A stretch of 64,000 bases of DNA from positions 1,984,001-2,048,000 of the forward strand of contig CP021424.1 in assembly GCA_002162095.1 (NCBI GenBank), written 5' to 3'. Within the stretch, counting starts at the first letter, position 1. Each line of letters begins with the position of its first letter. Of this stretch, positions 1-64,000 are shown piece after piece. Source of the DNA: Armatimonadetes bacterium Uphvl-Ar2 (GTDB taxonomy: Bacteria > Armatimonadota > Fimbriimonadia > Fimbriimonadales > Fimbriimonadaceae). The translations under genes were made by a program, and so were the position numbers. The notes beneath the pieces were generated by a model that saw nothing but the letters and a program-made list of their open reading frames with translations, ran no database searches and was not told where the DNA came from.

Positions 1-2805
1 GCTGCCCTTGTAGAGCATATAGGCGTAGGCTTGGCGGTCGCTTCGTCCCACGCGGCCACGCAATTGGTACAACTGTGAAAGGCCAAAGTTCTGCGCATTT
101 TCCACGATGATCGTGTTCGCGTTGCTGATGTCCAGCCCGTTTTCCACAATCGTCGTCGAGATCAGGATGTCAATGTCGCCCCGGATGAAGTCGAGCATCA
201 CGGGCTCCAGTTCGCGCTCTGTCATCTGGCCATGGCCAATGCCTATACGCGCGGTGGGCACAAGATTGCGGATGCGCTCGGCAATCATTTCGATGCCCTG
301 CACCCGGTGGACCACGTAATAGGCTTGGCCGCCCCGCGCCAGCTCGCGGAGCAGCGCTTCGCGCACCACTTCGTCGCTGTAGGCGCGCACATAGCTGCGG
401 ATGGGCAGGCGTCCCGGCGGCGGGTCGTTGATGAGCGACATCGGCCGGATGGACATCAGGGCCATGCTCAGCGTGCGGGGGATGGGAGTGGCGGACATGC
501 TCAACACGTCCACGTTCACACGCATCTGCTTGAGGTTCTCCTTGTGCTTCACCCCAAACTTCTGCTCCTCGTCCACCACCAGCAGGCCGAGGTCTTTGAA
601 CTTCATTTCCGATCCCAGAAGCGAGTGCGTGCCCACCAGCACCTGCACATCGCCGGTTTTCAGGCTCTCCAGAACTTCCTTGCGCTCGGCGGCGGTGCGG
701 AAGCGGTTGAGGTAATCCACCCGCACGCCAAAGGGTTCCAGCCGCTCCTTGAAGTTGCGATAGTGCTGTTCGCTCAGGATGGTGGTGGGGCAGAGCACCG
801 CCACTTGCCGCTCGGCGGTGACCGACTTAAATGCCGCGCGGATGGCGACTTCCGTCTTGCCGAATCCTACGTCGCCGCACACCAGCCGGTCCATCGGGTA
901 GTCGGTCTGCATGTCCATCTTCACCTCCTCGATGGCCTGCAGTTGGCTGGGCGTCTCCACCCACGGGAAGGTGTGCTCCATCTCGGCCTGTTCGGCGGTG
1001 TCGTTGCCGTAGCTGGGGCGGTGGGCACGGTTGCGCTCGGCGTAGAGCCGAATCAGCTCACGCGCCATTTCACGGGCGTCTTCCCGTGCTTTTCCCACGG
1101 TCTTGCGCCATTCACCTCCGCTCAACCGGTTGATCTTGGGGGCACCATCGCCGGGGGCGAGGTACTTCTGAATGCGGTCTAGCTGGTCGGCGGGAAGGAA
1201 AAGCTTATCGGGTGGCTTGTATTCGATGAAGAGGAATTCGCGGTCGTGTCCGTCAATCTGGCGGGTGACCAAGCCTCGGTAGATGCCGATCCCGAACTGG
1301 ATGTGCACCACAAAGTCGCCGGGCTTGAGGTCCAGCACCGTGGCCACCGGCACACCCTCACTAAATTTGCGTTGGGGCAGCCGCAGGCGCGAGACGCCAA
1401 ACAGTTCTTGGTCCGAAACCAGCGCCGACCCCAGGGACGGCATGATGAAGCCGCCGGCAAGGTTGCCTTCCACCCAGAAGGTGCCGGGTTCCGTTTCGGC
1501 TTCGGGATCGAACGCCCCCGCGAAGATCTCGACCTGACTCAGCACCTTTTGGGTGCGGTTGGGCTGGTCGGTGGCGACAAAGACTTGCAGACCTTCCTCC
1601 ACCCACTGCTTTATCGCGCCCGTGAGGGCCTGCGGCTGGCCATGGTAGCCCCGCAGAGATTTGGCTTCGAGGCTGGCTTCGGGGCCGGCGGGGAACCAGT
1701 GCGGCAAATCATTGATCTGCGCCATCGCAATGGAGGCCGGCAAGTTGCCGAGGTGCTCCACGCCCACCAAGAAGTCATTAGCGTGGGCCTGCATGATCTC
1801 GCCGCGCTCGGCGCGGTGCAGCAGCGCCTGGGCGAGTTCCTCCTCGTTGCGCTGGGCCATGATCTCGAGCTCAATCGGCTCGTCAAGAATTAGCCAGCCG
1901 TCATCGCCCAGCAGGTCCACGGCGCAGCCACTTTCTGAGTGGAGTAACGGGCGGTACAGGTCCAGGCGATCGAAGAACTGCCGGTTCTCCATCGCCTTGA
2001 GATCGTCCTCCACCAGTTGCTCCAGTTGCCGGGATTGCTCGGCGTCCAGTTGCGCCATCTCGCGGTAGAGGCTCGCCTCCACCAGCGTGCGGATGCCCTC
2101 CGCGTCGGCGGGAAGCAGGGTTTCCCGGCTCGGCAATATGGTGAGTACGTCCAGCGGTTCGGTGGAGCGCTGGCTCATCGGGTCGAAGTAGCGGAGGCTC
2201 TCCACTTCGTCGCCGAAGAGTTCCATGCGCACGGGGCGCTGGGCACCCATGGGAAAGATGTCAATAATGCCGCCGCGCCGCGCGAACTGGCCGGGGATGC
2301 GCACGGGGTCACCGGGTTCGTAGCCTACGCGCTTGAGCTGGGGCACCAACTCCACGGGATCTACGGTGCTGCCAACGCGGATTTCGGCAAGTTCGGCCGT
2401 CAAAACATCACCGGGAAGCGTGCGCTCGAGGGCGGCGCTGACAGTGGCCACCACCACGCCGGGTTGGCCCAGGGCCAGGGCACGCAGCGCGCCCAGCCGG
2501 TCGCTGAGGGCCACGCTTTCAGGGGCGGCGTCTTCAAAGAGAACGCTCAGCCCGCTCGGCATCGGGCGAATCAGGTTGGTGGGGATGCCGCACAGCCCCA
2601 GGCGCGCTTGCCACTGCAGCACGCGGTCGTGGTTTTGGGTGAGGATAAGGATCGGCCGGGGCTGGTCCAGAAAAGAGGCGGCCACCAGCGGGGCGCGGGC
2701 TTCCGGGCATAGATCAACCCACCGGGTCCCTTGCGAGACGTCGGTGAAAAGCTGCTGCACCCGGGGATGCTGTCGCCAGCGCTCAATGAGCGCGTCCAGC
2801 CGCAT
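1..2805 (-). CDS. mfd: Transcription-repair coupling factor Mfd (3' end cut off by window edge)
   Basis: Mfd is an ATP-driven translocase that removes stalled RNA polymerase from damaged DNA and recruits UvrA. About 935 residues are visible from the ATG at 2805 to the window edge; the family usually has 1,100-1,180, so the C-terminal part lies outside. In order, I read a UvrB-like N-terminus, a CarD-like RNA-polymerase-interaction domain around 1180-1340 (start of the stretch reads [16 protein letters not shown]), Walker [10 protein letters not shown] with its Lys near residue 650, the helicase motif DEEQ near residue 745, and motif [10 protein letters not shown] near the edge. It is divergent from nuoB, with about 100 bp between the two starts. 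Protein family identification is secure; the exact start is less certain because no strong ribosome-binding site is visible. Confidence 0.95.
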
Positions 2806-2903
2806 ACGGAGTGCATGGTACCGAAGCCCGAAAAAGACGACGCGGGCAGACCCGCCGCCACCCGCGCAGACCTCCGCGTAGAGTAACCTAGAGAACGAAA
2901 GCG

Positions 2904-3494
2904 ATGCCGAAGCGCGTGGAAACCTTGGTTCTGCACGATAGCAGTACGCCCTCCTTTGGGGATATCCAGAAGGGGGGAAGTGTGGTCTTGGCCAACTCTA
3001 AGACCCTTGGCGACCTGATTGCCGGGGTGCCGGCGCAGGCCCGCGCCCACGCCCTTTGGCCGCTCACCTTCGGCCTGGCGTGCTGTGCCATCGAGATGAT
3101 GAGCACGGTAGCGGCGCGCTTTGACTTGGCTCGTTTTGGTTCGGAAGCCTTCCGCGCCACGCCCCGCCAAGCGGACGTGATGATCATTGCCGGTCGCCTG
3201 AGCAAGAAGATGGCCCCGGTGCTTCGCCAGATTTACGACCAGATGCCGGAACCCAAGTGGGTGATCTCCATGGGCGCTTGCGCTAGCACGGGCGGCGTTT
3301 ATAACAACTACGCGATTGTGCAAGGTGCGGACCAAGTGGTGCCGGTGGACGTTTACGTGCCGGGTTGCCCGCCGTCGCCGGATGCACTGATGTACGCCAT
3401 CATCAAACTGCAGAACAAGATTAAGCACCAGGGACTCAAGCCGAAGCAGATGGCCTTGCTGGAGCTGAAGCCGCGTGAGGTGGAGTCGGTCTAA
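2904..3494 (+). CDS. nuoB: NADH-quinone oxidoreductase subunit B
   Basis: Peripheral-arm subunit of respiratory complex I that carries the terminal iron-sulfur cluster N2, which passes electrons to quinone. The 196-residue product has the four N2 ligands: adjacent Cys60-Cys61 (GLACC), Cys126 (MGACAS) and Cys155 (GCPPSP). The core GCPPSPDAL region and the family length are intact. It begins with ATG after a purine-rich leader and is followed two bases later by nuoI, so the pair is probably co-transcribed and ends at the hairpin at 3988. The other twelve nuo genes are not here, so this is a detached B-I pair. Confidence 0.96.
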
Positions 3495-3496
3495 CC

Positions 3497-3961
3497 ATGA
3501 GTTTTGAAGTCTTTCGCGACGTAGCCAAGCCGATCCTGGCCGGGTTTGGGATCACGGCGCGCCGCTTGGCCAAGCCCAAGGCCACGGTGCAATATCCCGA
3601 AGAGCGACGGGAGCAATTCCCGCGCACGCGGTGGCGTCACGTTCTGACCCGCTACGATAGCGGTCTGGAGCGGTGCATTGGGTGTTCGCTGTGCGCGGGG
3701 GCCTGCCCGGCGCGGTGCATTTACGTGGAAGCGGCCGAGAACACGGACCAGGAACGGTACAGCCCGGGTGAACGCTACGCCGTGCGCTACGAAATCAATA
3801 TGTTGCGGTGCATCTTCTGCGGCTACTGCCAAGAGGCGTGCCCGACGGGTGCCATTGTTCTGCGCAAGGACTTTGAATTGGCGAACTACGAGCGCGAAGA
3901 CTTCATCTATACGAAAGAGATGTTGCTGGAAGCGCGTCGCCCCGAGCCAGTGGCTCACTGA
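3497..3961 (+). CDS. nuoI: NADH-quinone oxidoreductase subunit I (2x[4Fe-4S])
   Basis: Complex I peripheral-arm ferredoxin-like subunit carrying clusters N6a and N6b between the NADH module and NuoB. The 154-residue product has two classical 4Fe-4S motifs: Cys60-x2-Cys63-x2-Cys66-x3-Cys70-Pro and Cys105-x2-Cys108-x2-Cys111-x3-Cys115-Pro. The N-terminus lacks a strong membrane helix, as usual for NuoI. It starts two bases after the nuoB stop and is followed by a strong intrinsic terminator, so nuoB-nuoI form a closed two-gene unit. Confidence 0.96.
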
Positions 3962-3987
3962 CCCGACCAAGGGACTTGACTTGATAG

Positions 3988-4010
3988 AAAGGGGCGCAAG
4001 CCCCTTTTTT
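3988..4010 (+). terminator. Intrinsic terminator of nuoB-nuoI
   Basis: An 8-bp perfect stem (AAAGGGGC / GCCCCTTT) closes a GCAA tetraloop and runs into a T tract. It lies 26 bases after the nuoI stop. Confidence 0.9.
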
Positions 4011-4091
4011 CTTGCCGCTTAACCGCCTCTTCACATCGTTGACTTGCCGTTAACCAAGCGACCCTCATGCTGGAATGCGAGGTCGACTCGA

Positions 4092-4898
4092 ATGAGACGC
4101 ACGGCATTCACATTAATTGAGCTTCTCGTCGTTATTGCCATCATCGCCATTTTGGCGGCGATCCTATTCCCGGTCTTTGCTAAGGCCAAGCAGGCAGCGA
4201 AGGTCACAAGCACCATGTCCAATCTGAAGCAGGTCGCGCTCGGCTTGCCCATGTACAGCACGGACTACGACGATATGGCCGTGCACGAGTACGGCACGAG
4301 CTATCTGAACCAGGACACGTGGGTTGGCGACATCTACCCGTACGTCAAGAACCGCAGCGTCTTCTTCGACCGCACGGTGACGGAACCCAAGGGCGATCTG
4401 CACCCGGACCCGTTCTATCCTGGCTACAACTACCGCTGGGAATGGATCACGAACCTCTCCCTCAACACCGACGGTTACAGCCGCACGTTCGGCGGCAGCA
4501 GCTGCACGAACATGACGTGGTCCGCCGGTTCGGTTCGCTCCCTGAGTGGCATTGACCAGATCGCCGACCGCCTCGCGGTCGCCCCCATGCGCTACGCCAA
4601 CCTCGAAATTGGCTGGATGCGCTTCTACGGTATCGATGCGGCCTGGCCGACCATGGACCGTTACGCCACCGGATGGTCTTGGAACCAGCTGATCTGGGAT
4701 GCGCGCAAGCAGTACGGTCAGCGGTTCGTGGGTGCCTTCGCCGATGGCCACGTGGGCAAGTTCGGTAAGGAGAAGTTCGTGTCGTACTACGTGGATAATC
4801 CGGCCCAGAACGAAGCCAATACCTACACGGAATTCTGCGCAAAGATGGACGAAAAGAACCTGTGGGCGTTCTGGGGTCGGCCCTGGCAGAGCGACTGA
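4092..4898 (+). CDS. Prepilin-like secreted protein, type III signal and C-terminal DGHV motif
   Basis: The 268-residue product starts [19 protein letters not shown], a textbook type IV prepilin signal: short basic leader, cleavage expected between Ala5 and Phe6, Glu at mature position 5, then a long hydrophobic helix. Near the C-terminus the segment [13 protein letters not shown] matches the H-X9-DG pattern of DUF1559-type prepilin-like proteins, which are abundant in Planctomycetota and Armatimonadota. The middle is rich in Tyr and Trp and is presumably an extracellular globular domain. ATG 4092 is chosen over an upstream TTG at 4044 because it gives the normal short leader. Its stop overlaps the next gene start (ATGA). 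PilB and PilT near 59-63 kb are plausible machinery partners. Specific function is unknown. Confidence 0.88.
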
Positions 4899-5059
4899 TG
4901 CGGTGGGCTAGCCTTGTCGCAGTTCTCGCTCTCTTGATGGGGTGTAGCTCCGACCCGGGTCCGAACGATCCGACGATGACACCGGAACAGGAAGCGAAGA
5001 TCCAGCAGGACCGCTACACGCCAGAACAGCAAGCGGCGAGGGACAACCGACCGCGATAG
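4898..5059 (+). CDS. Small lipoprotein of unknown function
   Basis: A 53-residue open frame whose ATG overlaps the stop of the prepilin gene (ATGA), so it is probably translationally coupled. The N-terminus has a short hydrophobic stretch and a lipobox ending LLMGC, predicting acylation at Cys17. The remaining 35 residues are polar, with two PEQ repeats and no recognisable domain. A strong terminator follows at once. I do not recognise a family; the lipobox and tight coupling are the reasons to regard it as real. Confidence 0.7.
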   Translation: MRWASLVAVLALLMGCSSDPGPNDPTMTPEQEAKIQQDRYTPEQQAARDNRPR

Positions 5060-5070
5060 AGCCTAAGGAG

Positions 5071-5104
5071 AGGCCGGGAGAAGATAAGGGCTCCCGGCCT
5101 TTCT
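5071..5104 (+). terminator. Intrinsic terminator after prepilin-lipoprotein unit
   Basis: A perfect 10-bp inverted repeat (AGGCCGGGAG / CTCCCGGCCT) with a 10-base loop is followed by TTCT. It sits between the plus-strand pilin unit and the convergent flavodoxin gene. Confidence 0.85.
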
Positions 5105-5107
5105 CAT

Positions 5108-5680
5108 TTAGCCTTCCTTGCCCCAGCGCTGGGTGGAGAGGGCCACGCGCTGACCAAAGTGGCGGGCGGTGGCGAAGCTGCTCTCACGAATCCCTTCGTT
5201 GCCCTGGTCGGCATTGGCCTGGACGAAGAGGCCGCTAGTGGCCCCCACGTTGTTCAGGTCATCCGGCGAGCCCGCCGAGGAGTTGTTGCCCGGCATCAGG
5301 TCCAGCCCCACCCAGACCATGCCGTGCTGCAGGGCCAGGATTTGCAGTGTGGTCATGGTGATGTTCTTGTCCCCGCTCCACGAAGCACTGACCGTGAAAC
5401 CGGCCGCGACCTTGTCCTTCCAGGCTTGCGAGAACCAACGCTTGCTGCTGTCATCCTTGAACTGCGCAAACGGGGCCGAAACATTGCCCATGTAGGTCGG
5501 CGAGCCAAAAATGATGGCGTCGGCTTGGTCCAGGGCGTCCCAATCCACGTCGGGCAGATGGTAGAGCTTCGCGGTGACGCCTTCGACTCCGTTCGCGCCT
5601 TCGGCGACCGCTTCCGCGACGGCTTTGGTGTGGCCGTAGCCACTGGCGAAGACGATGGCGACATTGAAAGTAGTTGTCAT
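5108..5680 (-). CDS. Flavodoxin / WrbA-type NAD(P)H:quinone oxidoreductase
   Basis: Cytoplasmic FMN-binding protein of 190 residues. The N-terminus reads NVAIVFASGYGHTKAVAEAVAEGA, the phosphate-binding loop of the flavodoxin fold, and ADAIIFGSPTYMGNVSAPFAQF is the second FMN-contacting segment typical of WrbA-like quinone reductases, which carry out two-electron quinone reduction. SASWSGDKNITMTTLQ continues the family pattern. ATG 5680 is chosen because the flavodoxin fold begins immediately after it; an upstream in-frame extension has no family match. It diverges from the ABC-importer lipoprotein gene with an 80-bp gap. Physiological substrate is not evident. Confidence 0.88.
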   Translation of the reverse strand: MTTTFNVAIVFASGYGHTKAVAEAVAEGANGVEGVTAKLYHLPDVDWDALDQADAIIFGSPTYMGNVSAPFAQFKDDSSKRWFSQAWKDKVAAGFTVSASWSGDKNITMTTLQILALQHGMVWVGLDLMPGNNSSAGSPDDLNNVGATSGLFVQANADQGNEGIRESSFATARHFGQRVALSTQRWGKEG

Positions 5681-5748
5681 TGCAACTAATAACGTAGCAT
5701 TCCGCCGGATTGTTCGGGCAGAAGGCCGAAATTCCTGCGGCGATTTCG

Positions 5749-5754
5749 TAGAAT
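5749..5754 (+). promoter_or_regulatory. -10-like TAGAAT six bases before ATG (possible leaderless start)
   Basis: TAGAAT ends six bases before the ATG at 5761. With transcription starting about seven bases after a -10 element, the mRNA would begin at or next to the start codon. No ribosome-binding site is visible and no good -35 is seen. Confidence 0.45.
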
Positions 5755-5760
5755 GGGCGC

Positions 5761-6770
5761 ATGCGTATTGGCGGATGGATGACATTGGGGGCGGCGCTCC
5801 TGGTGCTGGCAGGATGCACGAGCGGCGGCGAAGCCCCGAAGGCGGACGGAACAGCCCCGGCCGGCGACCAAAGTAAGCCCTTTAAGGTCGCCCTTTTGAC
5901 CCCCGGCCCGTGAGCGATGCGGGCTGGAATGCGATGGCCTACAAAGGCCTGCAGGCGATCAAGTCGGATCTGGGCGCGGAAGTGAACAACCAAGAGGCGA
6001 CGGGCAGCCAAAAGCTGGACGCCATGCGGAGCTACGCCCAGGATGGCTATACGCTGGTGTTCGGCCACGGGTTTGAATACAACGACCCGGCGGCGGAGCT
6101 TGGCCCGGCCTTCCCGGACACCTTCTTTGTGACCAGCTCGGGCGGCAAGACAGGCCCCAATGTGGGGGCGTTCCGCTTCTATCTGGAGCAAGGTTTCTAC
6201 TTGGCGGGCTATACCGCGGGGCTGATGACCAAGACCGGCAAGGTGGCCATGATCGGTGGCGACCGGGTGCCCAGCATCGCCAGCACCTTCAAGGCCTTTG
6301 CGGCCGGGGCCAAGGCAGCGCGCCCGGACGTGGTGGTGATCGAGAAGTTCACGGGCAACGGCCAGGATGTGGCGGCGGCCAAGCAGGCGACCCTAGCGGC
6401 CATTGGTGAGGGTGCGGACTTTGTGATCCACCAAGCCAACGCGGCGGCCCAGGGCGTCTTTGACGCGTGCAAGGAAAAGAACGTGAAGGCTTTCGGGGCC
6501 AATCTGGACCAAAACAGCAACGAAAGTGGCGTGATTCTGGCCAGTGCGATCATCAATGCCGAGCCGGCCTTTGTGGCCCTGGCCAAGGATGTGAAGGAAG
6601 GCAAGTACAAAGGTGAGGTCCGGCTGACCGGCATGGCCGAGAAGTCCATTGACTACGTCTTCAACCCGGCGATGGTGGACCAGATTCCGGTTGAGATTCA
6701 AGAGAAGATCGAAACCGAGCGGGCCCGCATCCTTAGCGGCGACCTCGCGGTGCCCAAGGACGAGTTCTAA
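5761..6770 (+). pseudogene. BMP-family nucleoside-binding lipoprotein, frameshifted by one base
   Basis: Substrate-binding component of the ABC importer that follows; this family (Bmp/PnrA-like) usually binds purine or pyrimidine nucleosides at the outer face of the cytoplasmic membrane. ATG 5761 begins a lipoprotein signal with lipobox LVLAGC and continues to VALLTPGP, where it meets a TGA at 5911. The expected next residues, VSDAGWNAMAYKGLQ, are present immediately after in the next frame from 5910. Adding one C or G near 5903-5910 restores a single protein of about 336 residues, normal for the family. The break is in a C/G run and matches two other breaks nearby, so a base-call error is more likely than true decay. 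Confidence 0.85.
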
Positions 6771-6773
6771 CTC

Positions 6774-8192
6774 TTGCCCGACGAACCTCTCCTACGCGTC
6801 CAGGACGTCACCAAGCACTTCGGTCCGGTGGTGGCGCTTACGCAAGTGAGCGTGGATTTCTGGCCGGGAGAGGTTCATGCCGTTCTAGGCGAGAACGGGG
6901 CGGGGAAGTCCACTCTCATGAACGTGATGGCGGGCTTTTTGCAGGCGGATTCCGGCGCCATGGAGTGGCGCGGGCAGCCCCTGCCGCCTTCGCCCCCGGA
7001 TGTGCTCCGCGACCTCGGGATTGCTATGGTCCACCAGCATTTCAAGCTCGTGCCGGTGATGACGGTGGCCGAGAACATCGCGCTCGACCGGATGGGGGGC
7101 ACGCAGGGCCGTCTGGATCTGGAAACCGTGATTGCCCCGGCCCGGGCCATTGCCGCTCAATTGGGCTGGCAAGTGGATTTCGACGCCCCGGTGCACACCC
7201 TGCCGGTGGGCGTTCAGCAGCGGGTGGAGATCCTGAAAGCGCTGGCTGGGCCGAGCGACCTGCTGATCCTCGACGAGCCCACCGCCGTCTTGGGGCCAGA
7301 GGAAGTGGCGGAACTGATCCGCATCCTTCGCGATCTGGCCGCCAAGGGCCGGGCGGTGGTTTTGATCGCCCACAAGCTGGAAGAGGTCTTTGCCGTGGCC
7401 GACCGCATGACCATCCTGCGCAAGGGCCAGCACATGGGCGAGCGCCTGCGGGCTGAGGCTGACATGAGCGAGGTGGCGGCGCTGATGGTGGGCGAAGACC
7501 CGCCCCGGGGTGCCCCGGTGACCGGCGAACCCGGCCCGGTCCGACTGAAGGTCGAGAGCCTGAGCGTGAAGGGCGACCGAGGGGAGGCGGCGATACGTGA
7601 CCTGAGCTTTGAAGTCCGGGCGGGCGAGGTATTTGGGATCGGCGGGGTGGATGGCAATGGCCAGACCGAATTGGCCGAAGCCCTGGCCGGGTTGCGAAGG
7701 TACGCGGGGACGATTGTGCGGCCGGACGTGGTGGGATTGATCCCCCAAGACCGCCAGCGGGAGGGGCTGGCCCTCTCGCTCAGCATCGAAGAGAACCTGT
7801 GGCTCGGACCGGTGGTGCATGGGCAGGCCGGGTCGGGTTGGTGGCTGTCGTTCTCGCGTCTGCGCGCGGCGAGTGATGAATCCATCCAAAAGTACGGCAT
7901 CAAGGTCGGGCGTCCGCAAGACCCCGTGTCCTCCCTTTCCGGCGGAAACCAACAGAAGGTGGTGGTGGCGCGGGTACTGGGTCGCGAGCCCGAGCTGGTC
8001 GTGGCGCTGAACCCCACGCGCGGCCTGGACGTGAAAGCGGCCGAGTTCGTGCACCAACAACTCCGGGCGGCGGCCGGCGCCGGGGCGGCGGTGGTGCTCA
8101 TTAGCACCGACCGGGATGAATTGGCCGCGCTCAGTTCGCGCATCGAGTTTCTGTTGGCCGGGCAGTGGGCGGCCAGCCTGGCGGGCGCATGA
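6774..8192 (+). CDS. Nucleoside ABC importer ATP-binding protein (two fused ABC domains)
   Basis: A 472-residue cytoplasmic ATPase with two ABC domains in one chain, as in sugar and nucleoside importers. The first has Walker A GENGAGKST and Walker B LLILDEPTAVL; the linker GVQQRVEILKAL replaces the canonical LSGGQ. The second has a degenerate P-loop, GVDGNGQTE, lacking the usual Lys-Ser/Thr, an intact signature LSGGNQQKVVVAR and a degenerate Walker B, LVVALNPTRGLD. One functional and one degenerate site is the norm in this subfamily. TTG 6774 follows three bases after the lipoprotein stop. Order is lipoprotein, ATPase, permease, permease. Confidence 0.93.
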   Translation: MPDEPLLRVQDVTKHFGPVVALTQVSVDFWPGEVHAVLGENGAGKSTLMNVMAGFLQADSGAMEWRGQPLPPSPPDVLRDLGIAMVHQHFKLVPVMTVAENIALDRMGGTQGRLDLETVIAPARAIAAQLGWQVDFDAPVHTLPVGVQQRVEILKALAGPSDLLILDEPTAVLGPEEVAELIRILRDLAAKGRAVVLIAHKLEEVFAVADRMTILRKGQHMGERLRAEADMSEVAALMVGEDPPRGAPVTGEPGPVRLKVESLSVKGDRGEAAIRDLSFEVRAGEVFGIGGVDGNGQTELAEALAGLRRYAGTIVRPDVVGLIPQDRQREGLALSLSIEENLWLGPVVHGQAGSGWWLSFSRLRAASDESIQKYGIKVGRPQDPVSSLSGGNQQKVVVARVLGREPELVVALNPTRGLDVKAAEFVHQQLRAAAGAGAAVVLISTDRDELAALSSRIEFLLAGQWAASLAGA

Positions 8193-9204
8193 AGCGCGTC
8201 TTCATCACTGTCGCGACCCTGCTGGGGCCTTGGTTCTCACGTTGGCCGTGTTTGGATTAGATGTGCCGCAGGCACTCGGCCTCATCTGGAACGGGGCGTT
8301 GGGCTCCGAAGCCGGAATCTCTCGCACCCTCGTCCGGGCCACACCTCTGCTGTTGGCGGGCCTCGCGGTGTTGGTGGCCTGGCGGGCGGGAATGTACAGT
8401 ATTGGGGCAGAAGGCCAATACATTATGGGCGGCCTTTGTGCGGCGGCGGTGTTTCAGGCGCTGGGCGAACGCGGCTTCACCCTGCCGCTCATGCTGCTGG
8501 GGGCAATTGCCGGGGGCGCGGCCTATGCGGGCCTGGCCGGGGCGCTGTTCATCTACCGGGGGGTGCAAGTGGTCATCAGTACCATCCTGCTCAACTTCAT
8601 CGCCCTCAGCACCCTGCGGTGGGCGGTCCAAAACGGCCTCAAAGAACCTGGCGGGTTCACCCCTCAAACCACGCCGCTGCCCGACGCCATGATGTTCGAG
8701 CGGTACAAACTCCAAACCGACTTGCACGCCGGGGTGTGGGTGGCGCTGGGGGCGGGCTTGCTCACGTGGTGGTTCCTCACCCGCACCAAATTGGGCTTCA
8801 GCATCAAATGGGTGGGGGCGAACCCTAAGGCGTCGGAGTTTGGCGGCATCCCGGTGGCGCGCACGCAGATGGCGGCCATGTTTTGGTCCGGCGGGCTTTG
8901 CGGATTGGCGGGGGCCATCACCTACATGGGCGTGCTGCGCAGCATTGACCAGAGCTTTAGCGAGAACTGGGGTTTCCTCGCCATTCCGGTGGCGCTGCTG
9001 GGCGCGCTGGACCCGGTGGGGACGCTGGTGAGTGCCCTGTACTTTGGGGCGTTGTTTGCGGGTTGCGAAGCCCTCAGCCGCTCCACCAGTGTCGGCACGT
9101 CGGTGGTCTTGGTGATCCAGGCGGTGGCGGTGCTAGCTATCGTGGCGGTGGGGCAGTGGCGGTTTTCCGTCCGCTCGAAGAAGGCAGGGGAGGCGAAGCC
9201 GTGA
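8189..9204 (+). pseudogene. Nucleoside ABC importer permease 1, frameshifted near its N-terminus
   Basis: Membrane permease of the BMP-type importer. ATG 8189 overlaps the ATPase stop (ATGA) and gives MKRVFITVATLLG, but the frame then stops at 8258-8260. The remaining protein, from ALVLTLAVFGLDVPQALGLIW onward, lies in the next frame through 9204. Inserting one G in the GGGG run at 8224-8227 joins the parts into about 338 residues, the normal permease length. The body has many hydrophobic helices and the family segments GMYSIGAEGQYIMGG and GANPKASEFGGI. This is the second of three single-base losses in G/C runs within 8 kb. Confidence 0.85.
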
Positions 9205-10061
9205 TGGGGCTGGAGTTCCTCCGCTTCGGGGCGCCGGTCGCGTTTGCCGCCCTGGGCGAATCCATCGGTCAGCGCGCGGGCGTGCTCAATATCGGCCTGG
9301 AAGGCTTCATGCTCATGGGGGCGTACGTCGCTTTTCGGGTCACAGGGGCCACGGGCAACCCGTACCTGGGCTTGCTCGCGGGCGTGGTGGCCGGGGTGCT
9401 GCTCGCGCTCATTCAGGGGTTCCTCACCATTCATAACACCGCCGACCAAGTGGTGGTGGGCACCGCCGTCAATCTGTTGGCGCTGGGCCTGACGAATACG
9501 CTTTTCCGAGCCCAGTTCGGCAAGTCGGGCGAGCTGGTGCGAGTGCCCTCTCTGCCCACCTTGTTCGGTCCCTTCGATGCCGGCTTGATCCTGCTGGGCA
9601 TTCTCGTCATTGCGCTCAGTCTCTGGCTGGCCCGCTCCAAATGGGGGCTGGCCAACCGGGCAGTGGGCGAATACCCCCCGGCCGTGCAGTCGGCGGGGCT
9701 CAGTGTCACGCGCATCCGCTGGCAGGCAGCCTTGGTGGCGGGGGCCTTTGCGGGGCTGGCGGGGGCGTACTTGGTGGTGGGCGTGGCCCACACCTTCGCC
9801 GAGAACATGGTGGCGGGGCGCGGATTTGTCGCCATCGCCATGGTCACCTTTGGCCGCTGGCGGCCGTGGGGCGTGGTGTTGGCCTCGCTGTTTGTGGGCT
9901 ACATTGATAGCTTGCAGTATCAGTGGCAGGGTCGGTCGGCGTTGCCGGTGGAGCTTTTCCAGGCTTTGCCGTACCTCGGGGCGTTGCTGGTCCTGGTGTT
10001 TGTGGGCCGTGGGGCGGCCGCCCCTGCCGCTCTGGGCGTCCCGTATCGTAGAGAACGTTAG
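9204..10061 (+). CDS. Nucleoside ABC importer permease 2
   Basis: A 285-residue multi-helix permease, second of the pair that forms the membrane channel. Family segments include ALGESIGQRAGVLNIGLEGFML near the start and ANRAVGEYPPAVQSAGLSV in the cytoplasmic coupling region. The ATG overlaps the stop of permease 1 (TGATG), with GGGGAGG upstream as ribosome-binding site; a GTG at 9201 is a close alternative. It ends the four-gene importer operon, although the pterin gene starts only two bases after its stop and is probably co-transcribed. Confidence 0.92.
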   Translation: MGLEFLRFGAPVAFAALGESIGQRAGVLNIGLEGFMLMGAYVAFRVTGATGNPYLGLLAGVVAGVLLALIQGFLTIHNTADQVVVGTAVNLLALGLTNTLFRAQFGKSGELVRVPSLPTLFGPFDAGLILLGILVIALSLWLARSKWGLANRAVGEYPPAVQSAGLSVTRIRWQAALVAGAFAGLAGAYLVVGVAHTFAENMVAGRGFVAIAMVTFGRWRPWGVVLASLFVGYIDSLQYQWQGRSALPVELFQALPYLGALLVLVFVGRGAAAPAALGVPYRRER

Positions 10062-10063
10062 CC

Positions 10064-10876
10064 GTGCGCCCGATCACTCTCACTCGCCGTATCGCCTTCA
10101 GTGCCGGGCACCGCTATTGGGATCCTGCGCTGGATGCCGAGGGGAATCGTCAGCGCTTTGGGCGGTGGGCCAGCCCCTACAACCACGGCCACAACTACGT
10201 GCTGTGGGTGAGCGCCGCCGGCCCGGTGGACCCCGCCAACGGCATGGTGGTGAACATCAAGTGGATTGACGACGTGCTGCAAGAGCGCATCGTGGCCCGG
10301 TGCGATCAGCGCAGCCTAAACGACGAAGTGCCCCCGTTCGACACCACGCCCCCTTCGGTAGAGAACCTCCTCGCCTGGATGGCCCGCGAACTCCAAGACC
10401 TGCCGGGCGGCGTCCAGCTCACGGCCCTCAAACTCGAAGAAACCCCGCTGCTCTACGGCGAATGGACCCCCGAAATGACCTCAATCACTCGCACCTACGA
10501 ATTTGCCGCTAGCCACCGGCTCCATGTCCCCACGCTGTCGCCCGAAGAGAATGTGCGGCTGTTCGGCAAGTGCAACCATCCCCACGGCCACGGCCACAAC
10601 TACGTGCTGGAAGTATCGGTCTCGGCCCCGACCGACCCGGTGACGGGCATGAGCGTGAGCCTGGACGAACTCGACGCGGTGGTGGACCGAGAGATCGTGG
10701 ACCGCTACGACCACCGCAACCTGGACCTGGATGTGGAGGAACTGCAAGGCGGCCCCACCACGAGCGAGATCGTGGTGCAGGCCATCTTTGATCGGCTGGC
10801 CCCGGCGGTGCCGGGCAAGCTAGTGCGGTTGCGGCTCTTTGAAACCGCCCGCAACGTGTTCGAAGTCACTGCCTGA
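10064..10876 (+). CDS. Tandem 6-pyruvoyl-tetrahydropterin synthase fusion (QueD/PTPS superfamily)
   Basis: A 270-residue protein containing two PTPS domains head to tail, each about 130 residues. PTPS/QueD enzymes bind zinc with three His and convert dihydroneopterin triphosphate to a pterin or deazapurine precursor. The C-terminal copy is complete: His151, catalytic Cys170 in FGKCNHPHGHGHNY, and zinc His176 and His178, close to the animal-type PTPS signature. The N-terminal copy keeps the zinc histidines (His16, His41, His43) but has Trp35 where Cys170 aligns, so it probably cannot catalyse the usual reaction. GTG 10064 lies two bases after the permease gene. Whether it serves queuosine, biopterin or another pterin pathway cannot be told from context. 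Confidence 0.88.
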   Translation: MRPITLTRRIAFSAGHRYWDPALDAEGNRQRFGRWASPYNHGHNYVLWVSAAGPVDPANGMVVNIKWIDDVLQERIVARCDQRSLNDEVPPFDTTPPSVENLLAWMARELQDLPGGVQLTALKLEETPLLYGEWTPEMTSITRTYEFAASHRLHVPTLSPEENVRLFGKCNHPHGHGHNYVLEVSVSAPTDPVTGMSVSLDELDAVVDREIVDRYDHRNLDLDVEELQGGPTTSEIVVQAIFDRLAPAVPGKLVRLRLFETARNVFEVTA

Positions 10877-10884
10877 AGCGCGCT

Positions 10885-11412
10885 TCAGTTCATGGTCGTG
10901 CCGAACTCTTCGAACACCGGCAAGTAGAACGCCCATTCGTCGTTCTGCATGGCCTTCATGTACTTGGGCAGGCTGAGGTACGGCACAAAATGGGGCCGCC
11001 GAGGGACCTTTTTCAGCTTCATGTTGGCCTGCTGGGGCGTCTTGTCGCCCTTCTTCAGGTTGCACTTGCGGCAGCAGGTCACCAGGTTTTCCCAGGTGTG
11101 CGGGCCGCCGCACCAGCGCGGCACCACGTGGTCCAGCGTCAGGTCCTTGCGGCTGCCGCAGTACTGGCAGGTGTAGAGGTCGCGCGCCAAGATGGAGTGC
11201 CGCGAAAGCCGCAATTGGGGCATCGGCCGCTTGACCATGTAGCGCATGCGCACGATGCTGGGGCTGACAATGGTGCCCCGGCTGGTGCGGATCGGCTGGT
11301 CGTGCTCGTGCAGGATTTCCGCCTTGCCCAGCAGCACCAACGAGACCGCCCGGCTGACGTTGCAGACGTTCAGCGGTTCGTAGTTCGCGTTCAAAAGTAA
11401 GACCTCAGCCAT
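10885..11412 (-). CDS. HNH endonuclease family protein
   Basis: A 175-residue protein with a C-terminal HNH nuclease core: [22 protein letters not shown] followed by [21 protein letters not shown]. It includes both CxxC zinc pairs, the catalytic His in DHVVPR, and the Asn of WENLV. The N-terminal part, [30 protein letters not shown], is the conserved cap of a widespread small bacterial HNH family often found in single copy outside mobile elements. It converges with the pterin synthase gene (8-bp gap). Biological role is not established; housekeeping context argues against a restriction or homing function. Confidence 0.88.
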
Positions 11413-11710
11413 GGCGGACCCCCCGGCGCCAATAGCGAGGCCCGTCGGTCACAGACAGACGGGCCCGAGGCGAACGGCGGCAACGAGACGGTATGACCGT
11501 ATCGGACCACAGCGGTGGACGCATCCTCCTTTCCTCGATTTGCCAACGTTTTGGCGCCATCATGGTATTCAGACGTACGGAAGCGCCCGTTGGGCGCAAT
11601 CTTTACAAAACCTTTACGAAGAGGTCCGCAAAAAGCACGGCGGGAGTTCCGGGGGCGGGGTTTGTGTGCTACGATGATGGGAGATTTTCACCACGGATGG
11701 GATTTTGACG
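11413..11710. other. Intergenic region between HNH gene and murA
   Basis: About 300 bp without a convincing gene, between divergently transcribed genes. It contains a short GC hairpin at 11583-11597 (GCGCCC GTT GGGCGC) and a possible murA -10, TACGAT, about 35 bases before the start. I see no recognisable RNA. Confidence 0.5.
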
Positions 11711-12976
11711 ATGAATGTCTTGAAGATTGACGGTGGCGCACCCCTGGTGGGGAGCGTGGCGGTGGGCGGAAGCAAGAACGCTTCGCTGGCGATTTTGGCG
11801 AGTTTGCCCCTGATTGACGGCGTAACGGAACTGGCAAATCTGCCTAACATCAGCGACGTTCGCACTAAGTTGGAATTGTTGCGCGAGTTTGGGGCCGAGG
11901 TGACGTGGAATGGCAGTACCTGCACCATCGACACCCGCCACCTGCATTACTTTGAGCCGAGCGACGCCCACGTGCGGCGCATTCGCACCTCGTTCTATCT
12001 CCTCGGTCCGCTGCTCACTCGCTTTGGCAAGGCGCGCCTGCCCATGCCGGGCGGCTGCGACATCGGCGACCGCAAGGTGGACTTCCATCTCAAGGCACTC
12101 GCCAGCATGGGGGCCCCGGTGGACACCGATAACGCGGTGTACTCCGTCGCCAGCGACAGCCTGCACGGCGAATACATTTATCTCGATTTTCCGAGTGCCG
12201 GGGCCACCCAGCACCTCATGGCGACGGCCTGCCGCACACCCGGCCAGACCGTGATTGACAACGCGGCCATGGAGCCCGAGGTCACTCAACTCGCGGCCTT
12301 TTTGCAGGGTGCGGGCGCGCGCATCGAAGGTGCGGGCACCAACAAGATCACCGTAACCGGCGTGGACCACATGGGTGACAACCGCTTCCGCATTCCGGCG
12401 GACCGCATCCAGGTGGGGACGTACCTGCTGGCCGGGGCGATCACCAAGGGGCGCGTGACGTGTACCGAAATCTTGCCCGAATACCAAGCGGCCCTGGTGA
12501 CCAAACTCAAGGAAATGGGCGCGGAGGTCGAGGTGACGAGTGATTCCGTCACCGTCGGGGCGACGGGACGCCTGAAGGCGGCCGAAGTCGTCACCTTGCC
12601 GTACCCGGGCTTTGCCACCGACATGCAGCAGACCATGGTGGCCGTGATGGCCCTGGCCGACGGCACGAGCGAAGTGGACGAGACGATTTACGAACGCCGC
12701 ACCGGCCACGTGAACCAGCTGAATCGCATGGGCGCGAACATCAAGACCAGTGGCAGCCGCACGATCATCCGGGGCGTGGAACGTCTGCAGGGTGCGGTGG
12801 TGGAAGCCAGCGACTTGCGCGCAGGCGCCGCTCTCGTTTTGGCCGGCCTGGCCGCCGAAGGGACCACGCAAGTGCACAATGTGCACTACATCGACCGGGG
12901 CTATGAGGACTTTGAAGCAACCCTCAATAGTCTGGGGGCGTCAGTAGAGAGGCTGTCGGACACGGCCAACGTTTAG
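11711..12976 (+). CDS. murA: UDP-N-acetylglucosamine 1-carboxyvinyltransferase
   Basis: MurA transfers enolpyruvate from PEP to UDP-GlcNAc, the first committed step of peptidoglycan synthesis. The 421-residue protein has the invariant N-terminal Lys-Asn of GGSKNASLA and the active-site loop PMPGGCDIGDRKVDFHL, with Cys116 as the fosfomycin-reactive cysteine, so it should be of the fosfomycin-sensitive type. The C-terminal loop around YERRTGHVNQLNRMGANI is also intact. ATG 11711 is preferred over an in-frame TTG two codons earlier. It is followed 27 bp later by mreB, a natural cell-wall grouping. Confidence 0.96.
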   Translation: MNVLKIDGGAPLVGSVAVGGSKNASLAILASLPLIDGVTELANLPNISDVRTKLELLREFGAEVTWNGSTCTIDTRHLHYFEPSDAHVRRIRTSFYLLGPLLTRFGKARLPMPGGCDIGDRKVDFHLKALASMGAPVDTDNAVYSVASDSLHGEYIYLDFPSAGATQHLMATACRTPGQTVIDNAAMEPEVTQLAAFLQGAGARIEGAGTNKITVTGVDHMGDNRFRIPADRIQVGTYLLAGAITKGRVTCTEILPEYQAALVTKLKEMGAEVEVTSDSVTVGATGRLKAAEVVTLPYPGFATDMQQTMVAVMALADGTSEVDETIYERRTGHVNQLNRMGANIKTSGSRTIIRGVERLQGAVVEASDLRAGAALVLAGLAAEGTTQVHNVHYIDRGYEDFEATLNSLGASVERLSDTANV

Positions 12977-13003
12977 GCCCGTGTCACAATAGCAGTTCCC
13001 ACC

Positions 13004-14016
13004 TTGAAATTTGCTGCTGAAATCGGAATTGACCTCGGTACGGCCAACCTGCTCGTTTACCGTCGAGGGAAGGGCATTGTCCTGAATGAGCCCACCGTGG
13101 TGGCCATTTCGACAAACACCAAAACGGTCCTTGCCGTAGGGAACGAAGCCCGCGAGATGCTGGGCAAAACCCCTGGCAACATCCAAGCCGTGCGCCCGAT
13201 GAAGGATGGGGTCATTGCGGACTACACCGTCACGATGAAGATGATGGAGCACATCCGCAAGAAGGTGGTGGGGGCTGGCAGATGTTCCCGCCGACCGCCC
13301 TGATTTGCGTGCCCAGCGGGGTGACCAACGTGGAGCGCCGCGCCGTGTGCAAGGCCGCGCGCGAGGCCGGTTTTGGCCGCGCCATGACGATTGAAGAGCC
13401 CATGGCCGCGGCCATTGGATGCGGTTTGCCGATTGCCAATCCGGGCGGCAACATGATCGTGGATATCGGCGGGGGCACCACCGATATCGCGGTGATTAGT
13501 CTCGGCGGCATCGTGCTAAGCCAAAGCCTGCGGGTGGGTGGCAACAAACTGGACGACGCCATTGTCCGGCACATCAAGAACACGTACAACTTGCTGATCG
13601 GCGACGCCACCGCCGAAGAGATCAAGATGCGGATCGGCACCGCCTATCCCATTGATCCCGAGCTGACCATGAACGTGCGAGGCCGCGATCTCGTCGCCGG
13701 CCTACCTCGAACGTTGGAAGTCTCGAGCGAGGAAGTGCGCGCAGCCCTGAGCGAACCCGTGCGCTTGATTGCCGAGAAGGTGTGCGCGGTGCTGGAAGAT
13801 ACTCCGCCGGAACTCTCCAGCGACATCATCGAGCGGGGGATTACCCTGACTGGGGGCGGGGCATTGCTTCGCGGCCTTGATCAGCTTTTGCAGCGGGTGA
13901 CCGACGTGCCCGTGAAGGTGGCGGAGAACGCGCTGAACAGTGTGGCCATTGGTTGTGGCCGGGCACTGGAAGAACTGGATGCCATCGAAAAATCGGCGGC
14001 GGTAACCTACGAGTGA
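13004..14016 (+). pseudogene. mreB: Rod-shape-determining protein MreB, frameshifted by one base
   Basis: Actin-like ATPase that organises lateral wall synthesis. The TTG start gives [19 protein letters not shown] with phosphate-1 motif GIDLGTAN. The frame then runs to HIRKKVVG, after which the expected [25 protein letters not shown] is in the next frame. The break is in a run of five G at 13270-13274; six G would give one protein of 337 residues, the normal length. Phosphate-2 (MIVDIGGGTTDIAVI), the adenosine motif (ITLTGGGALLRGLD) and the C-terminus are intact. Because mreB is usually essential in rod-shaped cells, a base-call error is more likely than decay. It lies in an operon-like array after murA. 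Confidence 0.9.
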
Positions 14017-14507
14017 TGCGCGCGGTCACCCTTGTTGTCTTGGGCCTGGTCGGCGGGTTGGCATCGGCAGCACCGCTTCGCCACGATGCCATGACCCAGG
14101 TGATGAACCGAGTGGACAAAGCCGTGCGCGTGGTGCTGAAGGTGGATGGGACCCCAACGGCTCGAACTGGCCAAGCCCGCGCCGCGACTCGTGCGGAGAT
14201 GGTGGCCGAATTTGACCGCATCATGACCCTGGCGCGACCTCGTTTTCGTGGGCGTCCGATCCGCCAGGCCGTGGACCAGCCATTGATTGACAGCCGGAAC
14301 CCGGCCCCCGAAACACGCGCCCAACTCAAGCGGTTGATCGAGTGGGGTTTTGTCGGCCCGGTGTCCCCGTTGGCTGCCGATCCCTCTCAAACGCTAACCC
14401 CCCAGCAGTTTGGGGATGCGCTGGGCTATTTCATGACCCGGCTGGCGGACGTGACGCACACTTACGACCCGCGTTTTTCCCCGGCCAATTTGTCCAACGA
14501 CGACTAA
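14016..14507 (+). CDS. Secreted protein with S-layer-homology-like C-terminal segment
   Basis: A 163-residue product whose ATG overlaps the mreB stop (TGATG). The start MRAVTLVVLGLVGGLASAAPL is a cleavable signal peptide. Residues around 100-150, LKRLIEWGFVGPVSP through LTPQQFGDALGYF, resemble the pattern of S-layer homology modules: a helix, a Gly-turn and a T-x-x-[EQ]-x-x-x-x-L helix. That likeness is weak and from reading only. Translational coupling to mreB suggests an envelope role. No enzyme motif is seen. Confidence 0.72.
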   Translation: MRAVTLVVLGLVGGLASAAPLRHDAMTQVMNRVDKAVRVVLKVDGTPTARTGQARAATRAEMVAEFDRIMTLARPRFRGRPIRQAVDQPLIDSRNPAPETRAQLKRLIEWGFVGPVSPLAADPSQTLTPQQFGDALGYFMTRLADVTHTYDPRFSPANLSNDD

Positions 14508-14522
14508 GTTCAAGCGAGCGTT

Positions 14523-16030
14523 GTGCCGACACTTATTGTGTTGGCTGATTCCTCATCCCGAACGCCGGACCCGTTGTGGTCTCTTTTTGAACTCAGTTCC
14601 TTACCTGTTCTGGGCTTGCAGGCGTTCTTGGGCACCACCCTGGAGCGCGTGGCGGTGGTTTTTGGGGCCAGCGGAGCCACGATCTTCTTAGACAATGGCG
14701 ATGGCGTTTTCGGCTTGGTGGCCAAGACGGGCGCCCTTGCGCAGATTCCGTTGGGAGCGGTTGTTGAGGTGGATTACGGCCTGGCCGGTCATGCCATCGC
14801 CACTCGCAAGTCGCTGATTGTGGATGACCGTGTCGCCGAAAACGTGGCCGGACGGCACCGAGCCGATGTGGCCAGCGCTCTGATTGTGCCCCTGATGAAT
14901 GGGAACCAGGCCGTAGGCGTGCTCAACCTTTCCCGGAGCACCGAGGAGTCCGCATTTGGTGCCGAAGACCTCGCCAAGGCCGAAGCTGTGGCGCACACCA
15001 TTGCCCTGGCGATTACCAATGCCAAGCTGGTGGCACAAACCCAAGCGGCTTTGCAAGAAGCGCAGAACCGCCACGAAACCCTGCGCGGGGTGCTGGACAG
15101 CGTGGGCAGTGCCGTGATGGTGATTGACCGCGACAACCAGATTCTGGACCGCAACAAGCGCTCTGATGAGATGCTGGCCAGCGTGGCCAAGACGGAAGAC
15201 TTTAAGGAAGCCGTGCAGCAAATGACGTCGCTGAGCCGCCAAGGGGATTCACTCCGCACGGCCAAGGTTTATGATAGCCGAAGCGACCGAACTTGGACTA
15301 TGCACGCGGTTCCTTTGAGTGATGGCAGCACAGTTCTCACCATTGAGGAGATCACGGATTTTGTCCGCTCGCAGTCCGAAATTGGTCGAGTAAGACGCCT
15401 CGCCGAGATTGGCCAAATGACAGCGGCCATTGCTCATGAGATTCGCAATCCGCTCACGGGTATTCGCTCGGCGGGGCAGATGATCCAATCCAGCCCGGAT
15501 TTGGCCGAAGAACTCGGCGCGGTGGTGATGGAAGAAGCTGAGCGTCTGAATAAGCTCTGCGATAATTTCTTAGACTTTGCGCGGCCGGTACACTTGGAGG
15601 TCCGCCCGGCCAGCCTCATCGCTATCGCCCAGCGGGTGGAGCGACTGGAGGCCCCCAGCTTTGCCGAAGAGGGCAAGCATCTGGTGTTCCGCTACGAAGG
15701 CGAGACGCCGCTCATCCTGCTGGATGACCACCGCGTGGAGCAGGTGATGCTGAACCTGTTGCGCAATGCCCGTGAGGCGAGCGCCCCGGACCAATTTGTG
15801 GAAGTCACCATCCGATCGACGGGCTTCTCCGTGGCTGACCACGGTGTGGGGATGACCAGCGAACAGCAAAGCATGTTGTTCTCGCCGTTCTTCACCACCA
15901 AACCCCACGGCACCGGTCTGGGCTTGACCAATGTTCGAAAGATTGTGGACGCGCACGGAGGCACCTTGAGTGTGAAGAGCGCGCCGGGCGAGGGCACCGC
16001 CTTTGAAGTGTCGTTTTCTAGGAGATCCGC

Positions 16031-16034
<4 letters not shown>
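14523..16034 (+). CDS. GAF-PAS sensor histidine kinase (NtrB-like)
   Basis: A 503-residue protein without clear membrane helices, so probably a cytoplasmic sensor. In order: a GAF domain (about residues 30-170, with YGLAGHAIATRKSLIVDD), a coiled-coil linker, a PAS-like domain (about 185-280, beginning LDSVGSAVMVIDRDNQILDRN), a HisKA domain with phosphoacceptor His305 in AHEIRNPLTGIRSAG, and a HATPase domain with the N box LLRNAREAS, G1 VADHGVGM and G2 HGTGLGL. GTG 14523 is the start. Its stop overlaps the start of the response regulator, so the two form a two-component pair. The signal is unknown. Confidence 0.92.
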
Positions 16035-18580
<2,546 letters not shown>

Positions 18581-18604
18581 GCGATCTGCCTTAGGCAAAG
18601 AAAA

Positions 18605-18640
18605 TCCCCTCACCGGCCGCGGCCTGTAGGGGAATTCTTG
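18605..18640. terminator. Bidirectional hairpin between convergent ahcY and acyl-CoA dehydrogenase genes
   Basis: TCCCCT (18605-18610) pairs with AGGGGA (18628-18633) around an inner GGCC-GC-GGCC stem. T-rich sequence follows on the plus strand and A-rich sequence precedes it, so it can serve both directions. Confidence 0.8.
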
Positions 18641-18656
18641 TTTTGCTTACCCGGGG

Positions 18657-20231
18657 TTAGGAGGGTCGGCGCGTTTCGTAGAGGCGGCGGGCCAGGGGTT
18701 CGGTGTGGCCGGGGCGCGGGGCGGGAAGCGCCACCGCCTCGCCCAAAACCCGCTGAGCAAATATCGCCGCGCGGGGCTGCGCCCAGTTCAAGAACCGGTC
18801 ATAACACATCTGCCCATATTCGCCTTCTTGCTGCGCGCGCAGGCGGGCGCTCTGTTCGGCAAAGGTGAGAATGAGCAAGTCGCTGCACGCCCCCAGGATC
18901 TCCTGGTTCTTGTCGAACTTGGCCATGGTGCGGCCCGCGAGTTCGGAGATAAACGAATCTCCGGCCGCCTTGGCGCCGTCGCCGAGCTTGCGCACCAGGC
19001 GGTCGGCCAAGAAGATGCGGTTGATTTCATTGGTGCCCTCGTAGATGCGGCTCACGCGGGCGTCACGGTAGATGCGGGCCACCGGGAACTCCTCGGTGAA
19101 TCCATAGCCACCGTAGACCTGGATGCAGTCGTCCACGATGGCGGCTTCGGCTTCGGTGGTGAACACCTTGCACGCCGAGCACTCAATCGCATACTCCTCG
19201 GCGGCCTTGCGGTTGCCGTCCGGGGTGCCACCCATGGTTTCGAACGCGCGGTCAATGTTGGCCCCGGTGCGGTAGAGCATCGCCTCGGCCACAAAGTAGA
19301 ACATCGCCATGTCGGCAAATTTCTGCTGAATGAGACCGAATTCGGCGATGGGCTGGCCGAACTGCTTGCGATCCTGGGCGTAACCTGAGGCGTGCATGAT
19401 GGCCTGGCGCGCCGGGCCCATGCTCATGGCCCCCAGCTTAAACCGCCCGATGTTGAGGGCATTGAACGCCACCTGGTGGCCCTTGCCAATCTCGTGGAGC
19501 ACGTTCTCGGCGGGGACCTCAGCGTTCTCCAAAATCACGCGGGCCGTGCTGCTACCCTTGAGGCCCATCTTGTGCTCCTCGCGGCTGATGGAGACGCCCG
19601 GCATGGATTTCTCGACCAGGAAGGCCGTGACGTGCTCGCCGTCCACCTTGGCCATCACCAAGAAGAAGTCAGCCCATTGCGCGTTGCTGATCCACATCTT
19701 GGTGCCGTTCAGCACGTAGTGGTCGCCGCGCTTTTCGGCTCGGGTGGTCATGGAAAGGGCATCCGTGCCGCTGTTGGGTTCGCTGAGACAGTACGCGCCA
19801 ATCCATTCACCGCTGGTCAGCCGGGGCAGGTATTGCGCCTTCTGCGCGTCCGTGCCAAACAGGGTAAGGCCCAGCTGGCTGATGCCGCTGGTGATGCCGT
19901 AGGTGACGCTAAACGCGGCATCGAGCGACATGAATTCCAAGATGCGCGCGGCGAGGTTCTTGCCCAGGCCGAGCCCACCGTATTGGTCGCTGGCATCAAT
20001 GCCGCACAGGCCAAGGTCGCCCGCCTTGCGGATCAGGCTCGGCATCAGGCCGGGCTCTTGCTTTTCCAGTCGATCCACCAGCGGCAGCACCTCGTTGAGG
20101 CTAAATTGCTCCGCCGTTTCGATCATCAATCGCTCGTCGCTGCTGGTATCCGCGACGGTTGTAATGCGGGCGGGGGTCGTTCCAAAAAACGAGCCGCCCT
20201 GCTCCATCAATCCTTGTTCACTGATTGCCAC
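18657..20231 (-). CDS. Acyl-CoA dehydrogenase (VLCAD/FadE-like, with C-terminal extension)
   Basis: FAD enzyme catalysing the first step of fatty acyl-CoA beta-oxidation. The 524-residue product has the FAD/substrate motif GAYCLSEPNSGTDALSMTT, WISNAQWADFFLVMA, KQFGQPIAEFGLIQQKFADM and IQVYGGYGFTEEFPVARIYRDARV. The catalytic Glu is in RIYEGTNEINR. About 120 residues beyond the core domain, ending in PLARRLYETRRPS, resemble the extra C-terminal domain of very-long-chain type enzymes. GTG 20231 is chosen, with AGGA eight bases upstream. It stands alone between ahcY (convergent) and the LolA-like gene (divergent). Electron acceptor genes are not nearby. Confidence 0.93.
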   Translation of the reverse strand: MAISEQGLMEQGGSFFGTTPARITTVADTSSDERLMIETAEQFSLNEVLPLVDRLEKQEPGLMPSLIRKAGDLGLCGIDASDQYGGLGLGKNLAARILEFMSLDAAFSVTYGITSGISQLGLTLFGTDAQKAQYLPRLTSGEWIGAYCLSEPNSGTDALSMTTRAEKRGDHYVLNGTKMWISNAQWADFFLVMAKVDGEHVTAFLVEKSMPGVSISREEHKMGLKGSSTARVILENAEVPAENVLHEIGKGHQVAFNALNIGRFKLGAMSMGPARQAIMHASGYAQDRKQFGQPIAEFGLIQQKFADMAMFYFVAEAMLYRTGANIDRAFETMGGTPDGNRKAAEEYAIECSACKVFTTEAEAAIVDDCIQVYGGYGFTEEFPVARIYRDARVSRIYEGTNEINRIFLADRLVRKLGDGAKAAGDSFISELAGRTMAKFDKNQEILGACSDLLILTFAEQSARLRAQQEGEYGQMCYDRFLNWAQPRAAIFAQRVLGEAVALPAPRPGHTEPLARRLYETRRPS

Positions 20232-20321
20232 TTTGCGTTCCTAAGGGGCGTCTTCGTTGATCACCCCACGTCTGCTGAGAATAGTAGCGCGAAGACGGAA
20301 CTGATTGTCGGCTCTTTGGTG

Positions 20322-20327
20322 TAGAGT
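20322..20327 (+). promoter_or_regulatory. -10-like TAGAGT seven bases before ATG (possible leaderless start)
   Basis: TAGAGT ends seven bases before ATG 20335, the same geometry as at 5749, 28652 and 35170. No ribosome-binding site intervenes. Confidence 0.45.
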
Positions 20328-20334
20328 AGGACGC

Positions 20335-21168
20335 ATGAAGCGTCATTTGTTCGGGCGTGGCACTCTCCTGGCCCTTTCTCTGTTTGCGGCCGCCGGCGCG
20401 TGGGCGCAAGATGCCCCGGATCGCAGTGGTCTGGCAGACCTCGTGAAGCTATCGGAAACTTACTCCGCCATGCGCAACACGCGCTTCTTTATTGCGCGTT
20501 ACGACTTGATGGACCAGTTCGATAAGTCCCCGGCGGACTACACCACCGAACTCTGGTTTGCCGAGCCGGGCAAGTTCCGCATGACCTCCTACGAGGCGAT
20601 GGGCGGCGGGTTCCTCGCGGTTGCCGATGGCAAGACGTTGATGGTGGACGAACTGCAGGAGCGATTCCCGATTCGCATGCGCGAAGCCAAGAAGACTTTT
20701 ACGGACAGCGGGAACGAGTTTGGCCTCGGTCGCAATGGTTCCTACATCCTCACCCTTCTGGACGGCCCGGACGCGATCAAGGGTGCGTTCCGCGAGGATG
20801 CCGCCATCACGACGGAAAAGAGCGGGTCGCTGGTGATCATCACGGTCAAGAACAACAACGTGACCATCACTTTCCGCGCCGCTGAGGCGGGCGGCAAGAT
20901 GACCTTGCAAAGCGTGGAAACGGCGAGCCGCTCTGTGAACAACTTTGGCGATGTAAGCAACCTCCGCCGCGACGTGCTGGTGGAAACCGCCACCGGCGAG
21001 AAGTGGGATGCCTCGCTGCTGGAAGCCAAGGCTCCTGAGGGCCAGCAAGTGGTGGATGAGCGCACGGCGGCGGGCCGGGCGCAGCGCGGTGCGCTGGATC
21101 GCATGATTGAAGAAATGCTCCGCGAGCGTGAAGAAGGCGAAGGATCGGAGGACGGGAAGACCCGGTAA
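20335..21168 (+). CDS. Exported LolA-like protein
   Basis: A 277-residue protein with a clear signal peptide (MKRHLFGRGTLLALSLFAAAGAWAQ). The following region, with YDLMDQFDKSPADYTTELWFAEPGKFRMTSYEAMGGGFLAVADGKTLMVDE, has the strand-rich WF-x-x-PGKFR pattern of the LolA/LolB-like and DUF2092-type beta-barrel lipid-carrier fold. LolA ferries lipoproteins through the periplasm, but this could also be a paralogue of unknown cargo. The C-terminal 40 residues are charged and Arg/Glu rich. ATG 20335 is chosen because the signal peptide begins there. It diverges from the acyl-CoA dehydrogenase gene. Confidence 0.78.
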   Translation: MKRHLFGRGTLLALSLFAAAGAWAQDAPDRSGLADLVKLSETYSAMRNTRFFIARYDLMDQFDKSPADYTTELWFAEPGKFRMTSYEAMGGGFLAVADGKTLMVDELQERFPIRMREAKKTFTDSGNEFGLGRNGSYILTLLDGPDAIKGAFREDAAITTEKSGSLVIITVKNNNVTITFRAAEAGGKMTLQSVETASRSVNNFGDVSNLRRDVLVETATGEKWDASLLEAKAPEGQQVVDERTAAGRAQRGALDRMIEEMLREREEGEGSEDGKTR

Positions 21169-21223
21169 TCAACGTACCGGCTTGCTTGTGGCCCCCAGAG
21201 GGTGAAGTGAGCCGGAATGCCCG

Positions 21224-23473
21224 ATGGGCTTACTAAGCTTCGCGCCCCATTTCTGTTTCTTGGTGGCGGCCCTCATCAGTTTGGGGGGCCGCTACTTGGC
21301 GCGTTTGCCCCTGCTCTTTGCCGTCCCGGCCGCGGGCTTGGCCACATTCTTGGCGACGAGCCAAGGCCAAGTGATTGAGCCCCAAGGGGTGCCGTTGGCA
21401 GGCTTGCCGTGGGTGTTCATGGTGCTCATCGCAGCGATGGGCACGCTCGTTTTGGTCTATGCGGGGGGCTACTCGGCGGAGGATCCCAAGCGGTTCCGTC
21501 TCTTCAGTCTGCTCTATGCTTTCATGGGCGCGATGCTGGGGGTGGCCCAGGCCGGGCTCGACCCGATCAACGGGCTGTTCGAGCTCTTCGTATTCTGGGA
21601 ACTGACCAGCCTGACCTCGTTCTTGCTCATCGGCTACAAGCAGGGCGATGAAGCGGCGCGCCGCTCGGCTCGCCAGGCTTTGCTGGTCACCGCCTTGGGT
21701 GGTCTGTGCCTGCTGGGGGGATTGATTACTTATCAGAACGAGGGCGTCACTGACCTCAGCCTGGCCCTGATTCTGTTGGGCGCCTTCACAAAGTCGGCGC
21801 AGGTGCCGTTCCACTTCTGGTTGCCGGGGGCGATGAAGGCCCCGACGCCGGTCTCCGCATACTTGCACAGCGCCACTATGGTCAAGGCGGGCGTCTTCCT
21901 GCTGGCCGTGCTGCAGCCTCAGTTCGCGGTGCATCCAGCCTGGACTCCGACCCTGCTCGTGGTGGGGGGCGTGACGTTGGCTCTCGGAGCCGTGGCTCTG
22001 TGCCGCAAGACGGACCTCAAGCAGTTGCTGGCCTATTCTACGGTGGCGAGCCTGGGCGGCATGGTGATGCTGCTGGCCATCCCCAGCCCGCTGGCGGCGG
22101 AGGCCGTGGGCATCTTCCTGCTGGCGCACGCGCTGTATAAGGGCGCGCTCTTTATGGTGGCGGGGGCGGTGGACCACGCTTGCGGCACCCGCGACATTCA
22201 CCGATTGGGCGGTCTGGGGCGCACGATGCCCGTGTTGGCCGTCGCTTCGGCACTGGCGGGTTTGAGCATGTTTGGCCTGCCCGGGACGGCCGGGTTTGCC
22301 GCAAAAGAACTCGGCAGCAAAGCCTTGCTGAAGAGCCAGGAAAGCCTGGGGGCCTTGGCCACGGGCGGGCTGGGGGCTTGGGCGCTGGCGGGCGGCATCT
22401 TTGGTCTGCTGGCGCTGATGCTCACGGTGCGCCTGTTTGCCGGACGCGCGCCGGACCCGGACAATCATCCGCACCCGGTGCCGCTCTCTATGTCCCTGCC
22501 GCCACTGATCCTCGGCGTAGCGGGATTCTTGATGATCTTCTTGGCCTCGGCCGGCCCGCAGCAGTGGGTGCAAGAAGTGCAAGCCAGCCTGGGCCACCGG
22601 CGCGAACTCAAGTACGGCTGGCAGGCCTGGTACGGGGTGGATGCCGCGCTGGGGGTGTCGGTGGGGGCGTGGGCGCTGGCTCTGGCGCTCTTTGCGCTGT
22701 GGCCGCGCTGGAAACCCGACACCAGCCGCTGGACCACCGCCGCGACGGACACAGCCCACAAGCTCGGCCGTGCGGTCTTGAGCGTCGGCGAGCGGGTGAC
22801 GAGGGTCACGCAGTCCGGGTCACTCACCAACTACGTGGCGCTCACCTGGGCGACGGTGGCGGGCGTGATAGGGGTGGTGGCGTGGCGGCTTTTTGCCCAG
22901 CCCCAGAACCCCGGCCTGAATCTCACCATCACGGCGAAGAGTGCCCCTGAAGTTTTGGTGCTCATCGTGATGGTCGTGGGGGCGGGCGTGGCTGCCATCA
23001 CTCAGCGCCGCTTGTTTGCCGCCTTGTCCATCGGGGCGTTGGGCCTCGGGGTGGCGGTGTTCTTCTTGCTCCACGGCGCCCCGGACCTCGCCATGACGCA
23101 GATCGTGGTGGACACGCTCACGGTCCTCCTCATCGTCCTGGTGTTCTTCCGACTGCCTCGCTTGGTCCGGCAGACGCAGGTGTGGCGCAAAACCCGCGAC
23201 GTCATCATCAGCCTGGGCGTGGGGGCGTCCATGACCGTGTTTACGCTGGCGGCCATGGGTTCGGATCGCCCGGTGGACACCGCGCAGTGGGTGGCCGAGC
23301 GCACCTACACCGAAGCTTACGGGCGCAACATCGTGAACGTGATCTTGGTGGACTTCCGAGGCATTGATACGATGGGCGAAATTGCCGTCCTCGGGATTGC
23401 GGCCTTTGGCGTGACGGCCTTGTTACGTCTCCGCAATCGCGAGAACCTGCCCACGACGGAGGTGGCGGAATAG
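21224..23473 (+). CDS. mnhA: Mrp/Mnh cation:proton antiporter subunit A
   Basis: Largest subunit of the Mrp-type Na+(K+)/H+ antiporter, related to NuoL. The 749-residue protein is almost entirely membrane helices. It has the proton-channel helices with conserved Glu and Lys (FELFVFWELTSLTSFLLIGY; GAFTKSAQVPFHFWLPGAMKAPTPVSAYLHSATMVKAG is split here only by helix turns) and a C-terminal extension from about residue 580 matching the MbhD/MbhE-like domains fused in MrpA (VLIVMVVGAGVAAI, HGAPDLAMTQIVVDTLTVLL). It begins a compact seven-gene operon. The complex uses the proton gradient to expel Na+ and maintain internal pH. Confidence 0.95.
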   Translation: MGLLSFAPHFCFLVAALISLGGRYLARLPLLFAVPAAGLATFLATSQGQVIEPQGVPLAGLPWVFMVLIAAMGTLVLVYAGGYSAEDPKRFRLFSLLYAFMGAMLGVAQAGLDPINGLFELFVFWELTSLTSFLLIGYKQGDEAARRSARQALLVTALGGLCLLGGLITYQNEGVTDLSLALILLGAFTKSAQVPFHFWLPGAMKAPTPVSAYLHSATMVKAGVFLLAVLQPQFAVHPAWTPTLLVVGGVTLALGAVALCRKTDLKQLLAYSTVASLGGMVMLLAIPSPLAAEAVGIFLLAHALYKGALFMVAGAVDHACGTRDIHRLGGLGRTMPVLAVASALAGLSMFGLPGTAGFAAKELGSKALLKSQESLGALATGGLGAWALAGGIFGLLALMLTVRLFAGRAPDPDNHPHPVPLSMSLPPLILGVAGFLMIFLASAGPQQWVQEVQASLGHRRELKYGWQAWYGVDAALGVSVGAWALALALFALWPRWKPDTSRWTTAATDTAHKLGRAVLSVGERVTRVTQSGSLTNYVALTWATVAGVIGVVAWRLFAQPQNPGLNLTITAKSAPEVLVLIVMVVGAGVAAITQRRLFAALSIGALGLGVAVFFLLHGAPDLAMTQIVVDTLTVLLIVLVFFRLPRLVRQTQVWRKTRDVIISLGVGASMTVFTLAAMGSDRPVDTAQWVAERTYTEAYGRNIVNVILVDFRGIDTMGEIAVLGIAAFGVTALLRLRNRENLPTTEVAE

Positions 23474-23889
23474 ACTCCCTCATCCTGCGCGCGGGGACCC
23501 GGTGGCTGCTGCCGGTGTTCTTGGTTTTCAGCGTGTTCTTGCTGTGGCGGGGGCACTACCTGCCGGGTGGCGGGTTCAGCGGAGGGCTGGTGGCGTCGGC
23601 TTCGGTCATCCTCTACGGGTTAGCGCATGGCTACCGAGCGGCGCGCACGTTCCTGCGGTTTCCGCCGCAGTCGTTTATCGTGTTTGGGCTCAGCATTGCC
23701 GCGCTGTCACCGTTCTTGGCGGTCGTACGCGGGGAGCCGTTCATGAAAGGCGTTTGGACCTCGGTGCAAGGGGCCGACCAGGAACCGATTGCCCTCGGCA
23801 CCCCCTTCCTTTTCGACATCGGCGTGTATTTCCTGGTCATTGGCATCGTGCTGACCATCGTCCTGGAACTCGGGGAGGACGAAGAGTAA
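23470..23889 (+). CDS. mnhB: Mrp/Mnh antiporter subunit B (non-standard start likely)
   Basis: Small membrane subunit of about 139 residues. The family usually begins M-x-S-L-I-L-R and continues through a first helix to RGHxxPGGGFxGGLV. Here the matching residues DSLILRAGTRWLLPVFLVFSVFLLWRGHYLPGGGFSGGLV begin directly after an ATA codon at 23470, which overlaps the mnhA stop as ATAG and has GGAGGTGG a few bases upstream. The first standard start is GTG 23515, which would remove 15 residues of the conserved start. I therefore place the start at the ATA but regard GTG 23515 as the conservative alternative. Its stop overlaps mnhC (TAATG). Confidence 0.85.
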   Translation: MDSLILRAGTRWLLPVFLVFSVFLLWRGHYLPGGGFSGGLVASASVILYGLAHGYRAARTFLRFPPQSFIVFGLSIAALSPFLAVVRGEPFMKGVWTSVQGADQEPIALGTPFLFDIGVYFLVIGIVLTIVLELGEDEE

Positions 23890-24242
23890 TGGACGCGCTC
23901 TACGCGGTGGTGGTGGGGTTCCTGTTTGCCATTGGGGTGTATCTCATCCTGCAGCGGCCGCTGGTCAAGTTGCTCCTCGGCATTGCGGTGCTGGGCAACG
24001 CGGCCAACCTGATGATTTTCGTGTCTTCCGGGGCGCGCCGCTTGCCGCCGCCGCTCATCCCGGATGGAGAGAAGGTCGTGACCACCCCCATCGCCGACCC
24101 CATTGCGCAGGCGCTGATTCTCACGGCCATCGTCATTGGGTTTGGGGTGCTGGCCTTTGCGGTGGTGCTGGTCCACCGCGTCCACCAGACCTCTCAGATT
24201 GATGGCTTCGACGAACTGACCGAGGGGGTGGGTACGGAGTGA
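23889..24242 (+). CDS. mnhC: Mrp/Mnh antiporter subunit C
   Basis: A 117-residue, three-helix subunit related to NuoK. The second helix, KLLLGIAVLGNAANLMIF, and the third, PIAQALILTAIVIGFGVLAFAVVLVHRV, carry the NuoK-like pattern including the conserved D-P-x-x-Q-A-L-x-L-T-A-I-V-I. ATG 23889 overlaps the mnhB stop (TAATG), and the gene ends within the start of mnhD (GTGA). Confidence 0.95.
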   Translation: MDALYAVVVGFLFAIGVYLILQRPLVKLLLGIAVLGNAANLMIFVSSGARRLPPPLIPDGEKVVTTPIADPIAQALILTAIVIGFGVLAFAVVLVHRVHQTSQIDGFDELTEGVGTE

Positions 24243-25696
24243 TCTACACCAACCTACCGGCCCTGGTGCTGGCCACGCCCTTAGTGCTGGCGTGCCTCTG
24301 TTTCGCCTTTGCCCGTCGGCGACGCGTAGTGCAACTGGTGAGCCTGTTGGGCGGCGTCGGTTGGCTGGCCATGGCGGCAAATCTGGCGATGCAGGTGCAC
24401 GCCCAGGGCACGATGGTGACCGAAGTGGGGGGCTGGGATCGCCACTACGGCATTTCCTTCGTTGCAGACCAGTTGGGCGCGATGATGGTGGTGTTGGCGG
24501 CGTTCATCCAGCTCGCGGTGGGGCTGGCCGCCCATGCGCGCCTGGACCGAAAGGCCGAAGCCTTTTGGTATCACGGGCTCACCTATTGTCTTGCCTTTGG
24601 CGTGACGGGGGCCTTCCTCACCGCGGACCTCTTCAACCTGTTTGTCTGGTTCGAAGTCTTGCTCATTAGTAGCTTTGTTCTGATGGTGCACGGGGGCTCC
24701 GACCAGCAACTGGCCGGGGGGATGAAGTACGTTACGCTCAACCTCATCTCCAGCGTGATGTTCCTGGCCGGGTGCGGGCTGACTTACGCGCACACGGGCA
24801 CGCTCAGCTTCGTGCAACTGGCGCAGGTGGGCATCCCCGATGGCCCGGCGGCGCTGCTGGTGTTGGCGTTTATGCTCAAGGCTTCGGTGGTGCCGCTGGC
24901 GTTCTGGATGCCGGCCAGCTATCCCGCCGCGCCCACCTACACCATTGCCTTGTTCTCGGCGCTGCTGACCAAGGTGGGGTGCCTGGCGCTACTGCGCACC
25001 CTGGGCTTGCTGCAGAACGAAATCTGGTTCACGGTGCTGGGCATTGGGGGCGTGCTTTCCATCTTGGTGGGCTCGTTCGGGCTCATTGGGCAAGCGAATC
25101 TGCGGCGGATGCTGGCGTTTTCCAGCGTTAGTCAGGTGGGCTACATCGCCATTGCCATTGCGCTGCAGCAACCCGCCGTGGTGGCGCTGCTGATTGTCAA
25201 TCACGCGCTGGCCAAAGGGGGTTTGTTCTTGGTGGCGGGTGAGATGGAGCGGCTGACCGGGCAGACCAACTACCGCGACATGCGTGGGTTGGCAGAGCGG
25301 TCTCCGGCTTTGACTTGGGCGTTTGCGGTGCTGGCCGCGAGCCTGGCGGGGCTGCCCCCCACGCTCGGGTTCTTTGCCAAGTGGGATTGGCTGAGCGCGA
25401 TGGCCGACCGGCCGTTCTTGGTGATTTTGGGATTGGTGGGCAGCGCGGCGACGCTCTACGGAATGGTGGATGTGTATCTGAAGGCTTTTGCTGCGCCCAG
25501 CGAGGAGCCCTTAGGTGAAGATGTGAATCGGCTCAGCCGACGCCGACAGTGGTTGATGAACGTGGGGTTAGGAAGCATGGTGGTGGCCCTGGTGGCCCTC
25601 TCGTCTTCGCCGGTGGTGAACGACCCGGTGCGCCAGGCCGGGGCGGCCTTTAAGGGGCCTCTGGTGTCGGCAGCCACGGAGGAGGTGCGTCCGTGA
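24239..25696 (+). CDS. mnhD: Mrp/Mnh antiporter subunit D
   Basis: A 485-residue NuoM/N-like proton-translocating subunit, wholly membrane embedded. Conserved charged helices are present: LFNLFVWFEVLLISSFVLM with the channel Glu, and LVLAFMLKASVVPLAFWMPASYPAAPT with the channel Lys. GTG 24239 overlaps the mnhC stop. The order A-B-C-D-E-F-G is the standard Mrp group 1 arrangement. Confidence 0.95.
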   Translation: MIYTNLPALVLATPLVLACLCFAFARRRRVVQLVSLLGGVGWLAMAANLAMQVHAQGTMVTEVGGWDRHYGISFVADQLGAMMVVLAAFIQLAVGLAAHARLDRKAEAFWYHGLTYCLAFGVTGAFLTADLFNLFVWFEVLLISSFVLMVHGGSDQQLAGGMKYVTLNLISSVMFLAGCGLTYAHTGTLSFVQLAQVGIPDGPAALLVLAFMLKASVVPLAFWMPASYPAAPTYTIALFSALLTKVGCLALLRTLGLLQNEIWFTVLGIGGVLSILVGSFGLIGQANLRRMLAFSSVSQVGYIAIAIALQQPAVVALLIVNHALAKGGLFLVAGEMERLTGQTNYRDMRGLAERSPALTWAFAVLAASLAGLPPTLGFFAKWDWLSAMADRPFLVILGLVGSAATLYGMVDVYLKAFAAPSEEPLGEDVNRLSRRRQWLMNVGLGSMVVALVALSSSPVVNDPVRQAGAAFKGPLVSAATEEVRP

Positions 25697-26175
25697 TTTA
25701 CCTGTACGTCATCTTGGCCGGGCTGTGGATGGCGCTCAATGACCAGTACACGCTGGGGGGCTTCATCTTCGGCCTGGGGCTGGCCATCTTGGTGATGAGC
25801 CTCCTGCGGTCCATCAATGTCGCCACGCCGCCGCTCTCGCCCGGGCGCATTTTCAAGGGTGTGCAGCTGGTGGGCTACTTCCTATGGGAGCTGGTTTTGG
25901 CCAACATCCGAGTGGTGCCGGAAGTGTTCCGACCAACCTCGGAACTCCGCCCCGCCATCGTCGCCATCCCGCTGAGCCTGACCGAAGAATCGCAGATCGC
26001 GCTGCTGGCAAACCTGGTGTCGTTAACTCCAGGAACCCTTAGCTTGCACGTATCCGAAGATCGTTCTCAGCTCTATGTCCACGTGCTGCGGTTGCCTGAA
26101 GAAGGGCCAGCCGCCGTGGTGCGCGATATCAAGCAGGGCTTTGAGCGCCGCATCATGGAGGTGTTCGCCGCGTGA
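25693..26175 (+). CDS. mnhE: Mrp/Mnh antiporter subunit E
   Basis: A 160-residue subunit with two or three N-terminal helices and a soluble C-terminal domain. The segment LLANLVSLTPGTLSLHVSEDRSQLYVHVL is the diagnostic MrpE motif (L-x-x-x-I-x-L-T-P-G-T-x-S). GTG 25693 overlaps the mnhD stop and the gene ends inside the mnhF start. Confidence 0.95.
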   Translation: MIYLYVILAGLWMALNDQYTLGGFIFGLGLAILVMSLLRSINVATPPLSPGRIFKGVQLVGYFLWELVLANIRVVPEVFRPTSELRPAIVAIPLSLTEESQIALLANLVSLTPGTLSLHVSEDRSQLYVHVLRLPEEGPAAVVRDIKQGFERRIMEVFAA

Positions 26176-26540
26176 ACTACGCCAATGTGATCTGGATTCT
26201 ACTGGCCGTGCTGGGCGTGGGGGCCTTGGGGGCGCTCGCGAGCCTGATTCGCGGGCCGCACCTCACCGAGCGGGTGATTTCGCTTGACCTGATGGCCACG
26301 ATGGCGGTGGCGGCGGTGGCCCTGCTCGCGATGGCGAAGGGAGAGCCCGTGTACCTGGATGTGGCGCTGGTCATTGCCCTCGTGGCCTTTGTGGGGAGCG
26401 TGGCGTACGCCCGCTACGCCGAAGCCGGACGGGCCAGCCGGCCACGCCCAGAGACGGCTTCTTCTCGGGATCGCGGGCAAAACCAGGCGCAGGACCAGGC
26501 GCGCAGCGATGCCCTCGAGGAAGGAGGAGAAAACGCATGA
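26172..26540 (+). CDS. mnhF: Mrp/Mnh antiporter subunit F
   Basis: A 122-residue three-helix subunit: LASLIRGPHLTERVISLDLMATMAVAAVALLAM carries the family R-G-P-x-x-x-D/E-R-V-x-x-x-D core. The C-terminal 35 residues, after SVAYARYAEAG, are a hydrophilic Gln/Arg-rich tail longer than in most MrpF proteins. GTG 26172 overlaps the mnhE stop and the gene ends in ATGA with mnhG. Confidence 0.94.
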   Translation: MNYANVIWILLAVLGVGALGALASLIRGPHLTERVISLDLMATMAVAAVALLAMAKGEPVYLDVALVIALVAFVGSVAYARYAEAGRASRPRPETASSRDRGQNQAQDQARSDALEEGGENA

Positions 26541-26899
26541 GCCCGCGCGAAATCGTGGTGGTGGCGCTGGCCGGACTGGGCACGGTGTTTATCCTGCTCT
26601 CCGTGGTGGGCCTGCTGCGGATGCCGGACCTCTACATGCGGATGCAGGCCACGACCAAGGCAACGACCCTGGGGCTGCTGCTGGTGATGGCGGCGCTGAG
26701 CGTGCACTTTGCCCAGCCCGGCGAGACCGTGAAGGCGGTGCTGGTGATCCTGTTCTTGTTCCTGACCCAGCCCATCGCGGCGCACATGATTGCGCGGGCG
26801 GGCTACCGTACGGATGTGCCGCTGTGGGAGGGCTCCGTGACGGATGAACTGGCGGCGGCGGAGTCAGCGAGTAGAATAGAAGATCCTTCGGGCCTGTAG
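26537..26899 (+). CDS. mnhG: Mrp/Mnh antiporter subunit G
   Basis: A 120-residue subunit with three helices and the MrpG signature GLLRMPDLYMRMQATTKATTLG. Strong AAGGAGGAG precedes the ATG. The C-terminal coding sequence runs into the following tRNA gene: the TAG stop at 26897-26899 lies at tRNA positions 8-10, so the last ten bases are shared. Confidence 0.94.
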   Translation: MSPREIVVVALAGLGTVFILLSVVGLLRMPDLYMRMQATTKATTLGLLLVMAALSVHFAQPGETVKAVLVILFLFLTQPIAAHMIARAGYRTDVPLWEGSVTDELAAAESASRIEDPSGL

Positions 26900-26962
26900 C
26901 TCAGTGGTGAGAGCGGGCGGCTCATAACCGCTTGGTCGTGGGTTCGATTCCCCCCAGGCCCA
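26890..26962 (+). tRNA. tRNA with CAT anticodon (Ile2 or elongator Met)
   Basis: A complete cloverleaf of 73 nt: acceptor GGGCCTG/CAGGCCC with discriminator A, D arm TAGCTCAGTGGTGAGAGC, anticodon stem GGCGG/CCGCT with loop CTCATAA, and T arm GTGGG-TTCGATT-CCCCC with one imperfect pair. CCA is not encoded (CCC follows). The G1-C72 pair rules against initiator tRNA. The anticodon arm and following CTTGGTCG resemble tRNA-Ile2, whose CAT is converted to a lysidine anticodon by TilS, more than elongator tRNA-Met. It shares its first ten bases with the end of mnhG. Confidence 0.92.
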
Positions 26963-26994
26963 CCCGGATCAATTAGTTCACCTTGATTGGTCTA

Positions 26995-28203
26995 TCAACC
27001 TCGTGACGTTTTGGGACGCTGGGCGCCCATGAGGGCTCCGTTGGGAGAAATGCCTCGCCCTTCACCAAACTGAACAGGGACAATTCCCGTACCAGCAATG
27101 TTATAGACAAGCCTCATATCTATCTGGACTGGCTCCCGCATGCTAACGGTATATCCTCCCTCCTCAGTTTTCAAGTGAGCAAAGGCATCCGGAAGAAGCT
27201 GGAGTATCGTACCAAATGGAAGAGAGTGGCCTTCCTTTGCTGCACTGTAAATCTCCTCTGGAACACCAAACTCGTTACCGGCCTTGTCGAGAAGGTCTTC
27301 GTATGCATCGCTTAACGCAGAAAGATCGTCGCCACGACGGTAAGTTCCGCGCGGGGCGTCTGCGATAATGAGTATTGCCTCGGCCAAGTCATCAGCGTCC
27401 CACTTGCCTTTCAAGAAAATGGGTGCATCCCAAATCTTCGGATCAACCTTGAAGAATAGTCCACATTCTTGGTTGAGGCGCATGATGGCATTGTAGATCG
27501 TTGTGAGCTTCCCATCTTCCCAGTCAATCACCTGGTGAGTTGGATTGAGCGGCTCGACGTTTGGAACGGGTTTCAACGTAAGTGGCTGCGCTGCCCTTGG
27601 AGTGATGGGCTTTTCGAACATCTTTGAACCTTGACCTTGGCTCGTAGTTAGTTTCATCGTGACCTCCAAAACAACTCGGGCCCGGAAATTTTCTGGGCTG
27701 TTTGCGATTGCGCCCATTCCTTGCGGATGGGCGCGCATGGCAATCCGATTCACGTAAGTTCCATCGGCATCGAATTCACCTAAACTCATGCCACCATTAA
27801 GAAGCTTGGCCAAGTGGTCAGGGTTTGCGCCGAGTAGCCATGTATGGAAAACTCTTGCCGAAGATGCGCTTGCAATAAGAGAGGTTGGATTGACTCGGTA
27901 GCAAACAAGGCCCGTGCCTTGGGCCTTGATGTCTCGAGAAAACGTAATCGCAAACTCTCCAAGCCAGGACTTTGGCAATGGTAACAGCTCGGTCGACGGG
28001 TCAATCGTTAGAGACAAATTCGCAACATCAACGAGGATCGGTTCATCAATGTCTTTGAAAAACCTTGTTTGCCGCTCTTCGCTCTCAATACGCAAGGGCG
28101 AGGCTTTCAATCCACTTGATTGACTTTGTGCAAGCCCGGTTAAACTCGCACAAAGTAACAGCAGACTGAAGGCATGTCGAAATTGCTGTCTACTCCCCGG
28201 CAC
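26995..28203 (-). CDS. Unknown secreted protein, paralogue A of a three-member family
   Basis: A 402-residue protein of unknown function. The start is GTG 28203, giving a signal peptide ending near LTGLAQSQ; GGGGA lies upstream and the start overlaps the end of the preceding gene by 14 bases. It is clearly related to the proteins at 40617 and 41892. Shared landmarks are a D/E-x-P-I/L-L-V/L-D near residue 60, an N-terminal mixed module, a Pro-rich linker, and a C-terminal module with DGKLTTIYNAIMRLNQECG and PIFLKGKWDADDLAEAI. That last module recalls the layout of secretin/TonB short N-terminal (STN) domains, a weak inference. The region is AT-richer than its neighbours and lies next to a tRNA gene. 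Confidence 0.8.
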   Translation of the reverse strand: MPGSRQQFRHAFSLLLLCASLTGLAQSQSSGLKASPLRIESEERQTRFFKDIDEPILVDVANLSLTIDPSTELLPLPKSWLGEFAITFSRDIKAQGTGLVCYRVNPTSLIASASSARVFHTWLLGANPDHLAKLLNGGMSLGEFDADGTYVNRIAMRAHPQGMGAIANSPENFRARVVLEVTMKLTTSQGQGSKMFEKPITPRAAQPLTLKPVPNVEPLNPTHQVIDWEDGKLTTIYNAIMRLNQECGLFFKVDPKIWDAPIFLKGKWDADDLAEAILIIADAPRGTYRRGDDLSALSDAYEDLLDKAGNEFGVPEEIYSAAKEGHSLPFGTILQLLPDAFAHLKTEEGGYTVSMREPVQIDMRLVYNIAGTGIVPVQFGEGRGISPNGALMGAQRPKTSRG

Positions 28204-28645
28204 CTGTTTCCCCGAGGCATTGCTCTGCGATGGTCTGAACCCAATAGTTGTTAAAAGGAATATCGAACCACGGCACAAGATTCGGATCCTGCGGATCATA
28301 CGGAGGGTAGTGCGGTCCAGGGTAGGACATATTCAGTGTCCAGACCTTCTTAGTCAAGTGAGTGCTCGGCGGAACCGAGCTGCTAAAGACCCAATTCACG
28401 GTTGGGTAATAGTATGCCCAAGGGTTAGGGTGATGGGTGAAGTACCTCCATCCAGAGGGGCGGGTTCCAGATAGGTACCAGTCACTTTGGGTACCATGCT
28501 CACAATGCTGCCAAGCGCCTTCGCCCAGCTTCTTGAAGAATGGTTCGCCATGGGGCGGTTCGTTCGTGGCATAAATGGGAGTCTGTGAGACTGCCATGCA
28601 AGAGAGTAAGGCCATGGCGACGAAGGAGGTCGATTTCAACCTCAT
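28190..28645 (-). CDS. Small secreted protein of unknown function
   Basis: A 151-residue product with a signal peptide (MRLKSTSFVAMALLSCMAVSQ). The mature part is rich in Pro, Tyr, Trp and His, with stretches such as YPGPHYPPYDPQDPN; no family is recognised. It is the first gene of a two-gene unit with paralogue A, whose start overlaps its 3' end. Expression seems to come from the promoter at 28652-28679, whose spacer is a GA repeat. Base composition is AT-richer than in the flanking genes. The two paralogues further on have no equivalent partner. Confidence 0.72.
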   Translation of the reverse strand: MRLKSTSFVAMALLSCMAVSQTPIYATNEPPHGEPFFKKLGEGAWQHCEHGTQSDWYLSGTRPSGWRYFTHHPNPWAYYYPTVNWVFSSSVPPSTHLTKKVWTLNMSYPGPHYPPYDPQDPNLVPWFDIPFNNYWVQTIAEQCLGETGAGE

Positions 28646-28651
28646 GCCAGT

Positions 28652-28679
28652 ATTATCTCTCTCTCGCTCTCTCTGTCAA
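28652..28679 (-). promoter_or_regulatory. Promoter with GA-repeat spacer and leaderless geometry
   Basis: Read on the minus strand: a perfect -35 TTGACA (28679-28674), a 16-bp spacer GAGAGAGCGAGAGAGA, and -10 GATAAT (28657-28652), followed after six bases by ATG 28645. The whole spacer is a dinucleotide repeat with one interruption. Gain or loss of a repeat unit would change spacing by 2 bp and so promoter strength. Confidence 0.7.
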
Positions 28680-28698
28680 GGTTTGGGTGAAGAAAAAG

Positions 28699-28722
28699 AA
28701 AAAACCCCCTGAAAAGGGGGTG
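28699..28722 (-). terminator. Intrinsic terminator of the ECF sigma factor gene
   Basis: CCCCCT-TTTC-AGGGGG hairpin followed by six T on the minus strand, about 30 bases after the sigma-factor stop at 28750 and upstream of the next promoter. Confidence 0.85.
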
Positions 28723-28749
28723 GAAATGTCGTTCGACTCGAGCCTGGCG

Positions 28750-29388
28750 TTACCGCGCAGCCTTCGCTGCCGGCAGGCCGCCCAGGGAGGGTGTGGACAC
28801 CCGCAGACCCGCGAGCAACGCCCGCAGCTGCTTGTGCGCGCGGTGCAGGCGGCTGCGCACCGTCCCCACCGGCGCATGAATCCGGTCGGCAATCTCCTTA
28901 TAGGGCAAGCCTTCCACGTCCGCCATCCAGATCAGCTCGCGCTGCTCCGGCGAAAGTTGCTTCAACGAAACCACCATCTCTTCGCTCAGTTCCTGGCTCA
29001 GCAGGGCCTGCACGGGGGTCATGGCATCGCTCGCGGCTTCAAAGTGCACGCTGTCGTCCGAACCATCGGGCGTCAGGGGCGCATCGTAGCTCACCGTCTT
29101 CACCCGGCGCTCGCGGTTGCGGCGCAGGTCGAGGTAAAGCCGCGTGACTATCCGGAAAATCCAGTTCTCAAACGGTCGGTCCCCTTCGTAGCTGCGGTAC
29201 GCCTTCAGCGCTCGCACAAAGGCTTCCTGGGTCAGGTCCTCCGCGTCCGAGCGGCTCCGGCTGAGCCGATAGGCCAGATCGAACACCTTGCGGTAAGTCC
29301 GGTTCATCTGGCGCTCGAATTCGGCTCGCTCGGCGCGGCTGAGTTCATGGTTCAGGTTCGTCGTATTGATCGTGGTCACCGTTTCCAT
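28750..29388 (-). CDS. ECF-type RNA polymerase sigma factor
   Basis: A 212-residue sigma-70 family protein. Region 2 includes VFDLAYRLSRSRSDAEDLTQEAFVRALKAYRSYEGDRPFENWIFRIV (core binding and -10 recognition). Region 4 has LSPEQRELIWMADVEGLPYKEIADRIHAPVGTVRSRLHRAHKQLRALL, a helix-turn-helix for the -35. The acidic linker of about 45 residues is longer than usual. ATG 29388 is directly adjacent to AAGGAG, too close for good initiation; GTG 29379 three codons later has ideal spacing and may be the true start. No anti-sigma gene is adjacent, so its control is not evident. Confidence 0.93.
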   Translation of the reverse strand: METVTTINTTNLNHELSRAERAEFERQMNRTYRKVFDLAYRLSRSRSDAEDLTQEAFVRALKAYRSYEGDRPFENWIFRIVTRLYLDLRRNRERRVKTVSYDAPLTPDGSDDSVHFEAASDAMTPVQALLSQELSEEMVVSLKQLSPEQRELIWMADVEGLPYKEIADRIHAPVGTVRSRLHRAHKQLRALLAGLRVSTPSLGGLPAAKAAR

Positions 29389-29447
29389 CTCCTTATGCCC
29401 CGTACAACAACGTGGGGGTCGCTCGCGTTCCCCAAGATTCCACGGTC

Positions 29448-30437
29448 CTACTGGATAGACGGGCCGGGCCCACCCCCCAGTTCAGCGGCAAGTGGACTTA
29501 CCCGCCCGGTGACGCCACCACCGGTCGGCCCGAACACCTTGGCGTTCGGCGGCGGCTGGTAGGGTCGCTCCGGGTGCATGTGGTTCCACAGCAGGGTGCC
29601 AATGCGGATGATGGCCTGGTCGCCTTCGTTCTCCGCCACCCAGCGCTGGTCGGCTTGGTTATCGGTGTAGATGGCCACGAGGTAGGGGCGCGGCCCCTTC
29701 ACAATGGCGATCTCGCTGCGGTGCCGGTTCAGGGCCCCCACTTTGCTCAGCACCACCACGTCGCTGGGCACCGTGCCCATCACCCAGTCATCCCAATACT
29801 GCTTGGCCAGGATGCGGCGCATACGGTCGTGGGCGGCTTCGCTCAGCACCCCGCCCCGGTCAATCATCAGCAGGAACCTCGCCATCTCCTGCGGGCTCGT
29901 CACGCCCATGTTGGCGAACTGCCGGCGCAAGCGCCACAGGCGGGTTTCGGTTTCGGGCACCCGCACGGTGTAGGCGGTGTCTTGGTAGCCCATCTCCTGC
30001 AGGGTTTGGTTGATGCGCAGCAGGCCCAGCTTTTCGCCCAGCACCACGGTGGCGGTGTTGTCGCTCACGTTCATCATCAGGTTCGTCAGCGCGTCCACGT
30101 TGATGCTCAGCCCCTCGCGCAGGTAGTACGCCCACTGGCTGCTGTTGCGCTCGGCCACCGGGGGCAGGGGCACGGTGGTGTCCCAGGTCAACTCGCCCTT
30201 ATCAATCTGGCGGGCGGCCTCGAACATCAGCACGGTCTTGATGGTGCTGGCGCTGGGGAACCTCTCTGTGCTGCGGTGGGCAATCACCTCGCCCGTGGTG
30301 AGGTCCTGGATGTGGTAGCCCAGCCGCCCCCGGAACCGCTCTGCCACCGCCCGCACCTGTGGCTCGATCGTGCTGAGCTTGGGCCTTGCCGGTGGAGCTG
30401 CGAGCACCACCCCCAAGGCGAGGGCGGTGATGCTCAC
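29448..30437 (-). CDS. Class A beta-lactamase-like serine hydrolase
   Basis: A 329-residue exported protein (signal MSITALALGVVLAAPP, GTG start overlapping the upstream stop). Catalytic motifs are S-x-x-K in SASTIKTV, SDN in NVSDNTATVVLG, a Glu about 37 residues after SDN (VPETETRLW) where class A enzymes have the omega-loop general base, and KVG in LSKVGALN in place of KTG. This set fits class A-like serine hydrolases; whether it hydrolyses antibiotics or acts on cell-wall peptides cannot be told. A Pro/Gly-rich tail follows the domain. Its operon partner is an M14 carboxypeptidase, so peptidoglycan turnover is a reasonable alternative. Confidence 0.88.
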   Translation of the reverse strand: MSITALALGVVLAAPPARPKLSTIEPQVRAVAERFRGRLGYHIQDLTTGEVIAHRSTERFPSASTIKTVLMFEAARQIDKGELTWDTTVPLPPVAERNSSQWAYYLREGLSINVDALTNLMMNVSDNTATVVLGEKLGLLRINQTLQEMGYQDTAYTVRVPETETRLWRLRRQFANMGVTSPQEMARFLLMIDRGGVLSEAAHDRMRRILAKQYWDDWVMGTVPSDVVVLSKVGALNRHRSEIAIVKGPRPYLVAIYTDNQADQRWVAENEGDQAIIRIGTLLWNHMHPERPYQPPPNAKVFGPTGGGVTGRVSPLAAELGGGPGPSIQ

Positions 30438-32122
30438 GTGGTGACCTCGAGCCGTACCACGCCGGCCCGGTCGTGGCGCGCCACCAGTTGGTAGGTGTGC
30501 CCGGGGGCCACCAGCCACTCAAAGGTGTGCCGGTCGTCGGTTACGTCGGCGTGCCAGCCAAAGCCGCTGCTGGGGGTGTCGCACCAGCCTTCCAGTTGCG
30601 GGCCTTGCACCCGCCGCTGGCCGCTGTGCAGCCAGGCCGGCTTTTGCAGGGGTTCTTGTTCCGGCACCGCCGCGCAGGAGATCTCCCCAATCACGCCCCG
30701 GCAGATCTTGTTCTTCAGGGCCGTCTTGGTCACGTGGGTGGGCAGCCAGCCGGAGTTCTGCACGGTCAGGCGTAGGCGCACACTGTCGCCGACGCGCTCT
30801 TGTTGCAGGTCGCGCAGTTCCAGCCGGGGGCCGGTGCCCGCATGCCAAATCGCCCAATCCGCCAGGGGGGCAATCTCGGCTTCCAGCAGCGGCGGGGGCG
30901 GGTTGCGGAAGGCGTACGCGCCATCCCATCCGCCAATCTCCACGGTGCCGAGTTGCGGGTGCTCAAAGGGTCGCCAGTCCACGTAGCCTTTGCCCTCCAG
31001 CTCCTCGTCGCTCCACTTCAGCAGTTGGATGTCGTGGCTGTGCGGGTGGTCGCGGAACCAATCGATGTACTTATAGTCGGTGATGCCGGCCTGGCGCTGC
31101 GGCGACCAGATTTCCACCGTCCAGGCGTGCACGCCCATGCTGTGGAACATCCAGTCGTCAAAGACGCCCGTGATGACCTCCTTGGGGTGGTATTTGAACT
31201 CGTGGAAGTTGCTGATGGCGGGGTAGCCGGTCATCTCATGGCCGACTTCGCCCAGCGCCTTGAACGTCCATAGGTCCTCGCTGGGGATGTCGTCGTCCGG
31301 CATGCGGCTGGGCGGCCGGAGCAGCACGCCCGAGAACGTGTGGAACGTGATGGCCCCGCAGATGTTGGGGTGGTTGACGATGAAGTCCACTGCCGCGCGG
31401 ATTTCCGGTTCGCTCGCCGGATAGGGTCCGGCCCCGTGCTGCTCGGCCTCTTGCCTCCAGGCGTTGGGGAAGTTGCGGTTGAAGTCCAGCCCCTGCGGAA
31501 TGCGGCGCACCTTCAGGGTTTGGCCGTCGTATTCGTGCAGGATGCCCTCGGGCAGCACGCGGTAGGCGCGCTCGGCCTTCTCGCCCGGGCGGCGCTTGCG
31601 CAGCAGGCGGGGTTCCTCCTCGCTCACCACCCAGGGGCCGCTGGGGTCGGGGATGCGCATGCTCAGGATGCGGCCGTCACCGTCCAGGTCTTTGCGCTCC
31701 AGGCCTTCGTATTCGGCTTCGTCGTAGGGGTAGGGGCGGGTGCCACTGCGGACGATGCGTGGCGGGGTTTCCAGCGCCCATTCCGCGCCGTCCGGCCCCA
31801 AGCGAGGGACGAGATAGAACGTGCGCTCGCGCAGGACATCGGGTTCTTGGGTGACGAGCTGATCGAGGATGCGGAGCACCGCGCTGCAGGCGCTGACCTC
31901 GCTGGCGTGGATGTTGCCGTCGCACCAGAAGCCGGGTTTGTCTTCGGGGGCACCGGTGCGGCGGTCGGTGACGGTGGCGCACCAGATGTCGCGGCCCTCG
32001 TGGCTCTTGCCGATGCTCTCCACCGTGACGTAGTGCGGGTGGGCGGCCACGAACTGGTGGAGGAGGTCGGTGACTTCTTGGTACTTGAGGTAGCGGTCGT
32101 AGGGGACCGTCACGGCGGACAT
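30434..32122 (-). CDS. M14-family zinc carboxypeptidase
   Basis: A 562-residue protein with an N-terminal M14 peptidase domain. Zinc ligands are His and Glu in GNIHASEVSA and His in GAITFHTFSG; the substrate-binding GLDFNRNFPNAW and the Glu of WTVEIWSPQRQ complete the site. The C-terminal 180 residues form a beta-rich extension ending in a jelly-roll-like segment (TYQLVARHDRAGVVRLEV). No signal peptide is visible after ATG 32122, so it may act in the cytoplasm, or use a different export route. It overlaps the beta-lactamase-like gene (GTGA), indicating co-expression. Confidence 0.9.
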   Translation of the reverse strand: MSAVTVPYDRYLKYQEVTDLLHQFVAAHPHYVTVESIGKSHEGRDIWCATVTDRRTGAPEDKPGFWCDGNIHASEVSACSAVLRILDQLVTQEPDVLRERTFYLVPRLGPDGAEWALETPPRIVRSGTRPYPYDEAEYEGLERKDLDGDGRILSMRIPDPSGPWVVSEEEPRLLRKRRPGEKAERAYRVLPEGILHEYDGQTLKVRRIPQGLDFNRNFPNAWRQEAEQHGAGPYPASEPEIRAAVDFIVNHPNICGAITFHTFSGVLLRPPSRMPDDDIPSEDLWTFKALGEVGHEMTGYPAISNFHEFKYHPKEVITGVFDDWMFHSMGVHAWTVEIWSPQRQAGITDYKYIDWFRDHPHSHDIQLLKWSDEELEGKGYVDWRPFEHPQLGTVEIGGWDGAYAFRNPPPPLLEAEIAPLADWAIWHAGTGPRLELRDLQQERVGDSVRLRLTVQNSGWLPTHVTKTALKNKICRGVIGEISCAAVPEQEPLQKPAWLHSGQRRVQGPQLEGWCDTPSSGFGWHADVTDDRHTFEWLVAPGHTYQLVARHDRAGVVRLEVTT

Positions 32123-32224
32123 GGCGCGGAGATTACCGCCGGGGTGGCTGGTTTTGAACCCAAATTCTTGGGCGGACTTGGGATAGTGCAGGTGTGCCCG
32201 GTGGGTTCTGAGCTTCGAGGTGCG

Positions 32225-32929
32225 ATGCGATCAAGTGATGAGCTTTCGGCTTCGCCAGGTATACATCTCGTAGCCGATTTGATGCCTGAAACCCCGAACC
32301 CCAATACGCCGACGAGCTTTTTTGAAGCCCTCTACACCCACTTCATCCTGAGGGATTTCATTGGGAAGGTCGTGCCGGGTGGGATGTTCCTGTATCTTCT
32401 TTGGTTGATAATAGGGACGGACCCTAGCCTGCACTTTATGAAAGACGTTTCTGGCTTTGTGGTCGCCGGTTTGGCGGGGCTGTGCTGGATAACTGCCTTA
32501 GTACTGCAGCAGTTCGCTGTATTCGTGGCACGGGTCTTGTTTCGAAGTGAATCTTTGGATTCTGAAACGACGATAAAGTTTCGGCGTGTCGCAACGTCCT
32601 TTGAGAGGTCCAAGTACGAGAGATTTGTCATTTCCAAGGAAGCATCGGGGAATGCAGGGGCCGCCATTTTCTTAGGCTGCATGTTTTGGGTTACGTTAGA
32701 GGCTTTCAAATACACCCAGGGATCCTACAGGACATTCTACAATCCGGAGGGGATCGTAATCCTAACATCCTTGTTGTTGATCCTTGCCTACAGCCTCCTC
32801 AAAGGCCAGGCTGCATATCAAAGGCGACAAGCAGAGTTTGTAGCTAGTGTCCTGCGCTACGTTGACTCTTCAAGCCTATCGAGTCCATCCTCCGAGCCTA
32901 CAATCGATCTTGAAGTCAATCGTCAATAA
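32225..32929 (+). CDS. Membrane protein of unknown function (first of a pair)
   Basis: A 234-residue protein with a soluble N-terminus, an amphipathic segment FILRDFIGKVVPGG running into a first helix (MFLYLLWLIIG), a second helix around VAGLAGLCWITALVLQQFAVFVA, a cytoplasmic-looking charged loop (SETTIKFRRVATSFERSKYERF), and two further hydrophobic segments near the C-terminus. ATG 32225 has GAGGTG upstream; ATG 32282 is an alternative. The gene lies nine bases before a second membrane protein that shares the G-K/R-x-V-P-G element. Composition is AT-richer than in flanking genes. I do not recognise a family. Confidence 0.75.
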   Translation: MRSSDELSASPGIHLVADLMPETPNPNTPTSFFEALYTHFILRDFIGKVVPGGMFLYLLWLIIGTDPSLHFMKDVSGFVVAGLAGLCWITALVLQQFAVFVARVLFRSESLDSETTIKFRRVATSFERSKYERFVISKEASGNAGAAIFLGCMFWVTLEAFKYTQGSYRTFYNPEGIVILTSLLLILAYSLLKGQAAYQRRQAEFVASVLRYVDSSSLSSPSSEPTIDLEVNRQ

Positions 32930-32938
32930 GGTGCTGGG

Positions 32939-33553
32939 GTGAAGAGAAGCCTATTTGATCTGGAAGGTACTGATACATTGCTCGATCAGTTTCGTCGGGT
33001 TGTTGAAATCATGAGAAGAATGTTCTTTCCTAACATTCTTGGCGAAGTTCTCGGGCGTGCCGTTCCTGGTGCGATTCTTCTTGTGCTCATCTTGTTTGCT
33101 AACAACAGACAAGACAGACTTGACGACATTCTAAAGCTACCAATCTTAGTCGTCGTCGGTGTTCTGATAGCGGGTGTGCTTTTAGCATGTGGCATTCAGA
33201 TTCTTAGGCAATTGTTGGACAAATTTCTGTTCAAGTACGACTACTATGATCGAGATTTTCAGGATCAAGTGAGGATGGTTGGAGACTTGGATCATTTGGT
33301 GCGAATGTCGCTCATAGCTACCATCCGTAACTTGGTCGGGAACTCACTTGGCGCGGTTGTTATCGGCGTCATTTGCGTAGCCTGGAATTTCATCAATAAC
33401 GGCTGGGACTGGCTTCAACTTACCAGTGGGAGCCAATCTATGTTCTACATCGTGCTGACTGGGGTATTGGGTTTGATTTTCCTTCTTGGCAGACTTTATG
33501 TGGTGTGCACCGCATGGGAATATGATGAAGCCATCCAGATCGTGAGGAGTTGA
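32939..33553 (+). CDS. Membrane protein of unknown function (second of a pair)
   Basis: A 204-residue protein with four predicted helices, starting GTG 32939. An N-terminal amphipathic stretch (FFPNILGEVLGRAVPGA) leads into ILLVLILFANN; LPILVVVGVLIAGVLLACGIQIL is the second helix; GNSLGAVVIGVICVAWNFI and MFYIVLTGVLGLIFLLGRLYVV are the last two. The central loop is highly charged (KYDYYDRDFQDQVRMVGDLDHLVRMS). The placement of V-P-G at the mouth of helix 1 and the number of helices match its upstream neighbour, suggesting distant paralogues or partners. Function unknown. Confidence 0.75.
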   Translation: MKRSLFDLEGTDTLLDQFRRVVEIMRRMFFPNILGEVLGRAVPGAILLVLILFANNRQDRLDDILKLPILVVVGVLIAGVLLACGIQILRQLLDKFLFKYDYYDRDFQDQVRMVGDLDHLVRMSLIATIRNLVGNSLGAVVIGVICVAWNFINNGWDWLQLTSGSQSMFYIVLTGVLGLIFLLGRLYVVCTAWEYDEAIQIVRS

Positions 33554-33576
33554 CGGCACATTCGCTCAGCCCGCCG

Positions 33577-33606
33577 TTGAGTAACGGCAAACCCGGTTCC
33601 GATAAT
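33577..33606 (+). promoter_or_regulatory. Promoter of the carbonic anhydrase gene
   Basis: TTGAGT (33577-33582), an 18-bp spacer and GATAAT (33601-33606), about 29 bases before ATG 33635. The leader contains AGAGGTG. Confidence 0.55.
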
Positions 33607-33634
33607 CAGAGGTGACTCGGAGAGCCATTCACCC

Positions 33635-34393
33635 ATGATTGCGTCCATCCTCTTTTCGGCGGCCTTGTTGGCCTCGCCGCCGGCCGCCCCGGCCCACGGT
33701 GCCTCGGCGCGCACGGCCCCAGCGCATGCGGCCCCGGCGGCTGCGCCCAGCCTCGCCCAGGCCCTGCAGCGCCTGAAGGACGGGAACGTGCGCTACGCCA
33801 CCGGCTACGCCAAGCATCCGCGCCAAGATTCGGGCGGGCGCCTCAATGTCAGCCAAAGCCAGACCCCGTTTGCCATCGTTCTCACCTGCGCGGATAGCCG
33901 CGTGGCCCCGGAGATTGTCTTCGACCAAGGCCTCGGCGACCTCTTCGTCGTCCGCATCGCGGGCAACGTGGCGGACACCCTGGCGCTGGCCAGCATGGAG
34001 TACGCGGTGGAGCACCTGCACAGCTCGCTCATCGTGGTAATGGGCCACGAGCGGTGTGGCGCGGTGAAGGCGACCCTGGACGCCACCAAGGCCCCGGCCC
34101 CGGCGGCCGGCCATGCGGCGGAAGCCCACCACAGCCACATCCCGGCGCTGGTAAAGGAGATCGAACCGGCCATCTGGGCGGCCAAGGGTCGCTCCGGCCC
34201 CGAACTGGACGCCTGCATCGAATCGAATGTCGAGCACTCGGCGGGGCAGATCACCAGCCGCAGCGACATCATCCGCCAGTTTGTGGCGGACGGCAAGGTG
34301 CAGATTGTGGGCGGGGTCTATGACCTCGACACGGGCCGGGTGAACTGGCTGAGCAGCGTGCCGCAGAGCGCGTTCGTGCGCATCCGCAACTAA
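33635..34393 (+). CDS. Exported beta-class carbonic anhydrase
   Basis: Zinc enzyme interconverting CO2 and bicarbonate. The 252-residue protein has a signal peptide and an Ala/Pro/His-rich stretch to about residue 40, then the beta-CA core. Zinc ligands are Cys in VLTCADSRVAPE (with the Asp-Arg dyad) and His and Cys in VVMGHERCGAVKA. RIAGNVADTLALASMEYAVEHL is also typical. An insert AAGHAAEAHHSHI follows the zinc site. The signal peptide indicates periplasmic location, as in a subset of beta-CAs. It has its own promoter and ends two bases before the convergent GDPD-like gene. Confidence 0.93.
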   Translation: MIASILFSAALLASPPAAPAHGASARTAPAHAAPAAAPSLAQALQRLKDGNVRYATGYAKHPRQDSGGRLNVSQSQTPFAIVLTCADSRVAPEIVFDQGLGDLFVVRIAGNVADTLALASMEYAVEHLHSSLIVVMGHERCGAVKATLDATKAPAPAAGHAAEAHHSHIPALVKEIEPAIWAAKGRSGPELDACIESNVEHSAGQITSRSDIIRQFVADGKVQIVGGVYDLDTGRVNWLSSVPQSAFVRIRN

Positions 34394-34394
34394 A

Positions 34395-35162
34395 TCAGGG
34401 CAGTCTCTGCCATTCCAAGACCTGCGCCGGGCGGTCGGAGTTGAACCAGTCAGCTCCGGCCGCTCGCAGTTCTCGGTAGGCGTCGGGCGTCTGCGGGTGC
34501 GCCCAAAACCGGATCTTGCGGCCCGCGCGGTGGGCTTGCCGCACCATGGAATGCAGGCGCATACGCTGGGGTTCGGGCATCGCCCCGGTGCCCATCCAGG
34601 TGAAGTGGCTCATCCAGCTTTCGCTGATCAAAGGCATCAAAGTGGGCGAGGTTTGCCGGTCCGTGAGATCCGCGTAGCGGCCATCGTAGCCGTACCACTG
34701 CCGGGGGTGGGCGAAGATGTAGTCCCGGTCTCGATCCCCGCTGATGACGATACGCACCGCCCCGGGTTGCGAGGTGGCCAGAATGAAGGCGTAGGGCGCG
34801 AGTTGCCGATCCAGCTCTTCCAGCACCGCCGTGCCGTCGGCCTTCACATCCACAAGGAGTTGGAAAGGAACACCGGGCTGATGCACCCAGCCCCCGTGCT
34901 CTCGCACGCGCCGGGCCAGGGGCTCCAGATAGAGGCGGCGCAGGGTGCGTTCGGGTTGGATTTCGGCGCGGGTGTGGGCCACGCGCAGGTCGCCATCCAC
35001 CAAGAAGACGTCGGCCTCCACGCTCCCAAACCCCGCATCCAGCGCCTCTTGCAAGGGGCGATCGCGCAGGTAATCGTTGTGCGAATGGCCCTGGGGAAGG
35101 GAGGTCGGAGTCCCTTGTAACAAGAATCCCAAAGTCACGGACGCCCACATCGCACCCAGCAT
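34395..35162 (-). CDS. GDPD/PI-PLC-like phosphodiesterase, exported
   Basis: A 255-residue TIM-barrel phosphodiesterase-like protein. The start MLGAMWASVTLGFLLQGTP is a signal peptide. The catalytic region reads LPQGHSHNDYLRDRPLQEALDAGFGSVEADVFLVDGDLRVAHTRAEI, with the first catalytic His and the E-x-D metal pair; a later IRFWAHPQTPDAYRELRAAGADWFNSDRP is the C-terminal barrel signature. This HNDY subgroup is annotated as phosphatidylinositol-specific phospholipase C or glycerophosphodiester phosphodiesterase; its substrate is uncertain. The start region lies within 20 bp of the divergent cyclophilin start. Confidence 0.85.
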   Translation of the reverse strand: MLGAMWASVTLGFLLQGTPTSLPQGHSHNDYLRDRPLQEALDAGFGSVEADVFLVDGDLRVAHTRAEIQPERTLRRLYLEPLARRVREHGGWVHQPGVPFQLLVDVKADGTAVLEELDRQLAPYAFILATSQPGAVRIVISGDRDRDYIFAHPRQWYGYDGRYADLTDRQTSPTLMPLISESWMSHFTWMGTGAMPEPQRMRLHSMVRQAHRAGRKIRFWAHPQTPDAYRELRAAGADWFNSDRPAQVLEWQRLP

Positions 35163-35169
35163 AGACCGG

Positions 35170-35175
35170 CATAAT
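35170..35175 (+). promoter_or_regulatory. -10-like CATAAT six bases before GTG (possible leaderless start)
   Basis: CATAAT ends six bases before GTG 35182, the same geometry as at 5749, 20322 and 28652. Confidence 0.45.
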
Positions 35176-35181
35176 GGACAG

Positions 35182-35967
35182 GTGCGAAAGTATTTGAGCC
35201 TCGCCCTCCTGGTGGTGGCGGCCTTGAGCCTGTGGGCCTGCCAGCCCAGCACCCCCGAAGCTACGTCGACGACCGGCACTACCGGCACGGACACGCCCGC
35301 CCCGACGGACGCCAAGCCCGAGGAACCGGCTTCGACCAATCCCTCGGCCCCGCTGACGAAGGAGCCCATGCCGCTCAAGTTCGAGCGCGACGCCAATGGC
35401 GCCTTCAAGACCGCGCCGCCGGACGCCGTGCTGCCGAAGGATGGCGACAAGGTGGCCGTGCTCTACACCAGCTACGGCAACATCATCCTGCGCTTTAACG
35501 CGGACAAGGCCCCCAAGCACGTCGCCCAGTTCCAAAAGCTGGTGGAAGAAGGCTTCTACACCGGCACCAAGTTCCACCGCGTGATCCCCGGATTCATGAT
35601 CCAGGGCGGCGACCCGAACAGCAAGGACGACGACCGCAGCAATGACGGCATGGGTGGCTACATGAAGGATGGCAAGGAAGTGAACGTCCCGGCCGAATTC
35701 AATGACACCAGGCACATCCGGGGCATCCTGAGTGCCGCGCGCTCCAATGATCCGAACTCGGCTAGCAGCCAATTCTTCATCATGGTGGCGACCAACGAAG
35801 GTCTGGACGGTCAGTATTCGGCCTACGGTCAAGTCGTGGCCGGCATGGACGTGGTGGACGCCATTGTGAACCTGCCGCGCGACATGGGTGATAACCCGCT
35901 GGAAGACAACCCGGCGACCATCATCAAAGCCGAAATCCGCACTTGGCCGTTAGAAGAGTTGAAGTGA
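35182..35967 (+). CDS. Cyclophilin-type peptidyl-prolyl isomerase, lipoprotein
   Basis: A 261-residue prolyl isomerase. GTG 35182 gives MRKYLSLALLVVAALSLWAC, a lipoprotein signal with the acylated Cys about residue 20, followed by a Thr/Pro/Glu linker of about 55 residues. The cyclophilin domain has FHRVIPGFMIQGGDP (catalytic Arg), SAARSNDPNSASSQFFIMVA and GQYSAYGQVVAGMDVVDAIV. It is probably tethered to a membrane to assist folding of exported proteins. The next gene encodes a second cyclophilin, joined by a GTGA overlap. Confidence 0.93.
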   Translation: MRKYLSLALLVVAALSLWACQPSTPEATSTTGTTGTDTPAPTDAKPEEPASTNPSAPLTKEPMPLKFERDANGAFKTAPPDAVLPKDGDKVAVLYTSYGNIILRFNADKAPKHVAQFQKLVEEGFYTGTKFHRVIPGFMIQGGDPNSKDDDRSNDGMGGYMKDGKEVNVPAEFNDTRHIRGILSAARSNDPNSASSQFFIMVATNEGLDGQYSAYGQVVAGMDVVDAIVNLPRDMGDNPLEDNPATIIKAEIRTWPLEELK

Positions 35968-36581
35968 CCGCAATGATGCTCTCTTTGGCCCTGGCCCTCT
36001 CGACCCCCAACCAAACGACTCCGCCGCCGGTGGAACGCAAGAACATGGATATTGTCAATCAAGAAATCAAAGCGGGCGAAGAAGTCGCCGTCGTCACCAC
36101 CGGAAAGGGCCAGTTTGTGCTGCGCTTCTATCCCGAAGTCGCTCCCAAGCACGTGGAGAACTTCAAGAAGCTGGCCAACACCGGCTTCTATGACGGCACC
36201 CGCTTCCACCGCACCATCCCGGGCTTTGTGATCCAGGGCGGCGACCCGCTGACCAAGCGCATTGAAGATGCCGGCCGCTGGGGTACCGGCGGACCGGAAT
36301 GGCGCGTGCCGGCCGAGTTCAACGAGCGCCCGCACAAGCGCGGCATCCTCAGCATGGCCCGCTCGCAAGACCCGAACTCCGGCGGCAGCCAGTTCTTCGT
36401 CTGCGTGGCCGATGTGCCGAGCCTGGACCGCCAATACACCGTGTTCGGCGCGATTGTCTCCGGCATGGATGTGGTGGACCAGATCGTGAAGTCGCCGACC
36501 ACCGACCGCAACGGTTCCGTGAAGCCGGAAGAAGCCGTGCGGATGGAAAAGGTCGAAATCAAGACTTGGCCGCTTGAATGA
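35964..36581 (+). CDS. Cyclophilin-type peptidyl-prolyl isomerase
   Basis: A 205-residue second cyclophilin. GTG 35964 overlaps the upstream stop and has AGAAGAG at suitable spacing; ATG 35973 is an alternative. A short hydrophobic start (MMLSLALALSTP) could be a signal peptide. Catalytic motifs FHRTIPGFVIQGGDP, SMARSQDPNSGGSQFFVCVA and RQYTVFGAIVSGMDVVDQIV are intact. It lacks the lipobox and long linker of its neighbour, so the tandem duplicates probably differ in location. The stop overlaps the next gene (ATGA). Confidence 0.93.
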   Translation: MTAMMLSLALALSTPNQTTPPPVERKNMDIVNQEIKAGEEVAVVTTGKGQFVLRFYPEVAPKHVENFKKLANTGFYDGTRFHRTIPGFVIQGGDPLTKRIEDAGRWGTGGPEWRVPAEFNERPHKRGILSMARSQDPNSGGSQFFVCVADVPSLDRQYTVFGAIVSGMDVVDQIVKSPTTDRNGSVKPEEAVRMEKVEIKTWPLE

Positions 36582-37075
36582 TCGACATTCCGACGCCTCC
36601 TCCGGCTGATAGCCGCCCGAGTTGGGACGAGTACTTTATGGAGATTGCCAAACTCGTTTCCACCCGGGCGACCTGTCCGCGTCGTTCCGTGGGGGCGATT
36701 ATCGTGAGGGATCGTCGGATTTTGGCCACGGGTTACAATGGGGCACCGCGAGGTTTGCCCCATTGTCCGCCTCAGGGGTCGCAACAGGATTGGCCGGACG
36801 GCTGCATGCGAGCGGGCCACTGCATCCGTTCGCTCCACGCTGAGCAGAACGCGCTGCTGCAGGCCGCCAGCATTGGGGTGCCGTGCGAGTGCGCGACGAT
36901 GTACGTCACCTGCCAGCCGTGCAACACCTGCGCCAAGATGATCATCAACGCCGGTATCACCCGCGTGATCTACGAAGGGGATTACCCCGACCCGTTTTCA
37001 TTAGAACTCTTCCGTGATGCGCAACTCGACGTGGCCCTGTACCGTCACGGAAAGCTAGAGGCCGTTGCCCTCTAA
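36578..37075 (+). CDS. Deoxycytidylate (dCMP) deaminase, ComEB type
   Basis: Zinc enzyme converting dCMP to dUMP for thymidylate synthesis. The 165-residue protein has RSVGAIIVRDRRILATGYNGAPRG, the zinc/catalytic HAEQNALLQAA (His and general-base Glu), and the zinc pair in VTCQPCNTCAKMIINAG. It is the full family length. ATG 36578 overlaps the preceding stop. It is the third gene in a chain that continues to pth. Confidence 0.94.
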   Translation: MIDIPTPPPADSRPSWDEYFMEIAKLVSTRATCPRRSVGAIIVRDRRILATGYNGAPRGLPHCPPQGSQQDWPDGCMRAGHCIRSLHAEQNALLQAASIGVPCECATMYVTCQPCNTCAKMIINAGITRVIYEGDYPDPFSLELFRDAQLDVALYRHGKLEAVAL

Positions 37076-37087
37076 ATCCTCGACACC

Positions 37088-38098
37088 GTGTGGACCGACG
37101 CTGAGTTTCTGGAAGGTTTCCGCTACCCCTTGTTAGCCGGGGTGGTGGCGATGCTCGGCACCCTCATTTTCACACCATTGGTGCGGCGTTTTGCTATCCG
37201 GCAAGGGGCGGTGGATGACCCGAGCCGCGACGCGCGCCGCGTGCACACCGAGCCCATTCCGCGCTGGGGCGGTATTGCCATTTACGGCGGCATTGTGCTG
37301 GCGCTGGCCACGGTGTTGCCCTTTGCCTATCCGTTCACGCCGTTCCCCTTCTATCTCATTGGCCTGATTCTGCTAGGTGGGGTGCTGGTGGCTTTCGGGG
37401 CCATTGATGACCTCAAATCCTTCAGTGCCAAGTGGCAGCTCCTGGCCCTGCTTATCATTGGTGTCGCGATTCAGTTTGTTTATGACCCGATTGGCCGGGT
37501 GACCGTGCAGGGGATGGAGTGGCCGCCGATTGGTGATGGCTTCTGGATGGATTTCGGCTGGTGGGGCGTGCCGCTCACGGCCGCCTACATCTTTGTGGTG
37601 ACCAAGACCATGGACACCATTGACGGCGTGGATGGCCTGGCGGCGGGCATTGCCTGCATTGCCGCGGGCACCCTGGCCGTAATTGCTAAGTACGAAGACC
37701 AACCCCGAGTGGCGCTGATTGCGGCGGCGGTGGCGGGCTCGTGCGTCGGCTTCTTGCGCTACAACTTCAACCCGGCCAAGATCTTTATGGGTACGGGCGG
37801 GGCGCAGCTCCTTGGCTTCCTTTTGGCTTGTCTCAGCGTGGTAGGCGCCCTCAAGACGGCGGCCGCCCTGGCCCTGTTCATCCCGGTTTTGGTGTTTGGC
37901 GTGCCGCTGATTGACGCGGTGACGGTGACGATCCGACGCCTGCTGGCCGGGCAACCCATCACCCAAGCCGACAAGCGCCACCTGCACCACCAGCTGCTGG
38001 CCAAGGGCCTTAACCAGCGCCAAACCGTGCTGGTGCTTTACACTGTAACCATTGTGTTGTGCGGCCTGCTTTTGACCATGGTGAGATGGCGTGGATAA
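37088..38098 (+). CDS. Undecaprenyl-phosphate sugar-1-phosphate transferase (WecA/TagO type)
   Basis: Multi-pass membrane enzyme that moves a sugar phosphate, usually GlcNAc-1-P, from UDP-sugar to undecaprenyl phosphate, starting synthesis of a surface polymer. The 336-residue protein has VDDPSRDARRVHTEPIPRWGGIAIYGG near the start, GAIDDLKSFSAKWQL with the Mg-binding Asp pair, TMDTIDGVDGLAAGIA, and a C-terminal cytoplasmic DKRHLHHQLLAKGL. About ten helices are evident. GTG 37088 follows 12 bases after the dCMP deaminase. Pairing with wecB points to a ManNAc- or GlcNAc-containing polymer. Confidence 0.92.
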   Translation: MWTDAEFLEGFRYPLLAGVVAMLGTLIFTPLVRRFAIRQGAVDDPSRDARRVHTEPIPRWGGIAIYGGIVLALATVLPFAYPFTPFPFYLIGLILLGGVLVAFGAIDDLKSFSAKWQLLALLIIGVAIQFVYDPIGRVTVQGMEWPPIGDGFWMDFGWWGVPLTAAYIFVVTKTMDTIDGVDGLAAGIACIAAGTLAVIAKYEDQPRVALIAAAVAGSCVGFLRYNFNPAKIFMGTGGAQLLGFLLACLSVVGALKTAAALALFIPVLVFGVPLIDAVTVTIRRLLAGQPITQADKRHLHHQLLAKGLNQRQTVLVLYTVTIVLCGLLLTMVRWRG

Positions 38099-39200
38099 GC
38101 CGCGCGTGATCTTTGTGGTGGGCACCCGCCCGGACGCCATCAAGAGCGCGCCGGTGGTGCGCCGTTTCCGGCAAGACCCGGAGATCGAGACCATCTTGCT
38201 CAGCACCGGGCAGCACCGCGAGATGCTGGCGCAGGCATTGGGGGCGTTCGATTTGGCCCCCGATGAAGACCTCGGCATTATGACGCCGGGGCAGTCCCTC
38301 GCCCGCATTACCAGTCGGGCGCTAGAAGGGATTGACTCGGTCATCGAGCGAGTGCAGCCGCACATGGTGTTCGCGCAGGGCGACACCACCACCACCTTTG
38401 TGGCGGGGTTGGCGGCGTTCTACCGGCAGGTGCCATTCGGTCACATTGAGGCCGGGCTGCGCACGGACACAGTGGACAATCCGTTCCCGGAAGAGTTCAA
38501 CCGCCGCACCCTGGGCTTGTTTGCCGCGCAGCATTACGCGCCCACGTCTTGGTCCGCCGATAACCTCCGCCGCGAGGGTGTGCCCAACAACCGCATTTTT
38601 GTGACCGGCAACACCGGCATCGATGCTGTCATGCACATCGCGGAACAGCCCGGCGAGGTGCCTGACGTGCCCGAAAACGGCCGCATCATCTTGATGACCA
38701 CCCACCGGCGCGAAAATTGGGGCGAACCCCAGGCCAACATCGCCCGGGCCGCGCGGCGTTTACTGGACGATTTCCCGGATACGCACCTATTGGTGGCCAT
38801 GCACCGCAACCCGATCGTGCGGGACACGCTGGTGCCCCTGCTGGGTGACCACCCCCGTGCCCACCTAATAGAGCCGCCTGATTACGGCCCGTTTGTGCGC
38901 CTAATGCGCCGCGTGGACCTCATCCTTACCGATAGCGGCGGGGTGCAAGAAGAAGCCCCCACCTTTGGCAAGCCGGTGCTGGTGCTGCGCGACACCACGG
39001 AGCGCCCCGAAGGCGTGGACGCCGGCACCGCCCGCCTGGTGGGCACGGATGAGCAAGCCGTCTACGGCGCGGCGGCGGAACTACTATCCAACCCGGCGGC
39101 CTACCAAGCGATGGCGCAGGCCGTGTCCCCCTATGGCGACGGCAAGGCCAGTGACCGCATTTGGGCGGCCGCCCGCGAGTTCCTGAAGCTAGGCTCATGA
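38091..39200 (+). CDS. wecB: UDP-N-acetylglucosamine 2-epimerase (non-hydrolysing)
   Basis: Cytoplasmic enzyme interconverting UDP-GlcNAc and UDP-ManNAc. The 369-residue protein has VGTRPDAIKSAPVVRRF, QHREML, FVAGLAAFYRQVPFGHIEAGLRT, the conserved FPEEFNRR, TTHRRENWG, and LTDSGGVQEEAPTFGKPVLVLRDTTERPEGVDAGTARLVG near the C-terminus. GTG 38091 overlaps the WecA-type gene by eight bases. Together they supply lipid-linked amino-sugar precursors. Confidence 0.95.
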   Translation: MDKPRVIFVVGTRPDAIKSAPVVRRFRQDPEIETILLSTGQHREMLAQALGAFDLAPDEDLGIMTPGQSLARITSRALEGIDSVIERVQPHMVFAQGDTTTTFVAGLAAFYRQVPFGHIEAGLRTDTVDNPFPEEFNRRTLGLFAAQHYAPTSWSADNLRREGVPNNRIFVTGNTGIDAVMHIAEQPGEVPDVPENGRIILMTTHRRENWGEPQANIARAARRLLDDFPDTHLLVAMHRNPIVRDTLVPLLGDHPRAHLIEPPDYGPFVRLMRRVDLILTDSGGVQEEAPTFGKPVLVLRDTTERPEGVDAGTARLVGTDEQAVYGAAAELLSNPAAYQAMAQAVSPYGDGKASDRIWAAAREFLKLGS

Positions 39201-40021
39201 CAATCCTGCAGGCCATTGTGTTGGGGCTGGTGCAGGGCCTCACCGAGTTCTTGCCCATCAGCAGCAGTGGCCACTTGTATCTGGTGCCCGTGCTCTCGGG
39301 CTGGCAGGATCCGGGCGCGGGGTTCACCGCCGTCATCCAGCTCGGCACCATCCTCGCGGTGTTTTTGTATTTCGGGCGCGACCTGGGGCGCGTGTTTATG
39401 GGCTGGCTGCGCGGCCTGCGGGGTGGGGAAGCCGCCCGCACCCACGAAGCCCGCATGGGTTGGGCGATTGCCCTGGGCACGGTGCCGATTGCGCTGGCGG
39501 GCTTGGCGTTCGAGAAGTCGATTGACACGCATCTGCGCACCCCGTGGGTGGTCGGCGGTTCGTTGATTGCTTTCGCTTTGGTGATGGGCTTGGCCGAACG
39601 GGTGGGTCGCCAAGAGCGCAAGTGGGAAGACCTGACCCTGCGCGATGGCCTGACCATGGGGCTGTGGCAGTGCCTGGCGCTGGTGCCGGGCAGCAGCCGC
39701 AGCGGCTGTACCATCACGGGCGGCCTCTTTGGGGGGATTGACCGGGCGACGGCGGCGCGGTTTTCGTTTTTGCTGAGCGTGCCGGCGATTTTGGCCAGCG
39801 GCCTCTATAAGCTCTATAAGGAGCGGGCTGACCTGCTGGGCGGCGGGATGATGCCGACCCTAGTGGCCACGGTGGTGGCCTTTGTCAGCGGCTACGCGGC
39901 CATCGCGTTCCTCATGAAGTTCTTGCAGAGCCGCAGCACCTGGGTGTTTGTGTGGTACCGCGTGGCACTGGGCTTGGTGGTGCTGGGCTTGGCGTTCTCG
40001 GGCCGGCTGGGAGGCGTGTGA
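39197..40021 (+). CDS. uppP: Undecaprenyl-diphosphatase UppP (BacA)
   Basis: Membrane phosphatase that recycles undecaprenyl pyrophosphate to the monophosphate carrier. The 274-residue protein has the family motifs GLVQGLTEFLPISSSGHL (catalytic Glu) and LVPGSSRSGCTITGGL with several helices. ATG 39197 overlaps the wecB stop (ATGA). Its position after wecA-wecB makes functional sense, as lipid carrier is freed by polymer export. High expression of this family gives bacitracin tolerance. Confidence 0.95.
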   Translation: MTILQAIVLGLVQGLTEFLPISSSGHLYLVPVLSGWQDPGAGFTAVIQLGTILAVFLYFGRDLGRVFMGWLRGLRGGEAARTHEARMGWAIALGTVPIALAGLAFEKSIDTHLRTPWVVGGSLIAFALVMGLAERVGRQERKWEDLTLRDGLTMGLWQCLALVPGSSRSGCTITGGLFGGIDRATAARFSFLLSVPAILASGLYKLYKERADLLGGGMMPTLVATVVAFVSGYAAIAFLMKFLQSRSTWVFVWYRVALGLVVLGLAFSGRLGGV

Positions 40022-40620
40022 GCATGGGGTTCCGGCGGCGCGAACCCGTAATGAACCCGACCGCGATGGTGGTGGGGCTGGGCAACCCCGGCCCGCAGTA
40101 CGCGCACACCCGCCACAACGTGGGCTTTGATTTAATCGAACTGCTGGCCGAGCGGCACAAGGTGCGCGTGCGGGAAAGCGGTTCGCGGGCGCTGTTCGGC
40201 ATCGGCATGGTGGCGGGGGAGCCCGTGGTGCTGGTGAAGCCGCTGACCTTTATGAACCGGAGCGGGGAAGCCGTGGGGCCGCTGGCCAAGCGGTGGGGCA
40301 TCGCGCCGGAGCGCATCATGGTGGTGGCCGATGACTTGGACTTGCCGCTGGCGGCGGTGCGGGTGCGGAGCAAGGGCGGCAGCGGGGGCCACAATGGCCA
40401 CAAGAGCCTGGTACAGGCGCTGGGGACGCAGGAATACCCGCGCATCCGGATTGGCATTGGGCGCGGGGAACAGGACACCGTGGAGCACGTGCTGGACAAG
40501 TTTCACCCCGATGAGCGGCGGGATGTGCAGCAGGCGCTGGCCCGCACGGCGGACGCGGTGGAGTGTTGGCTGCGCGACGGCATGGAAGCGGCGATGAACC
40601 GCTTCAATGGGTCGGGTTAG
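40018..40620 (+). CDS. pth: Peptidyl-tRNA hydrolase
   Basis: Releases tRNA from stalled peptidyl-tRNA. The 200-residue protein has VGLGNPGPQYAHTRHNVGFD (catalytic His in RHNVG), KPLTFMNRSGEAV, DDLDLPLAAVRVRSKGGSGGHNGHKSL and RIRIGIGRG. GTG 40018 overlaps the uppP stop and has GGGAGG five bases upstream; ATG 40024 and ATG 40051 are in-frame alternatives, the last giving the usual family start. The stop codon overlaps that of the convergent paralogue B gene. Confidence 0.95.
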   Translation: MSMGFRRREPVMNPTAMVVGLGNPGPQYAHTRHNVGFDLIELLAERHKVRVRESGSRALFGIGMVAGEPVVLVKPLTFMNRSGEAVGPLAKRWGIAPERIMVVADDLDLPLAAVRVRSKGGSGGHNGHKSLVQALGTQEYPRIRIGIGRGEQDTVEHVLDKFHPDERRDVQQALARTADAVECWLRDGMEAAMNRFNGSG

Positions 40621-41840
40621 TTGCCGGTTTTGGGGGCGGGCCGTGGCTTGGGGTAGCTCATGCTAAAGCCTCCGTTTGGATAGTCCGCTCCTTTCTCATA
40701 GCCACTGAGCCTCATCGTAAGATGGCGATCTAAGGTGATAACCGTATCCGGACTAGGCTTCTGCCCTTCCATGAAATCCCACATCTTGGCGGTCCCAGGA
40801 AAGTCTTGTTGGAGTTGCCCCCAGGTGAGGGTCTGCCCGGCTTCAGCCATATCCGCCAGCTTCTTAAACTCCTCGCTAGAATCTTGACCAAGCCTATCGA
40901 AGATATCCTCGAAGGCTTCGGAGTGCTTGTCCACTTCCGCCGCGTAATCCCCCACAAACATGGGCTCAACTTCATGGTACTTCTTCAGGGCTTCTGCTAG
41001 TGCATACGAATCCCACCGGCCCTTGACAAACACCTGTTCATCGCGAAGTCGGCGGTCGGGGATGATCCAGATGCCCGCTTCTTCAAACAGCCGAATCCCT
41101 ATGTCCTGTAAGGTCACCAACTTGCCCTCCTTGTAGTCAATCGTGACGCTCTTAGGCTGTCTCGGTGCTGAAACAAACGGAGGAACAGGTATTGGAGAAA
41201 GCGAAGCCTTCTCATCCAATTGTTTCATAACCGGATGTGAAGCAATTGACATTGGCACAAAGTTATTGGCGGGTGAGTTCAAAGTAAGCTGGACCGTACC
41301 AATCAGTTGAGTCTGATACTTAACATCTTCCTTGAGGAGCACGCCGAAGCCGCCCGACATGCTACCGGTCCAACTGGATAAGAGGGCTTGACCACGGGCA
41401 TCCAATCTTCCGGCGGGAACTCCTTGAGTGAGTGCTTCAATTTCTTCCTCGGACTTACCGGCCAACCAGGCATACATCCAGTGACTCTTGCTCGCCGTTC
41501 CAAACAGTGCACTAGACCGAGTTCGACATAGAACATAACCGCCTGGGATGGCTACAATCTTACGCCCCTCGGCGGTTGCCCACAGGCTCAAATAATCCAA
41601 AGGAATGGGAATGACGGGATCGATCCTTTCTACATCTCCATTCATTGAGTAATCTCCCGATGGCACACCAATCCAGAGTGCGTCGAGGAGAAGCGGGTGC
41701 TCGATCGCCGAGAAGAAAGCCTGCCACCTCTTTTCTTCCGACGGCAACTTACTTGCAGGATCATCCTGCGCCTTCACCCCGGAACTGAGGACCAACAGGC
41801 AACCAAGTGCAGCAAAAGCGGAGGCAATTCCCCGTCGCAT
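40617..41840 (-). CDS. Unknown secreted protein, paralogue B of a three-member family
   Basis: A 407-residue protein with signal peptide MRRGIASAFAALGCLLVLSSGVKAQ. It shares with its neighbour (paralogue C) the element F-x-x-I-E-x-P-x-L-L-D near residue 45, PLP/PIPLDYLSLWA, IPGGYVL, a Pro-rich linker, and the C-terminal GKLVTLQDIGIRLFEEAGI, QVFVKGRWDSYALAEAL, and EAGQTLTWGQLQQDFP. The more distant paralogue A keeps the same order. No catalytic residues stand out. ATG 41840 lies in a 20-bp element repeated upstream of paralogue C. Function unknown; the shared C-terminal module may be STN-like. Confidence 0.82.
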   Translation of the reverse strand: MRRGIASAFAALGCLLVLSSGVKAQDDPASKLPSEEKRWQAFFSAIEHPLLLDALWIGVPSGDYSMNGDVERIDPVIPIPLDYLSLWATAEGRKIVAIPGGYVLCRTRSSALFGTASKSHWMYAWLAGKSEEEIEALTQGVPAGRLDARGQALLSSWTGSMSGGFGVLLKEDVKYQTQLIGTVQLTLNSPANNFVPMSIASHPVMKQLDEKASLSPIPVPPFVSAPRQPKSVTIDYKEGKLVTLQDIGIRLFEEAGIWIIPDRRLRDEQVFVKGRWDSYALAEALKKYHEVEPMFVGDYAAEVDKHSEAFEDIFDRLGQDSSEEFKKLADMAEAGQTLTWGQLQQDFPGTAKMWDFMEGQKPSPDTVITLDRHLTMRLSGYEKGADYPNGGFSMSYPKPRPAPKTGN

Positions 41841-41891
41841 GGCCGAAGCATGGCACAAGTCGCCTCCCATCTACAAGTCCGCTCGGTCAGG

Positions 41892-43106
41892 CTAAGAACC
41901 GGGGCGCGGTGGAAGGGCAGGCTTATGCGAGTGCGAATAAAATGCGCCACCCATGTATCGATTGTCCTGGTCTCGCCCAAAGACCTTCATCCCAACACCC
42001 CGCTCTAGTCGAACTTGTGTTTGGGGACTTGGAGCACTGTCGCCAGTTAAGTCCCATTCCTCCGCAATCTTGGGGAAGTCGCGCTTCAACTGCTCCCAAG
42101 TCAGGCTTTGTCCAGATTCTGCTAGGGCGGCCAGTTTCCGAAAGTCATCCTCTCCTGAATTGGCCACCTTGTCAAAGGTGCTCTCGAAAACCGATGCAAA
42201 CATCGAGTACTGATCTTCAAACTCAACCGCGACCAGCGGCTCCGATTCATGGTAGCGCCGGATCGCTTCTATGAGTGCGTAGGAATCCCACGTCCCCTTA
42301 ATGAAGATGGGGTCATTTGTGTGGCGAGGATCGTAACGAAGCAAAATGCGAGCCTCGTCGTACATCTGGCGAGCGAGATGATAGATCGAAGTCAGTTGAC
42401 CTTTACCAAACTCCAAGGGAATGCTCTTGGGATTCAAAGGCGGCGGGGTGTAGGGAGGCAAGGGCGAGGGAGGGAAGTCATTCTTTACTTGTGTTTCTTG
42501 CGGCACGGCATGAGAAGAAACTTCTCTTCTTGAAGAATCTCCGTTCGGCAAAGTCACTTCCAGTGTGATGCTCGCCGCAAGCTGAGTGGTCATTCGGCCT
42601 TGAGGGTTCATCATTTCGGCGAAGCCGCCCGGAAAACTGCCTGATGCCCGGTTCATCACAGCACGGCCGCGGGAATCCAAACTATGAAGCGGTGCGCCGG
42701 CAGTCAGTAGCTCGGCTTGTGACTGATCGAGAGAGTTGATCCACTGAAGAATCCAAAACTGCGGCAGCGTAGATCCAAATTCGTTGCTGACAATCGTATG
42801 GTGGAAAACGTATCCACCGGGAAGCCCAATGACGCGCCGCCCTACTGATTGTGCCCACAAGCCAATGTGACTTGGGGGAAGTGGCAACGGATCATCGTTC
42901 CGTTCGGCAATCTGAGGGTTCGCTGTTATGGGAGGTGTAAGCCCCTTCGTATCCAACAGAATGGGTTGCTCGATGAGGGAGAAACCAACCTGCCATGCCT
43001 GCTCATCTTTCTTGAACTGCTCTAAGTCCTGTGGTCGACTGTAACCAGCGCAGGCAATAAGCCAACAACCAAGGCTGCAGATTATAGACGCCGGTACTCG
43101 AACCAT
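41892..43106 (-). CDS. Unknown secreted protein, paralogue C of a three-member family
   Basis: A 404-residue protein with a signal peptide (MVRVPASIICSLGCWLIACAG) and no clear lipobox consensus, although Cys lies near the cleavage region. Shared landmarks with B: FSLIEQPILLD, PLPPSHIGLWAQ, LPGGYVF, SGSFPGGFAEMM, a Pro-rich linker (PPSPLPPYTPPPLNP), GQLTSIYHLARQMYDEA, PIFIKGTWDSYALIEAI, and ESGQSLTWEQLKRDFPKIAEEW. B and C are a tandem duplication, 51 bp apart. AT-richer than flanking genes. Function unknown. Confidence 0.82.
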   Translation of the reverse strand: MVRVPASIICSLGCWLIACAGYSRPQDLEQFKKDEQAWQVGFSLIEQPILLDTKGLTPPITANPQIAERNDDPLPLPPSHIGLWAQSVGRRVIGLPGGYVFHHTIVSNEFGSTLPQFWILQWINSLDQSQAELLTAGAPLHSLDSRGRAVMNRASGSFPGGFAEMMNPQGRMTTQLAASITLEVTLPNGDSSRREVSSHAVPQETQVKNDFPPSPLPPYTPPPLNPKSIPLEFGKGQLTSIYHLARQMYDEARILLRYDPRHTNDPIFIKGTWDSYALIEAIRRYHESEPLVAVEFEDQYSMFASVFESTFDKVANSGEDDFRKLAALAESGQSLTWEQLKRDFPKIAEEWDLTGDSAPSPQTQVRLERGVGMKVFGRDQDNRYMGGAFYSHSHKPALPPRPGS

Positions 43107-43166
43107 GGCCAAAGCATGGCACACCCCGCCCCCGCACATCAAGAAGCCAGTCCTGACAGAACGTGC

Positions 43167-43535
43167 TTAGTGCACGCTAAAGCGCGACGCGGATTTAAGG
43201 GCGTATGGCGTTTGCGGGTTCAGCACGCGCAGGGAGTCCACTCCCCAGGAGTTCAGCGTCTCTTCGCTGCACGCGTAATCCAGGAACACCTCGTGCCCAT
43301 CCTTGGTGCGGGCGGCGCAGGGCACCCCCACGGCGGTGCGCAGCAGAACGTAGCCGCGCGGCGGGATCACCGCTTCTTCTCGAAAAACGTGCCACACCCG
43401 GCCGGTGCCGGCCTCGCCGCCGACGGCAAGGATGGTGTAGCCGGCGAGATAGACCTTGAGGGCGCCCTGGTTTTGCAAGAGCACGGCCTCATCGTCATGT
43501 CCCGTCCCTGGATCAACGCCGATGATTCGTAGCAA
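43167..43535 (-). CDS. Small lamin-tail-domain-like protein
   Basis: A 122-residue protein. The segment DEAVLLQNQGALKVYLAGYTILAVGGEAG through EEAVIPPRGYVLLRTAVG follows the lamin-tail (LTD) pattern: E-x-V-x-L-x-N-x-G, L-x-G-Y/W-x-L, then L/I-x-P-x-x-x-V-x-L. The family forms Ig-like beta sandwiches, often in secreted or nuclease-associated proteins. TTG 43535 is chosen because GGAGG lies eight bases upstream; no signal peptide is seen. It is the last gene of the minus-strand unit from the matrixin. The LTD assignment rests on pattern only. Confidence 0.68.
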   Translation of the reverse strand: MLRIIGVDPGTGHDDEAVLLQNQGALKVYLAGYTILAVGGEAGTGRVWHVFREEAVIPPRGYVLLRTAVGVPCAARTKDGHEVFLDYACSEETLNSWGVDSLRVLNPQTPYALKSASRFSVH

Positions 43536-43568
43536 GAATAGTGCCTCCAAGTTAGAGGACGGAGCAAA

Positions 43569-44018
43569 TCACCGGGATGATTCGCCTGTTGAAAACTCTT
43601 GCTCAACTTCTTTGGCCACGGCGTCCATCAGCTTCGCCAAACGGTTGATATCCGCCTCGCTCAGCGCGCGCTGCACCAGCACTTCAAACTGGTCCACTTC
43701 CTTCAGGGCCGCCTTCAGCACCTTGGTGGCGGGGGTGGTGAGGCTCAGCACCTTCACGCGGCGGTCGGTGGCGCTGGCCGATTGCTGGATCCAGCCCTTC
43801 TTGACTAGCGCGAACACCGCTTCGCTCAAGGTGGCGGCGGAGATGCCCAGGCGGCGGGCAATTTCTACCTGCGAAGCTGACTTGCCCGCGCTCTGCACGG
43901 CCGCCAAAAGCTGGAACGTGGTGAAAGACAGGCCGTGCCGCGCAAAGCGGGGTTCCAGCCACGACGCCTGCAAGTCGTAGAGCAGTCCGATGCGGACACC
44001 AATGGATTCCTGAGCCAC
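43569..44018 (-). CDS. MarR-family transcriptional regulator
   Basis: A 149-residue winged-helix regulator. SASQVEIARRLGISAATLSEAVFALVKKGWIQQSASATDRRVKVLSLT is the DNA-binding helix-turn-helix and wing, with the conserved D-R-R of MarR proteins. Flanking helices form the dimer interface. GTG 44018 is the start. It lies between the 72-residue protein and the LTD-like gene, so it may regulate its own unit in response to a small molecule. The ligand is unknown. Confidence 0.92.
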   Translation of the reverse strand: MAQESIGVRIGLLYDLQASWLEPRFARHGLSFTTFQLLAAVQSAGKSASQVEIARRLGISAATLSEAVFALVKKGWIQQSASATDRRVKVLSLTTPATKVLKAALKEVDQFEVLVQRALSEADINRLAKLMDAVAKEVEQEFSTGESSR

Positions 44019-44063
44019 ACGGTCAGGATACCGAATGGTTATGCGTCTTTGCCGGGCCGCTCG

Positions 44064-44282
44064 TTAGACCCGCACATCGAGGGCGGTCCGCACGAGCGAT
44101 GAGACCCGTTCGAGCCTTCGGCTCGTCTCGAGAGATATCTGAGCCGCTTCATGTCGCTTGGCCAGGGACTCGTAGGTATGGCCGGCAATGTCCGCACGGC
44201 TGACGCTGAGATTCACTTGGGATTCAAGTCGCCGTAACTGGGCCAATGTGTTGAGCATTGACATCGTTCCGACTGGTAACAC
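44064..44282 (-). CDS. Small helical protein of unknown function
   Basis: A 72-residue, almost wholly helical protein with frequent Leu, Arg, Glu and Ser. GTG 44282 has AAAGGAG nine bases upstream; two in-frame ATG codons follow within eight residues. There is no signal peptide, membrane helix or known motif. It sits between the matrixin (28 bases upstream) and MarR genes on the same strand. The strong ribosome-binding site is the main reason to call it real. Confidence 0.55.
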   Translation of the reverse strand: MLPVGTMSMLNTLAQLRRLESQVNLSVSRADIAGHTYESLAKRHEAAQISLETSRRLERVSSLVRTALDVRV

Positions 44283-44310
44283 GGTTTTTTACTCCTTTAG
44301 GTTTGCGTTC

Positions 44311-45096
44311 TCACTTTGCTTGACTCTCCACTACCGCGATCTTTCCATGATCGTGGGGCGAAGTTTGGCGGTGTTCTTGCGGGAGTTGACGGCGACCAGC
44401 AGTCGTCGTCTGCCGACTGAGTTGTAAATTGACTAGACTTAACTTATCTCTTACCATACGGCGGAGACCCGTGACAGCCGCCACTTCGGCGGGGGTCGGC
44501 GCCCCCACGGGCTTGCCGCGCTCCAGCGGCCCCATCAGCGGGCCAAGGTCGCCACAGTCGTCCAGCCCCAGCAGGTGCCCCAGTTCGTGCATCACCACAT
44601 CCACCTGTTCGGAGCGGGTGAGCGGGCTGCCCGGCGGCTGCGTGGCCACGTAAATCGTGCCCTTGATGCCGACCTCGTGGCGGGTGGTGTTCCACCGGAA
44701 CTCCTTGCGCATCTTGATCAGCCCCAGGGTGTGGCTGCCTTCTGCGGGCACCTGCGGCACCCACTTGACGATGACCTGCGGATTCTCGCGCATCGAAACT
44801 AACCGAATGGGGGAATCGCCTTCCAGCGCTTGGTTCCAGCCCTGCGCGGCCTCGCGGACAATGGCGGTGCGCTCGGCGTGGTCGCCTTCAATGCCAATGG
44901 TGACCCCGTCGCTATAGAGCGTGCCCTTCATCAGAGCCAGCGCCATTTGGTACTGGCCGTCTTGCACCGCGCGCTCGGATTGCTCGAAGGTTTCGTGCAC
45001 CTGGGGGAGCAAAAGCGGGGAGAGCTGCGTGATGGCCAGGCTGGACAACAGCAGCAAAGAGCAACCGCCCAACCAGATCCGGGGGTGTGCGCGCAT
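44311..45096 (-). CDS. Matrixin-like zinc metalloprotease, membrane anchored or exported
   Basis: A 261-residue protein with an N-terminal hydrophobic segment (IWLGGCSLLLLSSLAITQL) that is a signal anchor or signal peptide. The catalytic motif is HELGHLLGLDD, the H-E-x-x-H-x-x-G-x-x-D of matrixins/archaemetzincin-like proteases, with a nearby Met in LGPLMGPLERG that may be the Met-turn. AAQGWNQALEGDSPIRLV is the common upstream helix-strand of secreted matrixins. The tail after residue 220 is polar. It begins a minus-strand unit with the 72-residue protein, MarR and LTD genes. Substrate unknown. Confidence 0.87.
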   Translation of the reverse strand: MRAHPRIWLGGCSLLLLSSLAITQLSPLLLPQVHETFEQSERAVQDGQYQMALALMKGTLYSDGVTIGIEGDHAERTAIVREAAQGWNQALEGDSPIRLVSMRENPQVIVKWVPQVPAEGSHTLGLIKMRKEFRWNTTRHEVGIKGTIYVATQPPGSPLTRSEQVDVVMHELGHLLGLDDCGDLGPLMGPLERGKPVGAPTPAEVAAVTGLRRMVRDKLSLVNLQLSRQTTTAGRRQLPQEHRQTSPHDHGKIAVVESQAK

Positions 45097-45167
45097 GGCG
45101 AGTTTGTTCCGCCTTTGGTCGCCCCGTGCCCCCTAGAGCAATACCAGGTTCAAAACAACTTGGTAGC

Positions 45168-46259
45168 ATGACGGGCATGAGCGACCCGCGCCCGTTGGAC
45201 GAGATCCGCACCGAAATTGATGCGGTGGATGCCGACCTGGTGCGGTTGCTAAGCCGGCGCACCGAACTGGCGATTGAGGTCGGGCTGGTGAAGGGGCGCG
45301 ACGGGCAGCCGTTCTTCACTCCCGAGCGCGAACGAAGCGTCTACGAGAAGCTGCGCCGCCTCAACCCCGGGCCGCTGCGGGATGATCAGCTGATCGCCAT
45401 TTACCGCGAGGTCATCAGTGCAGCGCGGGCCAGTGAACAGCCGATGAAGGTGGCCTATTGGGGGCCGGAGGGCACTTACAGCCACTACGCCAGCACCCAG
45501 GTCTTTGGCAACAGCACCACATTTGTGCCCAAGGAGAGCATCCTCGACGTGTTCATGGCCGTGGAGCACCGTTTGGTGGATTACGGCGTGGTGCCGGTGG
45601 AGAACAGCACGGCCGGGGTGGTGCCGGAGACCCTGGACGGCTTCCCGCGCACCAACGTAAAGATTTGCGCTGAGCGCTATGTGCCCATCCACCACTGCTT
45701 GGTGAGTGCGGCGGCGGGCCGGCAGGAAGTGCAGCGGGTTTACGCCGGCAGCCAACCCCTGCGGCAGTGCCAAGCGTGGCTGAACACCTACCTGCCCGGC
45801 GTGGAGATTGTGGATGCGGCCCCCACGGCGCGGGCAGTGGCAATGGCAAAGAACGACCCGCACGGGGCAGCGATTGCCAACCGTTTGGCGGCCGATCTTT
45901 ATGACCTGCCGGTGCTAGATGAGCACATTGAGGATGACCCGCATAACCGCACGCGGTTTTTGGTGATTGGATTTAACGCGCCCGCCCGAACGGGCCGCGA
46001 CAAGACTTCGCTGATGTTTAATTTGCGTAACCAGCCCGGTGAGCTCTACCGAGCGCTAGGCGCCCTGGATCGCAATCAAGTGAACCTGCTGATGATTGAA
46101 AGCCGCCCGGCCCCGCGCAGCTCATTCGAATACATCTTCTTCTGCGATTGTGTAGGGCACCGCCACGATGCGAATGTGGACCAGGCGATGCTGGCCTTAA
46201 AGGCCTTGACCTTAGAAATCACGACGTTGGGCAGTTATCCATCCGATGAGCAAGAGTAG
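45168..46259 (+). CDS. pheA: Bifunctional chorismate mutase / prephenate dehydratase
   Basis: P-protein of phenylalanine biosynthesis: chorismate to prephenate to phenylpyruvate. The 363-residue protein has an AroQ chorismate mutase domain at about residues 5-90 (LDEIRTEIDAVDADLVRLLSRRTELAIEVG), a prephenate dehydratase domain from YWGPEGTYSHYAS through VVPVENSTAGVV and the catalytic NRTRFLVIG, and a C-terminal ACT domain (TSLMFNLRNQPGELYRALGAL; ESRPAPRSSFEYIFFCD) for phenylalanine feedback. ATG 45168 and 45177 are both possible. Divergent from the matrixin gene. Confidence 0.95.
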   Translation: MTGMSDPRPLDEIRTEIDAVDADLVRLLSRRTELAIEVGLVKGRDGQPFFTPERERSVYEKLRRLNPGPLRDDQLIAIYREVISAARASEQPMKVAYWGPEGTYSHYASTQVFGNSTTFVPKESILDVFMAVEHRLVDYGVVPVENSTAGVVPETLDGFPRTNVKICAERYVPIHHCLVSAAAGRQEVQRVYAGSQPLRQCQAWLNTYLPGVEIVDAAPTARAVAMAKNDPHGAAIANRLAADLYDLPVLDEHIEDDPHNRTRFLVIGFNAPARTGRDKTSLMFNLRNQPGELYRALGALDRNQVNLLMIESRPAPRSSFEYIFFCDCVGHRHDANVDQAMLALKALTLEITTLGSYPSDEQE

Positions 46260-46406
46260 CTGATAAATTTGCGGGTATCTAGCCTTCGATTCGAGGGATG
46301 AATTCTCATTCTGATTGCGAATGGGCTGAGTTTACGGAGTTATTGTCACGTTTCATTCGCCAGAGGGTAGACACACGGATAACTTTCCGTTAAGATGGAA
46401 TTATAA

Positions 46407-47189
46407 ATGTGGCTTTCGGTTGCTCTCTCGATAGCGATGCCTTACGGGGCATTGGCGCAGCCTTCCGCAGTGGTATCTGGAAGTTGGGATCGATCGGTCG
46501 TGATGGCGTCATCCCTGGCTCTGCTTGGGGGCGAAGGTTCACTTTCGGATGCCAGTTGGTCACTGGTGAACCGGAATGTGTTGATGGCCGAGGTCCAGGT
46601 GGCCGTAACTCGAGACGCGGTGCCGGTGGCATCTCGAGTCTCTGGTGTTCAGCCTGCCGATGTGGAAGCGCTTCTTCTCTCAGAGGCACTGACCCAAGGC
46701 TGGGTTCCGCTTGCCGAGACCCTAGAGGGGCTGCGGGCTCCGCTTTCGCTTGTGATCCGCATAAATAAAGAGCGATCGGGGGCTGCTGCCGTGAATGTGG
46801 CGGCAAAGAGTGGAGCACGGTCGCGAGTGGTGTTTCTGGCTTCCGATCCTGAAGTCATTCGCTATGCGAAAAATAAGATTCCCGAATCATTGGTTTTTTG
46901 GGAAGCTGACCGGGCGTTTGGTGAAGAGGACATCGCAGGTTTGGTGAACCGCTTGGTGCAGTCCCATGCTGATGGTGTGGCCACCACTGAGGAGCGCATC
47001 CATCCCGCCCTCGCCCGGGCAATGCGGCAGCAGGGGTATCCCCTCATGGCGCTGGACGTGACCCCGGGGAACGCCGTAGCCCGGCTCCGAGACTTGGGTG
47101 TTAACATTCTCCGTGCCGATGAGCCCGTGGATGTGCGCAGCGATCTCAAGGACCTTGAAGGTCAGCGCCCCTGGCACCTCGATTGGTGA
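46407..47189 (+). CDS. Exported protein resembling the C-terminal half of a GDPD barrel
   Basis: A 260-residue protein with a signal peptide (MWLSVALSIAMPYGALAQ). The first 110 residues match nothing I recognise. From about residue 130, SRVVFLASDPEVIRYAKNKIPESLVFWEAD, then ARAMRQQGYPLMALDVTPGNAVARLRDLGVNILRADEPVDVR, follows the last strands and helices of glycerophosphodiester phosphodiesterases. The N-terminal catalytic His and E-x-D residues of that family are absent, so it is probably not an active phosphodiesterase. ATG 46407 has AAGATGGA upstream. It ends at a shared terminator. Confidence 0.7.
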   Translation: MWLSVALSIAMPYGALAQPSAVVSGSWDRSVVMASSLALLGGEGSLSDASWSLVNRNVLMAEVQVAVTRDAVPVASRVSGVQPADVEALLLSEALTQGWVPLAETLEGLRAPLSLVIRINKERSGAAAVNVAAKSGARSRVVFLASDPEVIRYAKNKIPESLVFWEADRAFGEEDIAGLVNRLVQSHADGVATTEERIHPALARAMRQQGYPLMALDVTPGNAVARLRDLGVNILRADEPVDVRSDLKDLEGQRPWHLDW

Positions 47190-47201
47190 CCCGGCCAACG
47201 T

Positions 47202-47250
47202 AAAGAAAAGCCCCCAGGGGATGCTGTCGCATCCGCCTGGGGGTTCTTTC
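47202..47250. terminator. Bidirectional terminator between GDPD-like and nrdJ genes
   Basis: CCCCCAGG (47211-47218) pairs with CCTGGGGG (47236-47243), with an inner GGATGC/GCATCC stem. A-rich sequence precedes and T-rich sequence follows, serving both convergent genes. Confidence 0.88.
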
Positions 47251-47264
47251 ATTCTCCCACTTGA

Positions 47265-50200
47265 TTAGGAGCAGCCGCTGGTGCTGCCGCAGGTGTTGCA
47301 CTTCAGGCACACCCCGTTGCGCACCAGGGTGAACGCCCCGCACTCGCCGCAGGGGTCACCTTCGTAACCCTTCAGGCGGGCTTCCCGGATCTTCTCCGTG
47401 CGTTGGTCGGCCACCATACTCACCCGCTCTTGGATCGCGACTCGTTCCACCTTGCGGGTTGGCATCACCTGGGCAAAAGGCGGGTCCTGCGGCTCCAGCG
47501 TCGGGCTCAGCATCGAAGGGGTGGTGTCCAGGCCCTTGTTGAACCCACGCGAATCGTGGTTCTCGCGGCTCACCGGCAGCACGCCGTTGTCCATCTCTTT
47601 CTCTTCCTCGAACTCCAGCGCGGGCTGGCTCGGGCCGCCGACGGTATCGGCGCGCAGGTCTTCGGGGCGGACCTGCACCAGGTCGGTGCGGCCCAGGTAG
47701 GTCATCGCCAGTTCCCGGAAAAGGTAGTCGATGACCGAAGTGGACATCTTGATGTTGTCGTGCCCTTGCACCGGACCGTTGGGCTCGAAGCGGGTGAAGA
47801 CGAAGGCCTCCACGAACTCTTCCAGCGGCACCCCGTATTGCAGGCCCAGCGAAACCGCAATGGCGAAGCAGTTCATGAGCGAGCGGTAGGCCGCTCCTTC
47901 CCGGTGCATGTCCACGAAGATTTCGCCGATGGTGCCGTCTTCGTATTCGCCGGTGCGCAGGTACACCTTGTGGCCGGAGATGCGCGCCTTTTGCGTGTAG
48001 CCGCGTCGTCGGGCGGGCATGGCGCGTCGCCGCGCGATGTACCGGTAGACCAGGCGTTGTGCCACCTGGGCGACTTCTTCCTGTCGGTTCTCGGGCTCGG
48101 TGGTGGCCGGGCCTTCGAGCGTGGCTTCCAGAATCGCGGCCGCCGCATCGTCCGAGCTGGAGTTCAGCGGTTGGCTGAGCTTGCTACCGTCTCGGTAAAG
48201 GGCGTTCGCCTTCAGGCCGAGCCGCCAGGACATCAGATACGACTCGTCGATGTCTTCAATCGTCGCATTGGCGGGCAAGTTGATCGTCTTGCTAATCGCG
48301 CCGCTGAGGAACGGCTGGGCCGCCGCCATCATGCGGATGTGGCCGTGCGCGTGGATGAAGCGCTCACCCTTGCGACCGCACTTGTTGGCGCAGTCGAACA
48401 CCGGCAGGTGCTCGGGGCGCAGGTGCGGGGCGCCTTCGATGGTCATTGTGCCGCAGACGTAGTCGTTGGCGGCTTCGATTTCGGCCTTGGTGAAGCCCAG
48501 CGCCGGGAGCATGTCGAACGACCAGTCGTTCAGTTGCTCGTCCGTCAGGCCGAGTTCATTGCGGCAGAAGTCTTCGCCCAGCGTCCACTTGTTGAACGCG
48601 AACTTGAGTTCAAAAGCACTTTCCAGCCCAGATTCCAGCTTGGCCAGCGCTTCGTCGGTGAATCCGCGCTGGCGAAGGGTGTCGTGGTTGATGCCCGGGG
48701 CGCCTTCCAGGGTGCCCGCGCCCACCGCGTACTTGACAATCGCTTCGATCTGCTCCGAGGCATAGCCCAGTTTGCGCAAGGCCACCGGGATGCTTTGGTT
48801 GATGATCTTGAAGTAACCACCGCCGGCGAGCTTCTTGAACTTCACGAGCGCGAAGTCCGGCTCGATGCCGGTGGTGTCACAGTCCATGATCAAGCCAATC
48901 GTGCCCGTGGGGGCCAGCACCGTCACCTGCGCGTTGCGGTAACCGTGTGCTTCACCGAGCGTTAGGGATTGATCCCAGGCGTCGCGGGCGGCCGCCAGTA
49001 GGTCATCCGGCGTGTCCGAGGGGTTGATGCCCATCGGCTTGATATCTAGCGCTTCGTATTCGGATTCGGCCGCATTGTAGGCGGCGCGGCGGTGGTTACG
49101 AATCACGCGCAGCATGGAATCGCGGTTCTCTTCGTAGCGCGGGAAGGTGCCGATCTCGCTGGCCATGGCTGCGCTCGTCGCGTAGCTGTCGCCACCGAGG
49201 ATCGAAGTCAAAGCGCCCGCGATGCCGAAGCCTTCCGGGCTGTCGTAGGGGATGCCCATCTGCATCAGCAGAGCGCCCAGGTTGGCGTAGCCCAGGCCCA
49301 GGGTGCGGTAGTCGTAGCTCAGCTGGGCGATTTCGCGGCTGGGGAACTGCGCCATCAGCACGCTGATTTCCAGCACCACCGTCCAGAGGCGGATGGCGTG
49401 GCGATAGCCCTCGATGTCGAACTCGCCGGTTTCCGCGTTGTAGAACTTGACCAGGTTGATGCTCGCCAGGTTGCAGGCGGTGTCATCCAGGAACATGTAT
49501 TCCGAGCACGGGTTGCTGGCGTTGATGCGCCCACCGGCCGGGCACGTGTGCCAGTCGTTAATGGTCGTGTCGTACTGCGTGCCGGGGTCGGCGCAGGCCC
49601 AGGCGGCCTGGCAGATTTGATCCCAGAGCTCCCGGGCGCGAATCGTCTTCACGGTCGTACCGTTGGTGCGAGCCTTCAATTCCCACTCGCGGTCTTCTTC
49701 CACCGCGCGGAGGAAGTCGTTGCTCAGGCGCACCGAGTTGTTGGAGTTCTGGCCGGAGACGGTGACGTAGGCTTCGCTTTCGTAGCCCGTGTCGAACACC
49801 GGAAACTCAATGTGCGTAGTGCCTTGCTCGGCAAGCTGGATGGCCCGCTGAATGTAGTTCGGGCTGATCCCGGCCACCTTGGCCTCGGCCACGGCGGCGC
49901 GCAGGCCCGGGTTGTGGCGCGGGTTGAACTTGTTCTCACCCTCGCCGGCGTGGGCCGCCCTCACAATTGCATTGAGGTGGCGCTCATTCAGCAGGCTGCC
50001 CGTCACCAGGGCGGCCACCTTCTGCTCTTCGATCACCTTCCAGTTCACGAAGGTCTCGATATCCGGGTGGTCTACATCTAGGCACACCATCTTGGCGGCG
50101 CGGCGCGTGGTGCCCCCACTCTTGATGGCCCCGGCGCTGCGGTCACCGACGCGAAGGAAACTCATCAGGCCGCTCGATCGGCCGCCACCGCTCAGCCGTT

Positions 50201-50843
50201 CGTTCTCTGCGCGAATGCGGCTAAAGTTCGTTCCGACCCCACTGCCGTACTTAAAGATGCGCGCCTCGCGCGTCCACAGGTCCATGATCCCACCTTCATT
50301 GACCAGGTCGTCGCTCACGCTGAGGATGAAGCAGGCGTGCGGTTGCGGCCGCTCGTAAGCGTTGGTGCTGCGCTCCAGTTCGCCGCTCACCGGGTGAACG
50401 TAGTAGTGCCCCTGGGGATTGCCCGTAATCCCATAGGCAAAGTGCAAGCCCGTGTTGAACCACTGCGGGCTGTTCGGCGCGGCCCGCTGGTCGGCCAGCA
50501 TGTACTTCAGTTCGTCTTCAAACGCCTGCGCACTTTCGGCATCACTAAAGTAGCCGTAGTGTTCGCCCCAGTGGCGCCAGCAACCGGCCAACCGGTGGAA
50601 GACCTGGCGGCTATCCGTTTCGGCGCCGTCGGAACCATCGGCCTGCGGCACCCCGGCCTTGCGGAAGTACTTCTGCGCCAGGATGTCGGTGGCCACCTGC
50701 GACCACGTCTCCGGCACCATCACTTCCTCCATGCGGAAAACAACGCTGCCATCCGGGTTCCGGATTTCGCTGGTCCGAGGCACGAAGTTCAAACTTGCGT
50801 AGGGGTCTTGGCTCTCGGCGGTGAAGTATCGGGCAATTTTCAT
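47265..50843 (-). CDS. nrdJ: Adenosylcobalamin-dependent (class II) ribonucleotide reductase
   Basis: Reduces ribonucleotides to deoxyribonucleotides using a radical from adenosylcobalamin, without oxygen. The 1,192-residue protein has the large-subunit core ([52 protein letters not shown]), glycyl/thiyl barrel region [24 protein letters not shown], and a C-terminal tail with CxxC pairs ([15 protein letters not shown]) that relays electrons or binds zinc. Length is normal for the long NrdJ type. ATG 50843 lies 42 bases after the nrdR stop. A B12 riboswitch is not evident. The pair nrdR-nrdJ is a plausible operon from the promoter at 51461. Confidence 0.96.
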
Positions 50844-50872
50844 GAGGTTCTTCCTTGATTATGATTGGAGGA

Positions 50873-50888
50873 GTAGACAAATATCTAC
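50873..50888. promoter_or_regulatory. 16-bp imperfect palindrome in the nrdR-nrdJ junction
   Basis: GTAGACAAATATCTAC: five-base arms GTAGA/TCTAC around an AT-rich core. Its size and form resemble NrdR boxes, but sequence identity to the consensus is poor and a second box is not seen. It overlaps the nrdR stop codon. Confidence 0.35.
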
Positions 50889-51433
50889 ATGCTCTCCAGC
50901 GGCAATGTGGGTTGCCGGAATGTGCCGTCGTCGCCGTGCAGGCGAGAGACGAGCTGAGGGGGCGGCGCATCGGTGAGGGCTTGCAGGGTCGAGACTTCAT
51001 CCACCAGCCGGACAAACTCGTCCGGAGTCGAAAAGCGACCGTACACGCTGGCGAATCGCACAAAGGCGACTCGGTCAATGCGCCACAGGGCGGCCATGAC
51101 TCGCTCGGCGATTTCTCGCGTGGTGACCTCCTCGTCACCCAGATCTTGCAGATCTCGTTCGATGTCTTCGGCCAGGCCCCGAATCTGTTCCATGGTGACC
51201 GGGCGTTTGCCGCACGGGATCATCATGCTGCCCACGATCTTCTCGCGATTGAACTCCACGCGGGTGCCGTCTCTTTTCACAACAAAAACCCGCATCCGTT
51301 CGATCTCCTCGAACGTCGTGTATCTTCGTGCGCAGTTAAGACACTGCCTCCGACGGCGAATCGCCTGGCCGTCGCGCGCGGGGCGCGATTCCAAGACTCT
51401 TAACTCAGCCGTTCCGCAGTGAGGGCAATCCAT
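50885..51433 (-). CDS. nrdR: Transcriptional repressor NrdR
   Basis: Repressor of ribonucleotide reductase genes that senses ATP/dATP. The 182-residue protein has the N-terminal zinc ribbon MDCPHCG...RRRQCLNCARRYTTFE and an ATP-cone (VVKRDGTRVEFNREKIVGSMMIPCGKRPV). The C-terminal tail of about 35 residues is a bit longer than average. It lies directly before nrdJ on the same strand, so autoregulation with nrdJ is expected. The start ATG 51433 follows a well-formed promoter. Confidence 0.96.
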   Translation of the reverse strand: MDCPHCGTAELRVLESRPARDGQAIRRRRQCLNCARRYTTFEEIERMRVFVVKRDGTRVEFNREKIVGSMMIPCGKRPVTMEQIRGLAEDIERDLQDLGDEEVTTREIAERVMAALWRIDRVAFVRFASVYGRFSTPDEFVRLVDEVSTLQALTDAPPPQLVSRLHGDDGTFRQPTLPLESM

Positions 51434-51460
51434 CGTGGCTCCATATCTAGGGGCTCCGTG

Positions 51461-51490
51461 ACGTTACCGCCCCCAGGGGTAGCGTGTCAA
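51461..51490 (-). promoter_or_regulatory. Promoter of nrdR-nrdJ
   Basis: Minus strand: perfect -35 TTGACA (51490-51485), an 18-bp spacer containing a CCCCTGGGG palindrome, and -10 TAACGT (51466-51461), about 28 bases before ATG 51433. A GGAGCC direct repeat lies downstream at 51436-51458. Confidence 0.65.
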
Positions 51491-51517
51491 GACGGTTTTT
51501 CTCTTTTTTCCATCCAC

Positions 51518-51557
51518 GGGTTTTCCCGCCTCAAACGGCCCGAAGTGGGGAAAACCC
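51518..51557. repeat. 10-bp inverted repeat between the small RNA and the nrdR promoter
   Basis: GGGTTTTCCC (51518-51527) pairs perfectly with GGGAAAACCC (51548-51557) over a 20-base loop. There is no terminal T tract on the plus strand, and an A-rich tract follows on the minus strand, so its role is unclear. Confidence 0.6.
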
Positions 51558-51561
51558 ATCG

Positions 51562-51585
51562 AAAAAAGCCCCCCAGATGGGGGGC
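51562..51585 (-). terminator. Strong intrinsic terminator on the minus strand
   Basis: A 7-bp GC stem (GCCCCCC/GGGGGGC) with a four-base loop and six T. It faces away from galT and ends before the nrdR promoter, so it must terminate a separate transcript in the 51586-51780 interval. Confidence 0.85.
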
Positions 51586-51732
51586 TAAAGGGGTGACACG
51601 GGCCCTGCGAATCAGGATCGAATCCGGACCGTGGAAACCGAGGATCACCGACGCCAATGGGGATTGACAATCCGCCTGAACACCACCGAGGCCGTTGCGT
51701 ATATTCGACCAGGAAATCAGCGCGAGTCCCCC
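51562..51732 (-). ncRNA. Candidate structured small RNA of about 170 nt (6S-like rod?)
   Basis: Between nrdR and galT about 150 bp without a gene precede a strong minus-strand terminator. Read on that strand, the two ends pair into a long imperfect rod: GGGG/CCCC, GAC/GTC, CG/CG, CTG/CAG, then a 7x7 internal loop, GGTCGAAT/ATTCGAtCC, an 8x1 loop, CGGCC/GGtCCG and GTGG/CCAC, with an apical hairpin GGATT-GTC-AATCC. Size, rod shape with an open middle, and terminator recall 6S RNA, which binds RNA polymerase. No 6S consensus motif is certain and the promoter is not clear. It does not match the cobalamin riboswitch, SRP RNA or RNase P that I know. Confidence 0.42.
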
Positions 51733-51780
51733 TAACTTCTGGACCTTTTCGATGAGGCCAGCCGCGGTAGTCTCGCCGCC

Positions 51781-52776
51781 ATGAACGGGCCGCACCGCCG
51801 GTGGAACCCCTTGCAACGCGAGTGGGTGTTGGTGTCGCCCCACCGAACGCAGCGGCCTTGGCAGGGCGCGGAAGAGGCACCGCCTCCGCCCGTGCCGGCT
51901 TACGATCCCAACTGCTACCTCTGCCCGGGCAACGCACGGGTGGGCGGGGTGCAGAACCCCAACTACACCGGCCCGACTTCTTTTGCCAACGATTTCCCGG
52001 CTCTCTTGCCCGAGATGGCAGATGAGGTGGTTTCGAATGATCTCTTCCGTGCCGAAAATGTGGCGGGGACCTGCGAGGTCATCTGCTACGGCCCGGACCA
52101 CGGCCGGCACCTTGCCCAGTTTGCGCCCGACGAAATGCGCGCCGTCATTGATCTGTGGGCGGCCACCACCGAGCGGCTGGGGGCCACCTACCCGTGGGTG
52201 CAAATCTTTGAGAATCGGGGCGCGGCCATGGGAGCCAGCAACCCGCATCCCCACGGGCAGGTGTGGGCGTGCAGCTGGATGCCGGAAATCCCCGCTCGCG
52301 AGGATGCGGCGCAGCGTGTCTACTATAGTGAGCACGGGCGGACTCTTTTGAGTGACGTGATGGAGGCTGAACTTGCACGGGGGGACCGGGTGGTGGCGGC
52401 CAGTGCCGAGTGGGTGTGGTGGGTGCCGTTTTGGGCGGTGTGGCCGTTCGAGACGATGTTGGCCCCGCGCCGCCCGGTGGCCCGGCTGACCGAATTGGAT
52501 GAAGCGCAACGGGCCGATCTCGCCGAGTTTCTACCCGCGTGCATTCGCCGCTACGATGCACTCTTTGGGGTGCCGTTCCCCTATTCGATGGGGTGGCTCG
52601 GGGCTCCGTTTGGGGCGGGGGCGTATCATTGGACGATCCATGCCCATTTCATGCCGCCGCTCTTGCGCTCAGCGTCGGTGCGCAAGTGGATGGTGGGGTT
52701 CGAGCTCCTGGCCATGCCCCAGCGCGATCTCACCGCCGAGCAGGCCGCCCAGCGCTTGCGTGAGTGTCTTCGCTAA
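51781..52776 (+). CDS. galT: Galactose-1-phosphate uridylyltransferase
   Basis: Leloir-pathway enzyme exchanging UMP between UDP-glucose and galactose-1-phosphate. The 331-residue protein has the zinc CYLCPGN, FANDFPAL, and the active-site N-P-H-P-H-G in ASNPHPHGQVWA with the nucleophilic second His. YHWTIHAHFMPPLLR carries the C-terminal zinc/phosphate His residues. It is the standard length. ATG 51781 lacks a strong ribosome-binding site. galK and galE are not nearby. It converges with the DUF1289 gene, and the two stop codons overlap. Confidence 0.94.
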   Translation: MNGPHRRWNPLQREWVLVSPHRTQRPWQGAEEAPPPPVPAYDPNCYLCPGNARVGGVQNPNYTGPTSFANDFPALLPEMADEVVSNDLFRAENVAGTCEVICYGPDHGRHLAQFAPDEMRAVIDLWAATTERLGATYPWVQIFENRGAAMGASNPHPHGQVWACSWMPEIPAREDAAQRVYYSEHGRTLLSDVMEAELARGDRVVAASAEWVWWVPFWAVWPFETMLAPRRPVARLTELDEAQRADLAEFLPACIRRYDALFGVPFPYSMGWLGAPFGAGAYHWTIHAHFMPPLLRSASVRKWMVGFELLAMPQRDLTAEQAAQRLRECLR

Positions 52777-52979
52777 TCCGAAGAAGCACCTAGGCGGGCG
52801 CGTGCAATTTTGCAAATTCGAGCGCGTTCGGCCTCGGAAGCCAGACTCCAATCGGAAATCTCAGCCAAGGTCCGCCCACACCCCGTGCATGCACCCTCGG
52901 GGTTCAACCGGCACACCCGAATACAAGGCGATTCAACCAGCCCCGAGCGGGATGCGGGGGCGGACGACGGCACTTGCAC
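52773..52979 (-). CDS. DUF1289-family Cys-rich small protein
   Basis: A 68-residue protein with the DUF1289 signature SPCIRVCRLNPEGACTGCGRTLAEISDWS: four Cys likely binding a metal. Family function is unknown. GTG 52979 gives a 17-residue leader before the motif. It is short for a gene, but the motif is highly specific. Its TAG overlaps the galT stop on the other strand. Confidence 0.85.
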   Translation of the reverse strand: MQVPSSAPASRSGLVESPCIRVCRLNPEGACTGCGRTLAEISDWSLASEAERARICKIARARLGASSD

Positions 52980-53068
52980 AGTGGGAGTCTAGACGGACCC
53001 GCCCGCCCATGCGGTGCAGACCGCAAGAAACTTGGCCCTCACGCCCCCAAAACGAGTAGAGCCTCCGC

Positions 53069-53074
53069 TACAAT
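53069..53074 (+). promoter_or_regulatory. Possible -10 TACAAT of the M14 amidase gene
   Basis: TACAAT lies 21 bases before GTG 53096. No convincing -35 is seen. Confidence 0.35.
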
Positions 53075-53095
53075 CACCTCAGCGGGCGCAATGCA

Positions 53096-53809
53096 GTGGG
53101 AAGACTTCTTGGACTCGGTTGGATGGGGGTGTTGCCCGCGATGAGCCTGGGCCTGTATTCCGAGAGCACCATCGGCCACAGCGTGAAGGGCGAGCCCATC
53201 CTTTGCTATAGCGTGGGCGTGGGCGTGGGCATGGCTGCGGTGCTGGTCATCGGGGGCACGCACGGCGATGAGATCGAAGGGGTGTGGCTGGTGGAGAAGT
53301 TCCTGGCCGATGCCAAAGCCAAGGACTGGGATCTCACCGAACAAACGATCTACATCATCCCCCGCCACAACCCGGATGGCATTGCCGCCCGCACCCGCCA
53401 CAACGCCAACGGGGTGGACCTGAATCGCAACTTCACCGAAGGCTGGGAACCCACGCCCAGCGCCCAGCGCTACCACCCCGGCCCGAACGCTTTGAGCGAG
53501 CCCGAGACCCGCGCGTTGGTCAATTTCATTGCCATACGCCCCGAGATCAAGCGTGTGGTCACCATCCACACGCCCTTTGATTTCATCGACTACGACGGGG
53601 ATGAGGCCAAGCGCTTGGCCGAGCTGATGAGCGCTAAGAACGGCATGCCCGTGAAGCGGATTGAATACGCTACGCCGGGTTCCTTGGGGCACTTTTGCCG
53701 GGCGCGAAACCTGCCCCTGGTGACGGTGGAATTGCCCAAAGGGGGCACCCCGGATTCGCTGTGGGCAAAGCACCGGGATGCCCTGTGGGCGTTTGTGAAG
53801 GGAAGCTAG
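53096..53809 (+). CDS. M14-family peptidase, murein peptide amidase (MpaA)-like
   Basis: A 237-residue zinc peptidase-like protein. Zinc ligands are His-x-x-Glu in VIGGTHGDEIEG and His in VVTIHTPFDF; GVDLNRNFTEGW binds substrate, and the catalytic Glu is likely in VTVELPKGG. The size and motif spacing fit MpaA, which trims tripeptides from recycled peptidoglycan. GTG 53096 gives a short hydrophobic lead (MGRLLGLGWMGVLPAMS); ATG 53141 is a shorter alternative that fits MpaA better. GTGGGC is repeated three times at 53214-53231 and encodes SVGVGVG before the core strand. Confidence 0.85.
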   Translation: MGRLLGLGWMGVLPAMSLGLYSESTIGHSVKGEPILCYSVGVGVGMAAVLVIGGTHGDEIEGVWLVEKFLADAKAKDWDLTEQTIYIIPRHNPDGIAARTRHNANGVDLNRNFTEGWEPTPSAQRYHPGPNALSEPETRALVNFIAIRPEIKRVVTIHTPFDFIDYDGDEAKRLAELMSAKNGMPVKRIEYATPGSLGHFCRARNLPLVTVELPKGGTPDSLWAKHRDALWAFVKGS

Positions 53810-53819
53810 ACCGCGCGGC

Positions 53820-53975
53820 TTAGTGGCAACTGGTGCACGCTTCCACGCCGGCATCGGCGGCGATGGGTGCGGGTTCGGTTTCGGCTCGGTCCAGACGGTT
53901 GGACTGAATGGTGGCAAACGAGAGGGCCGCGAGAATCAGGCCGACGACGACGAGGGAAATGGCTTTCAGTTGCAC
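53820..53975 (-). CDS. 51-residue membrane microprotein ending in CTSCH
   Basis: A small open frame with a good translation signal: AAAGGAG six bases before GTG 53975. The product has a single N-terminal helix (ISLVVVGLILAALSFATI), an acidic Pro/Ala linker and ends in ACTSCH, a C-x-x-C-H sequence at the extreme C-terminus. C-x-x-C-H is the haem c attachment motif, so a minimal anchored haem peptide is possible; a thiol-redox or metal site is an alternative. I know no family of this form. It diverges from the GHL10 gene, 85 bp away. Confidence 0.6.
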   Translation of the reverse strand: MQLKAISLVVVGLILAALSFATIQSNRLDRAETEPAPIAADAGVEACTSCH

Positions 53976-54060
53976 AACTAGCTCCTTTGCGTACAAGTCA
54001 TGAGGGGGCGCGGGCGTTCCCTCTATTCCTCTCGCTCGTACAACATAGGGGTTCCCAACC

Positions 54061-55395
54061 ATGCTGAGCGCTTTTCTGATGGCATCTTCACTTCTCACGA
54101 ATTCGGAACCGGAAGTGCGCGGCACCTGGCTGACCACCACCGCGAACGAGGCCATCAGCCGCCCCGAACACACGGCCGAGACGATGCGCCGCCTGCGGGA
54201 TATTGGCCTGAACACGGTGTACGTCGAGGTCTGGAAGAACGGCTACACAGAATTTCCTTCCGAAACCATGGCCCGAGCCATCGGCGTGCCGATGCGAGTG
54301 AACGCCTCTCCGCAGGGGGCGGTGCAGCGTGACTTGCTGGAAGAGACCCTGATCGAAGCGCACCGCAACCAGCTCATCTACATCGCGTGGTTTGAGTACG
54401 GGTTCATGGCGGCCCATCAGGGCACGCAGAACGAGCTGCGCGCCCGCAAGGACTGGCTGAGCCTGGACGCCCAGGGCGGGGAAGTGGCGGGCAACGGCTT
54501 TGTGTGGATGAACCCGCTCCACCCCGATGCGCAAGACCTGCTGCTGGGCATCGTAAAGGAGGCGATTGTCAAGTACGACCTCGACGGAATCCAACTGGAC
54601 GACCGCATCGTGTGGCCCTTCATCAACATGGGTTACGACGACTTTTCGCGGCGCATGTACCGGCAGGAAACCGGCCGCGAGGTGCCGGCCGACCCCCGCG
54701 AACCGCAGTGGGTGGCGTGGCGCACCCAGAAGGTCGAAGCCTTTGCCAAGCGGTTTGTACGCGAGGTGCGCGAAGTGGCGGGGCCAGATTTCATCATCTC
54801 GCTCTCGCCGGGGCCGCACCCCTGGGCGCTGGAGAACTATCTCATTGACTGGCCCGCATGGAGCCGCTGGACCGACAACCCGACTTGGGATGAATACATC
54901 CCGCAGGTGTATCGCATGAACTACGCAGGCTTTGCCCGCGATTGGCCAAGCCAAGTGAGCGCCATGGGCGCGCGGAACAAGGACCTGATAGCCGGGGTTC
55001 GGCTGGTGGGCGATGGCCCGGACGCCGCCCGCGAGGATGTGACCCGCCACGTGGACCTGACCCGCGAGACGAAGAGCATGGGGCACGCGTGGTGGTTCAG
55101 CCGGGGCGTGCTGGATCTGTTTTCCAAGGAATTGAAGGATTACTATCGAGGTCCGGCGCCGCACCCTCGTTTCGGGGCGGATTGGCGTCCGGCACCGGTG
55201 CGCTTCACTCGGGGGCGTGATGGCGCGTGGGTGGCTCGGGTTCCGGCGGGGCGGTATCGAGTGATCGCCAAGGTTGAGGGGCAGTGGCACACCGTGGGCA
55301 CGCACGAGGTGCCAGCCGGGCGTGGGGCCACGGAAGTCAAGATCGAAAAACCCGGGGCGACGGCGGTCGAGTTTCTGGTGCAACGGCGCGGTTAA
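54061..55395 (+). CDS. Family-10-like glycoside hydrolase (GHL10/DUF187)
   Basis: A 444-residue protein. EVRGTWLTTTANEAISR at the start and LNTVYVEVWKNGYTEFPS are the first strands of the GHL10 TIM barrel, followed by FEYGFM, WMNPLHPDAQDLLLGIVKEAIVKYDLDGIQLDDRIVWP (with candidate catalytic Asp) and GVRLVGDGP. The C-terminal 90 residues form a beta-rich module. The N-terminus MLSAFLMASSLLT is a short signal-like segment. The family acts on polysaccharides, with few characterised members. It begins a co-directional trio with a GH95-like and an SGNH-like gene. Confidence 0.87.
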   Translation: MLSAFLMASSLLTNSEPEVRGTWLTTTANEAISRPEHTAETMRRLRDIGLNTVYVEVWKNGYTEFPSETMARAIGVPMRVNASPQGAVQRDLLEETLIEAHRNQLIYIAWFEYGFMAAHQGTQNELRARKDWLSLDAQGGEVAGNGFVWMNPLHPDAQDLLLGIVKEAIVKYDLDGIQLDDRIVWPFINMGYDDFSRRMYRQETGREVPADPREPQWVAWRTQKVEAFAKRFVREVREVAGPDFIISLSPGPHPWALENYLIDWPAWSRWTDNPTWDEYIPQVYRMNYAGFARDWPSQVSAMGARNKDLIAGVRLVGDGPDAAREDVTRHVDLTRETKSMGHAWWFSRGVLDLFSKELKDYYRGPAPHPRFGADWRPAPVRFTRGRDGAWVARVPAGRYRVIAKVEGQWHTVGTHEVPAGRGATEVKIEKPGATAVEFLVQRRG

Positions 55396-55435
55396 GTTGC
55401 CGCCCGCAAGGGTCTGCCGGTAAGGTGAAGGCTTG

Positions 55436-57736
55436 ATGGTTTTCAGCCTTCTTGCGGGTTTGTCGATGGCGCTGAGTCGTGATTCTGAAGCGGGGCGGGG
55501 CACCGGTCCGGCCCCGGCGAGCAATTTGTCTTTGTCTGCGCCGATTACCACCTGGGACGAGGGCATCCCGCTCGGGAACGGCCTGACGGGGGGCTTGCTG
55601 TGGGGCGCCGGAAACCAGCTCAATGTCTCGCTGGACCGCGGAGACCTATGGGATGAACGCCCGGCCAAGGGGATGCAATGGGAAAAGTTCACCTACGCAA
55701 ACTTGGTGCGAATGGTGCAGGCTCGCGACCGCGCGGGCATAGATGACATCTTCGAGCGGGCGTACTACGACGTCCACCCCAGCAAGCTCCCGGGCGGGCG
55801 GCTGGTGCTGGATTTAGGCCCTCGCCAGGTGCAATCGTTCGGTCTGGACCTGAAGGGCGCCGAAGGTCAAGTCCAGTTGGTGGCGGGGGATCGAATCCGG
55901 GCGTGGTGGCTGGGCCGGGATCAGGTGGGGCGGCTTTGGGTGCCGGGTTCTCAGCCCGTGAGGATCAAGCTAATGACCCCGGGCATGGTCGCCACCCAGG
56001 GCTCGCAAGATGTGGGGCCCGATAGTCGGGGCGTGGGCTTGCTTGGCTACCCGCCCGCGAAGTTTGGCGACGGGGAAGGGCTCTATTGGTACGACCAAGA
56101 GGCCGCCGACGGTCTGCGTTACGTGGTGATGGCCGGCGTGAAGTCTGCCGCTGATGGCCAGCACATTGTCACCACCATCACTTCCACCGCCGATGGCCCG
56201 GACCCCGTGGCGGTGGCCAAGCAAAGATTGCGCGCCGCCCTCACCCGGCCGCTCACAACGGCGCTCAAGGATCACCAGGCTTGGTGGAGTGATTTCTGGG
56301 CCACCAGTGGCGTGCGCCTGCCCGAAGCACACATCCAAAGACAGTATGATTTTGTCCGATACCTCTACGGTTCCGGGTCTCGCCGAGGAGCACCGCCCAT
56401 GCCGCTACAAGGAGTGTGGACGGCCGATGCGGGCTCGCTGCCGCCCTGGAAAGGTGACTACCACAACGACCTGAACACGCAGATGGCCTACATGGGTTAT
56501 CAGGGCGCGGGGCAATGGGATGCAGGGCTGAGCTACCTCGATTTCTTGTGGGAGCGCCGCCCCCGATTCCAGCGGTTTGCGCGGGAGTTCTACGGCACCG
56601 AGGGCCTCAGCACCCCGGGCGTGATGACCCTCTCCGGCGAACCTCTGGCGGGGTGGGTGCAGTACAGCCTCTCGCCCACCATGACGGCCTGGAGCGCGCA
56701 CCTGTTCTACTTGCACTGGCGCTATAAAGCCGACGACGAGTTTCTACGCACGCGGGCTTACCCCTGGTGCCGGGAGGCCGCCGAGTGCATCGCCGCACTA
56801 CTCAAGCCCGACGCCGATGGCCGCCTAGTTCTCCCCACGTCGTCGTCACCGGAGATTTTTGACAACTCGGACCGGGCGTGGCTGAAGCCCAACAGCAACT
56901 ACGACCTGATGAGCATGCGAATGCTCTTCCTCTCGCTCGTGGAGATGGCCACCGCCGTGGGGGACAAGGAAGAAGCCGCCAAGTGGCAGAAGCTGAGCGA
57001 TGACCTCGGCGACTATCATGTGCGCGAGGACGGCACGCTGCGCCTGAACTCCGAGGAAGACCTGCCGGGTTCGCATCGGCATCTCTCCAACCTCATGGGG
57101 TTGCATCCGTTCAACCTCATTCACCCGGAAGGCGGTTATGAGGATCGCAAGCGCATCCGCGCCAGTCTGGCCGAGTGGGAGAGCAAGGGCACCCAGGGGT
57201 GGGTGGGCTATTCGTTCTCCTGGATGTCGGCGCTGCAGGCCCGGATGGGCAACGCTGAGGAAGCGCACCGCCTGCTGGACATCTACGCGCAGGCGTTTGT
57301 CTTGCGCAACGGCTTCCACGCCAATGGCGACCAAACGGACAAGGGGTACAGCGGGTTCCGTTACCGGCCGTTTACTCTAGAAGGCAACTTCCTCGCCATG
57401 AACGCGGTGCACGAGATGCTGCTCCAGAGTTGGAGCCCGACGCTGGGCAAGCTGGATAGTGAAGTGATCCGGGTGTTCCCGGCGGTGCCCGCCGCGTGGC
57501 GGGACGTCGAGTTCAATGACCTGCGTGCTGAGGGGGGGTATCGTGTTTCGGCGACCCGACGCCAGGGAATCACTGTTCACGTCAAGGTCGTGGCGAGCCG
57601 CGCGGGCACCTTGCGGCTGCGCAACAGCTTTGACGACCGGTTCGCTTGGCTAAACCAACAGCCCCGTTCGGTGGGGCCGAACCTCGTCTTTGATGTGAAA
57701 GCGGGAGAAGTTGTCGAAGGAGTGATTACCGAATGA
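55436..57736 (+). CDS. GH95-like glycoside hydrolase (alpha-L-fucosidase/galactosidase family)
   Basis: A 766-residue exported enzyme (signal MVFSLLAGLSMALS). The start, SAPITTWDEGIPLGNGLTGGLLWGAGNQLNVSLDRGDLWDERP, matches the N-terminal domain of GH95, and the central helical barrel has LQGVWTADAGSLPPWKGDYHNDLNTQMAYMGYQGAG and LPTSSSPEI. RHLSNLMGLHPFNLI and the C-terminal beta domain complete the family order. GH95 enzymes invert alpha-1,2-fucose or galactose linkages using acidic residues and Asn helpers. ATG 55436 is chosen. It overlaps the next gene start, so they are co-expressed. Confidence 0.86.
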   Translation: MVFSLLAGLSMALSRDSEAGRGTGPAPASNLSLSAPITTWDEGIPLGNGLTGGLLWGAGNQLNVSLDRGDLWDERPAKGMQWEKFTYANLVRMVQARDRAGIDDIFERAYYDVHPSKLPGGRLVLDLGPRQVQSFGLDLKGAEGQVQLVAGDRIRAWWLGRDQVGRLWVPGSQPVRIKLMTPGMVATQGSQDVGPDSRGVGLLGYPPAKFGDGEGLYWYDQEAADGLRYVVMAGVKSAADGQHIVTTITSTADGPDPVAVAKQRLRAALTRPLTTALKDHQAWWSDFWATSGVRLPEAHIQRQYDFVRYLYGSGSRRGAPPMPLQGVWTADAGSLPPWKGDYHNDLNTQMAYMGYQGAGQWDAGLSYLDFLWERRPRFQRFAREFYGTEGLSTPGVMTLSGEPLAGWVQYSLSPTMTAWSAHLFYLHWRYKADDEFLRTRAYPWCREAAECIAALLKPDADGRLVLPTSSSPEIFDNSDRAWLKPNSNYDLMSMRMLFLSLVEMATAVGDKEEAAKWQKLSDDLGDYHVREDGTLRLNSEEDLPGSHRHLSNLMGLHPFNLIHPEGGYEDRKRIRASLAEWESKGTQGWVGYSFSWMSALQARMGNAEEAHRLLDIYAQAFVLRNGFHANGDQTDKGYSGFRYRPFTLEGNFLAMNAVHEMLLQSWSPTLGKLDSEVIRVFPAVPAAWRDVEFNDLRAEGGYRVSATRRQGITVHVKVVASRAGTLRLRNSFDDRFAWLNQQPRSVGPNLVFDVKAGEVVEGVITE

Positions 57737-58698
57737 ACAAGAACATGACGTTGGCCTCGGCCGTTGGACTGGCTCTGGTTGCCGTAGGCACGGCGTGCGT
57801 AAAAGCGGGGGCCAGCGAGCCTATGGCCGGTGCCACTCCGAGCGAAGCCCCGGCCGCCCTAACTTCCAACGCGCCCGCCAAGAAGGTCAACGCGTTCTAC
57901 ATCGGGCATAGCCTGATGAGCGACATCCCCGACATGGTGGGGGCGCTTGCCGGCGATTCCTTCCAGTTCAAAGAGCAGTTCATCCCGGGGGCGCCGCTGC
58001 GCTGGCAGTGGGATGAACCCACCCGCAACCCCCAGCCGGGCGACCAGTTCCGAGGGGTCTACGACAAGATGATCACGGCGCAAACCACGCACTTGGTGAT
58101 GATTGACAGTGTGCCCCGGGGAGACGAAGGGAGCCTCAAGGAATCCATTGATTACGCGGGTCGCTTCCTCAAGTTCGCCCGTTCCAAGAATCCCCAGGTG
58201 GCCGCCTACTTTTATGAGCCTTGGCACGATATCACCAGCGGCACACCGCAACGATCGCAATACGATACGGCCAGCCCGACTCGGGAACTAAGGTGGCGAC
58301 CGCGCATCAAGGCCGACCGCGAAAAGTGGGACCGCGTGGTGGCGGATGTGAACCGAGCCAACCCGGGCGCGGTGCCGATGAAGCTCATCCCGGCCACCAC
58401 GGCCCTGGGCGAGCTGAGCGACGCGATTGACGCGGGCCAGGTGCCAGGGGTGCGCACTATGCGCGAACTGTACGACGACACCATCCACCTCACGCCGCTC
58501 GGAAAGTACTTTGTGGCCATGGTTCATTACCGCGCCCTATTCGGCGATCTCCCGGCCACCGTGCCCGTGCAGATCAAGGGTCGCTGGGGGTCGCCCTATT
58601 GGGACACCAAGGATTGGGCGGGGAAGACGTGGCCCGCGCCGAAGCCGGAGACGGTGGCGGCCCTGTGCAAAGTCGCTATGGGCGTAAAAATGCCCTAA
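57733..58698 (+). CDS. SGNH/GDSL-like hydrolase, probable lipoprotein
   Basis: A 321-residue exported protein. The N-terminus LASAVGLALVAVGTAC resembles a lipoprotein signal, though the lipobox is not perfect. AFYIGHSLMSDIPDMVGALAG aligns with the Gly-x-Ser block I of SGNH hydrolases, and DDTIHLTPLGKYFVAMVHY with block V, where Asp and His of the triad lie. A carbohydrate esterase role is likely from its place behind a GH95-like gene. ATG 57733 overlaps the upstream stop. Its 3' end is 28 bases from the tRNA-Leu, on the opposite strand. Confidence 0.78.
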   Translation: MNKNMTLASAVGLALVAVGTACVKAGASEPMAGATPSEAPAALTSNAPAKKVNAFYIGHSLMSDIPDMVGALAGDSFQFKEQFIPGAPLRWQWDEPTRNPQPGDQFRGVYDKMITAQTTHLVMIDSVPRGDEGSLKESIDYAGRFLKFARSKNPQVAAYFYEPWHDITSGTPQRSQYDTASPTRELRWRPRIKADREKWDRVVADVNRANPGAVPMKLIPATTALGELSDAIDAGQVPGVRTMRELYDDTIHLTPLGKYFVAMVHYRALFGDLPATVPVQIKGRWGSPYWDTKDWAGKTWPAPKPETVAALCKVAMGVKMP

Positions 58699-58725
58699 AA
58701 CAGGCTCTTGAAAAACCAGCCGAGA

Positions 58726-58812
<87 letters not shown>

Positions 58813-58969
58813 ACAGGCGGAAGCAGAAGTATGGCATCCCGGGGCCGGGAATGTCGCGGGATTAGGACCCCAAGCCGCCCGCATAAAGTCGCCCTAAATC
58901 AAAGGGAAGGGGACCTCGCACTAATACTGGCCTTGCCGCCCGGGCCGACGTGGAACAACCCCTCAGGCG

Positions 58970-60691
58970 ATGTTAACGGGCGACGTTTTCGTGAAGGAGG
59001 GGTTGATCACAGATGATCAGCTTCAAGTCGCCGTCGCCAAGCAACTCGAACTCGGGGGCACCGAATCCATCACCCGCGTGATGGTGGACATGGGCCTCAT
59101 CACGGAACGAGATCGCGTCCGAGTGATGGGCAAAGTGTGGGGGATCCCCTTTGCCGACCTCAACGAGCTTGAAGCCACGCCCGAAGCTCTCAACCTCGTT
59201 ACCGCCCAAATTGCCAAGCGATTCAAGTGCTTGCCCTTGGTGGTCCACCAAGACAAGCTGATCGTCGCGATGGCGAATCCCCTGGACGTTTTCGTCATCG
59301 ACGAACTCCGGATGAATACCGGCTGCGAGATCGAGCCGGTCATTTCCGTCGAGTCGGACATCCTTGCCAAGGTCAGCGAGCACTATAAGATCGAGACCAA
59401 CGTCAACGAAGCGTTGGCCGGGGTGATCTCGGACTTTAGCGGCGAGATGGAGCTCCTCTCGGGGGATGACGACGAGGAGATTAGTGCCGACCAACTGAAG
59501 GCGATGGGCGAGGATGCGCCCATTATCCGGCTGGCCAACCTCATCGTGAACCAGGCCGTGGCCGATGGCGCGAGCGACATTCACATTGAGCCCCGCAAGG
59601 ATGGCTTGGTGGTTCGCCTTCGCATTGACGGCATCATGATTGAGGCGATGCGGTTGCCCAAAAAGGTGGTCGCCCCGCTCACCAGCCGCTTCAAGATTGT
59701 CGCCAACATGGACATTGCCGAGAAGCGCGCCCCCCAGGACGCCCGCATTTCCGCGACGATCAACGGTAAGGAGTACGACTTCCGTGTGAACACGCTCCCC
59801 CTGATTTACGGGGAGAAAATCGTTATGCGTGTTCTGGATAAGGGCGGGATCAACGTCGGTCTCCAGAAACTTGGCTTCCTCGATCACAACTACGAAAAGC
59901 TGGTGGAGTTTGCCCAGCGCTCTTACGGCATCGTGCTGGTTACGGGTCCCACCGGTTCGGGTAAGTCCACCACGCTCTACTCGCTCATCAACCAGACCAA
60001 CGACGGCCTGAAGAACATCGTGACCATCGAAGATCCGGTGGAATACGAACTCGAAAGCATCAACCAGTGCTCGGTGAACAACCGGGCGGGGATGACCTTC
60101 GCAGCGGGCTTGCGCGCCATGCTCCGCCAAGACCCCGACGTCATCATGATCGGTGAAATGCGCGACAACGAGACCGCAACCATCGCCATGGAAGCGGCGC
60201 TCACCGGTCACCTTGTTTTCAGCACCCTACACACCAATGACGCGTGCAGTGCCCCCACCCGATTGGTGGATATGGAGGTGGAACCGTTCCTGATCGCCTC
60301 CTCCATCGTGGGGGTGCTTGCGCAGCGACTCGTACGAAAGATTTGTCCCAAATGCAAGGAATCGTACACCGCCAGCCGCGAGAGCTTGATTCGCTACGGC
60401 TTCCCGGTTCCTGAAGACTTGGGCGTGGATACCCATGGCGAACTCACCCTCTTCCGAGGGGCGGGATGTGATCACTGCAAAGGCACGGGTTACAAGGGCC
60501 GAATGGGCATCCACGAACTTCTCGACGTCTCCGATGAAGTACGTGACCTTATCTTGACGCGCGAACCTGCTCATATCATCAAGAACAAGGCCACTGAACA
60601 AGGCATGAAATCACTCCAGATGGACTCGGTTCAAAAGATCCTCATGGGATCAACCAGTGTGGATGAAGTCCTCCGCGTGATTTTTGCCTAA
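58970..60691 (+). CDS. pilB: Type IV pilus extension ATPase PilB (GspE family)
   Basis: Hexameric cytoplasmic ATPase driving pilus assembly. The 573-residue protein has the N-terminal GspE/MshE-N domain (residues 1-150), then the central ASDIHIEPRKDGLVVRLRIDG, Walker A GPTGSGKSTTLYSL, Asp box TIEDPVEYEL, Walker B ALRQDP-type sequence AMLRQDPDVIMIGEMRD and His box GHLVFSTLHTND. Zinc pair CPKC and CDHC are in the C-terminal domain. ATG 58970 is the start. It is followed by an HDOD protein and PilT, a motility module. A prepilin-like protein is coded at 4092. Confidence 0.95.
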   Translation: MLTGDVFVKEGLITDDQLQVAVAKQLELGGTESITRVMVDMGLITERDRVRVMGKVWGIPFADLNELEATPEALNLVTAQIAKRFKCLPLVVHQDKLIVAMANPLDVFVIDELRMNTGCEIEPVISVESDILAKVSEHYKIETNVNEALAGVISDFSGEMELLSGDDDEEISADQLKAMGEDAPIIRLANLIVNQAVADGASDIHIEPRKDGLVVRLRIDGIMIEAMRLPKKVVAPLTSRFKIVANMDIAEKRAPQDARISATINGKEYDFRVNTLPLIYGEKIVMRVLDKGGINVGLQKLGFLDHNYEKLVEFAQRSYGIVLVTGPTGSGKSTTLYSLINQTNDGLKNIVTIEDPVEYELESINQCSVNNRAGMTFAAGLRAMLRQDPDVIMIGEMRDNETATIAMEAALTGHLVFSTLHTNDACSAPTRLVDMEVEPFLIASSIVGVLAQRLVRKICPKCKESYTASRESLIRYGFPVPEDLGVDTHGELTLFRGAGCDHCKGTGYKGRMGIHELLDVSDEVRDLILTREPAHIIKNKATEQGMKSLQMDSVQKILMGSTSVDEVLRVIFA

Positions 60692-60743
60692 AGACTACTA
60701 CCCCCCTAACCAAACAATCTTTGAGAGAGCCAGAGAGACCAGA

Positions 60744-61610
60744 ATGTCCGCCGCACCCAATATCAGCCCCATGCAAGTTGCCGAACGCCTCCTGACGGTG
60801 GCCGGTGAAATTGCGGTGATGCCCCAGGTGGTTTACAAGATCGTGGAGACCCTGCGATCGGAAACCACTTCAGCAGCGGATTTGGAACGTGAAATCAGTG
60901 TGGACCCGGGGTTCTCGGCCAAGGTGCTGCAGCAAGCGAACTCGGCCTACTACGCTCTACCCCGGCCGGTGCGCTCGGTCAAGGAGGCCGTGACGCTCCT
61001 CGGCTTCAAGCAGGTTCGGTTCATCGCCATGCAGGCGGGCGTGTTTGACTTCTTTGTCGGCAAGAATGACAAGGATTCGCTCCGACGCCGCCAATGGTGG
61101 CGCCATGCCTTGGATACGGCGCAAGCGAACTTGATCCTGGCGAAAGGGAATAAAACGGTCCAGGCCGACATCGCCTACACGGCGGGTCTCTTCCACAGTC
61201 TGGGACGTACTCTCCTTTGCCGCAACAGCGCGCCGAAGTACGACAAGGTCGAGTTCCTGATGGAAAAGGGCGCTCCCGCTTGGCAGGCCGAACAGGCGGT
61301 CTTTGGGTGCCACCACGGCCACGTGGTGATTGCCGCCGCCCAGGCTTGGCGGTTCCCGGATGATCTTTCCCAGTGCTTGGATTACCTGGAGCCCGCGTTC
61401 CCGGGCGAGCCGGGGGCCGAAGCCCGCGCGAACCTTTACGTGGCCCATCTCATCGCGACCTTTGTGCAGAAGGGCGCGGTACCCAACATGACTTCTGAAC
61501 TGCTTTTCCCGAGCTGGGTGTATGAGGTTCTGGCCGTAGAACCTGAAAAAATGGGTGAATTGGTCGTCGTTACTCTACGAAAGCTGATCGAAACGGTCAA
61601 ACATCAATAA
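60744..61610 (+). CDS. HDOD-domain signalling protein
   Basis: A 288-residue cytoplasmic protein with an HDOD domain, a helical HD-related fold that usually lacks phosphodiesterase residues. Segments include AEIAVMPQVVYKIVETLRSE-like lead VAGEIAVMPQVVYKI, LEREISVDPGFSAKVLQQANSAYYALPRPVRSVKEAVTLLGFKQVR, and TAGLFHSLGRTLL (H-x-x-G). HDOD proteins often act in motility and nucleotide signalling. ATG 60744 is preferred because of the purine-rich GAGAGAGACCAGA upstream. It sits between pilB and pilT, which suggests a role in pilus regulation. Confidence 0.88.
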   Translation: MSAAPNISPMQVAERLLTVAGEIAVMPQVVYKIVETLRSETTSAADLEREISVDPGFSAKVLQQANSAYYALPRPVRSVKEAVTLLGFKQVRFIAMQAGVFDFFVGKNDKDSLRRRQWWRHALDTAQANLILAKGNKTVQADIAYTAGLFHSLGRTLLCRNSAPKYDKVEFLMEKGAPAWQAEQAVFGCHHGHVVIAAAQAWRFPDDLSQCLDYLEPAFPGEPGAEARANLYVAHLIATFVQKGAVPNMTSELLFPSWVYEVLAVEPEKMGELVVVTLRKLIETVKHQ

Positions 61611-61651
61611 GAGTCGTCGGTTTTAGCGACCAAAAATGGAAAGAGGACACT

Positions 61652-63301
61652 ATGAGCGACAACGGATTTAGTTGGGACAAGGTTATCGGTCAAACCGGTG
61701 ACCAGCTGCCGGAGTCGAAAGATAAGGACGCGGAACTGTCCGATATCTTGCGCCAGATTTCGGATCGGGGGAAGACCCACGTGCTCGAGGAGAATGCGCC
61801 TGTCGCTGAGTCCCAATCAGAGGCTCCGGCGGCTCCTCCAATTGTCCCGCCCGTGATGGAAGAGGTTCCGGCCGCGACTGCACCGCCGGTGACTGAAGAG
61901 TTACCCATCATTGACCAGCCGGTCAAGGTGGACAGCAATCCACACGTACTGGCCGATCCGGAGTTTCCGGTCGTGCCGGATGTTTTCGCCAATCGGTCTC
62001 CTGAGCCGGTCAACCCGACGGCCGAAGTCCTTGGCTACACCCGCCCGACCAGTGCCGAAGAAGAGAAGCCTGAACTCTCGGTTTTTGGTGCGGGTGCCGC
62101 GGAAAACGATGGCCACACCCCGGCGTTCGTCCCCAAGGACGTGCGCGAGCCCGAGAAGCACAAGGGCAAGTTCTATGTGGATGAAAACCTGCAAGAGCAG
62201 GGCATTGTGCGCACGGGCGAGGATGTCAAGCCGGTGGCCGAAATCCACATCGACGAGTTGCTACGCATGGCCGTAGAACGCAAGGCAAGCGACATCCACC
62301 TGACCGCCGGCCTGCCTCCTATGGTGCGCATGGACGGCGAAGTGGTGCCGTTGCCGTACGAAATCCTCGACCCGCAGCAAACCCAGCGCCTGATTTACGA
62401 AGTCCTGACCGACGAGCAACTGGAGAAGTTTGAGAACACGCGTGAACTCGACATCGGTTACTCCGTCAAAGGCCTGGCTCGATTCCGTGTGAACGTCTAC
62501 ACGCAGCGGAATGCCGTCGCCGGTGCCCTGCGCATGATTCCGAATCGCATCCCATCCTTTGATGAACTGCGGCTGCCTTCGGTCATTCGCGAAATCGCCA
62601 AGCGGCACAGCGGCATGATCTTGGTGACGGGGCCGACGGGTTCCGGGAAGTCCACCACCATCGCCTCGATGATTGACGACATCAACGAGACGCGGCAGGC
62701 GCACATCCTCACCATCGAGGACCCGATTGAGTACCTGCACAAGCACAAGAAGTGCATGGTGAACCAGCGCGAAATGCACTCGGACACCTACTCGTTCCAC
62801 AACGCTCTGCGTGCGGTGCTCCGCGAAGACCCGGACATCATTCTGGTCGGTGAACTTCGTGACCTCGAAACCATCGAAGCCGCCCTGACGCTGGCCGAAA
62901 CGGGCCACCTCGTCTTCGGCACCTTGCACACTCGCAACGCTCCGGCCACGATTGACCGTATCGTGGACGTGTTCCCGGCCGACCAGCAAGACCAGATTCG
63001 CGTGTTGCTCGCCAACACCATTGAAGGCATCATCTCGCAGCAGTTGCTGCCCAAGTTGGGCGGCGGCCGCGTGGCGGCGCTGGAGATCATGACGGGCTTG
63101 CCCTCGGTCAAGAACTTGATCCGAGAAGGGAAGACGCACCAGATGTACAGCGTCATCGAGACGAGCAAGAACGTGGGCATGCGCACGATGGATGCCTCGT
63201 TGGCGGATTTGTTCCGTCAGGGTTACGTCAGCTACGAAGAGTGCCTGATGCGCGCGGTGGATAAGGAATCCTTCGCTCGCCTGGCCAAGGGCGCGGCGTA
63301 A
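61652..63301 (+). CDS. pilT: Type IV pilus retraction ATPase PilT with long N-terminal extension
   Basis: The retraction motor is at residues about 196-549: EIHIDELLRMAVERKASDIHLTAGLPPMVRMDG, Walker A VTGPTGSGKSTT, Asp box TIEDPIEYLH, Walker B VLREDPDIILVGELRD, and His box GHLVFGTLHTRNA. The preceding 195 residues are Pro/Glu/Ala-rich with low complexity, which standard PilT (about 350 residues) lacks. AAAGAGGA precedes ATG 61652 so the long start is used. The extension may be an interaction tail for the pilus base, regulatory proteins or HDOD neighbour. Confidence 0.93.
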   Translation: MSDNGFSWDKVIGQTGDQLPESKDKDAELSDILRQISDRGKTHVLEENAPVAESQSEAPAAPPIVPPVMEEVPAATAPPVTEELPIIDQPVKVDSNPHVLADPEFPVVPDVFANRSPEPVNPTAEVLGYTRPTSAEEEKPELSVFGAGAAENDGHTPAFVPKDVREPEKHKGKFYVDENLQEQGIVRTGEDVKPVAEIHIDELLRMAVERKASDIHLTAGLPPMVRMDGEVVPLPYEILDPQQTQRLIYEVLTDEQLEKFENTRELDIGYSVKGLARFRVNVYTQRNAVAGALRMIPNRIPSFDELRLPSVIREIAKRHSGMILVTGPTGSGKSTTIASMIDDINETRQAHILTIEDPIEYLHKHKKCMVNQREMHSDTYSFHNALRAVLREDPDIILVGELRDLETIEAALTLAETGHLVFGTLHTRNAPATIDRIVDVFPADQQDQIRVLLANTIEGIISQQLLPKLGGGRVAALEIMTGLPSVKNLIREGKTHQMYSVIETSKNVGMRTMDASLADLFRQGYVSYEECLMRAVDKESFARLAKGAA

Positions 63302-63304
63302 GGC

Positions 63305-63532
63305 TTAGCCCGGCTGTACTCGGCTCACGGTGACAAAGTAATTGTCACCGAGGGCCTTGCTCTTTCGAATGTAGAAGGCCGCGCCAGCAGTCCGCTTGGC
63401 GTAGTAGATATCGGCGTCATCCAGGTAAACCGTGCCCAAGCCGGGTACGAACACGTCACGCGGAGCGAGGGGCTTGCCCAACGCCTCGTAAGTGATGTAG
63501 TACCGGTCGCCCACTGCGGGTTCCAACGCCAT
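63305..63532 (-). CDS. Small hypothetical protein
   Basis: A 75-residue beta-rich protein starting MALEPAVGDRYYITYEALG and ending YFVTVSRVQPG. It has no signal peptide or known motif. Its ATG shares two bases with the ATG of the divergent lipid-kinase-like gene. It converges with pilT (3 bp gap). The composition looks coding, but evidence is moderate. Confidence 0.55.
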   Translation of the reverse strand: MALEPAVGDRYYITYEALGKPLAPRDVFVPGLGTVYLDDADIYYAKRTAGAAFYIRKSKALGDNYFVTVSRVQPG

Positions 63533-64000
63533 GATCTACAAGATACCCACACCGGCGGCCCCCGATTCGGCCCTTCTGATCCTCAATCCGGCGGCCGGCA
63601 AAGGGAAGCAAGATGTACCCCTGGTGGGCGAGCACATCTTGACCGTCGAAACCGAGGAGCCCGGCCACGCCACGGTGCTTGCGGCCGCGGCAGTGGCAGC
63701 GGGATGGCAGCGCATCATCGCCGGGGGTGGCGACGGCACCCTCAACGAGGTAGTGCAGAGCGTGGCGGGCACCGACGTGACCCTGGGGCTGTGGCCCGTG
63801 GGGACCGCCAACGACTACGCGCGCAGCGCGGGCCTGCCCACGGACCTGACGGCGGCGCTGGATTTGGCGGCCTCGGGGCAGGGCACGCCGGTGGATTTGG
63901 CCCGGGTGAACGGCAAGCACGACTGCGTGAACTTAGGTGGGCTGGGGTTCGACGCCGAAGTCGTGCGCCGCTACCACGCGGCTGGCCCCGTTGTGAAAGC
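63531..64000 (+). CDS. Diacylglycerol/lipid kinase-like protein (5' part)
   Basis: At least 156 residues of a DAGK catalytic-domain protein. LLILNPAAGKGKQD is the first conserved loop; IIAGGGDGTLNEVVQSV is the nucleotide-binding GGDGT motif; PVGTANDYARSAGLP and LGGLGFDAEVVRRY follow in the family order. YegS/DgkB-like enzymes phosphorylate diacylglycerol or related lipids. The 3' part lies outside the window. ATG 63531 shares its first two bases with the divergent start; no other start gives the complete N-terminal strand. Confidence 0.88.
   Translation, partial: MIYKIPTPAAPDSALLILNPAAGKGKQDVPLVGEHILTVETEEPGHATVLAAAAVAAGWQRIIAGGGDGTLNEVVQSVAGTDVTLGLWPVGTANDYARSAGLPTDLTAALDLAASGQGTPVDLARVNGKHDCVNLGGLGFDAEVVRRYHAAGPVVK

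Follow-up and report, generated by a model that had tools for sequence, protein, structure and literature searches.

In Haemophilus influenzae, a (TA)9-11 repeat in the promoter region of the surface genes hifA/hifB has been proposed to set the distance between the -35 and -10 hexamers and thereby to act as a switch (van Ham 1993, as cited in PMC2651432). The account of hif in PMC2651432 also includes eroded alleles below the threshold, such as (TA)4ATTA in strain R2866. According to the same paper, dinucleotide repeats of 5 units in H. influenzae differed by substitution and not by length. A survey of Neisseria used a cut-off of at least 8 units for dinucleotides, and the tracts that passed it did not vary in length (PMC5953494). 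In the NgoAV system of Neisseria gonorrhoeae, the length of a poly-G tract inside hsdS decides whether a full-length or a truncated HsdS is made (PMC7394358). In Actinobacteria and Deinococcus-Thermus, leaderless genes are marked by a -10 box (TANNNT) placed 6-7 nt ahead of the start codon (PMC3160421). Phase variation through repeats has been described mainly in host-adapted bacteria; among the papers listed by a literature search, none reported it for Armatimonadota.

The window analysed here is a stretch of 64,000 nucleotides from Armatimonadetes bacterium Uphvl-Ar2 (contig CP021424.1, positions 1,984,001 to 2,048,000); positions below are those of the window unless the genome is named. On its minus strand, positions 28679-28652 read TTGACA-(GA)3GC(GA)4-GATAAT, followed by ACTGGC and an ATG at 28645. 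The -35 hexamer TTGACA (28674-28679) is a 6/6 match and the -10 hexamer GATAAT (28652-28657), 6 nt from the ATG, a 5/6 match. The 16-nt spacer between them (28658-28673) has the sequence GAGAGAGCGAGAGAGA, which is (GA)3GC(GA)4. Because the -10 box itself starts with GA, the pure runs in this tract are (GA)3 and (GA)5. The promoter is separated from the sigma-factor gene upstream by a hairpin that, with its T-rich tail, resembles a terminator (28704-28721, minus strand) and stops 24 nt upstream of the promoter.

By itself, the match to the promoter consensus is not beyond chance, as about one is expected per genome of such composition. A local scan found 1 match against 1.1 expected, and TTGACA-N14-19-NATAAT is present once in the 2.63-Mb genome against approximately 0.94 expected from base composition. 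A 464-kb sample of the same genome was used for the spacing between hexamers and ATG, for the scoring of leaderless promoters and for a survey of long repeats. TANNNT was counted 13 and 12 times at distances of 6-7 nt before ATG and 0-7 times at other distances, and TATAAT-like hexamers 8 times at a distance of 6 nt and 0-2 times elsewhere. The GATAAT of the window is located at exactly this enriched position, in the geometry of a leaderless promoter, and the window promoter has the joint best score among the leaderless promoters of the sample. In addition, (GA)5 or longer is found at 3 sites in the genome, 2 of which directly follow TTGACA (post-hoc binomial P ~4e-6). The hexamer peak at 6-7 nt, the upstream hairpin and the coincidence of GA repeat and TTGACA together indicate that the match in the window is more than a chance occurrence. 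They also bear out the promoter proposed in a preliminary description of this DNA, whose sequence, 16-bp spacer count and repeat formula were exact on re-reading the minus strand. Since the -10 box is only 6 nt from the ATG, the message of the first downstream gene (ORF1) is probably leaderless, with a predicted transcription start at or adjoining the A of the ATG. The promoter thus resembles the leaderless TANNNT promoters in the position of its -10 box; unlike those, it has a strong TTGACA -35 hexamer and a repeat as spacer.

Two genes follow on the minus strand. ORF1 (28190-28645, 151 aa) has a signal-peptide-like N-terminus, MRLKSTSFVAMALLSCMAVSQ, as judged by eye. It is an orphan: there was no homologue in 40 relatives and no close homologue in plasmids. 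ORF2 (26995-28203, 402 aa) probably starts at the GTG at 28203, overlapping the end of ORF1 (its frame is open from 28299), and its N-terminus looks, again by eye, like that of an exported protein. Nothing close to ORF2 was found in viral contigs; its homologues are distant paralogues only, two of which are inside the window. These two lie in tandem on the minus strand (40617-41870 and 41892-43166), show 26-27% identity as paralogues of ORF2, and are exported-like, with no family assigned.

The promoter, ORF1 and ORF2 form a block (26966-28745) whose G + C content is 51%, compared with 64-66% on either side. At its far edge lies a tRNA-Met (CAT) gene (26890-26964, plus strand), and upstream of the promoter a gene for an ECF-type sigma factor (28750-29388, minus strand) forms a conserved flank, with 97% protein identity in the sister species. 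The flanks in this sister (G001) are approximately 94% identical; the block is missing there, and 60 unrelated bp join the tRNA-Met to the sigma gene. The promoter and its operon are therefore accessory, and were either gained here or lost in the sister. No target-site repeats of at least 8 bp were present at the block edges, which argues against a clean insertion of the transposon type; the block may have arisen by sequence replacement, or the sister may have lost it. Two sequences considered as a strain pair (L075 and L098) were 100% identical and represent the same genome, so they provided no strain comparison.

The combination of TTGACA and a GA spacer is not confined to the window. At genome position 607748 of the same organism (tract 607748-607775), TTGACA-AA(GA)8-A-TATAGC-N4-ATG precedes an operon for exported proteins, which has pyrG on one side and, going by its sequence, a polyphosphate-kinase-like gene on the other, and which is missing in the sister. 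The proteins associated with this promoter and with the window promoter are not homologous. The accessory block after pyrG, absent from the sister, spans 607.7-610.2 kb of the genome (L117:3686-6178) and encodes two homologous exported proteins (34% identical) on either side of a third. The stretch surrounding the third (GA)5+ site of the genome, at 1073189, has no promoter features. A congener, Fimbriimonadaceae bacterium ACE_ARM5, has TTGACA-(GA)9-GACAAT-N9 directly in front of the ATG of an exported-protein gene (contig JAHBTC010000008, 469-494), which is followed by a prepilin-like start. Another family member (G042) carries two neighbouring operons, and in each a (GA)11.5 tract leads into CATACT or TAACCT, placed exactly 6 nt ahead of the ATG; 79 bp around the tract are common to both operons, which encode exported and prepilin-like proteins. 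Beyond both of these operons (G042:C20:29000-35000, L165) the upstream gene's 3' end occurs again as a copy of 139 bp, and the genes differ between the operons; the copy suggests a duplication, or an insertion at the end of the upstream gene. The -10 assignment is weaker in the 607-kb and ACE_ARM5 copies, and the pair in G042 is without TTGACA. The spacers of the three TTGACA-type GA promoters are about 16, 16 and 18 bp, which are all workable lengths; an OFF allele was not seen among them. Translational switching was also considered. It was rejected for the window, where the frame of the upstream ATG is closed by a TGA within TTGACA and no start lies in between. In the 607-kb and ACE_ARM5 copies an upstream TTG/GTG frame reads through the tract, so that translational switching may take place there.

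A GA tract was also found at one shared site inside hsdS in four genomes of Fimbriimonadaceae (G008, G045, G085 and G002; L171-L174), with n = 7, 9, 11 and 19 units. It is located at the junction of the two recognition halves of this type I restriction specificity gene, and its flank is strongly conserved. Nine units leave an open frame for an intact HsdS of 412 aa, between hsdM and hsdR, whereas the frame is broken with n = 7, 11 and 19 (n = 7 gives split frames of 217 and 190 aa). As in NgoAV, a tract inside hsdS is tied by its length to the reading frame; unlike in NgoAV, the repeat is a GA dinucleotide instead of poly-G, and the locus is one of relatives and not of the window. The variation between species suggests that the length would also switch within one population, which makes this tract a candidate for phase-variable restriction specificity in Armatimonadota. 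Taken together, the recurring GA promoter spacers and the differences in hsdS length and frame suggest that GA slippage serves this lineage as a switch.

We consider it rather probable that the window contains a locked, steadily active leaderless promoter of a GA-promoter class, and that the intact members of this class are the real switch candidates. According to this explanation, the sequence would act as a strong housekeeping-type promoter, with its -10 box against the start codon and a leaderless transcript, and would drive an operon of two genes for exported proteins that was gained recently. The spacer of the promoter would belong to a class of GA-repeat promoters of Fimbriimonadaceae, in whose intact members ((GA)8-11) the gain or loss of GA units is predicted to shift the distance between -35 and -10 in 2-bp steps, tuning or switching transcription. 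Since the GC unit breaks the repeat of the window into (GA)3 and (GA)5, the length of this spacer is most likely fixed at 16 bp. A wider proposal, which we put forward tentatively and hold to be somewhat doubtful, is that Fimbriimonadaceae possess a GA contingency system, consisting of the leaderless promoters of horizontally variable exported and prepilin cassettes together with type I hsdS, and that the window promoter is a locked former member.

It is unlikely, in our opinion, that the role of the GA tract is independent of slippage, be it that of a favourable spacer, of a regulator binding site or of a purine-rich leader RNA close to the start codon, with repeats that expand passively. Such a role would agree with the GA strand being the sense strand in all promoter tracts, and with the tracts ending 10-13 nt before the ATG. 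It would also agree with GA spacers in front of a perfect TATAAT in unrelated Clostridia: two Clostridiales/Clostridia MAGs (L095 and L108) contain TTGACA, a GA-rich spacer of 19 or 17 bp and TATAAT, apparently independently of Fimbriimonadaceae. However, the other strong leaderless promoters in the 464-kb sample have ordinary, non-repeat spacers, 3 of the 5 GA-promoter copies have a TA-type hexamer at 6 nt from the ATG, and frame switching is the best account of the GA repeat in hsdS. A GA-promoter rule general to bacteria was rejected: TTGACARAGAGAGMGAGAGA had 25 matches in GTDB genomes, and a -10 hexamer of at least 5/6 at 15-19 bp followed in 3 of these (12%), against 2% at control offsets. 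Outside Fimbriimonadaceae such matches are therefore mostly not promoters.

The preliminary description had proposed that the GA spacer is phase variable and controls secreted proteins without known function. The proteins were described correctly, as both have signal-peptide-like starts and neither matches a Pfam or NCBIfam family. The phase variation holds up for GA repeats as contingency tracts of the lineage, given the longer GA spacers before unrelated exported-protein genes and the hsdS lengths in four genomes, but not for the tract of the window itself. If the latter were an active switch, slippage would give spacers of 14, 16 and 18 bp, with the operon turned down or up. The position of the repeat between -35 and -10, its 2-bp unit, the exported products, the accessory locus and the apparent use of GA tracts as contingency repeats in relatives would all suit a switch of the hif type. 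Nevertheless, we regard this as quite improbable. A switch of this type calls for an uninterrupted tract of approximately 8 or more dinucleotide units, whereas that of the window is interrupted by GC and reaches (GA)5 at most, a length below the published cut-off of at least 8 units and equal to that of the 5-unit dinucleotides without length change (PMC5953494, PMC2651432). The genome furthermore encodes a MutS homologue, and long repeats are otherwise almost absent from the 464-kb survey. Sigma-70 promoters are close to their optimum with a spacer of either 16 or 18 bp, so only contraction would turn the window promoter off. The tract resembles instead an eroded, sub-threshold allele, such as the (TA)4ATTA described for hif in PMC2651432. 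It differs from hif in being GA and not TA, in its interruption, in its probably leaderless transcript and in serving one direction; it is known here from a single sequence, and its host belongs to the environmental Armatimonadota and is not a host pathogen.

A chance meeting of a short GA run with a sequence that only looks like a promoter is very improbable: although a consensus match is expected about once per genome, the TTGACA-GA combination returns at a second locus of the same genome and in the congener, and the leaderless geometry of the window promoter is exact.

If GA tracts do switch, environmental and mostly uncultured bacteria would hedge their bets in the same manner with surface proteins and with restriction specificity, plausibly as a defence against phages. 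The loci named here have predicted ON and OFF lengths, which can be checked directly in existing long-read metagenomes. Among 113 genomes of the order, 16 carried tracts of (GA)7+. Of these tracts, approximately 20 in all, 4 were in hsdS and about half at sites without explanation. Tracts of 7-18 units outside obvious genes were seen in G032 (L164, L180), G015 (L166), G034 (L167), G102 (L169) and G003 (L170); in G032, two GA tracts adjoin a TGGTATAAATACCAG or GGTATTTATACCAG motif.
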